Shown here: positions 1 to 64,000 of the stretch, piece after piece
Layout: every line of letters starts with the position of its first letter
How positions within the stretch are numbered: the stretch's first letter is position 1
DNA from: an uncultured Myxococcales bacterium
GTDB lineage: Bacteria > Myxococcota_A > UBA9042
DNA length: 64,000 nucleotides
Direction of reading: 5' to 3'
NCBI GenBank assembly: GCA_903840165.1
Contig: CAIMEY010000119.1
Coordinates: 1 to 64,000 of the forward strand
The notes under the pieces: generated by a model
Databases searched by the model: none
What the model was told of the DNA's origin: nothing
The model's input: the letters and a program-made list of their open reading frames with translations, nothing else
Translations under genes and position numbers: made by a program

Positions 1-171
1 CACCTCCGCCCCAAGCCCCAACTAGCCCCGCCGGCCGTGATCGCCCCCCGCCCAGTCCCAGACTGTCCCGAAACTGCCACTTTGGCGCGTGAAAAACGGC
101 TACTGTCATGGAGTTGAGCTAGAGGTATGCAAAGCGAAAAGAGCCAAAGCCCAGCTCGCCCCCAACCCAGC
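1..171. other. Left edge, no gene seen
   Basis: This GC-rich stretch lies downstream of the leftward alpha-galactosidase-like gene. I see no convincing coding frame, RNA gene or terminator with a T-run in it. Confidence 0.4.
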
Positions 172-2028
172 TCACCAACCCCGCCCAACACCGTGGGGAT
201 CCACCAGCCCGCCGCCAATCAGGCTCGGCGCATCGCCGGTGTTGAACCTCACCTGCCTTCCGTCGGGGAGGAGCCAAATCCTTGGAACGACCTGCGAAAT
301 GCTGCCCGCACCGAAGTCTCCGAGCGCCGACGCTAGCGTTGCCGGAGCGACCCCACCCCATGGTTCGGCCGGTATTCCGGGCCGTGCTCCGGTGGCCTGG
401 GCAACCGCTATCGGGTCCTGCGCGCCGGTTCGGTCGGCAGGCAGGGTGCGCAGGTCATCCGACAGCATCCATCCACCTGACGCAACTGCCACGGTCCATT
501 GGCCAAACTGCACCTCAGCCGGGGTGAGCGGGGCACGAAGCAGGGGCGGATCCGCATCGCACGCCAGCGCCCGGCACACCGGAAATCGAACGGAGAGGGC
601 GCGCAATTCATTGACAAGAAAAGCGAAATTGGGACCAATAGGCTCAAGGGCAATATCGGGCCCCATGCGCCACGCATCCGCAATCTTCAGCGTCGGCCCA
701 AGCGGCGCGCCGACGGCGATGAGGCGAACCTTGGGGCCGGCAGCGGATCGAATGATTTGCATAGCAATTTCATATGCTTCCATGCCGGTGACTGGGGCCG
801 CCCGACCGCCTGGATACGTGCCCGCAAAGAGGAAGTCTATCTTGAGTGTGCTCAAGCCCTGTTCGGACAAATTATGAATAGTTGCAGCAAGGTGCGCCGC
901 TGCCTCAGGCTGACTGACATCCAGAATTCGCATCGGTCCGCGCTTCAAGTGATTGTAACTCTGCCCAGCTACAAACCAATTTGGGTGCTGCTGAACCAGA
1001 GGCGATTGCTCGCTCACCAGCAACGGAGCAAGCCAGACGCCCATGGCGATCCCCTGAACAGCCAGGTCAGAACGCAACTTGTTAAGACCAGAAGGGAACT
1101 TGTCGTTGGTGGTCCATTGCCCCCACTGCTGCTCCCAGCCGTCATCGACGATGAGTTCTAGCCACGTTGTGCCCGTGACCCACGTCTTGACCAAGCCGCT
1201 GATGAGTGTCGCATTGGCACGAATGGCTGATTCGTCAACAGAGTCCCATAGTTGATACCACGAATTCCAGCCAATCGAACGGGGCTGGGGAGGCCGGTCC
1301 AGGTCGCTGGGCGGGCCGAGCCCGATGGCCCAAGGTTGACCGTACACCGCGTCGCCAGGGCCTGCCGCAACGCCGCCGCCGGTTCCACCACAGCCCAGTC
1401 TGATGCGCAATCCCTGTGGCGTTCTCGATACTTGAGTCCATGGGATCCAACGCCAGCCAGTCCCTACCGCGCCACCGTCCTGGGCCATTGCCCACAGCCA
1501 AATCGGCGCGCCTGAGCCTCCGCCCACGGCCGTGTACCACCAGGACAGTTCGCTGCCTTTGCGCAGCGTTTCTGCATCTCCTTGTGCCGCCAAGGCTTTT
1601 GCCGTTGCTGTTTCGTCGGTTGGCGCACCAATGGCGAGTGCACCTGACTGAGACCATGACTGAAAGCCGTTTGAAAACCAAACAGTTGCGTCGTTCGGTA
1701 CGTCAGTGGCAGTCAGGTCTAGCCCCTCAACCGTTGCGCTTGTCGCAAGGTAGACGACAGCCTTGTTGCCGCAGGAAATCCATTCCGTTTCGCCCACTTC
1801 TCCTGCCGGGCAGCGCCGCCCACCGCCAGCCGTGTCGGTGCAGGGTCCATCGCGCCCGCCGCCCCGCCAAGTTCCCTGGACCAATACGCCTGGGTCAAAG
1901 TGCAGTCCGAGGGAACCATTTGTGCAATCAATTGATGACTTTGAGTCGAAGGTATCCAACCCCACATCGGCCCCACCGCCGCTGCAGGCAGTACCGGCAA
2001 GAACGAAAAGATAGCCAATAATCTTCAT
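172..2028 (-). CDS. Alpha-galactosidase-like lipoprotein (GH36/melibiase family)
   Basis: This is a predicted exported glycoside hydrolase of 618 aa. The start ATG at 2028 follows GAGGAA and gives a lipoprotein signal (MKIIGYLFVLAGTAC); the longer frame upstream has no ribosome site. A beta-rich N-terminal half leads into a TIM barrel with DDGW near residue 292, KIDF near 396 (the Asp is the expected nucleophile) and RMGPD near 454 (the Asp is the expected acid/base). These are hallmarks of the GH36/GH27 clan, which removes terminal alpha-galactosides. It would act at the cell envelope. It stands alone, divergent from the ABC exporter. The exact substrate cannot be read from sequence. Confidence 0.8.
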   Translation of the reverse strand: MKIIGYLFVLAGTACSGGGADVGLDTFDSKSSIDCTNGSLGLHFDPGVLVQGTWRGGGRDGPCTDTAGGGRRCPAGEVGETEWISCGNKAVVYLATSATVEGLDLTATDVPNDATVWFSNGFQSWSQSGALAIGAPTDETATAKALAAQGDAETLRKGSELSWWYTAVGGGSGAPIWLWAMAQDGGAVGTGWRWIPWTQVSRTPQGLRIRLGCGGTGGGVAAGPGDAVYGQPWAIGLGPPSDLDRPPQPRSIGWNSWYQLWDSVDESAIRANATLISGLVKTWVTGTTWLELIVDDGWEQQWGQWTTNDKFPSGLNKLRSDLAVQGIAMGVWLAPLLVSEQSPLVQQHPNWFVAGQSYNHLKRGPMRILDVSQPEAAAHLAATIHNLSEQGLSTLKIDFLFAGTYPGGRAAPVTGMEAYEIAMQIIRSAAGPKVRLIAVGAPLGPTLKIADAWRMGPDIALEPIGPNFAFLVNELRALSVRFPVCRALACDADPPLLRAPLTPAEVQFGQWTVAVASGGWMLSDDLRTLPADRTGAQDPIAVAQATGARPGIPAEPWGGVAPATLASALGDFGAGSISQVVPRIWLLPDGRQVRFNTGDAPSLIGGGLVDPHGVGRGW

Positions 2029-2306
2029 GGATTCCTCACGATGTCGCTTCGTCCGTCGCCGGCACACCGGTTGTAGGCCGGGCAGGCCGTCTTGTCAACT
2101 TGGCCTCGGCGCGCCACCCCCTGTTTCCCTTGATGTTTCAGAAGATTCAGCGTAAGGCAAGGAGCTGAGTCGGCCCCTGGTTCACGGCACCCATCGGAAC
2201 CTGCTGGAGTTGCGCGCCCTTGGGTGGCTACTTGCTTTCGTCTTGACTTTTCTGCGGTTCGCCCTTCCTTGGCTCCTTGCCCGACCCGACCGGGCTGCGA
2301 GCACGC

Positions 2307-4121
2307 ATGGCTGGCCACATCTTTCAGGACTCGAAGACCCCGGCGTCAGTCGAGAAAATTACCAATACCTCCAAGCGATTGTCGCCATTGCTGGCGCTAT
2401 TGGACCTGGTAAAGCCGTACCGGGCGCGCTTCTGGCTCGCGACCGTTGCGCTGCTTGTTTCCTCAGGCCTGGGGCTCGTTTATCCGCAGGCGGCGCGTAA
2501 GGCGGTGGACCAGGCCTTGGCCGACCACTCCATGACGCAGCTAAATCGGATCGCAGCCGTCCTGATTCTCCTTGCATTCATCCAAGGTATCTTCATTTGG
2601 GTGAGGCATTACCTTATGTCTTGGCTGGGCGAGCGCGTCGTCGCCGACTTGCGTGTGCGCGTTTTCGATAGGCTCTTGGGTTTGCCGCCGTCTTGGTTTC
2701 ATGCGCGTCATACTGGCGAAATCATGAGCCGTTTGTCGTCCGACGTCACGGTCATCGACGGTCTGGTCGGCACCGAACTGAGTATGGCCCTGCGCCACGG
2801 TCTGACTTTGATCGGTGGCATCGTCATGTTGCTGGTAGAAAACGCAAAACTTACGCTGATTATGCTCAGTATCGTCCCGCCATTGGTGCTGGTCCTGGTC
2901 TGGTTTGGCCGGCGTGTGCGCGTCTTGAGTCGGGCCCTGCAGGACCGGCACGCGGTAACGGCTACACGCGTGGAAGAGGTTGTTTCTTCTATGCAAACGG
3001 TTCAGTCCTTCGTTCGAGAAGCGCGCGAAGCATCGACCTACCGGGGCAATGTGGACGCCGGGTTTGAGCAGTCGGTTCACCTGATTCGTTGGCGGGCGTC
3101 TCTGTTTTCCATAGTCACATTAGCGGTTTCCATCGCGATGGCCGTGATCCTCTGGGTCGGGGGCCGTGAGGTCGTTGCAGGTAAGATTTCGGGAGGTAAC
3201 CTCCTGTCTTTCTTGCTCTATACCGTGATGGTTGCCGCTGCTGTCGGCGCTTTGGCGAGTCTGGGCGGCGCGTTGCAACGTGCAGCGGGGGCCACGGAGC
3301 GCATCTTTGAGATTTTGCACACAACTTCCGATATTTGCGATCCGCCTGACCCGCAGCCACTTCCGGCAGGCGGAGGGGCCGTACGTTTCGACCATGTCGA
3401 GTTTTCCTATGCCAATCGAGCGGATCAGTCCGTATTGCATGGGATTAGCCTGGATGTGGCACCGGGGCAGTCGGTTGCGTTGGTCGGGCAGTCTGGCGCC
3501 GGTAAGACGACTCTGACGGCCTTGCTGCAGCGTTTTCACGACGTCACGGGTGGCAGCATCTCCTTTGAAGGTGTGGATATTCGAAAGCTTGCCTTGTCAG
3601 ATCTAAGGAGACACATTGTGATTGTGTCACAAGAGCCTGTTCTCTTTTCTGGTTCTATCATGGACAACATCGCCTTTGCCCGCCCCGATGCTTCGCCGGC
3701 CGAGGTTGAATCGGCTGCCCGCGACGCACATGCTCACGAGTTTATCCAAGGATTTTCAAATGGGTATCAGACCCAAGTCGGCGAGCGCGGTGTTCAGCTT
3801 TCGGGAGGGCAGCGCCAACGAATTGCGATAGCCCGGGCGATATTGGCCGACCCGCGCGTCCTCATCTTGGACGAGGCTACCTCGAATCTGGATGCTGAGT
3901 CTGAGGCCCTGGTGCAAAAAGCGTTGCAAAGACTGATGGTTGGTCGGACGACCCTCATTGTGGCGCACCGATTGTCCACAGTCCGCGACGCTGACAAGAT
4001 CGTCGTTCTGGAACAAGGCCGAATCGTTGAGAGTGGGCGCCACGACGATCTGATTGCCTTGCACGGGACCTACCAGCGACTGATCGAGCACCAGGTCGTT
4101 CGCGGCGTTATTTCCGCATAA
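2307..4121 (+). CDS. ABC exporter, MsbA/half-transporter type
   Basis: A fused permease-ATPase of 604 aa that would act as a homodimer in the inner membrane. The N-terminal ~320 residues hold six predicted membrane helices. The nucleotide-binding domain has Walker A GQSGAGKTT near residue 392, signature LSGGQ near 497, Walker B VLILDEATS near 517 and the switch His in VAHRLST. The frame can open at a TTG at 2277, but ATG 2307 is preferred; neither has a clear ribosome site. The substrate is unknown. The family includes MsbA lipid flippases and multidrug exporters. No accessory genes adjoin it. Confidence 0.85.
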   Translation: MAGHIFQDSKTPASVEKITNTSKRLSPLLALLDLVKPYRARFWLATVALLVSSGLGLVYPQAARKAVDQALADHSMTQLNRIAAVLILLAFIQGIFIWVRHYLMSWLGERVVADLRVRVFDRLLGLPPSWFHARHTGEIMSRLSSDVTVIDGLVGTELSMALRHGLTLIGGIVMLLVENAKLTLIMLSIVPPLVLVLVWFGRRVRVLSRALQDRHAVTATRVEEVVSSMQTVQSFVREAREASTYRGNVDAGFEQSVHLIRWRASLFSIVTLAVSIAMAVILWVGGREVVAGKISGGNLLSFLLYTVMVAAAVGALASLGGALQRAAGATERIFEILHTTSDICDPPDPQPLPAGGGAVRFDHVEFSYANRADQSVLHGISLDVAPGQSVALVGQSGAGKTTLTALLQRFHDVTGGSISFEGVDIRKLALSDLRRHIVIVSQEPVLFSGSIMDNIAFARPDASPAEVESAARDAHAHEFIQGFSNGYQTQVGERGVQLSGGQRQRIAIARAILADPRVLILDEATSNLDAESEALVQKALQRLMVGRTTLIVAHRLSTVRDADKIVVLEQGRIVESGRHDDLIALHGTYQRLIEHQVVRGVISA

Positions 4122-4222
4122 CTTACCAATATTACTGAGTAAATACTGCTCATCGATGCTGCAACCCGGCCGAACCTGGGGGTTGACAGCGCGTGGGTGG
4201 GGCACTACTCGGAAAATCGTCA

Positions 4223-4262
4223 TATTATCAAGGCATTGACTCGTTGGTGTCCACCAGTCGGC
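4223..4262 (-). repeat. Dispersed intergenic element, copy 1
   Basis: The minus strand reads GGACACCAACGAGTCAA, then four bases, then TTGA. This matches the family core with exact spacing. It lies between the ABC exporter and imuA. Confidence 0.6.
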
Positions 4263-4334
4263 GATGCGTCCTTTGGGAGGCCGAACCGGTCGGCCATTGG
4301 CGAAATCAGCGCTTCTTTTTGCGATCAAAACCAT

Positions 4335-4378
4335 TACAAATCAATGAATTATCCCTTTGGTATCCAAAGAGATTTTGC
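4335..4378 (-). repeat. Dispersed intergenic element, copy 2
   Basis: The minus strand reads TTGGATACCAAAGGGATAA, four bases, TTGA. The CTTTGG/CCAAAG arms are perfect. It sits about 35 bp upstream of the imuA -35 box. Confidence 0.7.
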
Positions 4379-4412
4379 GTGGTTTTGCACGCAGCTTTGC
4401 CCCGCACCGCCC

Positions 4413-4441
4413 TTGACAACTGAACATTTGTTCAGTACAAC
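4413..4441 (+). promoter_or_regulatory. SOS promoter of imuA with LexA-type operator
   Basis: TTGACA (4413-4418) and TACAAC (4436-4441) are separated by exactly 17 bp. The spacer is almost filled by the palindrome ACTGAACA-TT-TGTTCAGT (4419-4436), so a bound repressor would occlude RNA polymerase. The same arrangement precedes dnaE2. The inner GAAC-N4-GTTC resembles the Gram-positive/actinobacterial LexA box. Assigning it to LexA is an inference; lexA is not in the window. Confidence 0.8.
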
Positions 4442-4447
4442 ACAGGC

Positions 4448-5314
4448 ATGAGCGCAATCCAGCCCAACTACTTCCCCCCTCAGCCCGTTGCCGCGCCATC
4501 TGAAAAACCATCATCATCACAAAGACTTGCGAATCTATGGGCTCTGCATCATCCGGGCATTCGGCGCGCTACGGAGGTTGAGGTTTCAGCCGGCGCACCG
4601 CAGCTGGGTGAGATAGAACTTGCTGAATTAACAGGACGTATCGTGGAAGTGACTGGACAGAGGGGGCAGGGCTGTACGTCCTGGCTTGCCCACCTGATTG
4701 CCCGTGCACAAAAGGACGGCGAAACAACGGCTTGGTTGCAAATTGCGCCAGGAGAGCTGTTCCCACCCGACCTGGCGGCAGCAGGCATCGATGTCCGTGC
4801 GCTGGCCGTTGGCCTCTTGCCAGACCTGAAAGCACAACTGCGCGCTGCCGATATCCTTTTGCGTTCAGGTGGTTTTGGCATTGTAGTGCTGGATTTGGCC
4901 TGTGCTCAGCCGTCCGTGGCTGCAGGTTCGGAGACGCGCGCGGCGCGGCGGCCGGGCGACAAGTCCCTAGGGCGATTACAGGGTTTGTGCCAAAAACATG
5001 GCGCAACACTTGTGCTTTTGACGCAGCCAGAGTTGACCGTCGCCAATTTGCGCACAAAATCAGGTGTAAGACGTCTGGAGTCATTGGGATTGTTTGAAAT
5101 TGAAGCGATTTCTCGAGAACAGGCTGTAACCAATCGTTCACCTGTGGAGTCCACGCAGTGGAGTTCTATGATTTCATTGCGTTTAAGTCTAAAACGACGG
5201 CCTCCTCAGCCGCAGGGAGAATGCCCGTTGCGTGCGAAGGCCTGCAAAGACAAACGTCGTGGACCCGGGTATCGCTTTGAAAATAGCTGGTTAGCGCCAG
5301 AAGGTGTTTTTTGA
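4448..5314 (+). CDS. imuA: ImuA-like RecA-fold protein of the SOS mutasome
   Basis: A 288-aa protein in the position and with the fold expected for ImuA, the accessory factor that works with ImuB and DnaE2 in damage-induced translesion synthesis. The N-terminal ~50 residues are a linker; a RecA-like core follows. Its P-loop reads GQRGQGCTS (residues ~70-78), so the Walker A lysine is replaced by Cys and ATP binding may be altered or lost. A hydrophobic strand ending VVLDLA near 150 resembles Walker B. Its ATG starts only 6 nt after the -10 box and has no ribosome site, so the mRNA is probably leaderless. imuB follows after 56 bp. Confidence 0.75.
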   Translation: MSAIQPNYFPPQPVAAPSEKPSSSQRLANLWALHHPGIRRATEVEVSAGAPQLGEIELAELTGRIVEVTGQRGQGCTSWLAHLIARAQKDGETTAWLQIAPGELFPPDLAAAGIDVRALAVGLLPDLKAQLRAADILLRSGGFGIVVLDLACAQPSVAAGSETRAARRPGDKSLGRLQGLCQKHGATLVLLTQPELTVANLRTKSGVRRLESLGLFEIEAISREQAVTNRSPVESTQWSSMISLRLSLKRRPPQPQGECPLRAKACKDKRRGPGYRFENSWLAPEGVF

Positions 5315-5370
5315 GGCGGGCCCAATGGGCGGCAGCCACCCTGTGTTCGCGGGCCTGAGGAAGATTCGAC

Positions 5371-6972
5371 ATGGCACATAATCCTGTATTATCATATGAA
5401 TATATCGATAAATATGAACTAGTAGAGCTTGCTTGTGTAATCATACCATCACTTCCATTGCAGATCTTCGCAGCGAAGGACCCTGAGGTTCGCGCCCGTC
5501 CGGCTGTCATCGTGGAGGCGGAGCGCCCCCAAGCTGAGGTGCTCTGGACCAACCGAAAAGCCCGTCTAATCGGGATATTGCCTGGTATGCGGTACGGGAG
5601 TGCTTTGGCGGTGCACGGCGAATTGCGCGCGGGCGTGATTTCTCCTGCTGAAGTGCAGGGCGCGGTCGACGCCTTGGTCAAGGCCTTGCATCAGGAATCT
5701 CCGCGGGTCGAGGCAAATACGCAAGAACCAGGGGTATTTTGGTTAGACATGAAGGGGTTGTCTGGCATCTTTGGCTCCATGTCACGCTGGGCCCAAGGGG
5801 TGCGGAGTCACTTGCAAGCCCTCGGCTGGGAGTCGTCGGTCGCTCTGGGGTGGCAGCGCATGGCTGTCTACGCAATCGCTCGGCATTTCAGAGGAATTCG
5901 TATCGCAACGACACGGCAACAGGAACAGCAGCTATTGGGGAGAGTTCAGTTCAATTCCCTAGGCAATGCAATGGGTTCACTCAAAGGGATCCAAGCCGCT
6001 TTGGCTCACCTAGGTATTGAAACTATTGCAGATTTTCTTGCCCTCCAGCCCGACGCCCTGCGCGAACGCCATGGTGCTGAGGCGTTGCAGGTGTGGCGTC
6101 ATCTCAATGGCGATATAGCTGAATCGTTGCGCAATGTTGAAGAGTTGGCTCCGCCGAGTGCCTTCTTGGACCTCGAGCCCCCCGATGACCAAGCAGACCG
6201 ATTATCCTTTGTGGCTAGGCAATTGCTCGTTCAACTGCTCCGGCAGGTGGCCATCCGGAATCAGGCCGTTGCCGAGCTCCTTCTTGAGCTAAAACTGGAG
6301 CATTATCATGGTATTGACTCAGTGGACACCAATGCCGATACCGCGCAATTTTCGCGTGTCGCCCAGGTCCTGTCCGAACGGCTTCAGCCCGCCGAGCCCA
6401 CTTTGCAGGAAGCCCTGTTGGTTGATTTGTTGCGTTTGCGCATAGAAAATATACGGTTAACTGCAAAAGTCGAGAGCGTCCGCTTGACCTTGCACACCGT
6501 GGCTGCTCAAGCGTGGCAGTTGCGCCTCTGGCAGTTGAGCGGTCGCCGTGATCTGCAGTCGGCAACCCTTGCCTTGACACGAATGCGTGCGGCATTTGGA
6601 GATAAATCTATTGTATATGCTGAGTTGCGTAGTGCCCATCTGCCTGAAGCCAGCTATTGCTGGCAGCCTTTGGAGCGCATGGTAGCGGCGCAGTCTTCTG
6701 GGCCGGCCAGCCCGCCTCTGTTGGTGCGCAGAGTTCATAAAGTCAAATTATTACAAGCTCATCTGCGATCGGAGCCGGACGGGCGGATGCTGCACGATGG
6801 CCAACTTGGTCGGAGTTTGCGCCAGTGGGGGCCTTTTCGCTTGACCGGCGGCTGGTGGTTTCGTGAAATCCGTCGTGAATATCATATGGTCGAGGCGGAA
6901 GCTGGCGACTTGCTCTGGGTGTACTGGGACGTCGTGCGGCGGCAGTGGTACCAGCAGGGGGCGGTCGACTGA
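5371..6972 (+). CDS. imuB: ImuB-like inactive Y-family polymerase
   Basis: A 533-aa Y-family-type protein expected to bridge DnaE2 and the sliding clamp. The start ATG 5371 follows GAGGAAG. The metal-binding positions of active Y polymerases look lost: the first motif reads ACVIIPSLP where active enzymes have Asp, and the SIDEAYLD-type motif reads EPGVFWLD (residues ~118-125), with Gly and Val in place of Asp-Glu. It is therefore probably a non-catalytic adaptor. A helix-hairpin-helix-like region follows near 205-230. The first ~18 codons are strikingly AT-rich compared with the rest of the gene. It is co-transcribed with imuA. Confidence 0.8.
   Translation: MAHNPVLSYEYIDKYELVELACVIIPSLPLQIFAAKDPEVRARPAVIVEAERPQAEVLWTNRKARLIGILPGMRYGSALAVHGELRAGVISPAEVQGAVDALVKALHQESPRVEANTQEPGVFWLDMKGLSGIFGSMSRWAQGVRSHLQALGWESSVALGWQRMAVYAIARHFRGIRIATTRQQEQQLLGRVQFNSLGNAMGSLKGIQAALAHLGIETIADFLALQPDALRERHGAEALQVWRHLNGDIAESLRNVEELAPPSAFLDLEPPDDQADRLSFVARQLLVQLLRQVAIRNQAVAELLLELKLEHYHGIDSVDTNADTAQFSRVAQVLSERLQPAEPTLQEALLVDLLRLRIENIRLTAKVESVRLTLHTVAAQAWQLRLWQLSGRRDLQSATLALTRMRAAFGDKSIVYAELRSAHLPEASYCWQPLERMVAAQSSGPASPPLLVRRVHKVKLLQAHLRSEPDGRMLHDGQLGRSLRQWGPFRLTGGWWFREIRREYHMVEAEAGDLLWVYWDVVRRQWYQQGAVD
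6301..6340 (-). repeat. Possible dispersed element inside imuB
   Basis: The minus strand reads TTGGTGTCCACTGAGTCAA, four bases, ATGA. This fits the family consensus closely but lies within imuB codons ~310-323. It may be an old in-frame insertion or chance similarity. Confidence 0.4.
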
Positions 6973-7030
6973 AGCCGCTTACCGTTGTCCCAAGAGGCGC
7001 AAAAACGGTCATGCCGGGTGGTTATTCGTT

Positions 7031-7076
7031 TCTAGAATCAATTGGTTAACTCTTTGGGCACCAAAGAGAATTTTTG
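7031..7076 (-). repeat. Dispersed intergenic element, copy 3
   Basis: This copy has the best stem: CTCTTTGG-GCA-CCAAAGAG at 7050-7068 is an 8-bp perfect inverted repeat, followed on the minus strand by GAGTTAA, four bases, TTGA. It lies just after the imuB stop. Confidence 0.75.
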
Positions 7077-7210
7077 GGCAATTTCCGGCTCAAACCAGCC
7101 TCCACAGCCCAGCTTGCCCACCCCGTAGCCGCCCGCCCCGAATTCCTGCCGTGCCCCTAGGTTGCCGATCGGCAAACTGCCATCGAAATTTGGCACCTGA
7201 ATCGAGCACT

Positions 7211-7258
7211 TATCATTGAGAATCAGTATCTTGACCCTTTGGACACCAAAGCGCAAGG
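7211..7258 (-). repeat. Dispersed intergenic element, copy 4
   Basis: The minus strand reads TTGGTGTCCAAAGGGTCAA, four bases, CTGA. Outer CTTG/CAAG arms extend the stem. It lies ~90 bp upstream of the helicase promoter. Confidence 0.75.
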
Positions 7259-7346
7259 CAGCAGCCATCGGTACCGAAGACGCACCACCAAGCAACAGAA
7301 ACCATTCGTTATTACAAGCCTTTGCCGACCTAAGACAAAAAAGTCC

Positions 7347-7375
7347 TTGCGCAACGGCTGGGTCCTTGGTATACT
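7347..7375 (+). promoter_or_regulatory. Sigma70-type promoter for the DEAD-box helicase
   Basis: TTGCGC (7347-7352), a 17-bp spacer and TATACT (7370-7375). Transcription would start near 7382 and give a ~245-nt leader. Long structured leaders are known for cold-induced RNA helicases; that link here is inference. Confidence 0.55.
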
Positions 7376-7625
7376 CCCCCTGCCTCGCAGTCGAAGGCGT
7401 TTGCGGCCGTTATTGCCGCAGCAGACCGCGAGTCGTGCGCATTGCCGTGCAGGCCCGGAACCGAGTGGTTCCCACACCCGACCCCTTCGGTGTGCTCGCC
7501 CGCGGTTCAGCTGTCCAGAAACCTTGCAACTGCTCGGTGTTGGCGGCGAATTCTAGGCCCATTGCGTGATTCGGCCCAGCCAGCACCCTCAAGGTGTGCC
7601 TGAGCCTGTATGGACATGAAACTAC

Positions 7626-9179
7626 ATGACTTTTGAAGAAATGAACCTTGCTCCGGCCCTTCTGCGCGCGGTGCACGAGGCTGGCTATGCCCAGCCGACG
7701 CCCATCCAACAGCAGGCCATCTTGCCGCTGCTGCAGGACCGGGACCTGATGGGCTGTGCGCAGACGGGGACCGGCAAGACGGCCGCCTTTGCCCTGCCAA
7801 TTCTACATCGTTTGGCTGAGTTGCAGAGGTCGCGCGACCCGCGTGATGGTCGACAACTCCGCGTCCTCGTTCTGGCGCCAACGCGCGAACTCGCCCTGCA
7901 GATTGACGAGTCCTTTGTCACGTACGGGCGCTACCTGTCGCTGCGTTCCACTGTGATCTTCGGCGGTGTGGGGCAAGGGCCCCAGGTGCAGTCGTTGCGC
8001 CGCGGGGTGGATATCTTGGTGGCGACGCCGGGGCGATTGCTCGACCTAATGCAGCAAAAGCTCTTGCATTTGAACACGATTGACACGCTTGTGCTGGACG
8101 AAGCGGACCGGATGCTCGACATGGGCTTTGTCCGTGACGTGCAGAAGATCATCGCTCACGTGCCCAGGCAGCGCCAAACCATGTTGTTCTCTGCGACGTT
8201 GGCGCCTGAGGTCATCGAACTTGCTCGCGGTATTCTCCACGACCCGGTGCACGTTTCGGTCACGCCGACCGCGACGACCGTGGAACGAATTACCCAGAAA
8301 TTATACCACGTTTCCAAGGGTGATAAGCGCGATCTGCTGACGCACCTCCTGCAAGACCCCGAGATTGCCCGCGCCATTGTGTTCACGCGCACCAAGCACG
8401 GTGCTGACAAAGTGGTGCGCAACTTGGCCGACGCGAACATCACGGCGCTGGCGCTTCACGGCAATAAGTCGCAATCTCAGCGGGTTAGGGCCTTGGACAC
8501 CTTCCGTGCCGGCAGCACTCGCATCTTGGTCGCCACCGACATTGCTGCGCGCGGCATCGATGTCGATGGCGTCACCCACGTCGTCAACTACGATTTGCCT
8601 AATATCCCCGAAAGTTACGTCCACCGCATTGGCCGCACTGCCCGCGCAGGAGCCGATGGCGTCGCCGTGGCCTTTTGCGACGGCGAAGAGCGCGCCTACC
8701 TGCGGGACATTGAACGGCTTATTCGTCTTTCTATTCCCGTTGTTACGGACCATCCTTTCGTCAACCGCCAAAGCACCGACCGCGGTGAAGAGCGCGCAGC
8801 AGACCAGAGGCCCGACCGGCGGCGGACCGAGGCGGCTCCGCGCCCGCAGCGTCACGGTTTTGCGGCTCCGTCGCAGAATTCCGCAAATGGCTCGCAGCAC
8901 CAAAATAGTCAACGCCCACACGGTGAACGCCAAAGCGCGCCGCAGCAGGGGCATCCCCAGCAAAGGCCCAATCAAGGTGGTCGTGGCGCGCCGCAGTTGG
9001 GGGGAGAGCGTCCCGAGGCGCCCCGCGTGGCTGCCCAGCCCTCAGGTGACCGGCACAGCCAGCGCCCGGAGCGTTCGCGTGAGGCCAATCCCCAGGGCGG
9101 CCAGCAACGTCCGACGCGGCGTCCCGAACCGCAGTCGCGCCCCGAAACCAACGAGCGCGTGCAGCGCGACTGGTGGTAG
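7626..9179 (+). CDS. rhlE: DEAD-box ATP-dependent RNA helicase (RhlE-like)
   Basis: A 517-aa cytoplasmic RNA helicase for RNA remodelling, ribosome assembly or mRNA decay. All core motifs are present: Q motif PTPIQQQAI (~25-33), motif I AQTGTGKT (45-52), [19 protein letters not shown] near 155, SAT, then the second RecA domain with [25 protein letters not shown] and [10 protein letters not shown]. The last ~140 residues are a low-complexity Arg/Gln/Pro-rich tail, as in RhlE-type helicases, probably for RNA contact. It has its own promoter and converges with the permease gene after 13 bp. Confidence 0.9.
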
Positions 9180-9192
9180 GCGCCCATAAGGC

Positions 9193-10404
9193 TCAGGTTG
9201 CCCGTAAGCACTCAACTGGGCTGAGTTTTGCGGCTCGCCAGGCTGGTCCCGCTGCCGCAAGCGCCGTAGCCACCAGGGCAAGCAAGGCGGTGCCTACGAC
9301 GGCCAATGCGCTGATACTCGGGCGCAATTGAGACTCGACGTCGGCACCCGGGGCCCGCAGCGTCACGCCGTGGGTTTGCAGGCAGTAGACCAGCAGTGTC
9401 CCGGCCGCGACGCCAAGGCAAGAGCCTAAAATACCTAGCAAAATAGCCTCGGAAACCAGCAGGCGCACCACCTCCTGGCGGCGCACGCCCAGGGCCAGCA
9501 TCGTGCCAATTTCGCGAACGCGTTCGTGCACGGTCATGTACATGGTGTTGGCCACGGCAGTTGCCAGAAGCAGCAGCAGCACGGCCACAACCACACGCAT
9601 GACTACGGTCAACATCCCTAAAACAGACCGTATTTGCGGCAGAAGGTCTAGCCAGGACACCACCTGGTAGTCGGGGCCCAAGGCTGCTTGCACCTGCCCG
9701 GCGATCTTGTCGGCCTGGGAAAACTCATTGATTGCCAAGGAATATTCTGTGACTCGCCCCGGCATCTGTAGCAGTTCCTGGGCGTACCCAAGTTGGACGA
9801 CCACAAGACGCCTAGCATCCAGCTCCGTGGTTGCGGGTAGCTTGCCGGCCACACGAAGATCCAGCAGATTCGGGCGGTTATCTGGCCCCGTCGCCATCAG
9901 TTGCAGGGTCTCGCCGGGCAGGGCGCGAAGGCCCTCGGCTAAGCGAATACCCAACACCGCGCCGTTTTTGTCTGTTGATTCAATACCTTTCCCGATGACA
10001 TTGGCAAAGCGCACCGGGCACACCTTGCGATCTGCCACAGGCTCGATGGCCGACACCAGCGCCAAGGTGCTCTGCTGACCATTACCCAGCGTAGCTTCAA
10101 AGGAAAGTCGCGCCGCCACCGCCGTGACGCCCGGCATCGCAGCCAGCCTCGCCCGCAGCTCAGCGCTGTCCGGCAGCGTAAAATCCAGTGCGTTTTGGTC
10201 CGCTTGCAGGTGGCCGGTCTTGTGGACCTGCACCGCCCCGAGCCGACCTTCCACCATCAAACCGCCGATCAGCGTGACGATGCCTGTGGCAAATCCCTGC
10301 AAAACCAGCGCCGCGCCGATGCCGATGGTGAGCCCCGCCAGGGTCACGGCTGTGCGGCGGCGATTGCGGGTTAGGTTGCGGAGCGCAAGCAAAATCCATT
10401 GCAT
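9193..10404 (-). CDS. FtsX/LolC-type ABC transporter permease
   Basis: A 403-aa inner-membrane permease. The layout is typical of the MacB/FtsX/LolCE family: one N-terminal helix after the RNLTRNRRR motif, a large periplasmic domain (~45-275) and three C-terminal helices. ATG 10404 is chosen because it opens exactly at MQWILLALRNL; the frame runs further upstream only through a dispersed repeat. That repeat supplies an AAAGGG sequence ahead of the ATG. The second permease lies 57 bp upstream. No ATPase gene is nearby, so the partner ATPase must be encoded elsewhere. A lipoprotein-release or toxin/lipid export role is possible. Confidence 0.75.
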   Translation of the reverse strand: MQWILLALRNLTRNRRRTAVTLAGLTIGIGAALVLQGFATGIVTLIGGLMVEGRLGAVQVHKTGHLQADQNALDFTLPDSAELRARLAAMPGVTAVAARLSFEATLGNGQQSTLALVSAIEPVADRKVCPVRFANVIGKGIESTDKNGAVLGIRLAEGLRALPGETLQLMATGPDNRPNLLDLRVAGKLPATTELDARRLVVVQLGYAQELLQMPGRVTEYSLAINEFSQADKIAGQVQAALGPDYQVVSWLDLLPQIRSVLGMLTVVMRVVVAVLLLLLATAVANTMYMTVHERVREIGTMLALGVRRQEVVRLLVSEAILLGILGSCLGVAAGTLLVYCLQTHGVTLRAPGADVESQLRPSISALAVVGTALLALVATALAAAGPAWRAAKLSPVECLRAT

Positions 10405-10445
10405 ATCAGTCAGTTTACCCTTTGGTATCCAAGGCAATTTTGCCT
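10402..10445 (-). repeat. Dispersed intergenic element, copy 5
   Basis: The minus strand reads TTGGATACCAAAGGGTAAA, four bases, CTGA. It ends at the start codon of the downstream permease, and its AAAGGG is the only ribosome-site-like sequence for that gene. Confidence 0.75.
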
Positions 10446-10461
10446 CAAAAAACCAGCTCCG

Positions 10462-11700
10462 TCACACCGCCGCCAAGGCCTGGACCGGCCTCAGTAGGGA
10501 AGCCCGCCGCGCCGGCAGCAGCGCAGCAAGCACCGCGCCCAGCCACACAGCCCCAAGGACGATCGCCACGTCACTCATGAACAATTCCGGCTGGATATGC
10601 AGCATTCCACCACCCGGCGCCTGAAACGTCACGTCCACACGGGCCAAGACGATCAGCGTCAGACCCGCGCCAAGCAGACCGGGAACCGACGCAGCAACGG
10701 CCAACAGTATGGATTCCAAGACGAAAAGCCCGACGATTTGGCTTCGGCGCAGTCCCAGGGCCAGAAGCAGGCCGATTTCCCGCGTCCGCTCCAGCACGCT
10801 CATTAGCAGGGTGTTGACAACGCCGAGCAGGGCCACCACCAACATCACCGCCATGATCACGCCAAGTACCTTGTCTTGAATAGCGATTGCGTCTGCGACT
10901 ACCTTGGCCAGCTCCGACCAAATCGACACTTCGAAGCCACTGCCCAGCGCCGCCTGTAGCCTCTGGCGCGTGCCCTCAATATCGCCTAGATCATTGACAG
11001 AAATCGCAATTTCGGTGGCCTTGCCGGGCATACGCAGCAACTCTTGGGCCTTGGCTAGGGTTAGCAAGCCCAGACGCGTCTCCAAACCCGGCGAGCGCGG
11101 TAAGCCATTCAGTCCAATGAGTTGCGTATCCAGGGCATTGAGGCTGCCGTCGCGGTCGTTGCTCAGGATGGCGACACGTCCAGCATCGCCCTTGGCCAGC
11201 CGCGCGCCAATTCGCCTGGCCAATTCAGCTGAAAGAACAAGTCCATCGGGCTCTTTGTCGCTCGGCAGGCGTCCAGAGGTGAGGCGTTCAGGGCGCGCCG
11301 GGCAGACCTTGGTCTCGCGCTCAGGATCGAGGGCTGTGAGCATCGCAAACGTTGTTGTATCTCCTGAGGAAACAAGGCCCGCAAACGGGATTCGTGGCGC
11401 GGCGGCACGCACATTGTCAACGGCTTCGATTCGCGTCAACATCGCCGTATCGACTGGGAAATCCAAGTCGATCGGCGCGCCGAAGATCTGAGCCATCCAG
11501 CCCGTCTTATGGACCTGCAGCGCTCCGACTTGGCCGGTGATCGCCTCCATTTTCAAGGACCGTTGCACGCCGTTGAGCATCCCGCGCAACGTCGTCACGG
11601 CCAAAACACCAAGCAAAATCGCTAGACCCGCGACGATGGACCGCCGCCGGTTTCGCAGCAGATTGCGCGCCGCCAGAACTACCCAAGCACCGATGTTCAT
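10462..11700 (-). CDS. FtsX/LolC-type ABC transporter permease, second copy
   Basis: A 412-aa paralogue of the downstream permease with the same plan: an N-terminal helix after RNLLRNRRRS, a periplasmic domain, and three C-terminal helices ending near the C-terminus. Both proteins carry a K-V-C-P motif in the periplasmic domain (TKVCPARPE here, RKVCPVRFA in the partner), which supports a heterodimer. ATG 11700 follows GAGGGAAAGG. The two genes form a leftward operon, divergent from aceE. The periplasmic Cys is worth noting. Confidence 0.75.
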   Translation of the reverse strand: MNIGAWVVLAARNLLRNRRRSIVAGLAILLGVLAVTTLRGMLNGVQRSLKMEAITGQVGALQVHKTGWMAQIFGAPIDLDFPVDTAMLTRIEAVDNVRAAAPRIPFAGLVSSGDTTTFAMLTALDPERETKVCPARPERLTSGRLPSDKEPDGLVLSAELARRIGARLAKGDAGRVAILSNDRDGSLNALDTQLIGLNGLPRSPGLETRLGLLTLAKAQELLRMPGKATEIAISVNDLGDIEGTRQRLQAALGSGFEVSIWSELAKVVADAIAIQDKVLGVIMAVMLVVALLGVVNTLLMSVLERTREIGLLLALGLRRSQIVGLFVLESILLAVAASVPGLLGAGLTLIVLARVDVTFQAPGGGMLHIQPELFMSDVAIVLGAVWLGAVLAALLPARRASLLRPVQALAAV

Positions 11701-11971
11701 CGGCCTTTCCCTCAGGCTACGCGTTTCGGTCGTAGCCACGGCGCAGTGTACGGCCTGAGGCCGCGAAGCGAAAGGCAGTTCGGGCTCGTGCGCACGCAGA
11801 GTTCCTCGGTAGCGCCGCACGGACAAAGCGGATGCCATGCAAGATGTTGCGCACATTTCACCTTGAAAAACAAACGATTATAAGCATTTTCTTGAATCAC
11901 CGGGGTCTCCCCCTAGACTGCGCAATCCCGGTCGCGGCCAATTGATTCCCGCGCCGGCATAGAGGATGTTC

Positions 11972-14635
11972 ATGACCGCCGCCGATTTGCTTTCCCAAGT
12001 ACAGCAGGATGTTGACCCGCAAGAAACCCGCGAATGGATGGACAGTTTGCGCGCGGTGCTCGAGCAGGGGGGCCATGAACGCGCCCACTACCTGCTGACC
12101 CGCCTGCAAGAGTCTTTGCAGATTGAGGGGATAGACCTGCCGTTCCTGGTACGGTCGCCGTATGTCAACACCATTTCCGCGGAGCGTACGCCTGCGTATC
12201 CCGGCGATCTGGCTATGGAACAGCAGATTCGCCGCATCGTACGTTGGAATGCCGCGGTGATGGTGCATCGCGCCAATAAGCATTTCGAGGGGATAGGCGG
12301 TCACCTATCAAGTTACGCATCAGCTGCAATGCTGTATGAAGTTGGATTTAACCACTTTTTTCGATCTCCACTTGCTGAAGGTGGCGGTGATCAAGTCTAT
12401 TTTCAGGGCCATAGCGCCCCCGGAATCTACTCGCGGGCCTTCTTGGAAGGTCGCCTGAGTCCGACGCAATTGGAGCACTTTCGCCGCGAAGCTTTTGAAA
12501 TTGCTGGAGAAATCCCAAATCCTAACCTCATTGGCCGCGGACGACGCGGCCTGTCCAGCTATCCCCATCCACGCCTGATGCCCGACTTCTGGCAATTTTC
12601 TACCGTTTCCATGGGCTTGGGGCCCATCGGTGCCATCTACCAAGCCCGCCTCAACCGCTACTTGCACGCGCGCGGCATTCTAGACACCAGCCGCAGCCGG
12701 GTCTGGTGCTTCATCGGCGATGGCGAGACCGACGAGCCTGAAACGCTTGGCGCTCTGTCCCTGGCCGCGAGGGAACAGCTTGATAATTTGACGTTTGTCA
12801 TCAACTGCAACCTGCAGCGCCTCGACGGACCGGTGCGGGGAAACGGCAAGATCATTCAAGAACTGGAGAGTTCGTTCAACGGCGCGGGTTGGAACGTCAT
12901 CAAGGTCATCTGGGGCTCAGCGTGGGACGAGCTACTCAAGCGAGATGAAAGCGGAATCCTTCGCCAACGGATGCAGGAAGTCGTCGATGGCGAGTACCAG
13001 AAGTACGTCACCATGCCCACTTCCTACGTACGTGAACACTTCTTTGGCAAGTACCCGCAATTGCTAGCAATGGTTGCGGATCTGTCCGACAAGCACATCC
13101 GGCGTATGCACCGCGGCGGTCACGACCCGGTCAAAGTTCATGCGGCATTTCATGCGGCTACGCATACCCACGGTCGGCCGACGGTCGTGCTAGCCAAGAC
13201 GGTCAAGGGCTACACGCTGGGCGAGGGCATCGAGGCCCGCAACGCCACGCATCAACAGAAGAAACTCGGACCTCAGGAGCTGCGCGCCTTTCGCGACGTG
13301 CTCCACCTGCCCATTGCCGACGCGGCCCTGGAGGACCCACCGTTCTACCATCCAGGCGAGAACAGCCTGGAAGTCCAATATATTCAAGAGCGTCGACGAG
13401 CTCTCGGCGGCCCCGTTCCCCATGGGCGTCCCGGCGGCAAGACGCAGTTCCAGGTGCCAGCAGCGCCTATGTGGCAGCGCTTCCACCAAGGCAGCGGCGC
13501 GGCAGAAGTCTCCACAACGGTTGCGTTTGTTGGCGTCCTGCAGGCCCTCATCAAGGACAAGGACCTAGGCCGGCGCATTGTGCCCATCGTTTGCGACGAG
13601 GCCCGCACCTTTGGCATGGAGTCGATGTTCAAGCCCTTTGGCATCTACTCGTCCGTGGGCCAGCTGTATACGCCCGTCGACGCTGAGTATTTGATGGCCT
13701 ACCGCGAAGCCAAGGACGGCCAACTGCTGCAGGAAGGCATCACCGAAGCTGGCAGTCTTGCTAGCTTTTTGGCAGCGGCGACGGCCTATTCGGTGCATGG
13801 CGAGTTGCTGATTCCGTTCTACCTGTATTACTCCATGTTTGGATTCCAACGCGTTGGCGACCAGATTTGGCAGGCCGCAGACATGAATGCGCGTGGATTC
13901 TTGCTGGGTTGCACTGCTGGACGCACGACGCTCAATGGCGAGGGCCTGCAGCATGAAGACGGTCACTCCATCCTGATTGCCTCCGCGCACGAGGCCGTGA
14001 TTACGTATGAGCCAAGCTACGCGTATGAAATCGCAGTCATTGTTGAGGACGGTCTGCGACGGATGCTGGGGGGTGAGAATGTCATCTACTACTTAACCCT
14101 TCAGAATGAAACGTATCTTCAACCACCACCGCCGCATGGCGAAATTGACGCAATCCGCGACGGAATTCGTAAAGGCCTATATTTGCTCAAGCCTGCCGCG
14201 GACGTGGGCGCGACCGGACCAGCGCAGTTGCAGCTGCTCGGCTCGGGGTCCATCCTGCCGCAGGTGCTGGAAGCCCAGCAGGTGCTTTGGAAAGTCCATG
14301 GAATTGCAGCGGATGTCTGGTCGGTCACCAGCTACGTCGAGCTGCGTCGCGAGGCCATCGCCTGTGATACCCGCAATCGCCACGGCAACCTGCGTGGGGA
14401 TGCTGCGGAAATTCCCTATGTTGTCAATCTATTAGGGAATACTGCGGGGCCTGTTGTCGCAGCTTCGGACTGGATGCGCGCGGTGCCGGACCAACTTGCG
14501 CCGTGGCTGGCGGGGCGGTTGACGACGCTGGGGACCGACGGGTACGGCTTGTCGGACACCCGGGAGGCGCTGCGCCGGCACTTCGAAGTGGACACGCAGG
14601 CCATTGTCGAAACGGCGCTGTGGAAGGTGGCTTAG
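11972..14635 (+). CDS. aceE: Pyruvate dehydrogenase E1 component, homodimeric type
   Basis: An 887-aa thiamine-diphosphate enzyme that decarboxylates pyruvate and acetylates the E2 lipoyl domain, feeding acetyl-CoA to the TCA cycle. Length and colinearity match AceE (~890 aa). The ThDP motif GDGETDEPET...N lies near residues 248-275, and family blocks such as GGHLSSYASAA and YFQGHSAPGIY are clear. ATG 11972 is preferred over 11966 because TAGAGG lies 6 nt upstream of it. No E2 or E3 gene is adjacent, unlike the usual aceEF operon. Confidence 0.93.
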   Translation: MTAADLLSQVQQDVDPQETREWMDSLRAVLEQGGHERAHYLLTRLQESLQIEGIDLPFLVRSPYVNTISAERTPAYPGDLAMEQQIRRIVRWNAAVMVHRANKHFEGIGGHLSSYASAAMLYEVGFNHFFRSPLAEGGGDQVYFQGHSAPGIYSRAFLEGRLSPTQLEHFRREAFEIAGEIPNPNLIGRGRRGLSSYPHPRLMPDFWQFSTVSMGLGPIGAIYQARLNRYLHARGILDTSRSRVWCFIGDGETDEPETLGALSLAAREQLDNLTFVINCNLQRLDGPVRGNGKIIQELESSFNGAGWNVIKVIWGSAWDELLKRDESGILRQRMQEVVDGEYQKYVTMPTSYVREHFFGKYPQLLAMVADLSDKHIRRMHRGGHDPVKVHAAFHAATHTHGRPTVVLAKTVKGYTLGEGIEARNATHQQKKLGPQELRAFRDVLHLPIADAALEDPPFYHPGENSLEVQYIQERRRALGGPVPHGRPGGKTQFQVPAAPMWQRFHQGSGAAEVSTTVAFVGVLQALIKDKDLGRRIVPIVCDEARTFGMESMFKPFGIYSSVGQLYTPVDAEYLMAYREAKDGQLLQEGITEAGSLASFLAAATAYSVHGELLIPFYLYYSMFGFQRVGDQIWQAADMNARGFLLGCTAGRTTLNGEGLQHEDGHSILIASAHEAVITYEPSYAYEIAVIVEDGLRRMLGGENVIYYLTLQNETYLQPPPPHGEIDAIRDGIRKGLYLLKPAADVGATGPAQLQLLGSGSILPQVLEAQQVLWKVHGIAADVWSVTSYVELRREAIACDTRNRHGNLRGDAAEIPYVVNLLGNTAGPVVAASDWMRAVPDQLAPWLAGRLTTLGTDGYGLSDTREALRRHFEVDTQAIVETALWKVA

Positions 14636-14649
14636 CGTGGTTGTTTGCT

Positions 14650-14696
14650 TGTAATATTAAGGCTTTGTCCCAGTGGACACCAAGGCAAATTTGGCC
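14650..14696 (-). repeat. Dispersed intergenic element, copy 6
   Basis: The minus strand reads TTGGTGTCCACTGGGACAA, four bases, TTAA. It lies 15 bp after the aceE stop codon. Confidence 0.7.
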
Positions 14697-14788
14697 ACTG
14701 GCTGGACCCACCACCCGCCCCGTGCGCCCCCTGCTTTGGCTGCAGAAACGAGGCAGCCGATGGTGCAGTTTTTGGCGACACTATCTCT

Positions 14789-14834
14789 GTACTATCAACG
14801 GGTTGTCCCAGTGGACACCAAAGCGAAAATCCCC
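14789..14834 (-). repeat. Dispersed intergenic element, copy 7
   Basis: The minus strand reads TTGGTGTCCACTGGGACAA, four bases, TTGA. The core is identical to copy 6, only ~140 bp away and in the same orientation, which suggests recent duplication. It abuts the MFS stop codon. Confidence 0.75.
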
Positions 14835-14839
14835 GTCAA

Positions 14840-16114
14840 CTAGGCCGCGTGCAGGTCGACGCCCCGGGTCTCGCGGAACGTCCACACGAAGGTCCCCGTG
14901 AACAGCGCAAAGGCCATCGCCAGCAAGAGGCCCTGGCCAACGCCGAAGCGGCCGGCAATCGACGCCATCGCCATTTGCGTGAAAAACTGAAATCCGCGTG
15001 CGAGGTTGTAGACCGTACCCATGGCAGTGTTGCGAATGTGGGTCGGAAAGAGTTCGGCCAGCAGGGCTCCAAAGCCCGCGGTGCAGCCCGAGCCAAAGCC
15101 GACGGCAAGCATGGCAGGCCAAAACAGCAGTGGTTGTGCGAGCATCTGCGGCCCGCGTTGAGACAGCGCCAGCAGACCCACGGCCGTCAGCAGGGAATAG
15201 GCGCTAAACGCGGGTCGGCGGCCAAAGCGGTCTGAGAGCCAGCCGAACGTAAGCATACCAAGAAGTTGGCCTCCTTGCGCCACCAGGATGAACTGCAGGC
15301 GAATGGACGAAAACGCCACGCCTTGGGTGTGGGCCTGTTCAAGCTCGGTAAAATACTCGGGTAACCAGACATAGGTTAGCCAATAGGTGCCCAATTTGGA
15401 GGCCCCCAGCGCCCATCCTTGCAGGGCGGCCCGCCAGTGGTTTCGCGCCAATTCCTTGTAAGGTTCAAAGAATCCAGCAATTTGCTGCCGCTGCAGCCAC
15501 AGCGGGGACTCGGGCACATGGCGCCGCACGGCGAAGACGAGCAGGGCAGGCAGGGCCGAAACGAAGAACAGCGCCCGCCAGCCAATCTTCGGTTCAAGCC
15601 AAAACCCTGCGATAACCGCAAGTGCGACGCCTACCGGTTCACCCGCTTGCAGCAGCGCTGCTGCCCGTCCGCGCTGCTTTTGCGGAAAGATTTCAGCCAT
15701 GAGCGCGTGACCGGTGGCCCATTCACCGCCGACGCCAAAGCCGGTCAGGCCGCGAAAGAGGGCGAGCATGCCCAAGCCCGTCGCCAGACCGCAGAGCCCG
15801 GTGCTGAGCGAATACACCAGGATTGTCCAGGACATAACACGCTTTCGCCCAAAGCGGTCGGCGAGGCCGCCAAAGACAATGCCGCCAACACCCGATGTTG
15901 CCAGGGCAATTCCGACCAGCAGGGCCTTATTGCGATGGGCATCTGCACCCCAATGAAAACCCGGATCGCGACCGATCGCCTGGGCTAAATACGCAAATAA
16001 GACAAGGTCATAGAAGTCAAAGAGCCACCCAGCCAAGGACACGCCATAGGCGCGCCAACGGACGGCGGCCGGCAAGGACGAAGCAGGGTCAGAGACTGGC
16101 GTGGCAGCAGACAT
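14840..16114 (-). CDS. MFS transporter, metabolite:H+ symporter type
   Basis: A 424-aa inner-membrane carrier with 12 predicted helices. The N-terminal GWLFDFYDLVLFAYL segment and the loop motif GGLADRFGRKRV (helices 2-3) place it in the major facilitator superfamily. It is closest in look to the SHS/AAHS groups that import carboxylates or sialic acid-type acids. ATG 16114 follows GTAGGA; the frame also opens at a TTG at 16132. It converges with aceE. A monocarboxylate substrate such as pyruvate or lactate would fit the neighbour but is not demonstrated. Confidence 0.75.
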   Translation of the reverse strand: MSAATPVSDPASSLPAAVRWRAYGVSLAGWLFDFYDLVLFAYLAQAIGRDPGFHWGADAHRNKALLVGIALATSGVGGIVFGGLADRFGRKRVMSWTILVYSLSTGLCGLATGLGMLALFRGLTGFGVGGEWATGHALMAEIFPQKQRGRAAALLQAGEPVGVALAVIAGFWLEPKIGWRALFFVSALPALLVFAVRRHVPESPLWLQRQQIAGFFEPYKELARNHWRAALQGWALGASKLGTYWLTYVWLPEYFTELEQAHTQGVAFSSIRLQFILVAQGGQLLGMLTFGWLSDRFGRRPAFSAYSLLTAVGLLALSQRGPQMLAQPLLFWPAMLAVGFGSGCTAGFGALLAELFPTHIRNTAMGTVYNLARGFQFFTQMAMASIAGRFGVGQGLLLAMAFALFTGTFVWTFRETRGVDLHAA

Positions 16115-16456
16115 ACGCAATCCTACAGGCAATTCGTCATGGAACGCAGATGCGGTTGAAGGTCGACTGGACTGTAGCTGGCTTTGCTAGTGCCGCAAAA
16201 CCAATGATGAAACCAGGGCTTTTGTGTCCCGTCAGCGTTCAGGCTCGCCCTGCCTTCGATGTTGCTGGGGTTTTCGCTGCCCGACGCTTTGCAGCAGCCA
16301 TGGTCAAAATTGGCGATTAGACTCAGGTGCATGGCGGTCCCCTCTTCATTGGCGAGGCGCCTAGCATTGGGCGGTGCAGGGCCAACTGGCAAGTGGCGAA
16401 TTGACGCAGAATTCGCTTGGTGCCCAAAGGGTTAAAACTATGAAATAAGGAGATAA
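16115..16456. other. Intergenic gap with one repeat copy
   Basis: 342 bp between two leftward genes. It holds one dispersed-repeat copy near its left end (16409-16450). I see no gene or clear promoter in the rest. Confidence 0.5.
16409..16450 (+). repeat. Dispersed intergenic element, copy 8
   Basis: The plus strand reads TTGGTGCCCAAAGGGTTAA, four bases, ATGAAAT. It lies 7 bp beyond the stop codon of the next leftward gene. Confidence 0.75.
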
Positions 16457-18631
16457 TCACCCGCCATTTCGCCCCATAGAACCGCCGCATCCGGCCTCGC
16501 GCAAAGACCATTGACCCGTGGTGCCCGCGTGCTTGTGGAACTCCCCGGGCAGGCCCAATGCGTCCCGTGCGGGCAGCCAGGTGACCGGTCCGGCGGCGAG
16601 CGGTGGACCGTGGGCGAAGGCGGCGAGTTGCGCGCAAACGCTCTTGGCGCCGTCGACCGCCTGGGCATCGCAGTCGGGTGGCAGCCAAATCCACAGTGGC
16701 TGCGGCAACTCACTGTGGCTGTCGCACAGGCTCTGCAAGCGGCCGAGACTGATCGCGCGCATGTCCGGCCCCGCGGCGCCAAGGAGCCCCAGCGGCGGTT
16801 CGACCACCACACGCTGCGAACCGTTGCGTTCGGGTTGCACGAACCAAACCGTGCCACGCTGAGCCTGCAGGGTCGGCTGGACGGCAGAAAAGGCTTGTGC
16901 TTGGCCATCTTGCGCCACACGCCCGGGCATCGAACTCAGGAGTTCAACCACCGCGGCCATCGTGGCCACACCGCGCATCACGAGGACGGCCCAACGCATC
17001 GTGCGCCCGGGCGGAACACCGTCGCCCGCCCGGACGGCCAGCAGGGCCAGCAGGGGCAGGGCAAGCGCCTGATAACGTAGGGCATCGCTGATGCAAGCGA
17101 CCACCAGAAGGCCTGATGCGACGACCACAAGCGTGCCAAGGGGCAGGGCAACCGCGCGAATTCGCAGCCATCCCTTGGCATTGGCGATGAGGCCCCCGGC
17201 ACCTAGCAGCACGAGCACCTGCCAGCTAGCAGGTGCCCAAGCGCCATCGAACCACAGCCAAAATGCGAATGGATCCGTGGGAATAGGCAGAGCCCCAGCC
17301 ACCGCCGTGCGCCGCGATAGCAGGGCGGCATTGCCAAGCAATTGAATCCCGAGCCCCGCCACAGCGGTCACGGCCAACAGCAAACCCCAAACGGGAACAA
17401 GGGTTTGTGACGTGGGCAGCGATTGCTCAGGCGGCGCATCCTCAGCCGACGACCAGACGGCGTGGCGAAACTCTGCGAGGACCAACTGCGAAGATGGCGT
17501 TGAAGTCGAAGCAACAGCTTGATCTTTAGGCTGTTTTACGCGTTCACGGCGGTGAAACATCGGCCGACCTGCCACAGGCGCTAGCCCCCATGCGGCCAGG
17601 GCCGTGCCCGCCGCAAAGCCTGGGCCGAGGGGATGTCCAAGCGCCACAAGGAGAATCGCCACGCAAGTGCCGATTCGATCGCCGACGTGCGCCGAACTCG
17701 CCAGCCACAGGGCTACGGTCATCAGCAGCAGGCCCAAAAGTACCGGACTTTCTGAGGAGCCCAATCGCGCAACAACAGGCGCTGTCAGGAGAATTGCCAG
17801 GGCTAGGGCGGCGCTCGGCCTACCACTGCCCGCAGCCCGCAGGGCCCGCCAAAGAGCGATGGATACCAACGACATAACCACATGAGACCATTGGATAAGA
17901 TTGGCATACGTGGCCCCCATCCAGCCTAGCGTCCACTGTTGGGCCAGCACCCAGGCCGGCCCGTACTCGCCAACGGCCCTGTCCGTACTCAGGCCCGCAT
18001 CCGGAGCGGCCAGCGCCACGGCAATGTCCTCGAAAGCATGGCCATTTGCGTGCAGAGGCGTCCAGGGCAGGGCGCTTCGCATGGCCAACCATGCGATAAA
18101 ACATGTGAAAAGCACCGAACTCCATCGCCATGGCGTACGCCACAGGCGCCAAATCGTCGCCGATGCCAGCGTCAGCCACAGCAATGCGGTCAAAATCCGT
18201 AACCAATACAGGCGGTTTTGCGATGGTTCGTCGCCTACGGTTACCGTCGGGCCCGTGCCAAAGAAATGACCGTCGTCGTGCCGCTCGATCGCCTGCTGCA
18301 ACTGTAGCTGCGCTTGCCGGAGTTCACCGGTCGCTGGAGCCAGCTCCAGGTCGAAGGCGCGATCCGTTGCAGATTCTTTGGGAATCAAGCGCAGTTCAGC
18401 ACTTGCGTCTGCCAGTTGTAGGCGGAAGACGACGCGGTCGCGCTCAATCGAAATTGCCTGCAACTTAGCCGAACCGATTGGCCCTTCGTCATGGAAGGGC
18501 TCGATAAGTTTGAGTATGTCTTGCTCGCGACCATGGCCGAAGCCCGGCCGCGCCCAGGCCGGCGTCGTCCACAAAAGCAGCATAGCGACAGCTAGCCAAT
18601 ACTTTGGAAGAAAACGCGAAAGCGCCAGCAT
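16457..18631 (-). CDS. Large membrane protein, signal peptide plus multi-helix domain (unknown)
   Basis: A 724-aa protein I do not recognise. It begins with a cleavable signal peptide ending TPAWA, then a ~130-residue periplasmic domain, then a polytopic region of about ten helices and a C-terminal soluble part with several Cys. The layout resembles GT-C/PMT-type glycosyltransferases, but no catalytic motif is clear. The same plan is seen in the protein at 43598-45835, suggesting distant paralogues. It starts 6 bp after the stop of an upstream lipoprotein gene, so translation is probably coupled. Confidence 0.6.
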   Translation of the reverse strand: MLALSRFLPKYWLAVAMLLLWTTPAWARPGFGHGREQDILKLIEPFHDEGPIGSAKLQAISIERDRVVFRLQLADASAELRLIPKESATDRAFDLELAPATGELRQAQLQLQQAIERHDDGHFFGTGPTVTVGDEPSQNRLYWLRILTALLWLTLASATIWRLWRTPWRWSSVLFTCFIAWLAMRSALPWTPLHANGHAFEDIAVALAAPDAGLSTDRAVGEYGPAWVLAQQWTLGWMGATYANLIQWSHVVMSLVSIALWRALRAAGSGRPSAALALAILLTAPVVARLGSSESPVLLGLLLMTVALWLASSAHVGDRIGTCVAILLVALGHPLGPGFAAGTALAAWGLAPVAGRPMFHRRERVKQPKDQAVASTSTPSSQLVLAEFRHAVWSSAEDAPPEQSLPTSQTLVPVWGLLLAVTAVAGLGIQLLGNAALLSRRTAVAGALPIPTDPFAFWLWFDGAWAPASWQVLVLLGAGGLIANAKGWLRIRAVALPLGTLVVVASGLLVVACISDALRYQALALPLLALLAVRAGDGVPPGRTMRWAVLVMRGVATMAAVVELLSSMPGRVAQDGQAQAFSAVQPTLQAQRGTVWFVQPERNGSQRVVVEPPLGLLGAAGPDMRAISLGRLQSLCDSHSELPQPLWIWLPPDCDAQAVDGAKSVCAQLAAFAHGPPLAAGPVTWLPARDALGLPGEFHKHAGTTGQWSLREAGCGGSMGRNGG

Positions 18632-18637
18632 CGTCGA

Positions 18638-19231
18638 CTAGTGCGCGCCAGCGACGGGAGGTGTCGCCGTGGCCGGATCGGGTGGCGGCAGCGGCGTCAA
18701 CAGCAACATGCCTTGAGGCGCGAAATACGTGCCGTCGTCGGTGCCGGTACCCAGGGAGCCCTTGAGCGTAACTTCTTGACCTAACAAGATTTTGCGGGCA
18801 TCCAAGTCGCGTTCGCCGCCCACCAGCAGACGCTTGCCGAGGCCGGTCTTGCCGTCTGTCAGGTGCAGATAAGGCGCTGGTTTGCAAACCTTTTCGCTCA
18901 GCGAACAGGGATGCAGCGTCGCTACAACGCCTCGCACCACGATTTCGCCTTTCACAGAGCCGCGTTGGGCGCCCAGCAGCCCGCGCACGGAATACGCGCC
19001 ATCTGGATAGCGATCGGGAGGCAGAATCGGCTGCAGATCGGGGGTCGGCGGCAACTGCGCCTTGCCCGTCGGCGCCACACGCGCGGGATGTTCAGGCGGC
19101 GGGCTGGGTTGGCACGCCGTCCCTGCCCCTGACAAAAGGGCCAGCGTCAAGATGGCCGTCACAGCCGGTTGACGGCGCATGTCGCGAAAATCTCTTTTCT
19201 TAACAATCAGATCCAGGAGGAACTGCCGCAT
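18638..19231 (-). CDS. Small lipoprotein with OB-fold-like domain
   Basis: 197 aa. ATG 19231 follows GAGGTGA; a downstream ATG at 19180 would give a more classical signal peptide (MRRQPAVTAILTLALLSG then AGTAC). After a Pro-rich linker, residues from about 95 on (GEIVVRGVV, HPCSLSEKVCKPAPYLHLTD, VTLKGSL) resemble a small OB-fold-like beta barrel. Two Cys may form a disulfide. It is probably anchored to the envelope and lies between a larger lipoprotein and the membrane protein in one leftward operon. The function is unknown. Confidence 0.65.
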   Translation of the reverse strand: MRQFLLDLIVKKRDFRDMRRQPAVTAILTLALLSGAGTACQPSPPPEHPARVAPTGKAQLPPTPDLQPILPPDRYPDGAYSVRGLLGAQRGSVKGEIVVRGVVATLHPCSLSEKVCKPAPYLHLTDGKTGLGKRLLVGGERDLDARKILLGQEVTLKGSLGTGTDDGTYFAPQGMLLLTPLPPPDPATATPPVAGAH

Positions 19232-19311
19232 CGTCTCACCTCGCTGAGGCCCGCCGGCCCGCGCCCATGGCATTTGCCGATTCCGCCGCCGCCCGGTGGA
19301 CGCCAGCGCCG

Positions 19312-20715
19312 CTACTTGTTGAGGGTCGGAATGTGGCCGGGCAAGGTCACGATCATCAAAGCATTCGGAATGACGTAGACATCCTGGCTGCCTAGGGATA
19401 CTACCGCGCTGTCCATCCAACCCGCCGCCGCGATGCGGTTGGGGCCAGCAGGTACGTCGACGGCAGCAAACCGTCCGATCAAGTCGGTGGCGCCGCGGGT
19501 CTTGACTGGGACGGTGTTGTCCTCGGAATCATTGAAATACGCAATGCCTTGGCCGGACACGCCCAGTCCGACTCGGGCGTTGTGGATGGCAAAGCCGCCG
19601 CGTCCGCCGTCGACGCCGCAATCGCGCACGCGTCCGCCGATCACGCCGTTACCGTCGGTGATGTCGTTGAAACCCATGGTAGTTGGTACCAATTGCCATT
19701 GGCCTTCGCCGACGATGGTGGGGTTGACGCGATACGTGTCCGTGCCGACGTACTTGGTCGGTTGGGTGCCGGCGCCTTTGACGTCGGTCCGATTGGCCAA
19801 CAGCACGTAATCCCAAAGGTAACTGTCGTGCCAGCTGGGCTTATTCGGCGGCAGTCCGCGGACGCGAACGACGATGGGCGTATTGGTCGGGACGTTTTCA
19901 ATCGCGTATACGCCGTGTTGGGCGACGCAGATGTTGGCGACAGCGCCGTTGTCCTTGCGGCACTCATAGCCAAGTGGGCAATCCAAATGGGTGTTGCATT
20001 GTTCATCCGCCTTCTTGGCCGAGGCGACGTCCCAACCATTGACCACGGCGGCATCGGTCGGTTTATCGACATTGGGCAGCACGGCGATGACTTTGGCTAG
20101 TGGTTTTCCAACCTTAGACTCGTCGATCATGCAGTTCTCAATGGCGTCTGGCGCTGCGTCCGTGTTGACAATTCCAGCGCACGCTTCGGGATGGAACTGG
20201 CTGAGTTCATAGACCGCGACCTCGACGTCGGCCGTGACCACGCCCGAACCGAACCGATCGACCCGTCCCCACATGGTGACCTTGGCCGGTCCGACAACGC
20301 CTTTGGCCAAATCCGCAGTCGTTTCGCCGACGCACCCAAGTTGGACCTTATCCGCCACGGCTTGGTTGTCTTGCAATGGATTGGAAAGATTTAGTTTTTC
20401 CGTATTCGAGGGCTTCGAGACGCAGACGCCAAACTCGCAAACTTGGGCGGTTTTGCACGTGGCGTCCGTGGTGCATTTGGCCTGGAACGGCGGCACATCT
20501 GGACTGGAATTGGCATCGGCTACTGCAGAATCGGCTGTCGCTGTGCTATCTTGGCCCGTCGAGATGGCATCAGTGCCCGTGCCATTGGTGTCCGCAGCCG
20601 CCGAGGAACTGTCAGCCGCCGTGTTGTCGCTGGGCGTACAAGCAGTCTGAAATGCTAACCCTGTGAAAATAATCAGTAATCGAGCAGACATCTGCGCTGA
20701 CAATTTGCAAACCAT
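19312..20715 (-). CDS. Secreted lipoprotein with Asp/Ala/Thr-rich linker
   Basis: 467 aa. ATG 20715 follows CTGGAG and gives a lipobox near residue 26 (AFQTAC). A long Asp/Ser/Ala/Thr-rich linker (residues ~27-75) separates the anchor from a folded part. A small Cys cluster (CTTDATCKTAQVCEFGVC) and a second one (CNTHLDCPLGYECRKDNG) resemble the knots common in myxobacterial lipoproteins. The C-terminal half may contain carboxypeptidase-regulatory-like beta domains. It heads the leftward operon with the next two genes. No specific function is recognised. Confidence 0.65.
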   Translation of the reverse strand: MVCKLSAQMSARLLIIFTGLAFQTACTPSDNTAADSSSAAADTNGTGTDAISTGQDSTATADSAVADANSSPDVPPFQAKCTTDATCKTAQVCEFGVCVSKPSNTEKLNLSNPLQDNQAVADKVQLGCVGETTADLAKGVVGPAKVTMWGRVDRFGSGVVTADVEVAVYELSQFHPEACAGIVNTDAAPDAIENCMIDESKVGKPLAKVIAVLPNVDKPTDAAVVNGWDVASAKKADEQCNTHLDCPLGYECRKDNGAVANICVAQHGVYAIENVPTNTPIVVRVRGLPPNKPSWHDSYLWDYVLLANRTDVKGAGTQPTKYVGTDTYRVNPTIVGEGQWQLVPTTMGFNDITDGNGVIGGRVRDCGVDGGRGGFAIHNARVGLGVSGQGIAYFNDSEDNTVPVKTRGATDLIGRFAAVDVPAGPNRIAAAGWMDSAVVSLGSQDVYVIPNALMIVTLPGHIPTLNK

Positions 20716-20881
20716 GGAAACTCCAGGGGGGCCAACGATGGCCCGAGCCGTACCTCATGTCACCGCTCAGCGAAGCCGCGCACCTCAGCCATGGGCCTGC
20801 AGCGTCGATGGACGCCCGCACCATAGCGCTTTTGCCCCTGTGGCGGCAACCCCGACGTCGGCCGGGCTTGCGCGCTGTGGA

Positions 20882-20928
20882 TTCTTTGCTTGGTGTCCTC
20901 TGGGACAAAGCGGTGAATTTACAATATA
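20882..20928 (+). repeat. Dispersed intergenic element, copy 9
   Basis: The plus strand reads TTGGTGTCCTCTGGGACAA, four bases, GTGAATT. Confidence 0.7.
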
Positions 20929-21079
20929 AAGAGTCGCTTTGTCTGCACGACGACCGACCTTGCAGCGCCCGGTCCAAGTTTGGTCGATAACAAAAAGTTG
21001 ACATAATACCTATTATCAGACGTCAGGGTTCAAGGGACGGACGCCGCCCAAATGCCATTGTCGGCGCCCCTAGGCCATG

Positions 21080-21121
21080 CCAAATCCGCTTTGGTGCCCA
21101 AAGAGACAAATCCATAGATTC
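21080..21121 (+). repeat. Dispersed intergenic element, copy 10
   Basis: The plus strand reads TTGGTGCCCAAAGAGACAA, four bases, then a weakened last block ATAG. It lies ~110 bp upstream of the nadE promoter. Confidence 0.65.
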
Positions 21122-21211
21122 ACGTAGAAATCATCCAATAACCAAGCCACTTTTCCACCACCCGCGCGCCGCCACGTGACCGGCCCCTGAGCAGCGTCTG
21201 ACCCGCGCCGT

Positions 21212-21239
21212 TTGCCGCGCCGCCGCTTTGGGCTACAGT
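21212..21239 (+). promoter_or_regulatory. Candidate nadE promoter, leaderless arrangement
   Basis: TTGCCG (21212-21217), a 16-bp spacer and TACAGT (21234-21239). The nadE ATG follows after 7 bp without a ribosome site, as at imuA, so the transcript may be leaderless. The -35 match is modest. Confidence 0.35.
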
Positions 21240-21246
21240 ATGCGCC

Positions 21247-23001
21247 ATGAAGCTGCTGCTTGCGCAAATCAACACGACCGTCCTAGATTTTCCAGGAAAT
21301 TTCAACAAGATCGCGCTGTCTGTGCAACACGCACGCGAGTTGGGGGCCGACGTCGTAGTGACGCCCGAGCTAGCGCTGACTGGTTATCCACCCTTGGATC
21401 TCCTTGAGCGTACAGAGGTTTTGACCGAAGCACTGGGTTATCTCGACCAGCTCGCGGCGCTGTCTGCGGACCTGACGCTTGTAGTCGGTATGGCGTTACC
21501 GGCGTCTTTTCAAGCGACTCCGGCGGAATTGCCATTGCCGCACCTGAGTGGCACCCAAAGGCCAGCCATCAACGCGGCGGTCGTGTTTGACCATGGCCGG
21601 CTGCTAGGCTGCGTGCGCAAACGGCTTTTGCCGACGTATGACGTGTTCGATGAAGAACGGTATTTCCAGCCCGGTCAGCAGGCCCAAGTCTTTGACCTTG
21701 CCGGCCGACGGCTGGGCGTGACGGTTTGCGAGGATATTTGGAGTCTGGACGACCAAGGTGCGCCGCGGTATCCCCTTGATCCTATAGGAGAATTGGTCGC
21801 GGCTGGCGCGGATTGCATCATCAACCTGTCGGCATCGCCCTTTGAACTGGGCAAGGCGTTGCGCCGCCTGCATTTGGTGTCTGGCCACGCTGCGCACTGG
21901 GGGGTGCCGATTGCGTACTGCAACCTGGTTGGTGGCAACGATTCGCTTGTGTTTGACGGGCGTTCCTTCGCCATGGACGCTGCAGGACAGTTGTTGACTT
22001 CGGGCCCAAGCTATCAAGCCGCTGATTTGATAGTTGATTTCTCCGCTGCGACTTCACCCGATCCGCTTTGGTGTCCACAGGGACAACCCCTTGCCGCGCC
22101 TCACGATTTTGACCTTCCACCTGCCCAAGATGTGCGCGCCGCGCTGGTCCTTGGCCTGCGCGATTACGTCCACAAGTGCGGCTTTTCGCGGGTGCTCCTA
22201 GGCCTTTCGGGCGGCATCGACTCCGCGGTGACGGCTGCGCTGGCGGTCGAAGCGCTTGGGTCGGAGTCGGTCCTTGGCGTCGCGCTGCCGGGTCCCTATT
22301 CCAGTCCGGCAAGTGTGACAGATGCCCTTGAACTTGCAGCAAATTTGCAGATTCGCTGTCCGATCATGCCCATCGATGGCCCAATGGCCGCGACGCAGTT
22401 GACCCTGAGCGACGAGTTCGCACGCATGCCTGGGCAACCCCATGACATAGCAGAGCAAAATATCCAGGCTCGCCTTCGCGGCCTGCTGCTGATGGCCCTG
22501 TCCAATCGCAGTGGCGCGATGCTCTTAACCACTGGCAATAAAAGTGAAATTGCGGTTGGGTACTGCACGCTGTACGGGGACATGAATGGCGGCCTAGCGG
22601 TCATCGGCGATGTGCCCAAGACCTTGGTCTATGACGTCGCTGCCGTGATCAATCAAGATCGCGTTATTATACCGCTTTCCACGATAATCAAGCCGCCAAG
22701 TGCCGAACTGGCTCCCGACCAGACCGACCAGGACAGCTTGCCGCCCTACCCGGTTCTCGACGCCATTTTGGCCCTACATTTGCTGGATCAACGGCCAGTT
22801 GCGGACATTTGTGCGCAGACAGGCTTTGCTCGTGACGTCGTGCAACGCGTTGTTAGGATGGTAGAATTGGCCGAATACAAGAGGCGTCAAGCAGCGCCGG
22901 TGCTGCGCGTAACCCGCAAGGCGTTCGGCGTCGGCCGGCGGGTGCCGATGGCGCGGGCGATGCCCCAAGTGCTGGCCGTGTCCCCATCGGTCGAGCCCTG
23001 A
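21247..23001 (+). CDS. nadE: Glutamine-dependent NAD+ synthetase
   Basis: A 584-aa two-domain enzyme for the last step of NAD+ synthesis. The N-terminal nitrilase-type glutaminase has its catalytic triad visible: Glu in PELALTGYP (~40), Lys in KRLLPTYDVFDE (~124) and Cys in VCEDIW (~160). The C-terminal ATP-pyrophosphatase domain begins with the PP-loop GLSGGIDS (~318). Ammonia passes between the domains. The linker around residues 271-282 coincides with sequence like the dispersed repeat. It leads a rightward group with malQ and an SGNH hydrolase. Confidence 0.93.
   Translation: MKLLLAQINTTVLDFPGNFNKIALSVQHARELGADVVVTPELALTGYPPLDLLERTEVLTEALGYLDQLAALSADLTLVVGMALPASFQATPAELPLPHLSGTQRPAINAAVVFDHGRLLGCVRKRLLPTYDVFDEERYFQPGQQAQVFDLAGRRLGVTVCEDIWSLDDQGAPRYPLDPIGELVAAGADCIINLSASPFELGKALRRLHLVSGHAAHWGVPIAYCNLVGGNDSLVFDGRSFAMDAAGQLLTSGPSYQAADLIVDFSAATSPDPLWCPQGQPLAAPHDFDLPPAQDVRAALVLGLRDYVHKCGFSRVLLGLSGGIDSAVTAALAVEALGSESVLGVALPGPYSSPASVTDALELAANLQIRCPIMPIDGPMAATQLTLSDEFARMPGQPHDIAEQNIQARLRGLLLMALSNRSGAMLLTTGNKSEIAVGYCTLYGDMNGGLAVIGDVPKTLVYDVAAVINQDRVIIPLSTIIKPPSAELAPDQTDQDSLPPYPVLDAILALHLLDQRPVADICAQTGFARDVVQRVVRMVELAEYKRRQAAPVLRVTRKAFGVGRRVPMARAMPQVLAVSPSVEP
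22061..22093 (+). repeat. Possible dispersed element inside nadE
   Basis: The plus strand reads TTGGTGTCCACAGGGACAA, four bases, TTGC. It lies in the linker between the glutaminase and synthetase domains, where an in-frame insertion would be tolerated. Chance similarity cannot be excluded. Confidence 0.45.
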
Positions 23002-23064
23002 AAAGTGCCTGTGCTTCAAGAGGATTTCCCTGAACCGCGCCGTCCTGGTCGCAAGGGTTGGAAC

Positions 23065-24570
23065 ATGAGCTCTGCTAATCCCCTTTTTCCGCGAAGTTTT
23101 GGGGTGTTGCTTCACCCCACGTCCCTGCCCGGTGCCCATGGTATCGGCGACTTGGGTGCGGGGGCGCGGCAATGGCTGGATTGGCTGCAGGCCGCCGGCT
23201 GCTCGTTGTGGCAGGTGCTGCCGCTTGTGCCGCCGGGTGCTGCGAATTCGCCGTACGCCAGCGCTTCGGCGATGTCATGTAATACTTCGCTTATTGACCT
23301 ATATCAGCTTGTCCATGATGGTCTTTTGCACGATCGTGAACTGCCACATCCGCAGTTTGGCCAGCAACTCGACCACACCTTTGTGCAAACCGAGAAGGCA
23401 AAGGCACTCGATAAGGCCGCGGAACGACTGCGAACGCAGCGGAATCATCCCCTGTACGAGGCTTGCGTCGCCTGGTCCAAGCAGGCGCCTTGGGTGCTGG
23501 ACGCGGCACTTTTCTCCTCTGTTCACGCGCACTTTGGTGATATTCCCTGGTGGCAGTGGCCGGCAGACATCCGTGACCGTACGCCGGCGGCGCTGACCCA
23601 ATGGGGGCAGGCGCTTGGGCCAGCGGTGGAGCGCTACGTGGCCCTGCAATTTCTGTTCGACCGGCAGTGGCAGCAACTGCGCGATTACGCACGGCAACGT
23701 GGCATTCGCACCCTGGGCGACGCGCCGATCTACGTCGATGCTGACAGTGTTGATGTCTGGGCCAATCGTAGCCTGTTCCAACTCGATGCCCACGGTCGCA
23801 GCCGGCACGTGGCCGGAGTTCCGCCGGATTATTTCAGTGAACTCGGGCAGTTTTGGGGCAATCCCTTGTACGATTGGGCCGCGATGGCACAGACCGGCTA
23901 CCGCTGGTGGATTGCCAGGGTTCGCCGTTGCCTGCAGCAGACGGATTTGGTGCGAATCGACCATTTCCGTGGCTTTTCCAAGTATTGGGCTATTCCTGCC
24001 GACGCCGCCGACGCGCGGTCCGGTCGCTGGCAGCCTGGCCCGGGCAAGGCGCTCTTTGTGGCGCTTCGGTCGGCCCTTGGCGCCTTGCCTTTGGTGGCTG
24101 AAGACCTCGGCGATATCGACGATGACGTCCATCAACTTCGCGATTTTGCAGACCTTCCCGGCATGCACGTGCTTCAGTTCGCTTGGGGCGGTAATACTGA
24201 CAGTCCTTTTCTGCCCCACCACCATCGGCCGAACGCAGTCGTTTACACGGGAACGCATGATAATGACACGACAACTGGCTGGTGGCGGGCCAATCCTCAG
24301 GTCCACGGGCAAGTGCGCGCGTACGTGCGTCCTCAAGACCCTGACATCGCATGGGAATTTGTGCGCCTAGCCTGCAGTTCGGTGGCCAACACGGCCATCG
24401 CGCCCCTGCAGGACCTGCTAGGACTTGGTTCTGAAGCCCGCATGAACGTGCCCGGCGTGACCGACGGCAACTGGGGCTGGCGCGTCCCTCCGGGTGCGTT
24501 TGACCGCGAGCGGGCTGAGAAACTGCTCGAACTCATTGGCATGTTTGACCGCCTGCCCCGGTCCCGGTGA
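23065..24570 (+). CDS. malQ: 4-alpha-glucanotransferase (amylomaltase, GH77)
   Basis: 501 aa, the usual MalQ length. It transfers maltooligosaccharide segments in glycogen/maltodextrin metabolism. ATG 23065 follows AAGGG; the frame also opens at a GTG at 23005. The N-terminus has the family pattern GVLLHPTSLPG...GDLG. Catalytic sites: Asp in RIDHFRGF (~297), Glu in AEDLGDID (~345), Asp in THDNDT (~396-401). It lies 63 bp after nadE and 3 bp before the next gene. Confidence 0.92.
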   Translation: MSSANPLFPRSFGVLLHPTSLPGAHGIGDLGAGARQWLDWLQAAGCSLWQVLPLVPPGAANSPYASASAMSCNTSLIDLYQLVHDGLLHDRELPHPQFGQQLDHTFVQTEKAKALDKAAERLRTQRNHPLYEACVAWSKQAPWVLDAALFSSVHAHFGDIPWWQWPADIRDRTPAALTQWGQALGPAVERYVALQFLFDRQWQQLRDYARQRGIRTLGDAPIYVDADSVDVWANRSLFQLDAHGRSRHVAGVPPDYFSELGQFWGNPLYDWAAMAQTGYRWWIARVRRCLQQTDLVRIDHFRGFSKYWAIPADAADARSGRWQPGPGKALFVALRSALGALPLVAEDLGDIDDDVHQLRDFADLPGMHVLQFAWGGNTDSPFLPHHHRPNAVVYTGTHDNDTTTGWWRANPQVHGQVRAYVRPQDPDIAWEFVRLACSSVANTAIAPLQDLLGLGSEARMNVPGVTDGNWGWRVPPGAFDRERAEKLLELIGMFDRLPRSR

Positions 24571-24573
24571 CGC

Positions 24574-25707
24574 GTGGCTAGCCTTCGGACCGCCCAACGC
24601 TGGCTTGGGCCCGCGTCCCAGGTCGCCAGTGCCTTGACGCTGAGTAGCGCGCTGCTGAGCCTCGCCATCCGCACCGTGGTTATTCGGCGCCTTCACTGGC
24701 AAATCCCTGATTCGCTTGCATTTATTTTCCTCCACCCTCTAGCTCCGGCGGGCCTAGCTGCGGGTCTGCTGCTGGGCACTGTGGCCCGCCCGCGCACCAA
24801 GGCTGCGAGGACCTGGACGGCGCTGGCGGCTACCCTGCCCTTGGCCTTGGCCATGGCGTTTTTTGCGGTGGACCCCAAAGAGTTAGGTCCCCGACTTCAC
24901 TTGCCTTTCGTCGTGCCGCACCGCACATGGACTGCCGCCGTTCTGGCGCCGAACACCTGCCGAAATCACTGCCAAACGCCGACGAACTGCGCGCAGGAAT
25001 GCACCAACGCTGACGGCTTTCGCGGGCCGACACTGATACCAGGCCTGGGGCACCTTCAGGTGGCCATCATCGGCGATTCCTACGTGTTTGGCAGTGGTTT
25101 GCCGGCCACCGAGATGCTCGGCCCCCACCTGCAAGCCGAACTGGCGCGCGTTTCGCCGCAAGCGGGCTGGCAGGTTGCGACGCTGGGCATTCCGGGGCAA
25201 AACTTTAGTGATTCTGTGCAGTTGGCCGTGGACCTTCTGCGAACAGAGGCGCCGTCCGTTTTGGTCGTGTCCTGGATTTCTGGCAACGACGAAGTGCCCG
25301 TTTCGCCACGAGAGCGCTTGAATTTGCTGGGAAAACACATTCTCGCCTTGCTCGGGCTTATCGCCGCCGATGGACAGCTCGACCGCGCGCAGTGGGCAGC
25401 CGAGGCTCCATGGTTGGGCAGCGGCCGTCAGCCGCCCGCAGATGTACAGCGTCAGTTTCTATCTGACCGTGAATTGCTGATGCAATCGGCGAAGTTGCAT
25501 GGAACACGCCTGCTGATTATCGACTACCGCGGCACGGGAGAGTTCGCCGACCTGCAGGCTCAGGGGCGAATTGAGGTGGTCTCCGGGCGTCCTCAGGGGC
25601 CCTCGCCGCAGCCGTGGCAGATGGTGGGGGATGGTCATCCAACTGGGGTGGCAAATCGTGAAATTGCTCGTCGTTTAGCGGCATTGTCCCTTTGGTATGC
25701 ACACTAA
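24574..25707 (+). CDS. Membrane-anchored SGNH-hydrolase-like protein
   Basis: 377 aa, GTG start 3 bp after the malQ stop, so probably translationally coupled. Two or three N-terminal helices (~20-105) are followed by an extracytoplasmic domain with SGNH/GDSL blocks: GDSYVFGSG (~166, Ser nucleophile), GIPGQNFSD, SGNDE (~236) and DGHP (~352, Asp-His pair). A Cys-rich patch (CRNHCQTPTNCAQEC) lies just before the hydrolase domain. It is probably an acyl- or acetyl-esterase acting on an envelope polymer. The last ~10 residues and the TAA stop come from a dispersed-repeat copy. Confidence 0.7.
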   Translation: MASLRTAQRWLGPASQVASALTLSSALLSLAIRTVVIRRLHWQIPDSLAFIFLHPLAPAGLAAGLLLGTVARPRTKAARTWTALAATLPLALAMAFFAVDPKELGPRLHLPFVVPHRTWTAAVLAPNTCRNHCQTPTNCAQECTNADGFRGPTLIPGLGHLQVAIIGDSYVFGSGLPATEMLGPHLQAELARVSPQAGWQVATLGIPGQNFSDSVQLAVDLLRTEAPSVLVVSWISGNDEVPVSPRERLNLLGKHILALLGLIAADGQLDRAQWAAEAPWLGSGRQPPADVQRQFLSDRELLMQSAKLHGTRLLIIDYRGTGEFADLQAQGRIEVVSGRPQGPSPQPWQMVGDGHPTGVANREIARRLAALSLWYAH

Positions 25708-25712
25708 AATGG
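25672..25712 (-). repeat. Dispersed element, copy 11, forming a gene's 3' end
   Basis: The minus strand reads GTGCATACCAAAGGGACAA. This is the TGTGCATACC subfamily, also seen at 53658. It encodes the last residues and stop codon of the SGNH-hydrolase gene. Confidence 0.65.
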
Positions 25713-25854
25713 CCAAGAATTCCTCAATGATTTCGTCGCCACGCCAACACCCACCTCGTAAAGCCGGCACCGCGAATCTTTCCCTGGCCCCAGCCTTGGG
25801 CTACCCTTGACCAGCGAAAGCTCGGCGAATCGAGCCGGAACCGGGAGAAAGTGC

Positions 25855-27588
25855 ATGATCTACTTAGGAAAGAACAGAGTCGTTGCCCTCGCCTTGGCCG
25901 CGCTCCTGCTTGGCTGTGGCGGTCGGGCCAATCCGGCCACGGTAGTTGCCGCAGATGCGGTCGATTCATCCGTAGATTCATTGACTTTAGACCAAGGTAT
26001 CCAAGGCGATTCTACGGCCACGACCGCCGATTCAGACGTCCAGAGCGACACGACAAGCCTTGACACTGCGACTACCAGTGCCCTGTGCGACGGTCTGGGC
26101 TTGCCGACGCTGCCGTTCAGTCCGGGTCCCTATGGCACCCATCGCCATGATTTGGCAGGTGATTTTACGCTCAATCTGGCCGACGGCTCGCAATGGACCC
26201 TGTCTGAGCAGTGGACCGGTTGCGAGACGTACGTCTTTGTGCCCGATACGATTCCGGTTTCTGACGCTGACTCGACCTCGATTTGGCTCAAGGACATGGC
26301 CAATCTCATCAAGAAATCGCCGAAGAATGCGCATTACTTCTTTATTTCTCGGCAGAAGGCAAGCTCGGCCATTGAGACGGCGACGGACGGCATGGCGACG
26401 CGCATCGACACGGCCCTGGCCAAGCTCAAGCCGGCGGACGCCGATTGGTGGCGGGCGCATTTGCACGTGGTTGTGGACGGCGCCGCGGCTATCACGGAGT
26501 GGCCGGGCCCGGTGCTGGCCAAAGGCCACGGGATGATCGGCTTTGGCATCGATAGATTCCAACGAATTCGCGGCTTTGGCATGTTGTCTGACGTCACGCG
26601 CAACGCGCCCAATGCGCAGTGGCCTTTTGCGGCCAACTTAGCGTACGCCGCTCATGAACCACTGTATTACAATGCAGAATTTGACCAGGCTCAGACCTTG
26701 CAGGCCCAGAAGGCGACCGTCATTTCCCTGTGGCAGGGCGAGACCTTGTCGCAATTTGCTGAAACGGATGCGAAATTGCCTGACGCGGCGGCAATTGCCC
26801 AGTTTGACACGCTGCAGATCGAGGTGGAGCAACATTGCCCCAATGCCGACTCGCCTGAGCCCGGCAACTGCGGGGCGTGGGACTATTTGGCGGCGCTGTC
26901 CGTGCAAGGCGCCGATGGCAAGAACGTTGAAATGGCTCGGTTTATTACCAGCTACCACCGCGAGACCCATTGGCTGGTCGACGCGACGCCGATGCTGGTG
27001 GAACTGCAGACCGGAGGAACTCGGCACTTTCGCTGGGATTTTGCCCCCGAGTGGAACAAGCAGCCGACGGCGACGATCCTCAAGCTGCGATTCTCCAACC
27101 AAAACAAGGGCTATCGTCCGGTCAAGGCAGCGTTGTTGTGGACGGGCGGCAACTGGAACGCCCAGTTTGACTCCTTGCATTTGCCGCAGGATGTGACCAT
27201 CACCCAAGGTGCTAAAAAAGTTCAGCTTTGGTCGATTGTCACCGGCCACGGCGGCGATGAAGCTACCCACTGCGCCGAGTTCTGCAATCATCAGCACGAC
27301 TACACGGTTTCCGGCAAGGTCCATCGCCTCGAGTTCCCAATGGCCGGCACCGCTGATCAATGTATGCCCAACGTTATCAAAGGGATGACGCCAAATCAGG
27401 GTGGTACTTGGTGGTACGGACGCGGCGGCTGGTGCCCCGGCATGCAGGTCGAGCCTTGGACGGTCGACCTGACGGCCGACGTTACGGCGAGCACGAGCGC
27501 TACGTATCAGGGCCACCTTGGCAATGGCGCTGTGCCAGATACTTCTGGAAACATTGATGAAGTGACCTACTTGGTGGTCTACAAGTAG
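25855..27588 (+). CDS. PNGase F-like lipoprotein
   Basis: 577 aa. ATG 25855 follows GGGAGAAAG and opens a clear lipoprotein signal ending ALLLGC (Cys ~19). An Asp/Thr/Ser-rich linker (~30-70) leads to the folded part. The C-terminal half carries blocks typical of peptide-N-glycosidase F-type beta-sandwich proteins: CPNADSPEPGNCGAWDYLA, CAEFCNHQHDYT and TPNQGGTWWYGRGGWCPGM. PNGase F cleaves the amide between Asn and an N-glycan, so this protein may process glycoproteins outside the cell. Activity is inferred from family resemblance only. Confidence 0.65.
   Translation: MIYLGKNRVVALALAALLLGCGGRANPATVVAADAVDSSVDSLTLDQGIQGDSTATTADSDVQSDTTSLDTATTSALCDGLGLPTLPFSPGPYGTHRHDLAGDFTLNLADGSQWTLSEQWTGCETYVFVPDTIPVSDADSTSIWLKDMANLIKKSPKNAHYFFISRQKASSAIETATDGMATRIDTALAKLKPADADWWRAHLHVVVDGAAAITEWPGPVLAKGHGMIGFGIDRFQRIRGFGMLSDVTRNAPNAQWPFAANLAYAAHEPLYYNAEFDQAQTLQAQKATVISLWQGETLSQFAETDAKLPDAAAIAQFDTLQIEVEQHCPNADSPEPGNCGAWDYLAALSVQGADGKNVEMARFITSYHRETHWLVDATPMLVELQTGGTRHFRWDFAPEWNKQPTATILKLRFSNQNKGYRPVKAALLWTGGNWNAQFDSLHLPQDVTITQGAKKVQLWSIVTGHGGDEATHCAEFCNHQHDYTVSGKVHRLEFPMAGTADQCMPNVIKGMTPNQGGTWWYGRGGWCPGMQVEPWTVDLTADVTASTSATYQGHLGNGAVPDTSGNIDEVTYLVVYK
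25974..26015 (-). repeat. Possible dispersed element inside lipoprotein linker
   Basis: The minus strand reads TTGGATACCTTGGTCTAAA, four bases, ATGA. This is a partial match lying in the linker-coding part of the PNGase F-like gene. It is the weakest copy listed. Confidence 0.3.
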
Positions 27589-27657
27589 CTGCGGTGCCCT
27601 CGCTGCACAGGCAAGCCGAGTGAACAATAATCGGCAATAAAATCGAGGACGTGAATA

Positions 27658-30411
27658 CTAGTTCGCCAGTGGATTGCGGCCGGCGCGAAACAGCGCGACA
27701 CAGGCCTGCACAACCGCCGGGTCGTATCGCACGCCAGCGCCCTGCTCGATTTCGGCTAACGCGGCGTCCGCGCCTAGGCTGGGTCGGTACGGGCGATGGG
27801 AAGAAATCGCTTCCACCACGTCGGCAACGGCAAGTATGCGTGCCTCAAGCAGGATCTGGTCGCCCTGCAGGTGGGCCGGGTAGCCGCTGCCGTCCAGACG
27901 TTCGTGGTGTTGCAGAGCCGCCTGGGCCACAGGCCAGGGAAAATCCAGGTCTTTTAGGATGGCAAACCCTTGTTCTGAATGGCATTTGATGAGCGCGAAC
28001 TCCTCGGCTGTCAGCCGCCCTGGCTTGGACAGGATTTCGGTCGGCAGGCCAATCTTGCCGACGTCATGGAGAAAGCCCATAATTCTAAGGCCATTGACTT
28101 CGTGAGTCGTCATGCCCATCTCGCGTCCAATCGCCGCTGCCAGGTCCCCCACGCGACGTTCGTGCCCATGGGTGTACGGATCCCGCAATTCGGACATTGT
28201 TTGAACGACTTGAATCGCGCTGTTCATCGCTCGCTCGAGGTCCTCGGCATGCCTGCGCGCTTGGTCCTGGGCCATGTGCTGGTCGGTGATGTCGCGGAAC
28301 ATCGCCAGTCGCGCTGGATGACCAAGAAAATTCAGGGCATGGGACGTCACAGCCGTGATGACCTCGCTGCCGTCCTTGCGGCGTAGTCGGCGCTGCAGCT
28401 GATGAACCCCTGTCGGTTCAAGGATTTGCATGTCATGGCGCAGGGCCTCAGCGTCGGCCTCCGTGGCCAGATCACTAGCCAACATATCCAATAATTCTGC
28501 GCGGGTAAACCCATAAATCGCCACTAGTGCTTCATTAACGCTAAGAATTTGTAACGATTCTACGTCGAATACCAGCATCGGCATTGGATTCTCTTCGTAC
28601 ATGCGCCGATGCCGAATTTCGCTTTCGCTCAAGGCTTCTAGGGCCCGGCGCCGGTTGAGCGCCGCCGCTGCTCCGTTGACAAGCAGGCTGAGCTGACGCA
28701 TGTCAGACTCGTCGTAATCACTGACTTTATTGCCAACCCCGAGCACGAGCCGCACCTGAGCGTCGGCTGTTGAGGCCACGCACATGTGTCGGCTCAAGGC
28801 GACGTGGCCGGTGGGTAGACCATACGTATTGCGGATTGCATTGTAATCATTGTGGATAACCGGCTTGCCGCTGCGGACACTGTCGGCCCAGATGCCGGCC
28901 TGAGCCAGCGGATAATGCCCCTCCACCACCGCCGTGCACTGCGCCGCTGTGTGCTGAGACCATTGGCCTAGTTGCACCGCCGTGCCGTCGCTTTGGACGA
29001 AATGCACGTAGCCAAGCTGACTTGACGTGAGCCGTTCGGCCTGATCCACCAACCATTGCAGGAAGTCCTCTTCGCGCAGAGACTCGAGCTTGCCGGGCAG
29101 TTCAAAAAGAACGTCGAGTCGGTCGCGCTCTATCTTGAGTTGTCCTTGTGTTTCAAGTCGTTCAGTCTCATGGCGACTGAACACCATGGCAAAGGCCAGG
29201 TCCTGGGCAATCTCATCGAGAAGCCGAAGTTCTCCAGTATTCAGCGCAGTTGGCCGAATCGAAATCAGCGTCGCCACGCCCTGCACCGCGCCATGAACCA
29301 CCAGGGGCAGTGCGACGAGTTGCGCCACATTCGGCCCCTCGCCTGCAGAGGGCACCGTTCGGCGCGAGTTTTCGATTAACGGGATTTCATTGGCTATTTG
29401 CGCCTTTCCAGTGGCGAAAGCTTGACTGACCGGGCCTTGTCCGGCCTGGGCCATCTGCGGCAGAAGCGTCCGCATCTGTGTACAATCGTTAATGTCTTGG
29501 GAAAGGCACGCCGCCACCTCGAAGGGCTCCGGACCATCGCTACGCAAAACGATGGCTGCAAAGGCAAACTTGCCACGTTTCACTGCAATTTGGCATACTT
29601 GACTGTACAGGCCGCTGATGCTGTGGGAACGGACAATGGCCTGATTGGCCTCGCTCAGCACTTCGTACAGACGACTGATGGCGGCCATGTCCTGCTCGAC
29701 CGCCCAGCGCTCAGAGCGGTCACGCAGTGTACACGTGATCGAGGCAACATCTGGATCATCCAGTAGATTCACGACGCGAAGGTCCATCCACAGCGCCTCG
29801 CCGTCGCTGCGCATCATGCGAAACTCGCAGGCTGCCGTCGTACCGAGCAGCGGTGTCACGCTGGCCAAGACGGCGGCAACCTCCTGCCGGTCATTGCGAT
29901 GCACCAAACTCGTCAGCGGCAAACCCAGCAATTCGCCAGGCTTGGCCGCCAAGACCCGGGCGGCGGCGTCGGTCGTGTAGCGCACGCGCCCTTCGGCATC
30001 AAGCAGGACAATCACGTCCCAGCTCTGCTCAATCAACTTGCGGAATCGACGGTTACGCGATACAAGCGTTGCCGCCAGGCCCTCGCGCGCCTCACTTTCC
30101 CGTTGCCGCTGCCGATGCCAGAGCCAGCCCAAGCCTAACGCTGCCCCGACCGACTCACTGGCGACTAGCCCCATGGTGAGCCAATCTCGCAGGGAGAAGT
30201 GCGCGAATGTACGGGTTTCTATCCAGACCGAAACGCCCAGGCAGAGCGCAGTCGTCGCAACAAGCGCGACCGAGTGCATTCGGCCTTGTCGCTCTGAGTC
30301 TGCAAGCGACTCCGCGACAATCGACGTCCGAGCCACCACAGGCGTCCTAGCCGCCGCTGGGGTCTGTTCAAGCACTGGGGTCCGTGCGACCATGAAGGAC
30401 CGCCACAGCAT
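27658..30411 (-). CDS. PAS/GAF sensor with HD-GYP phosphodiesterase domain
   Basis: A 917-aa signalling protein. Two hydrophobic segments near residues 48-100 anchor it. They are followed by a PAS domain (~118-235), GAF-like regions (~245-400 and ~420-580), a second PAS (~590-705) and an HD-GYP domain (~730-905). The HD-GYP signature is intact: HDVGKIG (~780) and HHERLDGSGYP (~832). It therefore probably hydrolyses cyclic di-GMP in response to a sensed signal. ATG 30411 is the longest start, and ATG 30393 is also possible; neither has a strong ribosome site. It converges with the PNGase F-like gene. Confidence 0.88.
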   Translation of the reverse strand: MLWRSFMVARTPVLEQTPAAARTPVVARTSIVAESLADSERQGRMHSVALVATTALCLGVSVWIETRTFAHFSLRDWLTMGLVASESVGAALGLGWLWHRQRQRESEAREGLAATLVSRNRRFRKLIEQSWDVIVLLDAEGRVRYTTDAAARVLAAKPGELLGLPLTSLVHRNDRQEVAAVLASVTPLLGTTAACEFRMMRSDGEALWMDLRVVNLLDDPDVASITCTLRDRSERWAVEQDMAAISRLYEVLSEANQAIVRSHSISGLYSQVCQIAVKRGKFAFAAIVLRSDGPEPFEVAACLSQDINDCTQMRTLLPQMAQAGQGPVSQAFATGKAQIANEIPLIENSRRTVPSAGEGPNVAQLVALPLVVHGAVQGVATLISIRPTALNTGELRLLDEIAQDLAFAMVFSRHETERLETQGQLKIERDRLDVLFELPGKLESLREEDFLQWLVDQAERLTSSQLGYVHFVQSDGTAVQLGQWSQHTAAQCTAVVEGHYPLAQAGIWADSVRSGKPVIHNDYNAIRNTYGLPTGHVALSRHMCVASTADAQVRLVLGVGNKVSDYDESDMRQLSLLVNGAAAALNRRRALEALSESEIRHRRMYEENPMPMLVFDVESLQILSVNEALVAIYGFTRAELLDMLASDLATEADAEALRHDMQILEPTGVHQLQRRLRRKDGSEVITAVTSHALNFLGHPARLAMFRDITDQHMAQDQARRHAEDLERAMNSAIQVVQTMSELRDPYTHGHERRVGDLAAAIGREMGMTTHEVNGLRIMGFLHDVGKIGLPTEILSKPGRLTAEEFALIKCHSEQGFAILKDLDFPWPVAQAALQHHERLDGSGYPAHLQGDQILLEARILAVADVVEAISSHRPYRPSLGADAALAEIEQGAGVRYDPAVVQACVALFRAGRNPLAN

Positions 30412-30579
30412 CTGCGCAGGCCCACGCGCCGGGCCCCCTGAAGACTCGACGCCAGCCCACCCCTGTGCGGCACAGTTCCCCCCCGGCGTGCCACCCCGCC
30501 AGAATAGGACGCACTAGGCGGCTGTCAAGGGTGGTGGCAGAGGCTAGGCAAGCTTGGCTGTAGAGGTGCCGGATTTTGC

Positions 30580-30624
30580 GGCAAAATTGCTTTGGTGTCC
30601 AACATGACAATGCCTTGAAAAGCA
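30580..30624 (+). repeat. Dispersed intergenic element, copy 12
   Basis: The plus strand reads TTGGTGTCCAACATGACAA, four bases, TTGAAAA. The GGG block is changed to ATG, but spacing is kept. Confidence 0.65.
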
Positions 30625-30724
30625 AGCGGAAAGGACCGCCCAACACCGCCATTTCCTCGTATCACGCCGCACGCGTCTGGGGGCGATAGCGGGCAAGTCA
30701 GGCTGGCCCGCGACGGCCTTGTCC

Positions 30725-30766
30725 AGAGCTTGGATCCCAAAGGGACAAATCTATGAAATAGAAGCG
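30725..30766 (+). repeat. Dispersed intergenic element, copy 13
   Basis: The plus strand reads TTGGATCCCAAAGGGACAA, four bases, ATGAAAT. It lies ~27 bp beyond the porin stop codon. Confidence 0.75.
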
Positions 30767-30792
30767 AATTGACGCGTCAAAGGCGGCGAAAT

Positions 30793-32013
30793 TCAGAAGC
30801 TAGCCCCGACGCACACCGTGGCGGAGGCGCCGTTGCGAATCGAGCGCCCGGCGGCATCGGCGATGGCGTGGTCGATGAGGTCTTCGCGTCCTTCCAACCG
30901 CACGAAACCTTTGCCAACGCGCAGGTCGCCGCCCACGGCGTAGGACATGGCGTGCAGGCGTGCTTGGGCGCGCAATCCCCATAGATTAGCGATGTTGCTA
31001 TCCAAGACTAGGCGAACGCCGGACTCGTCGTAGATGCCTTCGCCTCGTGCAAATACGCCAAACCACTCGCCAATGCCATAACGGGCGATGGCGCCAGCGG
31101 CTGCCCAGTGCGCTGTTTGGGCTGGTGTCGCCGAACCCAAGACGCCGGCAGCGAAATCTTCTTGCCCAAGGTGCCCTTCTCCCTGCACGGTCAGGTCGCC
31201 CCAGGCCCATTGTCCCATGACGGCCAACCGAAGCCGTTGGCGGTCTTCTGCGCCGGCGAGGGCGAAGGTGCCGCGGCTGTCCTGTTCCGCACCCCGATAC
31301 GCTTGCAAACTAATGTACTTATCGGTCGCACCCCCTGGCGCAAAGGCGACGCCCAGGCCTACGGTCTTGGCACGGTTGTTGTCGACGATGCGATCTTCAC
31401 CATTAAAAACCCATACATCCGTGCTCCAGTCCTTGCTCCATTCGTGGTGCCAGTTGCCGCCGATTTGGCCGTATGGGTCGATGTAAGTGAACAGGATGCC
31501 GCGCGAGGCCGTGATGTCCTGACTGCCGTCGAGGAACTCCATGCCCAGATAAGTGCTCATTCGGCCAAAGGATAGTTTGTCCTTATCGCCGCTCCAGCTG
31601 ACCTGCGCTTCGGAAATGGCGACGGCGCCAGCTTCGCCGTTGGTTTGGTTGAGGATTCGTGCTGCCTGGCCGCCGATGATCGTCGTCTTGATCGACCAGC
31701 CCTTGGCTAGGTCGACGTCCATGCCCAACGTAACTCCATCTAAACTCAAGGCATCCTCACCGGCGTCGGTGGCGCGTAGCAGCAGGCTGTTGTCAGTCAT
31801 GCGCCGTTGCTGCGTGGTCCCAGACGCCCAGACCGAACCACGCCATTTGACCGTCAGACCCGCATCGGTGGTCGACGTTTCAGTAGCACCGGCAGCTAGT
31901 TGCGTCGTTGGCAGCCCACGCTCGGTGATCGTTGGCTCCTCCTCGCCATAGGCAAGCGCGCCCGGCGTCAGGCCAATCACCAGCACGCCAGCAGCCATGT
32001 ACCGATTTCGCAT
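30793..32013 (-). CDS. Outer-membrane beta-barrel porin (porin-2/OmpL-like)
   Basis: 406 aa. ATG 32013 follows AGGAGAGGAC and gives a signal peptide ending GALA. The mature protein has alternating hydrophobic/aromatic strands throughout and ends in Phe (CVGASF), the usual outer-membrane insertion signal. The segment with FLDGSQDITASRGI and GQIGGNWHHEWSKDWSTD resembles the putative porin-2 (OmpL-like) family. Its substrate is unknown. It lies downstream of the RuBisCO-like/transketolase operon (109 bp gap) on the same strand and might serve uptake for that pathway; that is speculative. Confidence 0.7.
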   Translation of the reverse strand: MRNRYMAAGVLVIGLTPGALAYGEEEPTITERGLPTTQLAAGATETSTTDAGLTVKWRGSVWASGTTQQRRMTDNSLLLRATDAGEDALSLDGVTLGMDVDLAKGWSIKTTIIGGQAARILNQTNGEAGAVAISEAQVSWSGDKDKLSFGRMSTYLGMEFLDGSQDITASRGILFTYIDPYGQIGGNWHHEWSKDWSTDVWVFNGEDRIVDNNRAKTVGLGVAFAPGGATDKYISLQAYRGAEQDSRGTFALAGAEDRQRLRLAVMGQWAWGDLTVQGEGHLGQEDFAAGVLGSATPAQTAHWAAAGAIARYGIGEWFGVFARGEGIYDESGVRLVLDSNIANLWGLRAQARLHAMSYAVGGDLRVGKGFVRLEGREDLIDHAIADAAGRSIRNGASATVCVGASF

Positions 32014-32122
32014 GTCCTCTCCTTGCTTGCGGCATTGCCGCCTGCCGCGCTTGAGGCTGCTAGCAGACCCGAACGGGAACGTCAACATCGTCAACCCGCT
32101 GGATAGTAAGCGATTTCCTGCC

Positions 32123-33268
32123 CTACTCTACCAACGCGCGGAAATGTCGGCCATTGGCCACCAAGTCGCCACCATTGCGGTGCAAGTCGCCACCGACCAG
32201 GAGCACCACATCGTTTCCGTAAAACGCCCGCATTTCTGCAGACCTATTGACGCTCATGCCGCCAGCTGGTGCGGGCAAGATGGGGGCCAAGTGGTGAAAA
32301 CGCGCGGCGCAGTGCTCGGCAATTTCAGAACAGTCACGGGCGCTAAAGGCAAAACGACCACCGACGTGCGGAAAGATGCTGACGTCCGCGCCCGCCAGCC
32401 GTGCCAGTTGGCCAAAGACGACACCATGGGCAAGGCCATGACTTCGTTCAGCAACAAAGGCGCCGGTCAGGGCCGGATGGGCGAAAATGGGCAGCCCGAG
32501 CGTGTCATCTTCGGCCAAGGCCCGCATCGTGTCCCAGCCGACCAGGCCAGGCGCGACCAACAGGGCTCCGGCGCCACATTGCTTGGCAAAATGAGCCCTT
32601 TGCAGCACCTGATCGAAGCGCGCTGCGACATTTGGCGCATAAAGACAGACTTCCCCTGTCTTTGCGCAGGCTTGTTGCACAGCCTCGGCACAGCGGGCCA
32701 CACGTTCGGCGTAGTGGCCAAAAGATTGGTCCGCCAACCCATGATCATCTTTGATGATATCCATGCCGCCCAGGGCCAACTGCCCCGCCATCGCCGCGAG
32801 ATCGATGCCGCCCAAGCCCATAGGCTTGATCGCCGTCGCCAGAACCGGCCGCTGCGGCACACGCAAAAGCTGCCGAAGTCCGGCCACACCAAAGCGAGGC
32901 CCTACGTAAGGTTTGACAATTTGTGGCGAAAGGTCGAGGTGCTGCACGCGAACGCCCGGTTTGAGGCTGAAGTTGCCGTAGATGACGTTGAGCAGTTGCG
33001 TCAGCTCTTGTCCAGCTGTTTCAACGGCATAGCTGAGAACGGCCGCCCACGTCGGCTCCGGTTCATCGGCCACAGGCTGCAGCGACTCAATGCGGCCAAA
33101 GACGTGGTCGCGAATCCACGGTTGATGGATGAGATCTTCAGGAAATTCAACAGTTTGCTCGATGCATAGCTCGTGCGCCACGCTGCGCGCCTGCACGTTG
33201 CTCCCGCGCAGGTGATAGGTGACGCGGAACCGCTCGCCCGAAAAGTCTTTACTATCCGAATGGTTCAT
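32123..33268 (-). CDS. RuBisCO-like protein (form IV type)
   Basis: 381 aa, of the RuBisCO large-chain superfamily. By hand alignment to spinach RuBisCO, Lys175 is kept (K148 in AIKPMGLGG), Lys177 becomes Met150, and Lys201/Asp203 are kept (K173, D175 in IIKDDH). Glu204 becomes His176, His294 is kept (H264), Lys334 becomes Arg305 and Ser379 becomes Ala335. Carboxylase activity is therefore unlikely; an enolase, isomerase or decarboxylase-type reaction on a sugar phosphate or acid is more probable. The start ATG overlaps the stop of the transketolase subunit (ATGA), with GGAGG upstream. The subgroup cannot be assigned by eye. Confidence 0.85.
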   Translation of the reverse strand: MNHSDSKDFSGERFRVTYHLRGSNVQARSVAHELCIEQTVEFPEDLIHQPWIRDHVFGRIESLQPVADEPEPTWAAVLSYAVETAGQELTQLLNVIYGNFSLKPGVRVQHLDLSPQIVKPYVGPRFGVAGLRQLLRVPQRPVLATAIKPMGLGGIDLAAMAGQLALGGMDIIKDDHGLADQSFGHYAERVARCAEAVQQACAKTGEVCLYAPNVAARFDQVLQRAHFAKQCGAGALLVAPGLVGWDTMRALAEDDTLGLPIFAHPALTGAFVAERSHGLAHGVVFGQLARLAGADVSIFPHVGGRFAFSARDCSEIAEHCAARFHHLAPILPAPAGGMSVNRSAEMRAFYGNDVVLLVGGDLHRNGGDLVANGRHFRALVE

Positions 33269-34302
33269 AGGGCCTCCGCCTTGGTCGCACTGTGCACCGC
33301 TTCTAGGCGAACGGCAGCCAAGTCCTCGCGGGCAATGGGCAAATCGCGGCCGGTCAACTGGGCCACGGCTTTGACCAGCGCAAAGGCATCAAGGCCATAT
33401 TTCTCCATCAAATACGCCTTACTAGCGCCATGTGCGTACGTGTCACGCAGGCCGAGGCGAATCAGCGGCTTGCCCGCGCCCATCTCCGCCATGACCTCGG
33501 CGACCGCGGAACCAAGGCCGCCAATAATGCCGTGATTTTCTAAGGTAATCACGCCAATTTGGGCGTGCGCAATCGCCGCAGCGACCTGCGGATCGGCAAA
33601 TGGCTTGAGGGTCGAAATGTGCAAATGCGTAATTGATATACCGTGTTGTTCTAGCAAAGGTAAGGCGCGAAGTGCCTCTTCGGTGCAAATTCCCGATGTC
33701 AGAACCGTAATTTGTCGTCCCTGCCGGAGCACTCGCGCACGCCCGAGGACCATCGGCTCGCTGGGGTCGAACAGGCGGATGACCTCGCCGCGCAGCATCC
33801 GCACATAGACCGGGCCTGGAATCGGATGGCAAACATCAAGAATTTGTTCGACTTCCGTGGCATCGCCGCATTCGAGCACAGTCATGTTCGGGATGGCCCG
33901 CATCAGCGCCACGTCGTCCGTCGCCTGGTGGGTCACGCCGCCCGGGGTCGTGATGCCGGGCAAAAAGCCCAAAAGCCGCACCGGTAAGCAGGGATAGCCA
34001 ACGCTCATCGCCACCTGATCAAAGGGCCGCCGCGTCAGAAAAACGCCGAACGTATGAAGATAAGGGATGAATCCTTCGCGCGCCAAACCTGCCGCAAAAC
34101 CGATGAGGTTCTGTTCGGCGACGCCTAGGGAAACGAAGCGCTGCGGATACGCTTGGCGAAAGCCGTCAGCTTCGCACGAAGCGGTCAGATCTGCTGAAAG
34201 CACGAGTACTTCTGGCTTATCGGCCGCCCAAGCGACTAGGCGTTTGGCATGGGGCCGGGCGACGACTTGGCCAACCGTGGCCGTGGCGAGGTCAGCGCTC
34301 AT
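33265..34302 (-). CDS. Transketolase-like protein, C-terminal subunit
   Basis: 345 aa, corresponding to the pyrimidine-binding and C-terminal domains of a split transketolase. Blocks such as ADLTASCEADGF, SLGVAEQNLIGFAAGLA (with the conserved Glu) and GGVTHQATDDVALMR are typical. ATG 34302 overlaps the upstream stop as ATGA and follows GGGAGG with good spacing, so it is translationally coupled to the N-terminal subunit. The two chains would form one active site that transfers a two-carbon unit between sugar phosphates. The downstream RuBisCO-like gene is coupled in the same way. Confidence 0.88.
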   Translation of the reverse strand: MSADLATATVGQVVARPHAKRLVAWAADKPEVLVLSADLTASCEADGFRQAYPQRFVSLGVAEQNLIGFAAGLAREGFIPYLHTFGVFLTRRPFDQVAMSVGYPCLPVRLLGFLPGITTPGGVTHQATDDVALMRAIPNMTVLECGDATEVEQILDVCHPIPGPVYVRMLRGEVIRLFDPSEPMVLGRARVLRQGRQITVLTSGICTEEALRALPLLEQHGISITHLHISTLKPFADPQVAAAIAHAQIGVITLENHGIIGGLGSAVAEVMAEMGAGKPLIRLGLRDTYAHGASKAYLMEKYGLDAFALVKAVAQLTGRDLPIAREDLAAVRLEAVHSATKAEAL

Positions 34303-35273
34303 TGGGCCTCCCATTGGCTCAGAACTTGCTGATATTGCGCTTCTTCAGTGGCGTTCTGCAAGCGCACATAGTGCAACTTGGGGGCGCGTTGGCGCAGCAA
34401 TTCGATGCCGTGGCACGGATCGGTGCGACAGACGACGGCCAAAGGTCGGCCATCGAACGGCAATTGTGCTGCGTCAATCAATGCTTGCGGGTCATGCCCG
34501 TCGATCTCGACCACGCGGGCGCCAAAGGCCTGAAGGCGTGCGCCCAAGGGTTCGATGCCCATGACGCCGGTCATCGGGCCGTCGCATTGAAAGCCGTTGG
34601 CATCGATGACCACGGCAACATGATCCAGTTGGTGAAAGGCAAGTGCCTGAAATGCCTCCCATATCTGACCTTCCTGGCACTCGCCGTCGGAGAGAAACAC
34701 CCACGTCCGGCCGCTGTGCCCCTTCATCCGCCGCGCCAGGGCGACACCGCCCGCTTGGGACAGGCATTGGGCCAGCGATCCCGCCATGGTTTCCATGCCT
34801 GGCGAGTGTTCGGCACCGATGAGCTCGACGGTAGAACCGTCCTGGTTGAACGTGTCGAGCGCGTCCGGGCCAAGGCGTCCCACCTCAATCAGCGCTGCGT
34901 ACAGCACCAGGGCGTAATGCACCGGTGAGAAGAAAAACCTATCTAAATCAGGCGCATGTGCACCGTTGTAGCGTGAGCCGGAGCGCGTCGGTCTGTCGGC
35001 ATTGGGCACGCCGGCGAACGGTTCCGGCTGGGCAGGCCCTTCACTGGGACCAAGGCGCAGAACGGCCGTGTACAGCGTCGCCAAGATCTCAGCGGACGAG
35101 CAGGCTTGGGACAGATAGCCGCCCTGATTGGCGATGACATGGGCCAGGACGCGGCGGCGGATGGCGTCGGCTACGCGTCGGGCATCGGCAACCGCTTGAT
35201 TGTCAACGGGTTGAACGGCGACGGTACGCAGCTCGCGCGCTGGCGTGCCCATTGGCGAAAGGGGAACCGGCAT
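34299..35273 (-). CDS. Transketolase-like protein, N-terminal (ThDP-binding) subunit
   Basis: 324 aa, the thiamine-diphosphate-binding half. The motif LSDGECQEGQIWEAFQAL ending at a downstream Asn (VVIDANGFQ) is the ThDP/Mg site; SPGMETMAGSLAQ and KGHSGRTW are also family-like. ATG 35273 is chosen for length; the frame extends upstream without family similarity, and no strong ribosome site precedes any candidate. It is the first gene of a three-gene leftward operon. Split transketolases occur widely in bacteria and often serve specialised sugar pathways. Confidence 0.85.
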   Translation of the reverse strand: MPVPLSPMGTPARELRTVAVQPVDNQAVADARRVADAIRRRVLAHVIANQGGYLSQACSSAEILATLYTAVLRLGPSEGPAQPEPFAGVPNADRPTRSGSRYNGAHAPDLDRFFFSPVHYALVLYAALIEVGRLGPDALDTFNQDGSTVELIGAEHSPGMETMAGSLAQCLSQAGGVALARRMKGHSGRTWVFLSDGECQEGQIWEAFQALAFHQLDHVAVVIDANGFQCDGPMTGVMGIEPLGARLQAFGARVVEIDGHDPQALIDAAQLPFDGRPLAVVCRTDPCHGIELLRQRAPKLHYVRLQNATEEAQYQQVLSQWEAQ

Positions 35274-35714
35274 GACCACGGTCCACGGCAGCCTCGGGCC
35301 CACCAACCGTTGGCAATGCCTCAGATTTCTGCTGCCCTTGCACCCGGGAACGGACGATCCGCGCCTGCGCTGGAGGCCGTGGCGAGCATAGGTCGGCAGC
35401 CCGGTGAGCGTCAAGCGAAACTGCCGCCATCGATTCGCCCAATTGCGCCCGTTCTGCGGCGATTTGCCGTCTTGGGCCAACCTGAATTGCTGCCCTAAGA
35501 TGTGCTGCTGCTGGGACGGCGGCGGCGGCGCAAAAAGGCGAAAGGCACCAGGCCGCACCGAAACACAGCGCTGCGTCGCTTTGGGGCTACGCGGCGATAT
35601 GCCGATCAGGGGCCTGATGCCTAGAGTGCCTTAGTGGCCGGGTCTAATACAGCGAAACCTAAACTCTTTCCGGCCGGCCGCAAAGATACTAGGGAACGGC
35701 TGCGGCCCGAGGGC
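35274..35714. other. Gap between HU and transketolase operon
   Basis: 441 bp without a supported gene. It contains a candidate operon promoter at 35385-35414. A short GC palindrome GGCCCGAGGGCC overlaps the HU stop codon (35704-35715) but has no T-run. Confidence 0.45.
35385..35414 (-). promoter_or_regulatory. Candidate promoter of the transketolase/RLP operon
   Basis: On the minus strand TTGACG (35414-35409), an 18-bp spacer and TATGCT (35390-35385). Transcription would start near 35378, about 105 nt before the first gene. Confidence 0.45.
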
Positions 35715-35993
35715 CTACTTTCCGTCGACCTTCTTCTTGAGTTCCAGACCGACCTTGAAGAACGGCATGCGCTTGGCGCCAACCTTGACCGAAGCGCCCG
35801 TCTTGGGGTTGCGGCCGGTGTAAGCGGGGTACTTGCGAATGGTGAAGTTGCCGAAATTGCGCAGTTCGGTGCGCTCGCCCTTCTTGAGTGCGTCGACGAC
35901 GGAATCAAAAATGGCATTGACGAGCACGCTGGCTTTGTCTTGGGTCAGGCTTGCCTTGCGGGCGACGGCGTCGATCAGGTCAGACTTAGTCAT
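35715..35993 (-). CDS. hup: HU/IHF-family DNA-binding protein
   Basis: A 92-aa histone-like protein that bends and compacts DNA as a dimer. It begins MTKSDLIDAVARKA, and the DNA-binding arm carries RNPKTGASVKVGAKRMPFFK with the intercalating Pro region. Length is standard for HU (90-95 aa). ATG 35993 follows GAGGAAA. It has its own promoter at 36071-36099 and stands alone. Confidence 0.95.
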   Translation of the reverse strand: MTKSDLIDAVARKASLTQDKASVLVNAIFDSVVDALKKGERTELRNFGNFTIRKYPAYTGRNPKTGASVKVGAKRMPFFKVGLELKKKVDGK

Positions 35994-36523
35994 TTGAATT
36001 TCCTCAAAAAGAGATAGGGTTTCGCCAAAGAATTCATCGTCAGTGCCACGGTAGCGGCCAGACGGGCAGAGAAATACTGCGAATCGTGCGTCGTGTCAAG
36101 GGCCTGCGCGCACGCTGGGCGTTGCATGTCCGGCCCGGCGGGCCGCAACGGACCGGGAGGCAGCGACTGGCGCTGCTGCTACGGGGGAAGGAAGCCCGGA
36201 TGGGAAATCGCTTTACGGAAAAGGTACTTAGACTCCCCTAGGCGGTTGCTGTACTCAGCGCTGTGGGCCCCAGGCGATGGGCTGGGTGGGGCACAGCGAA
36301 GCGACGGCCGTGACGGCCGAGAGCATTGAAATTACGATGGAAGTTGGTCGCCCGCGAGTTCGGTTGCCCTGCCCTCACCGCACGCGCAACGGTGGGTCGA
36401 GCGCGCCCTGGCTCAGATCGACCCGCGAACTCAATGGCCGATCGGCTGCTACTGCCCGGGCCCTTGCATGCCGACGTCTATCGGAAAAGTCTACCAATTC
36501 CAAATGATTGGGCTGTGCAGTCT
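35994..36523. other. Gap upstream of HU
   Basis: 530 bp. It holds the HU promoter (36071-36099). The remainder up to the next leftward gene shows no gene, repeat copy or RNA that I can recognise. Confidence 0.45.
36071..36099 (-). promoter_or_regulatory. Sigma70-type promoter of the HU gene
   Basis: On the minus strand TTGACA (36099-36094), a 17-bp spacer and TATTTC (36076-36071). The leader would be ~70 nt. The -35 hexamer is a perfect match. Confidence 0.7.
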
Positions 36524-37567
36524 CTACTTCTTGGGGCAACTTGGCGGCACTTGCTCAATCCGCTGGGCGGAGTAAGTCGCCGTCAAGCAAACCGCCGGGC
36601 CCCCATCGTCGCCGATGCAACCATACTGCAAATCGCCAAAGGCTTCCAGCAATGATTGCAGGGACTTATAATGGTCGTTGCAGCCATCGCACAAGGGATC
36701 GCCGGTTGCCGCGCCTTTGTACGTCGGGATGACTTGTTCACAAACATCCGCCGGTTGCGAGCCAATTGTGATGCACGTGCAAATCTTGCCCAGGGCTGCT
36801 TTGGAGAAGTTGCCCTGCACCACCAAGCCGCTGTCGATGCTGCTGCAGTCGCTATGCATTTCGCCGGTAAGTACGGCATTTCGTACGGGAATAGCGTGTT
36901 GCACAGGCAGTGTCGGCGCGCAGTTCTTGGTGTAGATCGGTGTGCCGGCGTAGACGTTGATGCCCGAAGGGGCCGACTCGCCGAGCTTGCAGCCCTGCCG
37001 CGGCAGGACGATCGTGGCCTGGGTGTCGATTGAATCGGCTGAATCTAAAAGGCAAGTGGCGTAGATGCCATCGGTCGGCGTCTGCGGCGTGTCGCTGATG
37101 CGGGCACCATTGACGACGCGGAAGGTGACCGAATCAGCGCTCAATATCGTGATCTGAAAGTAGAAGTTGAGGTAGTAGGACTTGATGTCGTTCTTCCACA
37201 GGTTGTTCAGGGTGCCGATCACGGGATGCTTGATGCCATCGAGCGTTGTCAACTGCAGAGAATCAAATCGAAACCACTGACCTACGGCCAAGCAATCGCA
37301 GTTGGCGCTGGCCTGGGTGATTTCGCCGGCCAAGTTGGTCGCGTCGCCGGCTAGGCTCGTGGCATCGCTGGGCAGGCTGGTCTGGTCGGTCGTTGTGTCG
37401 GGAATTGGCAACCTATTGATGCTGTTGTCGACCTTGTTGCTGCATGCAATGGCCGCGGGCAGCGCCAGTAAGGCCAGCGTCCAGCGCCCGCTGCGGGCTG
37501 AAAATCGGCTTGGCATCCACCGAGTCAACACTTTGAAATTACTGAATAAATCCTGAAAAATTCCCAT
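36524..37567 (-). CDS. Lipoprotein of unknown function
   Basis: 347 aa from ATG 37567, which follows GAAGGGA. A second start at 37516 has no ribosome site but would give a textbook lipoprotein signal (MPSRFSARSGRWTLALLALP then AAIAC). The extra 17 residues of the longer form are encoded by a dispersed-repeat copy. A Thr/Ser/Asp linker (~60-90) follows the anchor. The folded part has ~10 Cys, including CNDHYKSLQSLLEAFGDLQ near the end, and no recognised domain. It is probably surface- or periplasm-exposed. Confidence 0.65.
   Translation of the reverse strand: MGIFQDLFSNFKVLTRWMPSRFSARSGRWTLALLALPAAIACSNKVDNSINRLPIPDTTTDQTSLPSDATSLAGDATNLAGEITQASANCDCLAVGQWFRFDSLQLTTLDGIKHPVIGTLNNLWKNDIKSYYLNFYFQITILSADSVTFRVVNGARISDTPQTPTDGIYATCLLDSADSIDTQATIVLPRQGCKLGESAPSGINVYAGTPIYTKNCAPTLPVQHAIPVRNAVLTGEMHSDCSSIDSGLVVQGNFSKAALGKICTCITIGSQPADVCEQVIPTYKGAATGDPLCDGCNDHYKSLQSLLEAFGDLQYGCIGDDGGPAVCLTATYSAQRIEQVPPSCPKK
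37500..37545 (+). repeat. Dispersed element, copy 14, at a gene start
   Basis: The plus strand reads TTGGCATCCACCGAGTCAA, four bases, TTGAAAT. It overlaps the first codons of the leftward lipoprotein gene and so lies inside its 5' end. Confidence 0.7.
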
Positions 37568-37820
37568 GGATCCCTTCCGTCTGCGGCCACCGGCCGAAAG
37601 CACCCCGCCGCCTCGTCTTCCGCCAAGGCGGAACGAACTTCAACTGGGACATCCTAGGCTTGCACATGCGGCGCCGCTCCGTCAAAACTCCCCGCAGCGC
37701 TGTCGCCGTTTCCCTATCAAATCAATGGCCCCCTCAGCCCTCCTTGACCCAGACCGCGGCCGGGGCGATTCTTCAGCCTGGGCGTCCGCTGGGGTCGCCG
37801 TTGGAAAAGGGAATTTCGCC

Positions 37821-38417
37821 ATGCGCCTACGCCCTCAGCTCGCCGCCGCAGTTGCCTGCCTCGCCGTTTCGCTGGCGATATCTCCCGTTTTTGCTGGGGA
37901 AACAGCTGCGGATCCTGCCAAACCAAGTGGCGCCGCCAAACTAAGTGTTGCCGCCAAACCAAATGTGGCCGCCAAACCAAATGTAGCCGCCAAACCGAAT
38001 GTAGCCGCCAAGCCGGATGCAGCGGCCAAGCCCGAAGTAGCGACCAAGGTTTGGGGGCGCCTCACCGATCCGAACGGCAAGGTCTACGAGCTCGATAAAC
38101 CCATTGTTACGTTGGGCAAAGATGGCGTTGCGGACATTCTGACCGGCGACAGCACCATGTCCTCGCCGCACGCGCGGTGGACGTATAAGGATGACACCGT
38201 CTACGTTGAAGACTTGGGGTCCAAGACCGGAACCCTGCTTAATGGCACGCAAATCTTCAAGGGAAAGCCCGCGCGCGTGCAGTTTAAGTCGGTGGTCTCC
38301 CTGGGCGCCCTGGTGCTGAACTTCGACTTTGGCGAAAGGCCGGCGCTGATCAAGCCGACACAGGCCGCGCCCAAGGCGATCAAGAAGGGCAAAACCGCCA
38401 AAACTTCAGGCAAATAG
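37821..38417 (+). CDS. Exported FHA-domain protein with AAKPNV repeats
   Basis: 198 aa. ATG 37821 opens a signal peptide (MRLRPQLAAAVACLAVSLA, cleaved after PVFA). Residues ~35-75 are tandem hexapeptides of the AAKPNV type. The C-terminal ~100 residues are an FHA-like fold: LGKDGVADILTGD, SSPHARW, VEDLGSKTGTLLNG. FHA domains normally bind phosphothreonine inside the cell, so export is unusual. The Ser, Asn and GSKTGT positions of the binding face appear kept. It is followed after 27 bp by the molybdenum-hydroxylase genes. Confidence 0.75.
   Translation: MRLRPQLAAAVACLAVSLAISPVFAGETAADPAKPSGAAKLSVAAKPNVAAKPNVAAKPNVAAKPDAAAKPEVATKVWGRLTDPNGKVYELDKPIVTLGKDGVADILTGDSTMSSPHARWTYKDDTVYVEDLGSKTGTLLNGTQIFKGKPARVQFKSVVSLGALVLNFDFGERPALIKPTQAAPKAIKKGKTAKTSGK
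37930..38040 (+). repeat. 18-bp coding tandem repeat (AAKPNV units)
   Basis: About six imperfect 18-bp units encoding Ala-Ala-Lys-Pro-Asn-Val variants form a stiff Lys/Pro/Ala spacer between signal peptide and FHA domain. Three consecutive units are nearly identical at DNA level, suggesting slippage-driven expansion. Confidence 0.8.
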
Positions 38418-38444
38418 CTGGCGCCGCCGGCCCAAGAGGTACAC

Positions 38445-39047
38445 GTGGACGGGCGCGAAACTCCGCCGCATCCAGGGCGTCAGCTGGAACTCGTTGAGTT
38501 TACTTGTAATGGTGAGCCAGCTGCCGTTGCCGTGCCCAGTCACTGGACGCTGCTGGAAATGCTGCGCTATGGCCTGGGGCTGACCGGTACCAAGCAGGGC
38601 TGCGACAAAGGCGATTGTGGCACGTGCACCATTATTCTCGATGGCCAACCTGCCCTGGCGTGCCTGACCCTGGCGCTCAGCGCTCGCGGGCGATTTGTCC
38701 AGACGGTGGAAGGACTTGGTGTCGGCGGCCAGCCCCATCCTTTGCAGGCGGCCTTTGCCCGTCTGGGAGCTGCGCAGTGCGGCTTTTGCACCCCGGGGAT
38801 GCTGATGTCAGCCAGCGCCCATATTGAAGACGCGGTAGTGCAAGGCTTTGCTGTGACAGCGGAATCGGTGTCCCAGGCCCTTGCTGGCAACCTGTGCCGG
38901 TGCACGGGGTACACCAAGATCGTGCAAGCCGTCGTGGAGGCAGCCAAAGAGATCGCCCGAGATAGCCGAGCGGTAGACGAGGCTGGCATGGGTTCTCTGG
39001 CCGATTCGGACCTCAGCGCGGCCCACCAAGTTGGAGGCCGATCGTGA
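38445..39047 (+). CDS. Molybdenum hydroxylase small subunit, 2x[2Fe-2S]
   Basis: 200 aa, of the xanthine dehydrogenase/CoxS/HcrC family, passing electrons from the molybdenum site. Plant-type cluster: Cys53, Cys58, Cys61, Cys73 (QGCDKGDCGTCTI...C). Second cluster: Cys112, Cys115, Cys151, Cys153 (CGFC...CRC). GTG 38445 follows AAGAGG. Its stop overlaps the GTG start of the large subunit (GTGA), so the two are coupled. Confidence 0.9.
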   Translation: MDGRETPPHPGRQLELVEFTCNGEPAAVAVPSHWTLLEMLRYGLGLTGTKQGCDKGDCGTCTIILDGQPALACLTLALSARGRFVQTVEGLGVGGQPHPLQAAFARLGAAQCGFCTPGMLMSASAHIEDAVVQGFAVTAESVSQALAGNLCRCTGYTKIVQAVVEAAKEIARDSRAVDEAGMGSLADSDLSAAHQVGGRS

Positions 39048-41440
39048 GCCAACCGCTTGATAGTAAAGATGTATCGTCCGAACTGCCCCAGCAACCGTCG
39101 CGCCACATCCTCGGCGGCCGTCACGGCAAAGCGGATTCGCTGGACGCCATGACCGGTGTCGCCCGCTACACCGATGACATCAGCCTGCCGCGGATGTTGC
39201 ACGCCAAGATCCTGCGAAGTCCGCACGCCCATGCAGAAATCGTGCGAATTGACGTCAGCGCGGCGGAGGCCCTGGACGGCGTGCACGCGGTGGTGGTCGG
39301 CCGTGAAATGCCTACTTGTTACGGGGTGATTCCCTGGACACCCGATGAGCAGGCCTTGGCGACCGACAAGGTGCGCTACGTCGGCGATGCTGTGGCGGCG
39401 GTCGCAGCAATTTCAGAGGAAATTGCCAATCTTGCCTGTCAGCTCATCGAAGTGGAGTACAAAGTCCTGCCGGCGCTGATTACGCCCGAGGCTGCCCTCC
39501 AACACCCTGAAATTAAGATTCATCCCAACAACAAGCACGGCAATATCACCAAGTCGGTGCAGTTGGCCTTTGGCGACGTCGATGGACAGCTTGAAGCTGC
39601 CGATCTGGTGGTTGAGGGCCACTATCAGTTCCACGGCACGACGCACGGTGCGCTGGAACCCCATTGCGCGGTTGCGTATTTCGATACGCGCCAACTGCTG
39701 ACGGTGTGGTCCTCGACGCAGGTGCCCCACTACTTGCACCGCGAACTGGCCAAGGTGCTGGGCCTACCGACCTACCAAATCCGCGTGATTCAGCCCTTGG
39801 TTGGCGGCGGTTTTGGAGGAAAATCAGAGCCTTTTGACCTCGAGTTTGCCGCAGCGCTCTTGTCGATTCGCACCGGCCGCCCGGTCAAGCTGCTATACAC
39901 GCGCGAAGAGGTGTTTTTGGCCCACCGCGGTCGACATCCCTTTGACATGAACTATCGCACGGGATTCTCTAAGGATGGCAAGATCTTAGCGGTCGATGCG
40001 CGTTCCATTCTCGATGGCGGTGCCTACAGTTCCTTTGGTCTGGTGACTACCTATTATTCTGGGCAGTTGCTTGGCTCGCCCTACGCATTCGATAGCTATC
40101 GCTTTGATTCAACGCGGGTTTACACCAACAAGCCTGCGTGCGGCCCCAAGCGTGGGCATGGTTCGGTGCAGCCGCGTTTTGCTATGGAAGTTCAACTGGA
40201 TAAGGCCGCCGTAGCCTTGGGTCTGGACCCCATCGAGCTAAGACGGCGCAATTTCATTGGCGAAAATACGACGACCATCAACGAATTCCACGTCGGTTCA
40301 AGTGGTTTCTTGGAATGCCTGGACAGCGTCGAGCAGGCCAGCGGCTGGAAGCAGCGCCGGGGTCGGTTGCCGCGCGGTCGTGGCCTCGGCGTCGCCGGTT
40401 CAACGTACATCAGCGGCACCAACTACTGCATTTATCCAACAGAATTGCCGCAATCCGGCGTGCAGATCTGCCTGGACCGCTCTGGCCGTGTCCGCGTCTT
40501 TGCCGGCACCAGCGACATCGGTCAGGGCAGCTCCACCATGCTGTCCGTCATCGCCGCCGAAGAGCTGGGCGTTGAAATCGACGACGTCCGCGTCATCGCC
40601 GCCGACAGTGACCTTTGCCCAGTCGATCTAGGCGCTTACAGCTCGCGCATCACGCTCATGGCAGGCAATGCCTGCTTATCGGCCGCTAAGGACTTGGGCG
40701 GCAAAGTCCGTGATGCTGTTGCAAAATCCTGGGGATGCAGCCGCCGCGAGGTCCTCCTTGCCGGTCGCCGTGCCCAGCGCCTCGATGACCCGAGCGTGTG
40801 GATGTCGATTCAGGATGCCTTTGTGCTCGCCGAAATCGCTTACGGTACAATGGGTTCTACGGGCAGCTACCAAACGCCCCGCCAAGAGGTTCACGGCGAA
40901 TACCGCGGCGGTACCATCGGCGCCAGTCCCGCCTACAGTTTCACGGCACACATTGCTGAAGTGGAAGTCGATGAAGAAACTGGCGAAATCGAGATTCTTC
41001 ACGTCTGGTGCGCCCACGATTGCGGCAAGGCCTTGTCGCCGGTGCTGGTCGAAGGGCAAATCGAGGGCAGCGTCTACATGGGCGCTGCCGAAGTGGTGCT
41101 AGAACACCACCACGTCATGGATAGCGGTCTCAAAGCCGATGGTAGTCAACGGGATTCTGGTCCGGGCGTCGAAGGACTGCTCGCCGCCAGTTCCTTGCTG
41201 GACTACCGCATGCCGACGACGCTGGATACGCCCCAACTTCATGCTATGATTGTGGAAAAGCCCGATCCCCGTGGTCCCTATGGTGCCAAAGAAGCCGGCG
41301 AAGGGCCGCTGCATTCGGCGATCCCTGCGATTGTCAACGCGATTTACGACGCGATTGGCGTGCGCATTGACCAATTGCCCGCGACGCCCAGCAAGATTCT
41401 TGCTGCTTTGAGGGCGCAGCGCTCAGGTAACCCATTGTAG
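39044..41440 (+). CDS. Molybdenum hydroxylase large (molybdopterin) subunit
   Basis: 798 aa, of the xanthine dehydrogenase / 4-hydroxybenzoyl-CoA reductase alpha family. It binds molybdopterin-cytosine dinucleotide and hydroxylates or oxidises an aromatic, heterocyclic or aldehyde substrate. The hammerhead domain comes first; VGGGFGGK lies near residue 252, and the catalytic Glu is in GAKEAGEG (~747). GPKRGHGSVQPRFAMEV is closest in look to 4-hydroxybenzoyl-CoA reductase-like enzymes. GTG 39044 follows GGAGG. No FAD medium subunit is encoded next to it, so the final acceptor is unclear. The substrate cannot be assigned. Confidence 0.85.
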   Translation: MSQPLDSKDVSSELPQQPSRHILGGRHGKADSLDAMTGVARYTDDISLPRMLHAKILRSPHAHAEIVRIDVSAAEALDGVHAVVVGREMPTCYGVIPWTPDEQALATDKVRYVGDAVAAVAAISEEIANLACQLIEVEYKVLPALITPEAALQHPEIKIHPNNKHGNITKSVQLAFGDVDGQLEAADLVVEGHYQFHGTTHGALEPHCAVAYFDTRQLLTVWSSTQVPHYLHRELAKVLGLPTYQIRVIQPLVGGGFGGKSEPFDLEFAAALLSIRTGRPVKLLYTREEVFLAHRGRHPFDMNYRTGFSKDGKILAVDARSILDGGAYSSFGLVTTYYSGQLLGSPYAFDSYRFDSTRVYTNKPACGPKRGHGSVQPRFAMEVQLDKAAVALGLDPIELRRRNFIGENTTTINEFHVGSSGFLECLDSVEQASGWKQRRGRLPRGRGLGVAGSTYISGTNYCIYPTELPQSGVQICLDRSGRVRVFAGTSDIGQGSSTMLSVIAAEELGVEIDDVRVIAADSDLCPVDLGAYSSRITLMAGNACLSAAKDLGGKVRDAVAKSWGCSRREVLLAGRRAQRLDDPSVWMSIQDAFVLAEIAYGTMGSTGSYQTPRQEVHGEYRGGTIGASPAYSFTAHIAEVEVDEETGEIEILHVWCAHDCGKALSPVLVEGQIEGSVYMGAAEVVLEHHHVMDSGLKADGSQRDSGPGVEGLLAASSLLDYRMPTTLDTPQLHAMIVEKPDPRGPYGAKEAGEGPLHSAIPAIVNAIYDAIGVRIDQLPATPSKILAALRAQRSGNPL

Positions 41441-41506
41441 CTATAGGCCAATTGTGCGACCGCCAGTAGATTCTCGGGCGCTCGACGCAGCGGGGGCCAC
41501 CTTGGG

Positions 41507-43309
41507 CTAGTCGTCGTCCGAACTGAGCACCGCCAGAAACGCTTCCTGCGGCACTTCGACGATGCCGACGTGCTTCATGCGCCTCTTGCCAGCCTTCTGT
41601 TTTTCCAACAGTTTTCGCTTACGGCTGATGTCGCCGCCGTAGCACTTGGCGGTTACGTCCTTGCGCATGGCCTTGACCGTCTCGCGGGCGATGATGCGCG
41701 CGCCCACAGCGGCCTGAATCGCCACGTCAAACTGCTGGCGCGGGATGACCTTGCGCAATCGTTCTGCCAGGATCTTGCCTTTATCATAGGCCTTTTCGCG
41801 GTGGACAATGACCGAAAGCGCGTCCACCACTTCGCTGTGCAGCAGGATGTCCAGCTTGACCAAGTCAGCGGCGCGAAACTCAAGAAATTCATAGTCTAAG
41901 CTGGCATAGCCGCGCGTCGCGGTCTTGAGCTTGTCAAAAAAGTCAAAGATGATCTCGCCCAGCGGCATCTCGTACTCGAGCAGCACGCGATTGGCCGACA
42001 TGTAACGCAAATCCTTTTGCGCGCCGCGGCGTTCCGTGCATAGCTTGACGATAGGACCGATGTACTCCGCAGGGGTGTGGATCGTCGCGCGGATGATCGG
42101 TTCGGTGATCTCGCGAATCTCGCCCGTGGACGGCAAGTCTCCGGGATTGCTCAGTTCTAGCAGGGATCCGTCCTCTTTGATGATGCGGTACACCACGCTC
42201 GGGGCGGTGGTGATCAGTTCGCAGTCAAATTCGCGCTCTAGCCGCTCTTGAAAGACCTCCATGTGCAGTAAGCCCAGGAAACCACAGCGAAAACCGAATC
42301 CTAGCGCGGAAGATGTTTCAGGCTCCCAACTGAAGGCCGAATCGTTGAGCCCCAGCTTTTCAATAGCATCGCGGATCTTTGCGTATTCATTGGCTTCTAC
42401 CGGGAAGATGCCCGAATAGACCATTTGCTGGACCTTCTTAAAGCCCTGCAGCGCCACAGTGGCGCGATGTTTTGAATGCGTAATTGTTTCGCCGACTTGA
42501 ACGTCGCGCACTTCCTTGATGCCGCAAATCAGCACGCCCACTTCGCCGACGGACAGTTCGTCTACCAGTACTTCTTTGGGCGTACGCACGCGGATTTCAA
42601 GGACTTCATGGTCCGCCTTGGTCTCCATGAAGTAGACTTTGTCGCCCTTGCGGACAACGCCATCAAAAATACGGACTTGCACGAGGACGCCGCGGTAGGC
42701 GTCGTACTGCGAATCGAAGACCATCGCCCGCAACGGTCCTTGGGGCTCACCCTTGGGCGCCGGTATGTCGCGCACCACCGCCTCAAGAATTTCCTCAATG
42801 CCGATGCCGGTTTTCCCCGATGCCAGCACGGCGTTGTGCGTGTCCAGGCCAATGCCCTCTTCGATTTCTCGGCAGACTTCGTCGGGACGCGCCGAAGGCA
42901 GGTCGATCTTATTAATCACTGGAATCAAGGCTAAATTCGCATCCAGTGCCAGGTAGACATTGGCCAGGGTCTGGGCTTCAACGCCCTGCACAGCGTCCAC
43001 CACCAGTAGCGCACCTTCACAGGCGGCGAGGGAACGCGAAACTTCGTAGCCAAAATCCACATGTCCGGGCGTATCAATCAAGTGAAAGACGTATTCATGC
43101 CCATCAAGTGCTTGATATTTTAGACGAACAGCCTGGCTTTTAATCGTAATGCCGCGTTCGCGCTCGATGTCCATACTGTCGAGGTATTGCGCCTGCATGT
43201 CGCGTGCCGCAACTGCGCCTGTTCGCTCAAGAATTCGGTCCGCCAAGGTCGACTTGCCGTGGTCGATGTGGGCGATGATCGAGAAGTTGCGAATATACTT
43301 GGGATCCAT
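41507..43309 (-). CDS. lepA: Elongation factor 4 (LepA) GTPase
   Basis: A 600-aa ribosome-associated GTPase of the EF-G family, linked to 30S biogenesis and back-translocation. ATG 43309 gives [21 protein letters not shown] with the P-loop at residues ~13-21; the frame extends 43 codons upstream without similarity. DTPGHVDF (G3) and NKIDLP (G4) are present, as are the LepA C-terminal blocks ([35 protein letters not shown]). Length equals the family norm. It is convergent with the hydroxylase genes. Confidence 0.95.
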
Positions 43310-43349
43310 GCAGTGGGCGCTCGGGCCGCAAACATGCGGCGGGGGCGTA

Positions 43350-43378
43350 AGGGTGCGCAAAGACGGGCGCGCTGTCAA
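43350..43378 (-). promoter_or_regulatory. Candidate lepA promoter
   Basis: On the minus strand a perfect -35 TTGACA (43378-43373), a 17-bp spacer and a poor -10 CACCCT (43355-43350). It lies ~40 bp upstream of the lepA ATG. Confidence 0.3.
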
Positions 43379-43597
43379 CGTCGCTGCGTCTTTGGTTGCG
43401 CAGCCTTGGGTGAGGCCGGGCCGATGCGCGCGCTGCAATTTTGAGGCGTTCTGCGTATTGGCGGGCCTCGCCGCCGGCGGACGTTTGCAAGGATATGCTG
43501 GCGAGGTGCCTTTGCAACAATGCGCGGCTTGTCGACGTCAATAAACCATGCGATATTAGGCGCTTGGCCGTCACCCGTTGTCCGGAACCACCCAGCC

Positions 43598-45835
43598 ATG
43601 CCCGCTCGACCGCGCAAAACCAAACAGCATTTGTCGGTTTGCGCCGACGCGCTTGGCTGTTTGCCGTACCGTTTGCTGCCCGCCCTGTGTCTGATTTGGG
43701 GCTCGACCTGTCTGCCCACGCCTGCCCAGGCGGCGCCCTGCCCTTGGGTGGTCACGCCTGCAACTAGCCAAAAACTTTATGATATCCTACAGGCCCTGCC
43801 GCCAGGGGACTGCACGCTGACGGGACAGTCGGCAGGGTCCGCCCAGATCGATCAGCAGTGGCAGGGTCGGCAGGGCCAGCTCAACCTGCCGTGGCAGGCG
43901 CGAGCCTGTCAGGCCATAAATATGAATGATCTCGAGGATGTGCGGCATCGGGGACAGCTTGAACCGCGCAGTCTCTTGCCCTTTGCCCAGGCCTGCCCGC
44001 TGACCGCTGCCCTGGTGCAAAAGCGCATGGGCATCAATGATTTCCCTGCCGCTATTGGCCCCACGCCTGCCCCCGAGCCATCAAGGCCGCCATCGCCCGA
44101 GTCGACTGTGTCGGCACAGGTGCAAGGGCTTGCTGCCGCAGAGGTTTTGGCCATTGCACTCCTGCTTGGCTGGCTGGCCCAGACGTGGAGGCGGCATCGG
44201 CGCGGACCGACTCAAGGGTGGCAAGCGCAAAAGCCGTGGTGGCAAGCGGCCTTGGCCCTGTTCGCCCTGGCCCTCTGTCTGCGCTTTGCGGTGACGCCGG
44301 TGCCGGCAAACTGGTACACGCCGGTGCTTGGGCGCAGCGGGCTGTCTGTCGAAGATCGCTATGGTTTGGCAGACATCGCGTTGCAATGGCTCCTGCGCGC
44401 CTGCCTGCCCTGGCACGATCGCACGCTCTTTGCTGCCCACCAGGTGCTCGGCGCGGCCGTGGTGCCCTTGTGGCTCGTGGCCCTGCGGCAACGGGCATTC
44501 CCTTTGCGCATCGCGGTCTTCGCGGCAGGTTTGCTGGCAATTCAGGTACTGCACGTGCGGCTGTCGGCTTCGGCTTCGGCCCACGTGCTGGTGGCCTTTG
44601 TGTGGATGGCGTGCCTGGTCGCCGCCCAAGAGGCTCGTCGCCAGGGCCTTTGGCGTGCATGGCAACTAGGCATTTTGGCTTCTATTTTGGCGGCCTTGGC
44701 TATTTGGACGCGGGTCGACAGCGCGCCGTGTCTGCTGGCCATCGCCGCCTGGCTCCTGGTCAAGGACCGCTGCGAGGTCGCCTTGGCTTGGCAGCGACGC
44801 CTGCTAATCGCCTTGATTTGGCTCATGATTTGTGGTCTGCTGCTGATCATTGTCCTGCCCCTGCTGCTCACGGCCGTGGTGAGTCGGGGGACTCCCCTGC
44901 CCCAACTCGCCGAGCGCTGGCAGGCCGTCCGCGATTTGCTGCCTGAACTCACGCAGTTTCTTACGCCTCGCAATGGCTGGATAGGCCCGGGCGTGGCGCT
45001 GTTGGTCCTGCTGGGGCTACTGCCGAGCCTGCGCCAGCGGCCGTGGCTGGGCCTTGCGACGGTCGCTTCTTGGCTAGTGATTGCCGCCGGTCTGGGGCGA
45101 AGTCCCCATGATTTCATTATGATGCGCTATTATTTGCCCGTCCTGCCCTTGCTGACTTGGCCGGCCGCGATGGCCCTGGAGGCGTTGCCGAAGCGGTCTT
45201 GGCTAGAACCACGCGTGCTTACACCGGTTTTGCTGCTGGTGGTTGGCTTGGCCAGCGGCGCAGCGTGGCAGCGCAATGTGACGTTTCAGGACGAATTTCT
45301 TTGGCTGAAGGCGCGGTTGGCGCAGGTCCCCGCCGATTGCACGGTAGCGCAGGTGGGCGTCAGCGATGGGCGGGTGGCTGCCAAAGACGTCGATTGTTGT
45401 CTAGACCTGCCGCGCAGTCCTTTGGCCGTGGACAGTGTGCACAAGCTCGTGACGGTCGATAGTTTGCAATCATTACAGCAACTAAGCGGGCGCTGCTTGG
45501 TGTACTACCAGGGCCCGGTTTGCTCCTTGCAGGCGACGCCGGAAATGCAGCGCCGAAATCCCGATGAGCTGCGCTATTTCCGCAAAACTTGTGCGGAGAT
45601 CCAGGATAGTGCCCTTTGGCAGCCCCTGGCCTCTGGCAGCCTGACGCCATTGAGCCACACCGATGCCTTTGCGGGGCACGCCGTGCCCGTGCGGTTGTGG
45701 CAACTGCCAACCTCTGGCTATCTTAGCAAAAATTACGAATTGCCCCAGCCCCCACCGGCTGCTGCAACTGCGGCTGCCACAAGGATTGGACCACCAAGTG
45801 CACCACCCCCGCTTCGGACTGAATTCGCCCGGTAA
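43598..45835 (+). CDS. Multi-helix membrane protein, GT-C glycosyltransferase-like
   Basis: 745 aa from ATG 43598; upstream in-frame ATG 43520 is possible, and neither has a good ribosome site. A signal-like helix ending TPAQA is followed by a ~120-residue extracytoplasmic Cys-containing region, a Pro-rich linker (APEPSRPPSPES), then about ten helices. A loop after the second polytopic helix with LSVEDRYGLADIA lies where ArnT/PMT-type enzymes hold acidic catalytic residues. It shares this plan with the protein at 16457-18631. Its last 113 bp overlap the 3' end of dnaE2 on the other strand. Confidence 0.6.
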   Translation: MPARPRKTKQHLSVCADALGCLPYRLLPALCLIWGSTCLPTPAQAAPCPWVVTPATSQKLYDILQALPPGDCTLTGQSAGSAQIDQQWQGRQGQLNLPWQARACQAINMNDLEDVRHRGQLEPRSLLPFAQACPLTAALVQKRMGINDFPAAIGPTPAPEPSRPPSPESTVSAQVQGLAAAEVLAIALLLGWLAQTWRRHRRGPTQGWQAQKPWWQAALALFALALCLRFAVTPVPANWYTPVLGRSGLSVEDRYGLADIALQWLLRACLPWHDRTLFAAHQVLGAAVVPLWLVALRQRAFPLRIAVFAAGLLAIQVLHVRLSASASAHVLVAFVWMACLVAAQEARRQGLWRAWQLGILASILAALAIWTRVDSAPCLLAIAAWLLVKDRCEVALAWQRRLLIALIWLMICGLLLIIVLPLLLTAVVSRGTPLPQLAERWQAVRDLLPELTQFLTPRNGWIGPGVALLVLLGLLPSLRQRPWLGLATVASWLVIAAGLGRSPHDFIMMRYYLPVLPLLTWPAAMALEALPKRSWLEPRVLTPVLLLVVGLASGAAWQRNVTFQDEFLWLKARLAQVPADCTVAQVGVSDGRVAAKDVDCCLDLPRSPLAVDSVHKLVTVDSLQSLQQLSGRCLVYYQGPVCSLQATPEMQRRNPDELRYFRKTCAEIQDSALWQPLASGSLTPLSHTDAFAGHAVPVRLWQLPTSGYLSKNYELPQPPPAAATAAATRIGPPSAPPPLRTEFAR

Positions 45836-48800
45836 CGCCAAGCACCGTCGCGCTGCGGGCCAACAAGGAAAAGTGGTCAAAGACGTCGCGCCACAGCACG
45901 AGATTGCAAAACCCTGTTTCATCTTCCAGGGTAAAGAAGGTAACGCCCTTGGCCGTGCCCGGGCGCTGCCGACAAATCACCAGCCCCACATAGCTAAGGC
46001 GCCGCCCGTCGGGGAAACTGTTTAGTTCTTGAGCGGTTGGTAGATGTTGCGCCTGCAACTGCGGTCTCAACTCGCTCAAGGGATGGCCCCGGGTTGAATG
46101 CAGGGTTCGCTGATAATCCCAAAGCACTTCCTGGTGTTGCCCCAGCTTGGCAAAGAGCGGCAACGTGTCGTGGTGCACCAGATCCAAGGTCTGGCGCGAC
46201 CGCTGGCTGGCCGCGCGCGCTTGCCACAAGGCCTGACGACGATCGAGCTTAAAGCCAGCAAAAGCATCTGCTTGCGCAAGCGCATCTAAGGCGTGGCGGG
46301 CAAAACCGGTGCGCCGAGCGAAGTCGTCCATGTCGCGATAAGGCCCCGGATTTGCTTGCAATTGTTGCCGATGCTGTTCCGCAAGCCCCTGCACATAGCG
46401 CAGCCCCATGCGCACGGCCCATTGTCCAGCCGTTTTGCTGCGTTGCATCGTACAATCCCATCTAGAAGATTGAACATCAATGGGCAATATTTCAACATGA
46501 TGGCGTTTTGCGTCCTCCACCAAGGTCGCCGGGTTGTAAAAGCCCATGGGCCACGAATTGAGCAAAGCACAGAGAAATTCAGCTGGAAAATGGCATTTGA
46601 GCCAAGCTGTTACGTAGGCAATGAGGGCAAAGGATGCCGCATGGGATTCCGGAAAGCCGTACTCGCCAAAGCCCCGAATTTGCTCAAAGACTTGTTCGGC
46701 AAAGCCTTTGTCGATGCCCTTGGCCGTCATGCGTCCGATGAGTTTGTCACGGTGCTGGTCGATACGCCCAGATTGACGCCAGGCGGCCATATCGCGGCGC
46801 AATTGGTCGGCCTCTCCCGGCGTGTAGTCAGCGGCGACCATGGCTAGTTTCATCACCTGCTCTTGAAAGAGCGGAATCCCCAAGGTTTTTTTGAGAACCG
46901 GCTCGAGGCACGGGTGCGGGTACAAAACAGGCTCGACACCCTCGCGCCGCCGCAGGTACGGGTGCACCATGCCACCGGTGATGGGCCCCGGGCGAATGAT
47001 GGCGATTTCCACGACAAGATCATAGAAAGTTCGAGGCTTAAGCCGCGGCAGCATCGACATCTGCGCCCGACTTTCAATCTGAAACACGCCCACGGTATCG
47101 GCGCGGCGGATCATGGCATAAGTCTCTGGATCTTCAGAAGGAATCGTCGCCATGCTCAGGTCCGCTTGGCCACTGGCGCGCAGCAGGTCTAGGCACCGAT
47201 GCACTTGCGACAACATACCAAGGCCAAGCAGATCAACCTTAAAGAGTCCAAGGGATTCGACGTCATTCTTATCCCATTGGATGACGGTTCGCGAGTCCAT
47301 TGTGGCATTTTCAATGGGAACTAGGCTATCCACCGGTTCATGCCCCAAGAGGAAGCCACCTGGGTGCACGGAAAGATGGCGGGGAAAGTCTAGAATCTCA
47401 TGGCTAATTTCCACCAGCAACTGGTGCAGGCGCACCTCAGGGTCCAGGCCGGCCTCGCGCAGGGCGGTCTCGCTCAGGCCATCCCCATAGGCGTGGACAT
47501 GCCGGGCCAAGCGGTTGAGGTCTGTTTGCTGCAATCCCAAGGCCTTACCCACATCTCTCACGGCCGACCGCGCCCGATAGCGCACCACGTTGGCCACCAT
47601 CGCGGCGTGGGAACGTCCATCGGTCGCGCACGGCGCAAAGTCTTGCAGCGGCGAGGCGTTGGCGTGCATAGGGTCATAGCGCCGGTAGACGTATTGAATC
47701 ACTTCCTCACGGCGTTGGTGCTCAATATCCAAATCAATATCAGGAGGTTCTGCCCGCTCTAGCGACAAGAATCGTTCAAACAGCAGACCCATGCGCACAG
47801 GATCAATGGCGGTAATGCCCAGGCAGTAGCAAACCACTGAATTAGCAGCAGAACCACGGCCTTGACACAGAATCCCCTGCGCTTTGCAGAACTCAACGAT
47901 TTCCCACATGGTCAAGAAATAGCCGCCGTAGTCGAGTTGGTCGATAAGCCCCAACTCGCGGTCGATTTGCGCCTGCACATCGTCTGGCGCTGGCCCCTGG
48001 TACCGGAAATACGCTCCATTTTGCACCAGTTGGCGTAGGTGAGCGCCTAGCGACGTGCCGTCCGGCAGGCGTTCGGCCGGGTATTTGTAGCGCAACTCTG
48101 TCAAATCAAAGGGACAACGCTCGGCGACTGTCAGGGTACGGGCAACCCAATCTGGATGGTCAGAAAAGAGCTGGCCAAATGCGTGGTTTGATAGCAGCGC
48201 GTGCTCAGAATTAGGCCGCAAAAGCCGGCCAGCTGTCTGCACCGACACGCCGTGACGGATGCAGGTCAGCACGTCATGGAGGGGACGCCGCGCCTGACTG
48301 TGGTACAGGACCTCATGCCCTGCGACTGCAGGCCAGGAAAAATCCTTGATTTGTTGGAGCAATCGGTGCTCACGGGCGCGGTCATCGGCGTTCATGTGCC
48401 GGGTCACCAGGGCGTACGCCCGTCCCGCAAAGGCGTCGGCCAACTCCGTGGGCAGCAGATGCGGCGGCATCAGGGGCCCGGGCGGTGGCGCATTGTGGTG
48501 TAGGAGCAGCAAACCCGATGATAAATCAGCTAGCTCAGCCCAGGTCACCAGCGAAGAACCTTTGAGGCAACGCCGACGCCCCCAAGTCACCAAACGGCAG
48601 AGGTTGGCATAGCCGCGGCGATCCATCGCCAAAATCACGGGTTGCGCAACGGTCGCCGCCATGACCTGGGCCGGTGTCAAGAGGTCATCGCTCAAGGGAA
48701 GCCGATGCGTTACACTGAGTTGGGTCCCAGCGAGCAACCTTTGCCCTTGTTCGCGCCCGGCCACAAAGGCACGCACCAAACCTGCGACGCCGTCCATGTC

Positions 48801-48914
48801 CGTGATGGCCAAGGCGGGCAGGCCCAGCCCCCGGGCCTCTGCGACCAGTTCTTCAGGATGGGAAGCCGCGTGAAGAAAAGAGTAATTGGTCTTGACCCAC
48901 AGAGGAACGTACAT
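45723..48914 (-). CDS. dnaE2: Error-prone DNA polymerase III alpha, DnaE2/ImuC type
   Basis: A 1063-aa catalytic partner of ImuA/ImuB in damage-induced mutagenesis. It has an N-terminal PHP domain (from LWVKTNYSFLHAASHPEELV), then the C-family polymerase palm with PDIDLD (~393-398) and later family blocks (GFPESHAASFALIAY). The C-terminal OB domain is present (TGRIQSEAGVVHLVVQSL). Length matches DnaE2 rather than replicative DnaE1 (~1150+). ATG 48914 is chosen because the frame upstream crosses the promoter. It has its own LexA-type promoter 44 bp upstream. It is separated from imuAB by ~39 kb, although the three usually form one cassette. Confidence 0.92.
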   Translation of the reverse strand: MYVPLWVKTNYSFLHAASHPEELVAEARGLGLPALAITDMDGVAGLVRAFVAGREQGQRLLAGTQLSVTHRLPLSDDLLTPAQVMAATVAQPVILAMDRRGYANLCRLVTWGRRRCLKGSSLVTWAELADLSSGLLLLHHNAPPPGPLMPPHLLPTELADAFAGRAYALVTRHMNADDRAREHRLLQQIKDFSWPAVAGHEVLYHSQARRPLHDVLTCIRHGVSVQTAGRLLRPNSEHALLSNHAFGQLFSDHPDWVARTLTVAERCPFDLTELRYKYPAERLPDGTSLGAHLRQLVQNGAYFRYQGPAPDDVQAQIDRELGLIDQLDYGGYFLTMWEIVEFCKAQGILCQGRGSAANSVVCYCLGITAIDPVRMGLLFERFLSLERAEPPDIDLDIEHQRREEVIQYVYRRYDPMHANASPLQDFAPCATDGRSHAAMVANVVRYRARSAVRDVGKALGLQQTDLNRLARHVHAYGDGLSETALREAGLDPEVRLHQLLVEISHEILDFPRHLSVHPGGFLLGHEPVDSLVPIENATMDSRTVIQWDKNDVESLGLFKVDLLGLGMLSQVHRCLDLLRASGQADLSMATIPSEDPETYAMIRRADTVGVFQIESRAQMSMLPRLKPRTFYDLVVEIAIIRPGPITGGMVHPYLRRREGVEPVLYPHPCLEPVLKKTLGIPLFQEQVMKLAMVAADYTPGEADQLRRDMAAWRQSGRIDQHRDKLIGRMTAKGIDKGFAEQVFEQIRGFGEYGFPESHAASFALIAYVTAWLKCHFPAEFLCALLNSWPMGFYNPATLVEDAKRHHVEILPIDVQSSRWDCTMQRSKTAGQWAVRMGLRYVQGLAEQHRQQLQANPGPYRDMDDFARRTGFARHALDALAQADAFAGFKLDRRQALWQARAASQRSRQTLDLVHHDTLPLFAKLGQHQEVLWDYQRTLHSTRGHPLSELRPQLQAQHLPTAQELNSFPDGRRLSYVGLVICRQRPGTAKGVTFFTLEDETGFCNLVLWRDVFDHFSLLARSATVLGVTGRIQSEAGVVHLVVQSLWQPQLQQPVGAGAIRNFC

Positions 48915-48957
48915 GGCGGGCAGCCTCAGGCGTGCGCGGTGGCGACGCGGCCTGGGC

Positions 48958-48986
48958 AGGATACTGAACAGATGTTCAGTGTGCAA
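48958..48986 (-). promoter_or_regulatory. SOS promoter of dnaE2 with LexA-type operator
   Basis: On the minus strand TTGCAC (48986-48981), a 17-bp spacer and TATCCT (48963-48958). The palindrome ACTGAACA-TC-TGTTCAGT (48963-48980) fills the spacer. This matches the imuA promoter base for base in the 16 palindromic positions and in placement. Transcription would start near 48951, giving a ~37-nt leader. Confidence 0.8.
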
Positions 48987-49039
48987 GGGCTGATTGTTGC
49001 GGTTGCGGCAAGGAAATTCGGGTTTGAGGCCTTAGCGCG

Positions 49040-50635
49040 CTAAAGGCCCCGCACATCGAGCTCGCATGCGCCATGAATCTTATGGTAATTCAACCATAAA
49101 TCGACCTGATGGCGGTAGTCCGGTGCATGGATGTCGCTCAGGCCAAACCAGATGAGCGGTTCATTGCCCGAGTACCCATTGACCGTGGGCACCCCGCTGA
49201 TCATGCTGGCCCACATGCCATCTAAGTGTAGCAGATAATTGGGTAAATCCGTCTTTGTTGTGACATAAATCGCTTGGCATTGCGGCGAAACCTGCTGCGC
49301 GAGCGCGTCAAGCCGAGCCATTTCTGCCACGCGGTCAAATTGCAGGCGATCGCCGACCTGCTCGGCCGCGGCAAAGAGGCCTAGGGCAAAAAAGCCAATC
49401 TTCCAGCGGCGTTGCTTGTCCCCTTTTTCGCTAATCCACGCCTGCACCTGCAGCAAGATGGCGCACGTCAAGGGCAGCAGCGCCACCAAGACCCAGCGTC
49501 CAACTGCGCGAATTGCCCCACCTCCTGGCACCACGCGGTAGACCAAGTACCACGGCTCCCAAGGGCCCCACTGCACGCCGAGGACCAGTAACGCGAAAGT
49601 AGGCAGCAGGACAGCGTAAATCGCCAAGCGCTGCACCTCGCTACCCGACCGGCGCCGCACCAGGGCCACTAGGGTCAGCAGCCCGCCCAGAGGCAGCAGC
49701 AGGCCAAAACCAAGGTTGTTCTCCCAGCTAAAACCATGAAAAATTGCCAGTTTTGCAGTCCATCCCCAAATCCAGTTCATGGGATCGACGTGCAGCAGCG
49801 CCAGGGCCGGGGGCACGCCACGGGAGACAATGGACCATGGCCGCACCCCCGTGTCAGCGACGACCGGCAAGTAGATGTAAAGAAAAGGCAAAGCGCCCAG
49901 GACCAGCAGGACCGACGCCGCGACCAGGGGCCCCAGCTGTCGCTTGACCAGTGCCCCCAACGCCGGCCGCAGTTGCCGATGCAGCAGCGCGCCAAGCAGG
50001 GCCAGCCCGCTCCACAGCGCTAGGTACCAACCGACGTAAAAGCCTGAAAGCAGTTGCAAATCGAACAGCAGCGCCGCTCCGCCGTAGGCCAGCAGGGCCC
50101 GCTTGGGCGACTGGGCCTGAGCGCCCCGGAGCACTAGCCAGGCAATGAGCGGAAGCAATTCAAGGGGTTGTAGCTGAAGATGCTCGGTCTGGTGGACCTT
50201 GACCGCCGACACCGCGAACCACCAAGCGCCTAACAGCGCCCAGGGCAAGGAGATTTTCAGCCCGTGCCTCAGCAACAGCGCGGTGCAGAGGTAGGTCAGC
50301 GCGTCGTGGACCAGCATCTGCCCATGCAGGGCGGCCAGCGGATTGCAACCCAGCGCCCGCAAAGGCCAATACGCCAAGCCGTGCAGCACAAAGGCGTCCG
50401 CGTAACCTAGCGTGCCGCCAATTGGCCAAAAGAACTGCGGAGATCGCCAGTGACCGTGGCCGAGGATGCGCTGCCAGCTGTGCTCGAGCAAGTACCCGAC
50501 CAGGCGCGTGTCGCCCAGCTCGCCACTTATGTGGTTAAAACCCAAGCGCAATTCTGGCAGGTGCAAGGCAGCGGTCGCCAGCAGCGTCGCGGCCAAGAGC
50601 CACGGCCAATCTCGGTGGCGTAGGGAAAAAGTCAT
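49040..50635 (-). CDS. Polytopic membrane protein (unknown, GT-C-like)
   Basis: A 531-aa protein with about ten predicted helices. ATG 50635 lies 8 bp after the stop of the upstream lipoprotein gene, so coupling is likely. The first extracytoplasmic loop contains GFNHISGELGDTRLVGYLLEHSW; an Asp in this position is common in membrane glycosyltransferases of the YfhO/PMT type. No domain is recognised with certainty. It may modify an exported polymer or the neighbouring lipoprotein. Confidence 0.55.
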   Translation of the reverse strand: MTFSLRHRDWPWLLAATLLATAALHLPELRLGFNHISGELGDTRLVGYLLEHSWQRILGHGHWRSPQFFWPIGGTLGYADAFVLHGLAYWPLRALGCNPLAALHGQMLVHDALTYLCTALLLRHGLKISLPWALLGAWWFAVSAVKVHQTEHLQLQPLELLPLIAWLVLRGAQAQSPKRALLAYGGAALLFDLQLLSGFYVGWYLALWSGLALLGALLHRQLRPALGALVKRQLGPLVAASVLLVLGALPFLYIYLPVVADTGVRPWSIVSRGVPPALALLHVDPMNWIWGWTAKLAIFHGFSWENNLGFGLLLPLGGLLTLVALVRRRSGSEVQRLAIYAVLLPTFALLVLGVQWGPWEPWYLVYRVVPGGGAIRAVGRWVLVALLPLTCAILLQVQAWISEKGDKQRRWKIGFFALGLFAAAEQVGDRLQFDRVAEMARLDALAQQVSPQCQAIYVTTKTDLPNYLLHLDGMWASMISGVPTVNGYSGNEPLIWFGLSDIHAPDYRHQVDLWLNYHKIHGACELDVRGL

Positions 50636-50643
50636 TGGTCTCG

Positions 50644-52335
50644 CTACTTTGTCCAACCCTGGATGCTGGCCGGGGCCGTGGTGAACTCAAAGGCGGCGGA
50701 CATGGCGTCCGGTTGGCCGTCGCCGTTGGTGTCTTGGTCGGCGATAAAAACATTTCCGATCATGGTCTTGACTGCTTGGTATCCACCGAAGCTGACCACG
50801 GCGTTGGCTGGCAATGCGTCGACGCTTTGCTGCAACTGCGCCAAGGTCACAACGCCGCAAACCCAGCCGCCGCTGCTACTTAGCCAGTGGTCGGGGCCGG
50901 TAACGTCAGCCTTGACGAGCAAACCCTGCACATGCACCGCTAGGCCAACGGAGCTGCCTTGAGGCGCTGGCAATGGTAGCCAAGTACGCCAGATGCCAGC
51001 TGATTGTCCGTACAGGGTGCCGCTGCTGTTGGCGACCGTCACCACGGCCAACACTGGGCAATCACCGGCCAATTGCGCTGCTAAGTCAAGGGATTGCTGC
51101 GTCGCGAGGTAGGAACATGCGCCAGACTCGGCGTCACACGGCGGCGACTGCGCGGGCGTCTGTCCGTCCAAGACGTCAATACTCATCGACTTTCCCTGAT
51201 CATTCCATGCCGAAGCCGCCAGCAGGGTCACGTGGCTCCCCGTCGCCAGCGCTTGGCTGTAGGCCGCCGTCGTACTGCTTGGGGCCCCCGGCATTTGGGT
51301 CGCTAGCTGGGTCCACATGCCTTCGAAAGCCGCGAACTGATTGTCTATTTTCCCGTCGCCATTGAGGTCGCAGCCCAGGCTCGGCGCTGCCATCTGCCAT
51401 TGGCTCACCACCTGCACGTCGGTCGAACTGGGGGGCGGCACGTTGCAGATGCCGGGGACGCAAAGTCCGCTTGATTCTTGACAAATTCGCCCGGGCGCAC
51501 ACGCGACACCACAGGGCAAGTTGGAGTCAGCGGCCTGACATGTTCGCAGCAAAGTCAGGCAGTTAGCGTTCTCCCCGCAGCCGGTACAGTCTTGGGGATC
51601 GCTTTGCATGGCGCACTGGGTGGCGCAGGCGGCGAGTTCGCAGGCCTCGAACTGGGCAAAACACCTGGCACAACCGATGCTTAATCCTGCTGCAACTTCG
51701 ATGCAATGGGCCACGCAGCCGTCACGACGGACGCCGATGGGCAAAGCCGGGCACGAGACATTCCACGTGCAGTTGCTGATAACGTTGGACAGCTGGGCCG
51801 CGCTGTTCTCGTTGACCTGGCCTTGCTGCAAAAGGGCTATGTCTGTCGGGTTTTGACAGCCGTTGCCGACGCCGTCGCAGTCCACCGGGCAGTCTTCGCC
51901 ATTGCCGCAGTTGCCGTCCCCGCACTGAAAGCCGCAGTCCACGCTGCAGTTTTTCGGCGTTTCTTGGGGCGATTGGCAAACGCCGTCGCCGCAATTGCTC
52001 CAGGTCGGGACGGCGTCATGGGGGCTGCCGAGCGTCGCATCGATTTGGATACCACTGTCACAGGCCGTTGTTACTACGCCATTATCATCGGTCACCTGGC
52101 AGCCTTTGCCGCACACGGCCAGGACCGTCCACTGTTTGCTGGCGGCGTCGCACTGCAATCGCGCTGTGAGGCCATTTTGCGCATAGCAGGTCGTACCTTG
52201 CGCCCCATCGCAGGCCATGCCAGGCGCGCCCATCTGCGGTGTTCGCGGCGAACCACAGCCAAAGCCAAGGCCGGCGCCGAGCACGAACGTAGTGACAAGC
52301 CATTGTATATGTAGATTAAAAGTTAGTCTGGTCAC
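50644..52335 (-). CDS. Cys-rich secreted lipoprotein with CGDG repeats
   Basis: 563 aa. GTG 52335 is preferred because GGAG lies 6 nt upstream. The signal ends GLGFGC (lipobox). Residues ~110-150 carry two CGDG...DC knots (NCGDGVCQSPQETPKNCSVD, CGDGNCGNGEDCPVDC) typical of myxobacterial-type surface proteins. A central Cys-rich helical region is followed by a calcium-binding-like DLNGDGKIDN. The C-terminal third may form beta structure. It is co-transcribed with the downstream membrane protein. Function is unknown. Confidence 0.65.
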   Translation of the reverse strand: MTRLTFNLHIQWLVTTFVLGAGLGFGCGSPRTPQMGAPGMACDGAQGTTCYAQNGLTARLQCDAASKQWTVLAVCGKGCQVTDDNGVVTTACDSGIQIDATLGSPHDAVPTWSNCGDGVCQSPQETPKNCSVDCGFQCGDGNCGNGEDCPVDCDGVGNGCQNPTDIALLQQGQVNENSAAQLSNVISNCTWNVSCPALPIGVRRDGCVAHCIEVAAGLSIGCARCFAQFEACELAACATQCAMQSDPQDCTGCGENANCLTLLRTCQAADSNLPCGVACAPGRICQESSGLCVPGICNVPPPSSTDVQVVSQWQMAAPSLGCDLNGDGKIDNQFAAFEGMWTQLATQMPGAPSSTTAAYSQALATGSHVTLLAASAWNDQGKSMSIDVLDGQTPAQSPPCDAESGACSYLATQQSLDLAAQLAGDCPVLAVVTVANSSGTLYGQSAGIWRTWLPLPAPQGSSVGLAVHVQGLLVKADVTGPDHWLSSSGGWVCGVVTLAQLQQSVDALPANAVVSFGGYQAVKTMIGNVFIADQDTNGDGQPDAMSAAFEFTTAPASIQGWTK

Positions 52336-52431
52336 AGGATTCTCCGCCACCGTGAGTGCATAGCATACGGCATGTTGGCGCGGAGGTCACCGGGTGGGGA
52401 AAATGCAGTTCTAGAGAGGGGAAAATCCTTT

Positions 52432-52473
52432 CTATTCAAGATCTTGTCACGGTGGGCCCCAAAGCAAAATGCC
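52432..52473 (-). repeat. Dispersed intergenic element, copy 15
   Basis: The minus strand reads TTGGGGCCCACCGTGACAA, four bases, TTGAATA. It lies between two leftward lipoprotein genes. Confidence 0.65.
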
Positions 52474-52502
52474 CCGGCCGTTCAACAACATTTCGCCATG
52501 AA

Positions 52503-53573
52503 TTACAAGTGCTTGCCCGCATAGCACGCCCCATACGCATCGGCAGCCGCGACAAATGCGGCGTCCTCCGTTGCGCACGTCGAGTCGCCCCCGAGCGCCG
52601 TATCGCACGAAGCTGCGCGGCAGGTGAGCAATGCGGCCCAAGCTGACTTGAGGCCCTTCTGAGCGGCACAGTCCGCATCTAACCACTTGATTGCACGGCG
52701 AAATACGCCTTTGCATGAGGCCGTGGTCGCCGCTGGATAACGCCCCGGACCATCCTTGGCCTCGACACAATTTGCTGTTTTGTCACATAAAGCGTCGCCA
52801 GCATCGGCTACAGAATCGCCAGCGCCGGTCAGTTGTGCACCCCAGTCCGGGGTAACTACATGACTCTGCAAGCTCATCGGCGGTCCCGCGTTGACAAGGT
52901 ACCCTGCCCGGCATTTGAGCTGCAACGGCGCGAACACGGCTTGCGCCTTGGTCGCAGACAGGACGTAATCGCCTGGAAGGACATTGTAAAATAGCAGACC
53001 GCCGTCCTTGGTGCTGGCCTGCAGACCCGGGTCGGGCAGGACGTTTTCGCCGAAGTAGACCGGTCCCACAGTGTCCGCCGTCTTGGGCGTCAACTGCGCT
53101 TGAACGCCGGATTCCCCTTGCCGCAAGTGCACATGCAGCGTGCCCCCAAGGCGCGCCACGGTGGTCGCTATGATGCAATGCTTGTCCTTTTCCAGGTCGA
53201 GAAACAGCCCCGCCATCGTCGTGAACAAACTCAGCGGCAGCGCCTGCAGCGCAAAGGGGCGAATCCCCGATGCGCCCAGCTTGAACGTCGCGGTCTGCAA
53301 GGGATAATAGTCCGGATGCTGCATGACCAGCGTAACCTCCTGACCCACGGGCAGGTCCGCTAGCACAAAGTGGCCGTCCGCCCCCGTGGTCGTCGTCACG
53401 CCCGGCAGTTCCAAGATGGTCAACACGGCGCCTTGGACCCGCGGGCCATCGACTTCCGTCATGAAAGTAAAGACATCGCCTTCAATCTGCGTGCGGGCAA
53501 TCGGCGGCGTCGCGGGCGTCGCTGTCGTACACGCGGCGAGGATGCCGAGGAGAGAACTTAGTAGTTTTTTCAT
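52503..53573 (-). CDS. Lipoprotein with carboxypeptidase-regulatory-like domain
   Basis: 356 aa. ATG 53573 opens a short lipoprotein signal, MKKLLSSLLGILAAC. Residues ~35-100 look like a carboxypeptidase-regulatory-like beta sandwich (VQGAVLTILELPGVTTTTG, FVLADLPVGQEVTLVMQHP). The C-terminal ~110 residues are Cys-rich (about eight Cys). The only ribosome-site-like sequence (AAAGGG) belongs to a dispersed-repeat copy abutting the start. It is probably an envelope adhesion or scaffold protein. Confidence 0.65.
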   Translation of the reverse strand: MKKLLSSLLGILAACTTATPATPPIARTQIEGDVFTFMTEVDGPRVQGAVLTILELPGVTTTTGADGHFVLADLPVGQEVTLVMQHPDYYPLQTATFKLGASGIRPFALQALPLSLFTTMAGLFLDLEKDKHCIIATTVARLGGTLHVHLRQGESGVQAQLTPKTADTVGPVYFGENVLPDPGLQASTKDGGLLFYNVLPGDYVLSATKAQAVFAPLQLKCRAGYLVNAGPPMSLQSHVVTPDWGAQLTGAGDSVADAGDALCDKTANCVEAKDGPGRYPAATTASCKGVFRRAIKWLDADCAAQKGLKSAWAALLTCRAASCDTALGGDSTCATEDAAFVAAADAYGACYAGKHL

Positions 53574-53605
53574 TGTCTTAACCCTTTGGTATGCAGACGC
53601 GTTCG
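53570..53605 (-). repeat. Dispersed element, copy 16, at a start codon
   Basis: The minus strand reads GCATACCAAAGGGTTAA, four bases, ATGA. The final ATGA is the gene's own start codon, so the element's fixed TTGA position has become the ATG. Confidence 0.65.
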
Positions 53606-53657
53606 ACTTGGCGCGCAGGGCAATTCTTGACTGGCGGCTAATAGTGGGCATTCCCTC

Positions 53658-53701
53658 GCAAATTCAAGGTGTTTACCCTTTGGTATGCACACAAAATTCT
53701 C
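53658..53701 (-). repeat. Dispersed intergenic element, copy 17
   Basis: The minus strand reads GTGCATACCAAAGGGTAAA, four bases, TTGAATT. It is of the same subfamily as copies 11 and 16 and lies 26 bp before the stop of the upstream gene's neighbour. Confidence 0.7.
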
Positions 53702-53726
53702 AATAATTTCAAGGAAACCTTGCGCC

Positions 53727-54860
53727 TCAGTTCGCCGCCTGGCACGCCTCGTTGGGGAAGCACTGGCCCCAGTAGCTACCGCAGCTGGTGGTCATGCAGG
53801 TTCGGGTGCCGCTGTGCGTTGGACCGCTCGACGAATTGCAAAATACTTCGCATGGTTCTGAGGCGCCGACGGCGCAGGTCTCGTCCGCGCAGAAGTCGGG
53901 GCAGTCGTGAATCGGCCAGTTGATGAAGTAGCCCAGGCCCTGACAGGCCAGGCCGAGCACGCCAGAACAACCAAAATACGTGGACTTCGGGGTGCCATCC
54001 AAGCATTTCCATCCGGCCGGGACTTGGTCGGCGGGCTTGCCGCCTAGGCCGGGGTTGCAAGTGCCGGCGAGTGCCGCACAACTTCCTTGAATGATACAGG
54101 TTCCCCATTGCCCACCGCTGCAACTCTGCACGCCCGGAATGCGCGGTGCCAAGGACGGGTCACCGGTCGTGCAGTTGGTCGGCCAGGCCGCAGCGCATTC
54201 CACCCAACAACGCTTGGCCTGAGCTCCACTGCACACATTGGCTACATCAGGTGTTATTCCAAGGTCTTGGGCGCTGGTATCGATGGGGCCGCTGTCGACC
54301 ACGCCGCTGTCGACCACGCCGCCGTCGGTCAGGCCGGTGTCGGTCAGGCCGGTGTCACTGACCGCAACATCGCCGACATTGGCATCCACCGGACCCGTGT
54401 CCTCGCCCGGCACGTCCGAGCCTTGGGCATCGCCGATGGTTGCGTCGACTTCCGGACTATCTCCGGTACTATCAAGCGGTTGAGCCGTAACGTCTGCCGC
54501 GGTGTCGGCCGAGTCTGCCGATTGGCTGTCGTCCAGTTTGCCCCCGGCATCGGCTCCCGCATCCGCCCCGACGTCTACGCTATCCGCGCCAGATAATGCA
54601 TCTTTTTCGCCCGAGTCGACCTGCGATGTCGCGTCCAACTTGCTTGCGCAGTTCGCTGCGTTGGCGCAATCCTGGTCGGCACAATCGGTGTGGCCATCCT
54701 GGTCGTTGTCAACGCCATCGCCGCAAGCAGCAAAGGTATTTTCGGGGCCACTACCGCCCGCTGCGGTACCCGTTGCCTTGGCGGCGTCGCTGCACGCCTG
54801 GACCGCCGCGAGGCCGACGATGATTCCCAAGCTCCATGGCAAAATTCGTGGTAAATTCAT
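53727..54860 (-). CDS. Lipoprotein with Ca-binding-like knot and Asp/Gly/Thr-rich stalk
   Basis: 377 aa. ATG 54860 follows GAGGAAT. The signal ends LAAVQAC. A CGDGVDNDQDGHTDCADQDC motif lies at ~46-65; it is a Cys-bracketed Asp-rich loop widespread in Myxococcota/Bradymonadota surface proteins. A ~130-residue Asp/Ala/Gly/Thr/Val stalk follows, with short tandem units (TGLTDTGLTDGGVVDSGVVD). The C-terminal ~170 residues are Cys-rich (about 20 Cys) and probably disulfide-locked outside the cell. No enzymatic motif is seen. Confidence 0.7.
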   Translation of the reverse strand: MNLPRILPWSLGIIVGLAAVQACSDAAKATGTAAGGSGPENTFAACGDGVDNDQDGHTDCADQDCANAANCASKLDATSQVDSGEKDALSGADSVDVGADAGADAGGKLDDSQSADSADTAADVTAQPLDSTGDSPEVDATIGDAQGSDVPGEDTGPVDANVGDVAVSDTGLTDTGLTDGGVVDSGVVDSGPIDTSAQDLGITPDVANVCSGAQAKRCWVECAAAWPTNCTTGDPSLAPRIPGVQSCSGGQWGTCIIQGSCAALAGTCNPGLGGKPADQVPAGWKCLDGTPKSTYFGCSGVLGLACQGLGYFINWPIHDCPDFCADETCAVGASEPCEVFCNSSSGPTHSGTRTCMTTSCGSYWGQCFPNEACQAAN

Positions 54861-55214
54861 GGCCTATTCCTCATGCGCCCTCGTTGCCTAGGGCCCCCGT
54901 TTTTCCTGACCTCGCACGCGCCGCATCCATGCTGCGCCCGCGAATCGCCCTAGGCTGACGCGAGGTGAAGATCCACCCAACTGCCAATGGACGCACGAGC
55001 AAAAACGAATTGTTTGGCCTGCGCCCTTAGCCTCGTTTGGCGGACCTCGAGGCGTCAAGCTTGACTGTGTAGAGGCGATGCGAAGCGGTCTCGCCGGACC
55101 CCAGGACGGGGTCTGAAGATCGCGGATTTTTTGCGAAAAATACTGTTAATTCAAGGAATTATCACGTTGGTATACACATCGATTTTTGCGCCATTTCGCG
55201 GCGTTCCGGTCAGG
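54861..55214. other. Intergenic gap with one repeat copy
   Basis: 354 bp between two leftward genes. One dispersed-repeat copy (55144-55190) lies 25 bp from the permease stop codon; I see nothing else. Confidence 0.5.
55144..55190 (-). repeat. Dispersed intergenic element, copy 18
   Basis: The minus strand reads GTGTATACCAACGTGATAA, four bases, TTGAATT. It is divergent but keeps the spacing. Confidence 0.55.
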
Positions 55215-56531
55215 TCAACGCGCCGCCCCTTCAGGCTCATACATCGGCAGCCAGCGTAGGCAAATCATCGCTGGAATGGCGCAGACAAAGGCGAGCAAGT
55301 ACATGTTCGCATAGCCCATTTTGACGACGATATCGCCCGATACGTAGTTGAACAGCGTACCACCCAGGGGAGCAATCGCGCTGCCGATCGCGTAATGCGC
55401 TGCTTTGAAACGGACATCGCAGATGCGCATGATGTACACGACCAGGACGGCGTTGCCCAAGCCGGCAGCGATTTGCTCGTAGGCGTGAACGACCGCGATG
55501 GTCGCTAGGCCACTGGCCGTGTGCGGGTCGGGATGGGCCCAGGCCAGCCAGACGTACGCAAGAATATTGACGTTCATGCCTAGTGTTAGGGGCCAAACCG
55601 CCTTGCGCCAGCCCCAATGGCGGATGGCCCACGCGCTGAGCAGCGAGCCGCCTATCGACGCCCAAGTGCCGACAATTCCTGCGATCCACGAGAGGTCTTC
55701 ATTGCCCACGCCCAGATCTCGTTTGAGAAACGGGGTGTTGACCGAGAACATCACTTCATCGCCCAGTTTGTAGGTCACCAAGAACAGCAGGATCAAAGCG
55801 GCCTGGGGCTGGCGAACAAAGGTGCCAAATGCTTGACGAAAGCCGCTTAGCGCCGCGCCCATGTTGCTGGCAACCACCGGCCTCTCGGGGGGAATCGGCA
55901 GGAGAAACAGGTGCAAAGACCAGAGGATCAGCAGCGCCAGCGCCCCGCCGACGAAGCTCCACGTCCACGCGGCGTAGCCGGCCAGCCAGACCAAACCGCT
56001 TTTGACAAAGAGAACCGCCAATCGGTACGCAACGTTGCGAATGCCGGTCAGGCCCGCGGCTACTGCTGGGTCGGGGATCGCCTCCATGTAGAACGCGTCG
56101 ATGGCTACGTCGTGGGTCGCAGACAGCGCCGCCATGACCACCAGAAGGGCCAAAATGGCACGTACGGCCGGGGATTGGGTGAGCCCAGCCACGGCGACGC
56201 CTGCAGGCGCTAGCGGCGGTCCAAAGGCCACGCCAGCCGCTAGGGCCAGGGCGGACAGCACAAGACCGAATTGCAGGGCCAGGAACCAACGCCGCCGCGT
56301 GGCGTAGATGTCCACCGCGGGCGCCCACAAGAACTTGAGATTCCAAGGCAAAGACAGCCAAAAGTTGATGCGTCCCAGAGTCGGCAAGGCAATGCCAATG
56401 TCGGTCAGGTACACGCCGGCGAGGAAACGCACCAAGGCATACGGCATGCCTTCAGCAAAATAGGCGGTGGAAACCCATAGATTTGTTCGGAAAGAGGTGG
56501 CTGCTGCGGACTCACGCGCGGGCTCTGACAT
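55215..56531 (-). CDS. MFS permease, AmpG-like
   Basis: A 438-aa carrier with ~12 helices. The N-terminal stretch (WVSTAYFAEGMPYALV, LPWNLKFLWAPAVD) resembles the AmpG/acetyl-CoA-transporter branch of the major facilitator superfamily, which imports cell-wall muropeptides in enterobacteria. The DVAIDAFYME segment in helix 4-5 is also characteristic. ATG 56531 follows CGAGG. It lies 126 bp downstream of the Maf/YceF gene on the same strand. Muropeptide recycling is the most likely role but is not proven. Confidence 0.75.
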   Translation of the reverse strand: MSEPARESAAATSFRTNLWVSTAYFAEGMPYALVRFLAGVYLTDIGIALPTLGRINFWLSLPWNLKFLWAPAVDIYATRRRWFLALQFGLVLSALALAAGVAFGPPLAPAGVAVAGLTQSPAVRAILALLVVMAALSATHDVAIDAFYMEAIPDPAVAAGLTGIRNVAYRLAVLFVKSGLVWLAGYAAWTWSFVGGALALLILWSLHLFLLPIPPERPVVASNMGAALSGFRQAFGTFVRQPQAALILLFLVTYKLGDEVMFSVNTPFLKRDLGVGNEDLSWIAGIVGTWASIGGSLLSAWAIRHWGWRKAVWPLTLGMNVNILAYVWLAWAHPDPHTASGLATIAVVHAYEQIAAGLGNAVLVVYIMRICDVRFKAAHYAIGSAIAPLGGTLFNYVSGDIVVKMGYANMYLLAFVCAIPAMICLRWLPMYEPEGAAR

Positions 56532-56657
56532 AGGGGGCCTCGACAACGACGGCAGCAGCGCCACGATGGGCACCGGCACCCCTAGCTCAAGGCACCGTGG
56601 CTGTGGGTGTACTGCATCGCCGCGTCAAGGCAAGAAATTGGGCCATTGAGCGTGCAA

Positions 56658-57242
56658 TCAGGCCCCGGCGGCACGCAGCAGTTCAGCCACCGCGATGAGC
56701 GGCAAACCTTCAATCGCCGTAGGGTCTTCGCCCACGAGGCGCTCAAACAGCCAAGGTCCCGCGGCCTCGATCTTGTAGGAGCCGGCACAGTCCAGCGGTT
56801 GGTCTTGGTCGACGTACGCCTGCGCCTGCGCCTGCGTCAAGGGTCGAACCGTCACTTCTGTAGAGGAAACAAGCGACTGCGCTGCCCTACCCGGCTGAGC
56901 CAGAACCACCACGGTCAGCAAAACATGTGTTCGTCCCTGCAGTTGCAACAGCTGGGCCACGGCCGCAGGAGTCGTTCCCGGTTTGCCGATCAGCGCGTCG
57001 TCCAAGACCACGCCTTGGTCGGCGCCAAGGACCAGCGCATCTGGGAAAAGCCGTTGAACAGACAGCGTTTTTTGCAAAGCGTGGTGGGCTACCAGCGCAC
57101 GGGCACTCAGCCCTGGGACGGGCAGCTCGGCATAGTCAGGGGCAACACAGCTGAATTCCACCGCTAACCGCCTCAACTGGGCAATGCGGTACTTGGAAGT
57201 CGATGCCAGAATCAGCGGAGCCGGAAGGTGCCAAAGTCCCAT
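56658..57242 (-). CDS. maf: Maf/YceF-family nucleotide pyrophosphatase
   Basis: 194 aa. Maf proteins hydrolyse modified or non-canonical nucleoside triphosphates. The N-terminal LILASTSKYR and GADQGVVLDDALIGKPG are closer to the YceF (7-methyl-GTP) branch than to the dTTP/UTP branch, whose motif is LAS(A/G)SPRR. ATG 57242 gives a family-typical start; the frame runs on to an ATG at 57266 and a TTG at 57269. It lies 81 bp after hutH on the same strand. Confidence 0.85.
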   Translation of the reverse strand: MGLWHLPAPLILASTSKYRIAQLRRLAVEFSCVAPDYAELPVPGLSARALVAHHALQKTLSVQRLFPDALVLGADQGVVLDDALIGKPGTTPAAVAQLLQLQGRTHVLLTVVVLAQPGRAAQSLVSSTEVTVRPLTQAQAQAYVDQDQPLDCAGSYKIEAAGPWLFERLVGEDPTAIEGLPLIAVAELLRAAGA

Positions 57243-57323
57243 GAGTTCAGGTCCTTGTGTAGCCATCAACGGCCAGATGGGCGAGCGCTTGAGGGCGGTA
57301 GGAATCGTTGTCTCGGCCTGTGC

Positions 57324-58889
57324 CTATTGCAGGCGCAGACCCGATTGTTCCTGCACCGTTCGCAGCAGTTCGCCCGACGCAATCAATTGGGCCGCGACTT
57401 CAATATCGCCATGCAATTCGCGGTCTTGGTCCAGGACCGGCACAACCTGACGCAGGCGGCGGTGCGCAGTCCCGGTGAGGACCCCAGGCTGCAAAGGCGA
57501 ACGCAAATCAATACCTTGGGCGGCGCAGAGCCACTCAATGGCCACGACGCGATGCCCGGCCCACACAATGTCCTGCCAGCGGCGCGCGGCAATCGGGCCC
57601 ATGGACACGTGGTCCTCGCGATTGGCCGAGGACGGGATCGAATCGATGGACGAAGGCGTAGATAACCCCTTGCATTCACTAACCAATGCCGCCGCAGTCA
57701 CCTGGGCAATCATAAATCCAGAGTTCAGCCCCGAATCGCGGCTCAGGAAAGGCGGCAGTCCGCTGGACAGGGCCGGATTGACCAGTTGTTCAATGCGGCG
57801 TTCACTCATGGACAACAGGCTGGTCAAAGCTAACCTTGCGGCATCACAGGCAATAGACACAGGCTGGCCGTGGAAGTTGCCTCCCGAAACAATGACGTCC
57901 GCTGCATCCATCCCGGCATGCCAAGCCTCAGGATAGACAAGCGGATTGTCGGTGACGGCGTTGATTTCCACTTCCAGAATCTGGCGGGCAAAGGCGACGG
58001 CATCGCGCACCGCGCCGTGAACTTGGGGCATACAGCGAATACTGTATGGATCTTGGACCTTATGGTCCCAAGGTCCGGCGTGCGAGGCGATAAGGGGGCT
58101 AGCGTCCGTCAGCAATCTCAAGTTGTTGGCAACGGCAATCGCGCCAGGATGAGGCCGCAAAGCCGTGATTCTTGCGTCAAAAGCGCGTCGCGTCGCCAGC
58201 TGCGCTTCTACGGTCATCGCGCCGACGATATCGGCACTCTTGAGCAAGATTTCCGTTTCATAAAGCGCAATTGAGGCAATAGCCGTCATTGCTTGGGTAC
58301 CATTAATCAGCGAAAGTCCTTCTTTTGCTGAAAGAACCACCGGCTCAATGCCCGCGCGCGCCATCGCTTCGGCCCCGGTCAATGCCTGGCCTTGGTAGCT
58401 CGCCTGCCCCTCGCCCGTTAGCACCAACGCTAGGTGAGCCAGGGGGGCCAAATCCCCCGATGCACCCACAGAACCCTGAGCTGGTACGCGGGGATGCACG
58501 CCACGCTCGATCATCGCGCACAGCGTTTGCACCACCACCGGCCTGACGCCACTGTGCCCGCGCGCCAGCACGGCGGCCCGCAAAAGCATGAGGATTCGCA
58601 CTACGGGCGTCGGCAGCGGCTCGCCAACACCGGCTGCGTGCGAGCGGATGAGATTTTGCTGCAATTGAGCGAGCTTATCCGGTGGTACTACCACTTCCGC
58701 CAGGGCGCCAAACCCGGTATTGATGCCGTAGCGCGGCACTTCCGGATCGGCCAAATACGCATCGATCACAGCGCGGGCCGCCAGCACTTTGGCCAATGCG
58801 TCTGGGCCCAGCACGGGGTGCGCTCGGCCATAGGCGACCGCAATGACATCATCCAAGGTCAAGGAATTACTCAGGTCCAGTACTTGCAT
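57324..58889 (-). CDS. hutH: Histidine ammonia-lyase
   Basis: A 521-aa cytoplasmic enzyme that converts L-histidine to urocanate and ammonia. The MIO prosthetic group forms from Ala143-Ser144-Gly145 in GSVGASGDLAPL. YGINTGFG (~54-61) supplies the catalytic Tyr. ATG 58889 follows AAGAGGTGGAG. Length and colinearity match HutH (~510 aa). No hutU, hutI or hutG is nearby, so the rest of the pathway is elsewhere or absent. It starts 27 bp after the stop of a large surface-protein gene. Confidence 0.93.
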   Translation of the reverse strand: MQVLDLSNSLTLDDVIAVAYGRAHPVLGPDALAKVLAARAVIDAYLADPEVPRYGINTGFGALAEVVVPPDKLAQLQQNLIRSHAAGVGEPLPTPVVRILMLLRAAVLARGHSGVRPVVVQTLCAMIERGVHPRVPAQGSVGASGDLAPLAHLALVLTGEGQASYQGQALTGAEAMARAGIEPVVLSAKEGLSLINGTQAMTAIASIALYETEILLKSADIVGAMTVEAQLATRRAFDARITALRPHPGAIAVANNLRLLTDASPLIASHAGPWDHKVQDPYSIRCMPQVHGAVRDAVAFARQILEVEINAVTDNPLVYPEAWHAGMDAADVIVSGGNFHGQPVSIACDAARLALTSLLSMSERRIEQLVNPALSSGLPPFLSRDSGLNSGFMIAQVTAAALVSECKGLSTPSSIDSIPSSANREDHVSMGPIAARRWQDIVWAGHRVVAIEWLCAAQGIDLRSPLQPGVLTGTAHRRLRQVVPVLDQDRELHGDIEVAAQLIASGELLRTVQEQSGLRLQ

Positions 58890-58916
58890 CTCCACCTCTT
58901 GGCGCCGGGGGCCCGC

Positions 58917-61061
58917 TCAGCGCACCAAAATGAACCAGTCGCCGGTGTTGAGGCCACCGTTGGCCCAGTTGGCCATGTAGCCAGGATTGCTCGTCCAGTG
59001 TAGGACCGAGGCGCTGCAGGCCGAGCCCTTGGCGTCGACCCAGCCCCAATTGACGTTTTCATACTGAGGGTTGGTGATCGGGCCGCCCATGTAGAAATCG
59101 TCCGAGCCGTTGGAACCGATGCGCTTGGTGCCGGTCGTGTCGTACCAGTTGGAGCTGTCCGTAATGTTGACGGCCGAACCCGCGGCCATGTAGTTTGCGT
59201 TGAATAAATCAGCGGTTGCCTTGGGAAAAGCAACGTCAACTGTAGCAGTTGCCAGACTAACACGCGGATTCTCATTGTCAAAGCAGACAAAGCGCATTTG
59301 GTCGGTGGCGGCAATTGTGTTGAGCAACAAGTACTTGCTTTGCAGCTGGGGATTGATCGACGCCAAGTTGTTGTCGGGCACCACGGTGCCGTGCCGATCG
59401 AAGTTGGCCTGCGCAAGTCTGCGTGCTGAAAGGATAACCGTCCAGCCACCTCCCGCCGTCGTCATGTCGCAGTAGACCTGAAACGCGTCGGCCGCGCTGC
59501 CGCCGTTGGGGTCCACCCAGTAGCTGCCGTCCTTGGTTTTGGGCTGCTTGGCCAGCAAATCTTTGCATGAAAGCGCGGGGTTGTTCTGCGATCCCGGCAC
59601 CGCGATCGACACCGGATAGAACGAGGTGCCATTGCAGATGTACATGGAGCTATCGGTCGAATTCACATAAACATAGCCGAGATACGCGGCGTTGCATGGC
59701 ACGGGGTCACTGGCCGAAACCTTGAGCTTGAGACCACCGTCGGCCACGAGCATCCCAGAAGCCTGGACTTTTTGGTCCGAAATCGACTGCACCGTGATGG
59801 ACCAGGCGTTGAGCACCCCGTCATACGCGTCCGGCTTGTTGGCGAGAAAACCGTTGTCAATTACGGTCAAATACCACTTTCCTTTCGGGTTCTTACCTAC
59901 CCATGTGCCCAGGTTTCCCGCCGCGGTCGGGCTCAAGTCCGGCCAACTGCTCTTGAGCCCAAGGCCGGGACCGCCTTTGTCCCACAGCAGGTACGTTTGG
60001 TTGGCCGGGTCGACCAGCTTGACGGTCACGGTGGAAATGTCCGAATTGGTCAAGTCCACTTGAACTGTCAGCTTTTGCGCCGTGCCGAGGTCCGGAATTG
60101 TCAACGTATCGGTGATGCCCACCGGGTTGTAGTCCAGCACTTTGACGGGCGTGGTGGTGCTGCTGAGCTTGTCGGTGAAGACGTCACTCAAAAGGCCATT
60201 AGAAATGGCGGATAAGCCATCGGGCGGGATGGAGGCTGGGTCTAGCGCGGCGATGCAGTTGAGGGTGCCGTCAAGGTTGATTCCCTTGACAACTAGCCCA
60301 CTTCCGCAGGCAACGCCGACCTTGGGCACGGTCGGTGCCCCTTGCAGGTCCGCGTACGCGCCCGTGCTGGCGACATTGGCCAGGGCTGGTGTGCCCAGCA
60401 AATCCGCATATTTACCAGTAGTTGCGACCTTGGCGAGGCCAGCCGTCTGGGCATAGACGCTGAGGTCCGGAGAACCCAGCAAATCCAGGTAGTTACCTGT
60501 CGTCGCCACTTTGGCCAGCAAGGCGGACTTGGCGTAGGCCGACAAATCTGGCCCTCCTTCTAAATCTGCGTACTTTCCCGATGTTGCCACCTTGGCCAGC
60601 GCGGCTGTCTTGGCGTAGTCAGCCAAAACCTTGGGGTCCAATTGCGCCGCAGTAATGCAGCCAGAACAGTCAATATTTTCAGCAGTTGCCGCGCGCAGGG
60701 CCGTCAGCACCGAGCCCACTGCACGCCTTGGCAGAGGCGGATCCGGGAGGATCTGTACTTCAATGTAACCGGGCGTAGCGACAGACAAAACCGGCGGCAA
60801 GGCCTGAGTCGTGCCAAGTTCCCAACTGAGCTGGCCGCCTTTGACAGAAATGGTCGCCGGCCCTTCTTTCCACAGAGCAACGCCACCGATCGCGTCCTTG
60901 TAAAGCGAGAAGAACACAGCGTAATCGCCATCCGCCACGGCCCCGCCAGCGGCGTTGGTCACCACTGCGTCGACGTGGACCGTGGTCGGCACGGCTGCCA
61001 GCGCCGCGGAGGTCGGCCAGAGGACGATGAGCATGGCCAGCCACAACTTATTGTTCTTCAT
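58917..61061 (-). CDS. Surface protein: tandem repeats, P-domain and fibrinogen-like domain
   Basis: 714 aa. ATG 61061 follows AGGAGA and gives a signal peptide ending SAALA. After a beta domain (~25-130), residues ~165-275 hold four or five repeats of the type VATTGKYADLLGxPDLS, as in tail-fibre or collagen-linked proteins. A proprotein-convertase P-domain follows (~315-430; TDTLTIPDLG, GKWYLTVIDNG). The C-terminal ~220 residues resemble a fibrinogen/fibrillar-collagen C domain (CKDLLAKQPKTKDGSYWVD, YCDMTTAGGGWTVI). The architecture suggests an adhesin or ligand-binding surface protein. Confidence 0.75.
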   Translation of the reverse strand: MKNNKLWLAMLIVLWPTSAALAAVPTTVHVDAVVTNAAGGAVADGDYAVFFSLYKDAIGGVALWKEGPATISVKGGQLSWELGTTQALPPVLSVATPGYIEVQILPDPPLPRRAVGSVLTALRAATAENIDCSGCITAAQLDPKVLADYAKTAALAKVATSGKYADLEGGPDLSAYAKSALLAKVATTGNYLDLLGSPDLSVYAQTAGLAKVATTGKYADLLGTPALANVASTGAYADLQGAPTVPKVGVACGSGLVVKGINLDGTLNCIAALDPASIPPDGLSAISNGLLSDVFTDKLSSTTTPVKVLDYNPVGITDTLTIPDLGTAQKLTVQVDLTNSDISTVTVKLVDPANQTYLLWDKGGPGLGLKSSWPDLSPTAAGNLGTWVGKNPKGKWYLTVIDNGFLANKPDAYDGVLNAWSITVQSISDQKVQASGMLVADGGLKLKVSASDPVPCNAAYLGYVYVNSTDSSMYICNGTSFYPVSIAVPGSQNNPALSCKDLLAKQPKTKDGSYWVDPNGGSAADAFQVYCDMTTAGGGWTVILSARRLAQANFDRHGTVVPDNNLASINPQLQSKYLLLNTIAATDQMRFVCFDNENPRVSLATATVDVAFPKATADLFNANYMAAGSAVNITDSSNWYDTTGTKRIGSNGSDDFYMGGPITNPQYENVNWGWVDAKGSACSASVLHWTSNPGYMANWANGGLNTGDWFILVR

Positions 61062-61429
61062 CAGGAAATCTCCTCTTGCGTCAGCTGCAGGCGCGGGCGG
61101 GACATGTCCAAGCATAGCGCCAATCGGCGTGGCGCGGCAAGGCTGGGAGCGACGTTGGCTACGTTGCTTGAGTGGGGGGCGCAGTCGCGAAAATTCGCTT
61201 TGGTGCCCAAAGGGACAAAGCTTTGAAATAGCAGAATATATCCACGATTTTGCGTACCGAATTGGCAGCTGCCTGCAGCGCTTGGTCGGCCCTCTGGTGT
61301 GTCCATTTGGAGGTCACATTGACGCCCCTGGGTGCTCCGGTTCAGTCCAGGCCGGGCCCCTTTGCCGTCAAGGCTAGAACGTGGCAACCTTGCGGCGCGC
61401 CTACTCTTCTTGGCGCCCACGGAGCCACC
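61062..61429. other. Divergent intergenic region
   Basis: 368 bp between a leftward and a rightward gene, with one near-consensus repeat copy (61191-61240). Promoters for both genes should be here; none is clear enough to call. Confidence 0.5.
61191..61240 (+). repeat. Dispersed intergenic element, copy 19 (near consensus)
   Basis: The plus strand reads TTGGTGCCCAAAGGGACAA, four bases, TTGAAATA. This is the best match to the family consensus and can serve as its type copy. Confidence 0.8.
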
Positions 61430-62005
61430 ATGTACGTTGTGCGTTCACCCCTGTATTGTGCTTTGATTGCCGCCACTTTACTGATTGCGCCTAGCCTGCA
61501 AGCCAAAGAAGCCGCTGGCCACAACTTTGCGGATTCGGCGACGGTGGGCGGTCAGGCGGTCGGCCTAGTCGGCGTCGGCGAGCGAACCAAGTGGATGATC
61601 AAGGTCTACGGCATGGGCGTCTACCAGAAAACTGTTAAGAAATCAGCAGCATGGCTAATCGACTCCGATGAACCCAAGCTCCTATGGCTGCACATGGCCC
61701 GCGGCATCAGCGCCGAGAAGATGCGCGACGCCATTGACGAAGGCATCGACAAGAACACCTCCGCCGCCGATCAAGCCGCTATCCACGCCGACGTGGAACG
61801 GCTCAAGGCCGCCTTCCCAGCCAACATCGCTAAAGATTTGGACATTCAGTTCAGCTACGCGCCAGGCACCGGCACGACCCTGCGCTTGGGCAACAGCGAC
61901 AAAGTCACCGTCGCCGGCAAGCCGTTCATGCGCGCCTTATGGAGCATCTGGTTTGGCCACAAGCCGGCCGATGGCGACCTCAAGGACTCAGTGCTGGGCA
62001 AGTAG
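61430..62005 (+). CDS. Exported chalcone-isomerase-like protein
   Basis: 191 aa. ATG 61430 follows CGGAG and opens a signal peptide ending SLQA. The body matches the bacterial chalcone-isomerase-like family: VGGQAVGLVGVGERTKWMIKVYGMGVYQ, then LLWLHMARGISAEKMRDAI. The family is periplasmic in bacteria, and no chalcone chemistry is expected; a fatty-acid-binding-type role is possible. It stands alone. Confidence 0.75.
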   Translation: MYVVRSPLYCALIAATLLIAPSLQAKEAAGHNFADSATVGGQAVGLVGVGERTKWMIKVYGMGVYQKTVKKSAAWLIDSDEPKLLWLHMARGISAEKMRDAIDEGIDKNTSAADQAAIHADVERLKAAFPANIAKDLDIQFSYAPGTGTTLRLGNSDKVTVAGKPFMRALWSIWFGHKPADGDLKDSVLGK

Positions 62006-62017
62006 GGCAACTGGCAG

Positions 62018-62062
62018 ACAATTTGGCTTGGATCCCTTCGGGATAACACCTTGATACGCAAG
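62018..62062 (+). repeat. Dispersed intergenic element, copy 20
   Basis: The plus strand reads TTGGATCCCTTCGGGATAA, four bases, TTGATAC. The stem is now GATCCC/GGGAT rather than CTTTGG/CCAAAG. Confidence 0.6.
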
Positions 62063-62107
62063 CGATTTACGCGTTCGAACGGGCGGCTCTTTGGCCCTAT
62101 CAACCCG

Positions 62108-62142
62108 CTTAGATCCCTTCGTCTCAACCCTTTGAATCTGCG
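62108..62142 (+). repeat. Degenerate dispersed element, copy 21
   Basis: The plus strand reads TTAGATCCCTTCGTCTCAA, four bases, TTGAATC. It is clearly related to copy 20, 90 bp away. Confidence 0.5.
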
Positions 62143-62227
62143 CTGTTTTACCCAGAAAACGACACGCGATGTCGCAAGGTGCCCTGCCCGGCGGCGATGG
62201 CAGGTCCGGGGCACCTCAAGAGGCGCC

Positions 62228-62263
62228 TTGGCTACCTCCGTGTCAACTCGTTGATATGCAGGT
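62228..62263 (+). repeat. Degenerate dispersed element, copy 22
   Basis: The plus strand reads TTGGCTACCTCCGTGTCAA, four bases, TTGATAT. It is the third related copy in this gap. Confidence 0.5.
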
Positions 62264-62330
62264 GTTCTGCGGCTTTGCGGGCGCGATCTTTGGCCCATCC
62301 AACTCGGTTGGAGCCCAACGGATCCCAGCG

Positions 62331-62447
62331 ATGACAACAGGGAGCAGCGCTATGACAACAGGGATCAGCGCTATGACAACAGGGATCAGCGCTATGACAA
62401 TAGGGATCAGCGCTATGACAACAGGGAGCAGCGCTATGACAATACGA
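62331..62447 (+). repeat. 21-bp tandem repeat, about 5.5 units
   Basis: Units of ATGACAACAGGGATCAGCGC plus one T begin at 62331, 62352, 62373, 62394, 62415 and 62436 (last partial). Variants are GAGCAG for GATCAG and AATAGG for AACAGG. The period is a multiple of three, so all six frames stay open across it. I see no ribosome site or larger gene to claim it. It is not a CRISPR array, because there are no unique spacers. Confidence 0.85.
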
Positions 62448-62469
62448 GGGAAAGCCCCTTTGCGCCGTG

Positions 62470-64000
62470 CTACTGCGGGCAGGACGTCACGCCGCTTGGC
62501 GCCAGGGGGCTGATGTAGCAATGCGCGATGCAGGCGTCGCCGGACTTCTGCCACATACTGCCCCCCTTGGGGTTGCTGGGGTCGGACTTGCCAATGCACG
62601 CGTTTCCGCTTTGATAACATTGGGTCACGGGGTCCAGCTTGCCCGCGCCGGCCGAGGTGTTGGGCCAGTTGAGGATGCCGACCGTCCAGAAGTCTAGCGT
62701 CTTCATTTCCGGGCTCTTATAGGTCGCAAACAGGTTGCCCAGGATGTAGACGTTGACCGTGGCAAAGGAGGTGCCAAAGCCATGGTCGTTCCAGTAGTGC
62801 GCGCCGATATAGTACTTTTGCGGCGCATCTTGGGTACCGGACGGCGTGACCATGTTGATGTTTTCAGGGCCGGCACCGTCGGTGTCGTCGAGGTCGAGGC
62901 TCGGATCGTCGTCCGTGGTGCTGAGCACACCCCAGGTGGGCTTGGCATCGAACCAGAAGCAGTCAAAATTGCTAGCGAACCACGGGTCGTTGGTGCCGTC
63001 GCAGTCGATGTCGAGAGAGCTGGTCGTCACGGCCAACTGGCTGGCAAAGTGCAAGTCCATGTCGGCACCGGCACCAGGGCCAGCGTCGGTCTGGTCTTTG
63101 TCTCCCGGGGTATCCCAAAGCAATTCAAGGTGTAAGGCGTCCTTGGGGGTGACGAAGATCGACGTGCACGCTTGACCGCATTCCGGGGTGGTGGTGCCGC
63201 CCGCGCTGTCAGTGACGTCCAAGCAAAACACGTATTCTCCCGCGACGTTCACCGTGAACTTGGGGGTCGGAAAGGTCGGCGAGGGCACAAAGTTGTCCAC
63301 CGAGCCGGCAGGCTTTTTCTTGATGCTCCACTGGTACTTAGCGATGGTATTGCCACCGGGGGAAATGGACTGCGTGCCCGACAGCGACAGAACGGTCTGC
63401 GGAATGGCCTCTTCGAGCGGGTTGCCGGCACCATCTGTAACGGAAATCACGGCTTGAGGGCAGTTCTGCTTGACGCCTACGCCCGTGAGCTTGACCGACT
63501 GCGGGCTCGCGTTAGAGGTGGCCTGCAAGTTCGCGACATCAGGGGTTTGTTGGCCGGTAGAGCTGTCGACCGGATTGACCTGATTGGGCGTGTACTTGCC
63601 GTGGAAGTCATAGCAAGTATTGACCTTAATAACCAAGGGAACGCTGGCGCTGGGCGTCGGGTCGGTGCCGAGGTCCATGAGGAAGTTGTCACTGCTGCCC
63701 TGGGCAAAGCTGAGGTCGGTCACGGTGATGTCCTGGCTGCCACAGGCGCACAACCGCATGGATTTGATGCTGGTTTGGCCGATCGTGGCTGAACCTAGGT
63801 TGTACTCGCTCACCGCGTTCTCATCGGAATCTACAAAGTGAAGGCACGGAACCTTGGAATTGCCCAGGAGAATCGTCAGCGTTGTCGGCTTGGACGGGTC
63901 ATTGGAGTTGATGTGCAAGTTCGCCTGTTTCTGCTTTTCATCCGTGGGCTTAAACGTCACCGTGAAGTCTTTGGACTTGCCCGAGTCCAGGCAAATCTGC
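62470..64000 (-). CDS. Large surface protein, C-terminal part (runs off right edge)
   Basis: At least 509 aa. The frame stays open to the window end (…DSGKSKDFTVTFKPTDE), so the N-terminus is missing and the GTG at 63960 is not its start. It begins within an ASH/choice-of-anchor-type Ig domain (NSNDPSKPTTLTILLGN), followed by a second (~55-160) and a PKD-like domain (~170-270; ISPGGNTIAKYQWSIKKKPAG). The C-terminal region has an Asp-rich block (DDDPSLDLDDTDGAGPENIN) and YYIGAHYWNDHGFGTSFATV, a combination seen in secreted myxobacterial proteins. It is probably a surface-exposed lipoprotein or adhesin. Confidence 0.75.
   Translation of the reverse strand, partial: QICLDSGKSKDFTVTFKPTDEKQKQANLHINSNDPSKPTTLTILLGNSKVPCLHFVDSDENAVSEYNLGSATIGQTSIKSMRLCACGSQDITVTDLSFAQGSSDNFLMDLGTDPTPSASVPLVIKVNTCYDFHGKYTPNQVNPVDSSTGQQTPDVANLQATSNASPQSVKLTGVGVKQNCPQAVISVTDGAGNPLEEAIPQTVLSLSGTQSISPGGNTIAKYQWSIKKKPAGSVDNFVPSPTFPTPKFTVNVAGEYVFCLDVTDSAGGTTTPECGQACTSIFVTPKDALHLELLWDTPGDKDQTDAGPGAGADMDLHFASQLAVTTSSLDIDCDGTNDPWFASNFDCFWFDAKPTWGVLSTTDDDPSLDLDDTDGAGPENINMVTPSGTQDAPQKYYIGAHYWNDHGFGTSFATVNVYILGNLFATYKSPEMKTLDFWTVGILNWPNTSAGAGKLDPVTQCYQSGNACIGKSDPSNPKGGSMWQKSGDACIAHCYISPLAPSGVTSCPQ

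Follow-up and report, generated by a model that had tools for sequence, protein, structure and literature searches.

A split transketolase coupled to a RuBisCO-like protein: a candidate for the last two steps of 5-methylthioribose salvage

The three genes described here, found in a window of 64,000 nucleotides from an uncultured Myxococcales bacterium (the whole stretch that was analysed), probably encode the last two steps in the salvage of 5-methylthioribose, the sugar left from the use of S-adenosylmethionine, by way of a RuBisCO-like protein (RLP) and a two-subunit transketolase (TK); a probability of roughly two in three is given to this reading. The isomerase step would be one that is already known, and the transketolase branch would be the new part. 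The linkage, the clade, the gene neighbours and the exchange with a cupin are read from sequence comparison. The genes are consecutive open reading frames (ORFs) on the minus strand, with an ATGA overlap at both junctions:

34299..35273, minus strand: TKN, the N-terminal, thiamine-diphosphate (ThDP)-binding half of a two-subunit transketolase (Pfam Transketolase_N)
33265..34302, minus strand: TKC, the C-terminal transketolase half (Pfam Transket_pyr and Transketolase_C; junction sequence)
32123..33268, minus strand: RLP of the DeepYkr group, proposed 5-methylthioribulose-1-phosphate 1,3-isomerase (RuBisCO_large, 98 bits)
34299..34302, minus strand: ATGA overlap of the TKN stop and TKC start, GGGAGG upstream
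33265..33268, minus strand: ATGA overlap of the TKC stop and RLP start, GGAGG upstream

The junction sequences read ..CCCAATGAGC.. and ..CCCTATGAACC.., with GGAGG a few nucleotides 5′ of each ATGA. In the ORF list the longest frame for TKC spans 33265-34314, but the ATGA overlap and the GGAGG upstream of it place the coupled start at Met5 (34302). The earlier note had described ATGA overlaps with a GGAGG ribosome site at each junction, and this stands, except that the junctions number two and not three. The split transketolase and the RLP are, as it held, one translationally coupled unit, and the overlaps make equal (stoichiometric) synthesis of the three proteins plausible. No functional link to the operon was seen for the BBP2 porin gene that follows RLP in the window, nor for the beta-barrel and membrane genes that follow RLP in family f3 (C5, C4).

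In the RLP, K148, K173, D175 and H264 are the equivalents of Lys175, Lys201, Asp203 and His294, and M150 and H176 occupy positions 177 and 204, all as previously described for this protein; R305 lies within an invariant GGRF. A cross-phylum alignment of 23 sequences shows no variation at K148, K173, D175, H176, H264 or R305; in the class alignment K148 is altered only in L033, a genome without an RLP-linked transketolase. The best match in the PDB, by sequence as well as by fold, is the R. palustris RLP 3qfw (246 bits, TM 0.87/0.94), and the next by sequence is an MtnW (170 bits). Placement in a form IV tree, which the earlier note had proposed as a check, puts the RLP in the DeepYkr clade together with 3qfw (SH-aLRT 99), separate from the MtnW clade (96) and from OiaX. 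The structure 3qfw is presumably R. palustris RLP1, since it pairs with the cupin-linked RLP of Terrarubrum and is not RLP2 (2qyg). In R. rubrum and R. palustris (RLP1), the DeepYkr enzyme turns 5-methylthioribulose-1-phosphate into 1-methylthioxylulose-5-phosphate, a 1,3-isomerisation that shifts the carbonyl and changes no carbon-carbon bond (PMC5893883). The carbon-carbon rearrangement earlier suggested for the RLP is therefore not supported, and carbon-carbon cleavage is assigned to the transketolase instead. It is quite likely that the RLP is a 5-methylthioribulose-1-phosphate isomerase.

TKN carries the ThDP motif (SDGE..DANG) and TKC the catalytic Glu (AEQN), so that the pair qualifies as a ThDP-dependent transketolase. 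In TKN, VELIGAEHSPG stands in the place of the canonical donor-recognition motif GHP..PG.E, as it does throughout the core clade, and TKC has FLPGIT-TPGG-THQA in place of THAGLTVGEDGASHQA. The equivalents of His103, His469 and Asp477 (yeast numbering), the canonical donor and acceptor residues, are replaced in 61/61 core TKC and in all core TKN sequences; where canonical transketolases have a His to bind the C1-OH of the donor, the core clade has Met, Leu or Ile. The TK/DXS Asp (GEDG) and the phosphate-contacting His are also absent, as they are from some other special split transketolases. One would expect both residues to serve glyceraldehyde-3-phosphate as a leaving group, and their absence counts against the transketolase step. 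Loss of the GEDG Asp was dropped as a mark peculiar to the RLP-linked enzymes, because unlinked split transketolases lack it too, and IGA(E/D/Q)HSPG with (T/S)(P/A)GG.(T/S)HQA was retained as their signature. The predicted model of TKC has a mean pLDDT of 82, with low confidence in the FLPGIT-TPGG loop. The nearest solved structures to both subunits, those of the Carboxydothermus hydrogenoformans split transketolase (6yak/6yaj; 123 and 220 bits), share the two-subunit layout; that enzyme, however, keeps the GHP and GEDG motifs which the RLP-linked one lacks, and is placed outside the RLP-linked clade.

Loci were sampled as the best 80 of about 500 RLP loci in bacterial genomes, and flanking genes were identified by tblastn with known proteins (ORF-length calls are unreliable in high-GC flanks). 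Transketolase genes adjoin RLP in 57 of these best 80 loci, from about ten phyla. In 52 genomes of the window's class (23 with RLP, 29 without), the transketolase is found in 20/23 RLP genomes versus 0/29 others (Fisher p 1e-11, kinship ignored). The linkage is far beyond chance and, to judge by its distribution, is old and widespread; the three-gene arrangement and the nearby kinases that the earlier note suggested looking for in other genomes were both found, the kinase being MtnK in relatives. In C. ljungdahlii the order is SBP-ABC-permease-MtnK-MtnA-TKN-TKC-RLP (MtnK 433 bits, cut-off 275; MtnA 427 bits, cut-off 279), and plasmids of Pararhizobium, Mariluticola and Agrobacterium carry mtnK-mtnA-TKN-TKC-RLP beside sugar ABC genes, a neighbourhood that points to a substrate derived from methylthioribose. 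Among the same best 80 of about 500 loci, MtnA is present in 16 (0.26 expected), neighbours of the MtnA/MtnK/MtnP set in 19 (and also on alphaproteobacterial plasmids) and sulfur amino acid genes beside the operon in nine. More specifically, MtnP directly follows RLP in one locus (L122), O-acetylhomoserine sulfhydrylase (643 bits, cut-off 495) or MetX-MetW lies directly upstream of TKN in two others (L157, L110), and a ribulose-phosphate 3-epimerase gene that immediately follows RLP in a further one (L123) fits the 3:1 xylulose/ribulose product mixture. Methylthio-sugar salvage, one of two candidates named earlier, is the right area in view of the Mtn neighbours and the DeepYkr clade.

In the proposed pathway, MtnP (or a nucleosidase plus MtnK) and then MtnA would give 5-methylthioribulose-1-phosphate, whose carbonyl the RLP would shift along the chain to form 1-methylthio-D-xylulose-5-phosphate. 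The split transketolase, which likely consumes this product, would use ThDP to cut between C2 and C3, releasing glyceraldehyde-3-phosphate and leaving the two-carbon unit, with its methylthio group, bound to the cofactor. Methanethiol would most likely be expelled from the bound unit by beta-elimination, and the leftover acetyl group would depart as acetate or acetyl phosphate, by analogy with the chemistry of sulfoacetaldehyde acetyltransferase and phosphoketolase. Release of methanethiol on the transketolase is put at somewhat less than even odds, and the full conversion of 1-methylthioxylulose-5-phosphate to glyceraldehyde-3-phosphate, methanethiol and acetate or acetyl phosphate by a transketolase-family enzyme is proposed just as tentatively. 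Three points are inferred: which substrate the RLP uses in the source organism, that the transketolase acts on the resulting sugar phosphate, and what becomes of the two-carbon unit.

The MTA-isoprenoid shunt (DeepYkr RLP1 of R. rubrum and R. palustris plus a cupin methylsulfurylase) has in common with this scheme the RLP clade, the upstream MtnP and MtnA and presumably the RLP product, but where it employs the glutathione-using cupin the operon has a dedicated split transketolase, which would take over that role and need no glutathione. The outlet of the shunt is DXP, which feeds isoprenoids via DXR, whereas the operon would deliver glyceraldehyde-3-phosphate and a two-carbon unit, and the window's class lacks a DXR above cut-off. 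The DHAP shunt, or Drd pathway (MtnK-MtnA-class II aldolase), uses the same kinase and isomerase and splits the sugar at the bond that would also be cut in the proposed scheme; there, however, the aldolase yields DHAP and an aldehyde, whereas here the carbonyl would be moved beforehand and a ThDP enzyme would cut with opposite polarity.

The window's own genome encodes what methylthioribose salvage requires upstream (MtnP or MtnK, plus MtnA), with MtnP at 306 bits (cut-off 275) and MtnA at 427 bits (cut-off 279). Both are unlinked to the operon; MtnA, MtnP and MtnK adjoin it only in relatives. A separate full-length transketolase is also present, and no O-acetylhomoserine sulfhydrylase scores above cut-off in this genome. 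DXR has no match there, which closes the known isoprenoid outlet, and none above cut-off in 52/52 genomes of the class. The genome also holds MtnB-type aldolase/dehydratase and ARD genes, so the aerobic methionine salvage route is probably present as well. Homologues of the shunt cupin, which removes the sulfur from 1-methylthioxylulose-5-phosphate, are found in 13/18 RLP genomes without the core transketolase versus 1/32 with it (L131; Fisher p 3e-7), and 5/18 of the former have neither. On the RLP tree the transketolase changes at least 12 times and the cupin 11, with only two cupin/transketolase contrasts on well-supported branches, two pairs on which a sign test cannot reach significance. 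The cupin adjoins RLP in L108, L142, L114 and Terrarubrum, and none lies beside RLP in the window. By gene content, the shunt cupin and the RLP-linked transketolase are alternatives among genomes with a DeepYkr-group RLP.

Two other readings concern the identity of the RLP itself. D-apiose and D-apionate catabolism, the other candidate of the earlier note, also involves an RLP and a split transketolase, and its decarboxylase OiaX is named in NCBIfam. Yet on the OiaX model, with its cut-off of 700, the RLP scores 88 bits and a true OiaX 709; the RLP falls in a separate clade, and none of the neighbours examined encodes a four-carbon acid sugar kinase, so that a pairing of an OiaX-type RLP with an AptA/AptB-type transketolase has a next to negligible probability; the pathway was rejected on model score and tree. 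It is very improbable, too, that the RLP is a diverged MtnW enolase of aerobic methionine salvage to which the transketolase is linked incidentally. MtnW models are indeed its best NCBIfam matches, but at 223 bits (cut-off 409) and 176 bits (cut-off 514) it is below both, whereas another RLP of the class, between MtnB and ARD in G030, reaches 390 on the former and serves as an internal MtnW control. The clade is again separate, the motif is KDDH and not KDDE, and ARD occurs in 4/20 transketolase genomes of the class versus 21/32 others (kinship ignored); the assignment was rejected on model, tree and control. MtnW (YkrW) and OiaX are form IV RuBisCO-like proteins, as is the RLP, but they differ from it in clade, in active-site residues and in neighbours, and it scores below their curated cut-offs.

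The remaining alternatives concern substrate and product. Ordinary transketolase chemistry would suffice if the enzyme transferred the two-carbon unit with its methylthio group onto an aldehyde, or freed it as 2-(methylthio)acetaldehyde, with methanethiol released later, in effect a glyceraldehyde-3-phosphate version of the DHAP shunt, in which methylthioacetaldehyde and methylthioethanol arise from the same carbons (PMC5893883, PMC10986504). An alcohol dehydrogenase or methylthio-alkane reductase was not seen as a conserved neighbour, however, and exchange with a methanethiol-releasing cupin favours methanethiol as the product, which leaves this version unlikely but credible. The true substrate could instead be 5-deoxyribose from 5′-deoxyadenosine, the waste of radical SAM enzymes, and many of the hosts are anaerobes with an abundance of these enzymes; the RLP would then turn 5-deoxyribulose-1-phosphate into DXP, and the transketolase would give glyceraldehyde-3-phosphate and an acetaldehyde unit. 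MtnK/MtnA-type enzymes accept both sugars (for DrdK, kcat/Km is the same with 5-deoxyribose as with methylthioribose; PMC6079011), and the missing C1-OH-binding His would fit a 1-deoxy donor as well, but the cupin exchanged for the transketolase breaks a C-S bond (PMC4958253) and sulfur amino acid genes adjoin the operon at the loci counted above, so that this is quite unlikely as the main role; 5-deoxyribose may be processed by these enzymes in addition. Breakdown of some other imported sugar, with the Mtn link of certain genomes secondary, is suggested by TKN-TKC-RLP-FGGY kinase beside carbohydrate ABC genes in Vibrio nigripulchritudo, and by two Chloroflexi (L175, L184) with RLP beside an FGGY kinase and sugar ABC genes and no transketolase. 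These cases are few and on long or transketolase-less branches, while Mtn genes recur across the sampled loci and plasmids, and the idea is decidedly improbable.

In the open literature searched, no paper joining the transketolase and the RLP in methionine salvage was found. Recycling of MTA without an oxygen-dependent enzyme is only partly known, with two published routes, the DHAP shunt and the isoprenoid shunt that employs the cupin. Genomic evidence suggests a third branch, found more often than the cupin in the sampled RLP loci, with hosts in the Clostridia, Chloroflexi, Spirochaetes, Nitrospirae, Planctomycetes, Myxococcota and purple sulfur bacteria and on rhizobial plasmids. A large set of RLP and transketolase genes, whose present annotations give no more than a domain name ('transketolase C-terminal domain-containing protein', for example), would thereby receive a pathway. 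Two enzymes and two substrates are offered for assay, with C. ljungdahlii as a cultivable host. If the proposal is true, the enzyme activity would be new, and about ten bacterial phyla would include hosts of a form of methionine salvage that needs neither oxygen nor glutathione, a route that could allow sulfur and carbon to be recycled from methylthioribose without oxygen.

The unit encodes the two halves of a split transketolase (TK) and a RuBisCO-like protein (RLP):

34299-35273, minus strand, TKN, N half of the transketolase (Pfam Transketolase_N)
33265-34302, minus strand, TKC, C half of the transketolase (Pfam Transket_pyr and Transketolase_C; longest open reading frame to 34314)
32123-33268, minus strand, RLP (Pfam RuBisCO_large)

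The ATGA overlaps with GGAGG-type ribosome sites described in an earlier note were borne out at both the TKN/TKC and TKC/RLP junctions, with GGAGG a few bases 5′ of each, and the active-site residues that it had named in the RLP proved correct in the window's protein; K148, K173, D175, H176, H264 and R305 are invariant in a cross-phylum alignment (n=23 sequences). A BBP2-type outer-membrane porin gene (30793-32094, minus strand) starts 28 bp downstream of the RLP gene on the same strand and is not conserved there in relatives. On the plus strand, 38445-41440 carries genes for two subunits of a molybdenum hydroxylase, the [2Fe-2S] one and the large one; the latter most resembles 4-hydroxybenzoyl-CoA reductase alpha (847 bits, under the cut-off of 995), and no coenzyme-binding FAD subunit was seen adjoining these genes.

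Of the solved sequences, 3qfw (Rhodopseudomonas palustris; 246 bits) is nearest to the RLP, followed by 4nas, an MtnW (170 bits), and 3qfw is also the best structural match (TM 0.87/0.94) to its AlphaFold model (pLDDT 92). The form IV tree that the earlier note had called for (113 proteins) groups the TK-linked RLPs with 3qfw and with the RLP that adjoins a cupin in Terrarubrum, as a single clade distinct from the RuBisCO-like enolase MtnW and decarboxylase OiaX. Members of the DeepYkr group (R. palustris RLP1, R. rubrum RLP) convert 5-methylthioribulose-1-phosphate to 1-methylthioxylulose-5-phosphate, which a cupin then turns into 1-deoxyxylulose-5-phosphate (DXP) and methanethiol (PMC5893883, PMC4958253).

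The linkage to be looked for in other genomes was found, as were nearby kinases. Among more than 500 RLP relatives in GTDB-representative genomes, TKN and/or TKC adjoins the RLP at 57 of the best 80 loci, a fraction that is not a census because the 80 are those that resemble the window most closely; the phyla include Chloroflexota, Nitrospirota, Bacillota, Spirochaetota, Pseudomonadota, Planctomycetota, Myxococcota, Acidobacteriota, Calditrichota and others. Searches of 52 genomes from the window's class found RLP in 23 and TKC (42-72% identity to the window's TKC) in 20, each of which also has RLP. The three genes are linked in three families, and in one genus (g15) a core-type TK, that is, one of the RLP-linked clade, persists on a separate contig from the RLP. 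Three RLP genomes are without core-type TK. In G011 the RLP sits at the end of a contig. The RLP of G030 (locus L045) is flanked by an MtnB-type gene and ARD and is MtnW-like, the enolase in a cluster for aerobic salvage. That of G031 (L033) has His for the Lys175 equivalent and KEDH for KDDH, and reads as a copy in decay or put to another use. Family f3 has, next to the RLP gene, a split-TK lineage separate from the core one; this second pairing is independent or very old and also argues for a functional bond. Two conserved genes lie 3′ of the RLP at f3 loci (L032, L034, L035, L039, L040, L041, L044), encoding C5, an outer-membrane-barrel-like protein different from the window's porin, and C4, a single-membrane-span protein, neither with a Pfam match.

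Gene neighbours point to the substrate. The gene order in the Clostridium ljungdahlii operon is substrate-binding protein, ABC ATPase, permease, MtnK (433 bits, cut-off 275), MtnA (427, cut-off 279), TKN, TKC, RLP; annotated alphaproteobacterial plasmids carry mtnK-mtnA-TKN-TKC-RLP adjoining sugar ABC genes, and Ponticoccus has purine-nucleoside phosphorylase, amidohydrolase, mtnA and molybdopterin oxidoreductase, then TKN-TKC-RLP. Across the best 80 of the more than 500 relatives, MtnA occurs at 16 loci (about 0.26 expected by chance), MtnK at 9, MtnP at 2 and any of them at 19. Directly upstream of TKN lie O-acetylhomoserine sulfhydrylase (L157) or MetX-MetW (L110), weaker evidence than MtnK/MtnA because both also serve ordinary methionine synthesis, and a ribulose-phosphate 3-epimerase directly downstream of RLP (L123) would suit the known RLP enzyme, whose product is a xylulose/ribulose mixture. 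Together, the Mtn, sulfhydrylase, MetX and epimerase neighbours are the needs of a methylthioribose-to-methionine route. FGGY sugar kinase and sugar ABC genes adjoin RLPs of the same family with TK on a Vibrio nigripulchritudo plasmid (L207) and without TK in Chloroflexi (L175, L184), possibly another sugar pathway.

Terrarubrum carries RLP-cupin-cysE with no TK adjoining, and its cupin, used as query against the best 80 loci, has RLP-adjoining matches only at TK-less ones (L108, L142, L114). A genome-wide search placed a core TK elsewhere for 5 of the 23 TK-less loci; cupin is found in 13 of the 18 remaining TK-less genomes versus 1 of 32 TK genomes (p 3e-7). The RLP tree shows at least 12 changes in TK presence and 11 in cupin, so that one old split does not account for the pattern, although only two contrasts lie on well-supported branches. 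Most simply read, cupin and TK act on the same RLP product.

The core TKs linked to RLP fall in a single clade (support 100/100) and keep the thiamine diphosphate (ThDP) motif and catalytic Glu, so that an active ThDP enzyme is expected from the sequence. Besides the split TK, the window's genome encodes a full-length transketolase (414 bits), so the RLP-linked one is not the housekeeping enzyme. TKN has VE(M/L)IGA(E/D/Q)HSPG where the GHP motif would stand; the His of GHP contacts the donor C1 hydroxyl in yeast transketolase, and a hydrophobic residue in its stead fits a donor of the methylthio (or deoxy) kind. In TKC, nearly all core members have FLPG..TPGG for the THAG..GEDG stretch. A glyceraldehyde-3-phosphate leaving group does not account for the missing phosphate-side His and Asp, which are also absent from some other specialised split TKs. 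One such group, adjoined by short-chain dehydrogenase and MFS or TRAP/ABC transporter genes on Chimaeribacter and Agrobacterium plasmids (L210, L213), also has neither GHP nor GEDG.

We propose that the RLP would shift the carbonyl to the position adjoining the CH2-SCH3 carbon, where ThDP would attack it; C2-C3 cleavage would free glyceraldehyde-3-phosphate, and the enamine MeS-CH2-C(OH)=ThDP would expel methanethiol to give acetyl-ThDP, to be hydrolysed or phosphorolysed. The DHAP-shunt aldolase cuts the same bond with opposite polarity, and it is this difference that would allow sulfur to leave; sulfoacetaldehyde acetyltransferase and phosphoketolase are precedents for the elimination. No DXP reductoisomerase was found in the window's genome, nor any above cut-off in the 52 class genomes (G000-G051); the MEP pathway appears to be missing from the class, and the DXP outlet is closed in the window's organism because the reductoisomerase is absent. 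MtnP and MtnA are present in its genome, as are MtnB-type and ARD genes, so a TK route there would add to the aerobic one; ARD is absent from every genome searched in families f2 and f3.

The open literature searched, 5.39 million papers, describes the RLP isomerase, cupin and aldolase routes and yielded no paper linking transketolase with RLP in methionine or 5-deoxyribose salvage. The system would be a known isomerase with a putative new downstream enzyme. Should the TK be shown to release methanethiol, its activity would be new as well.
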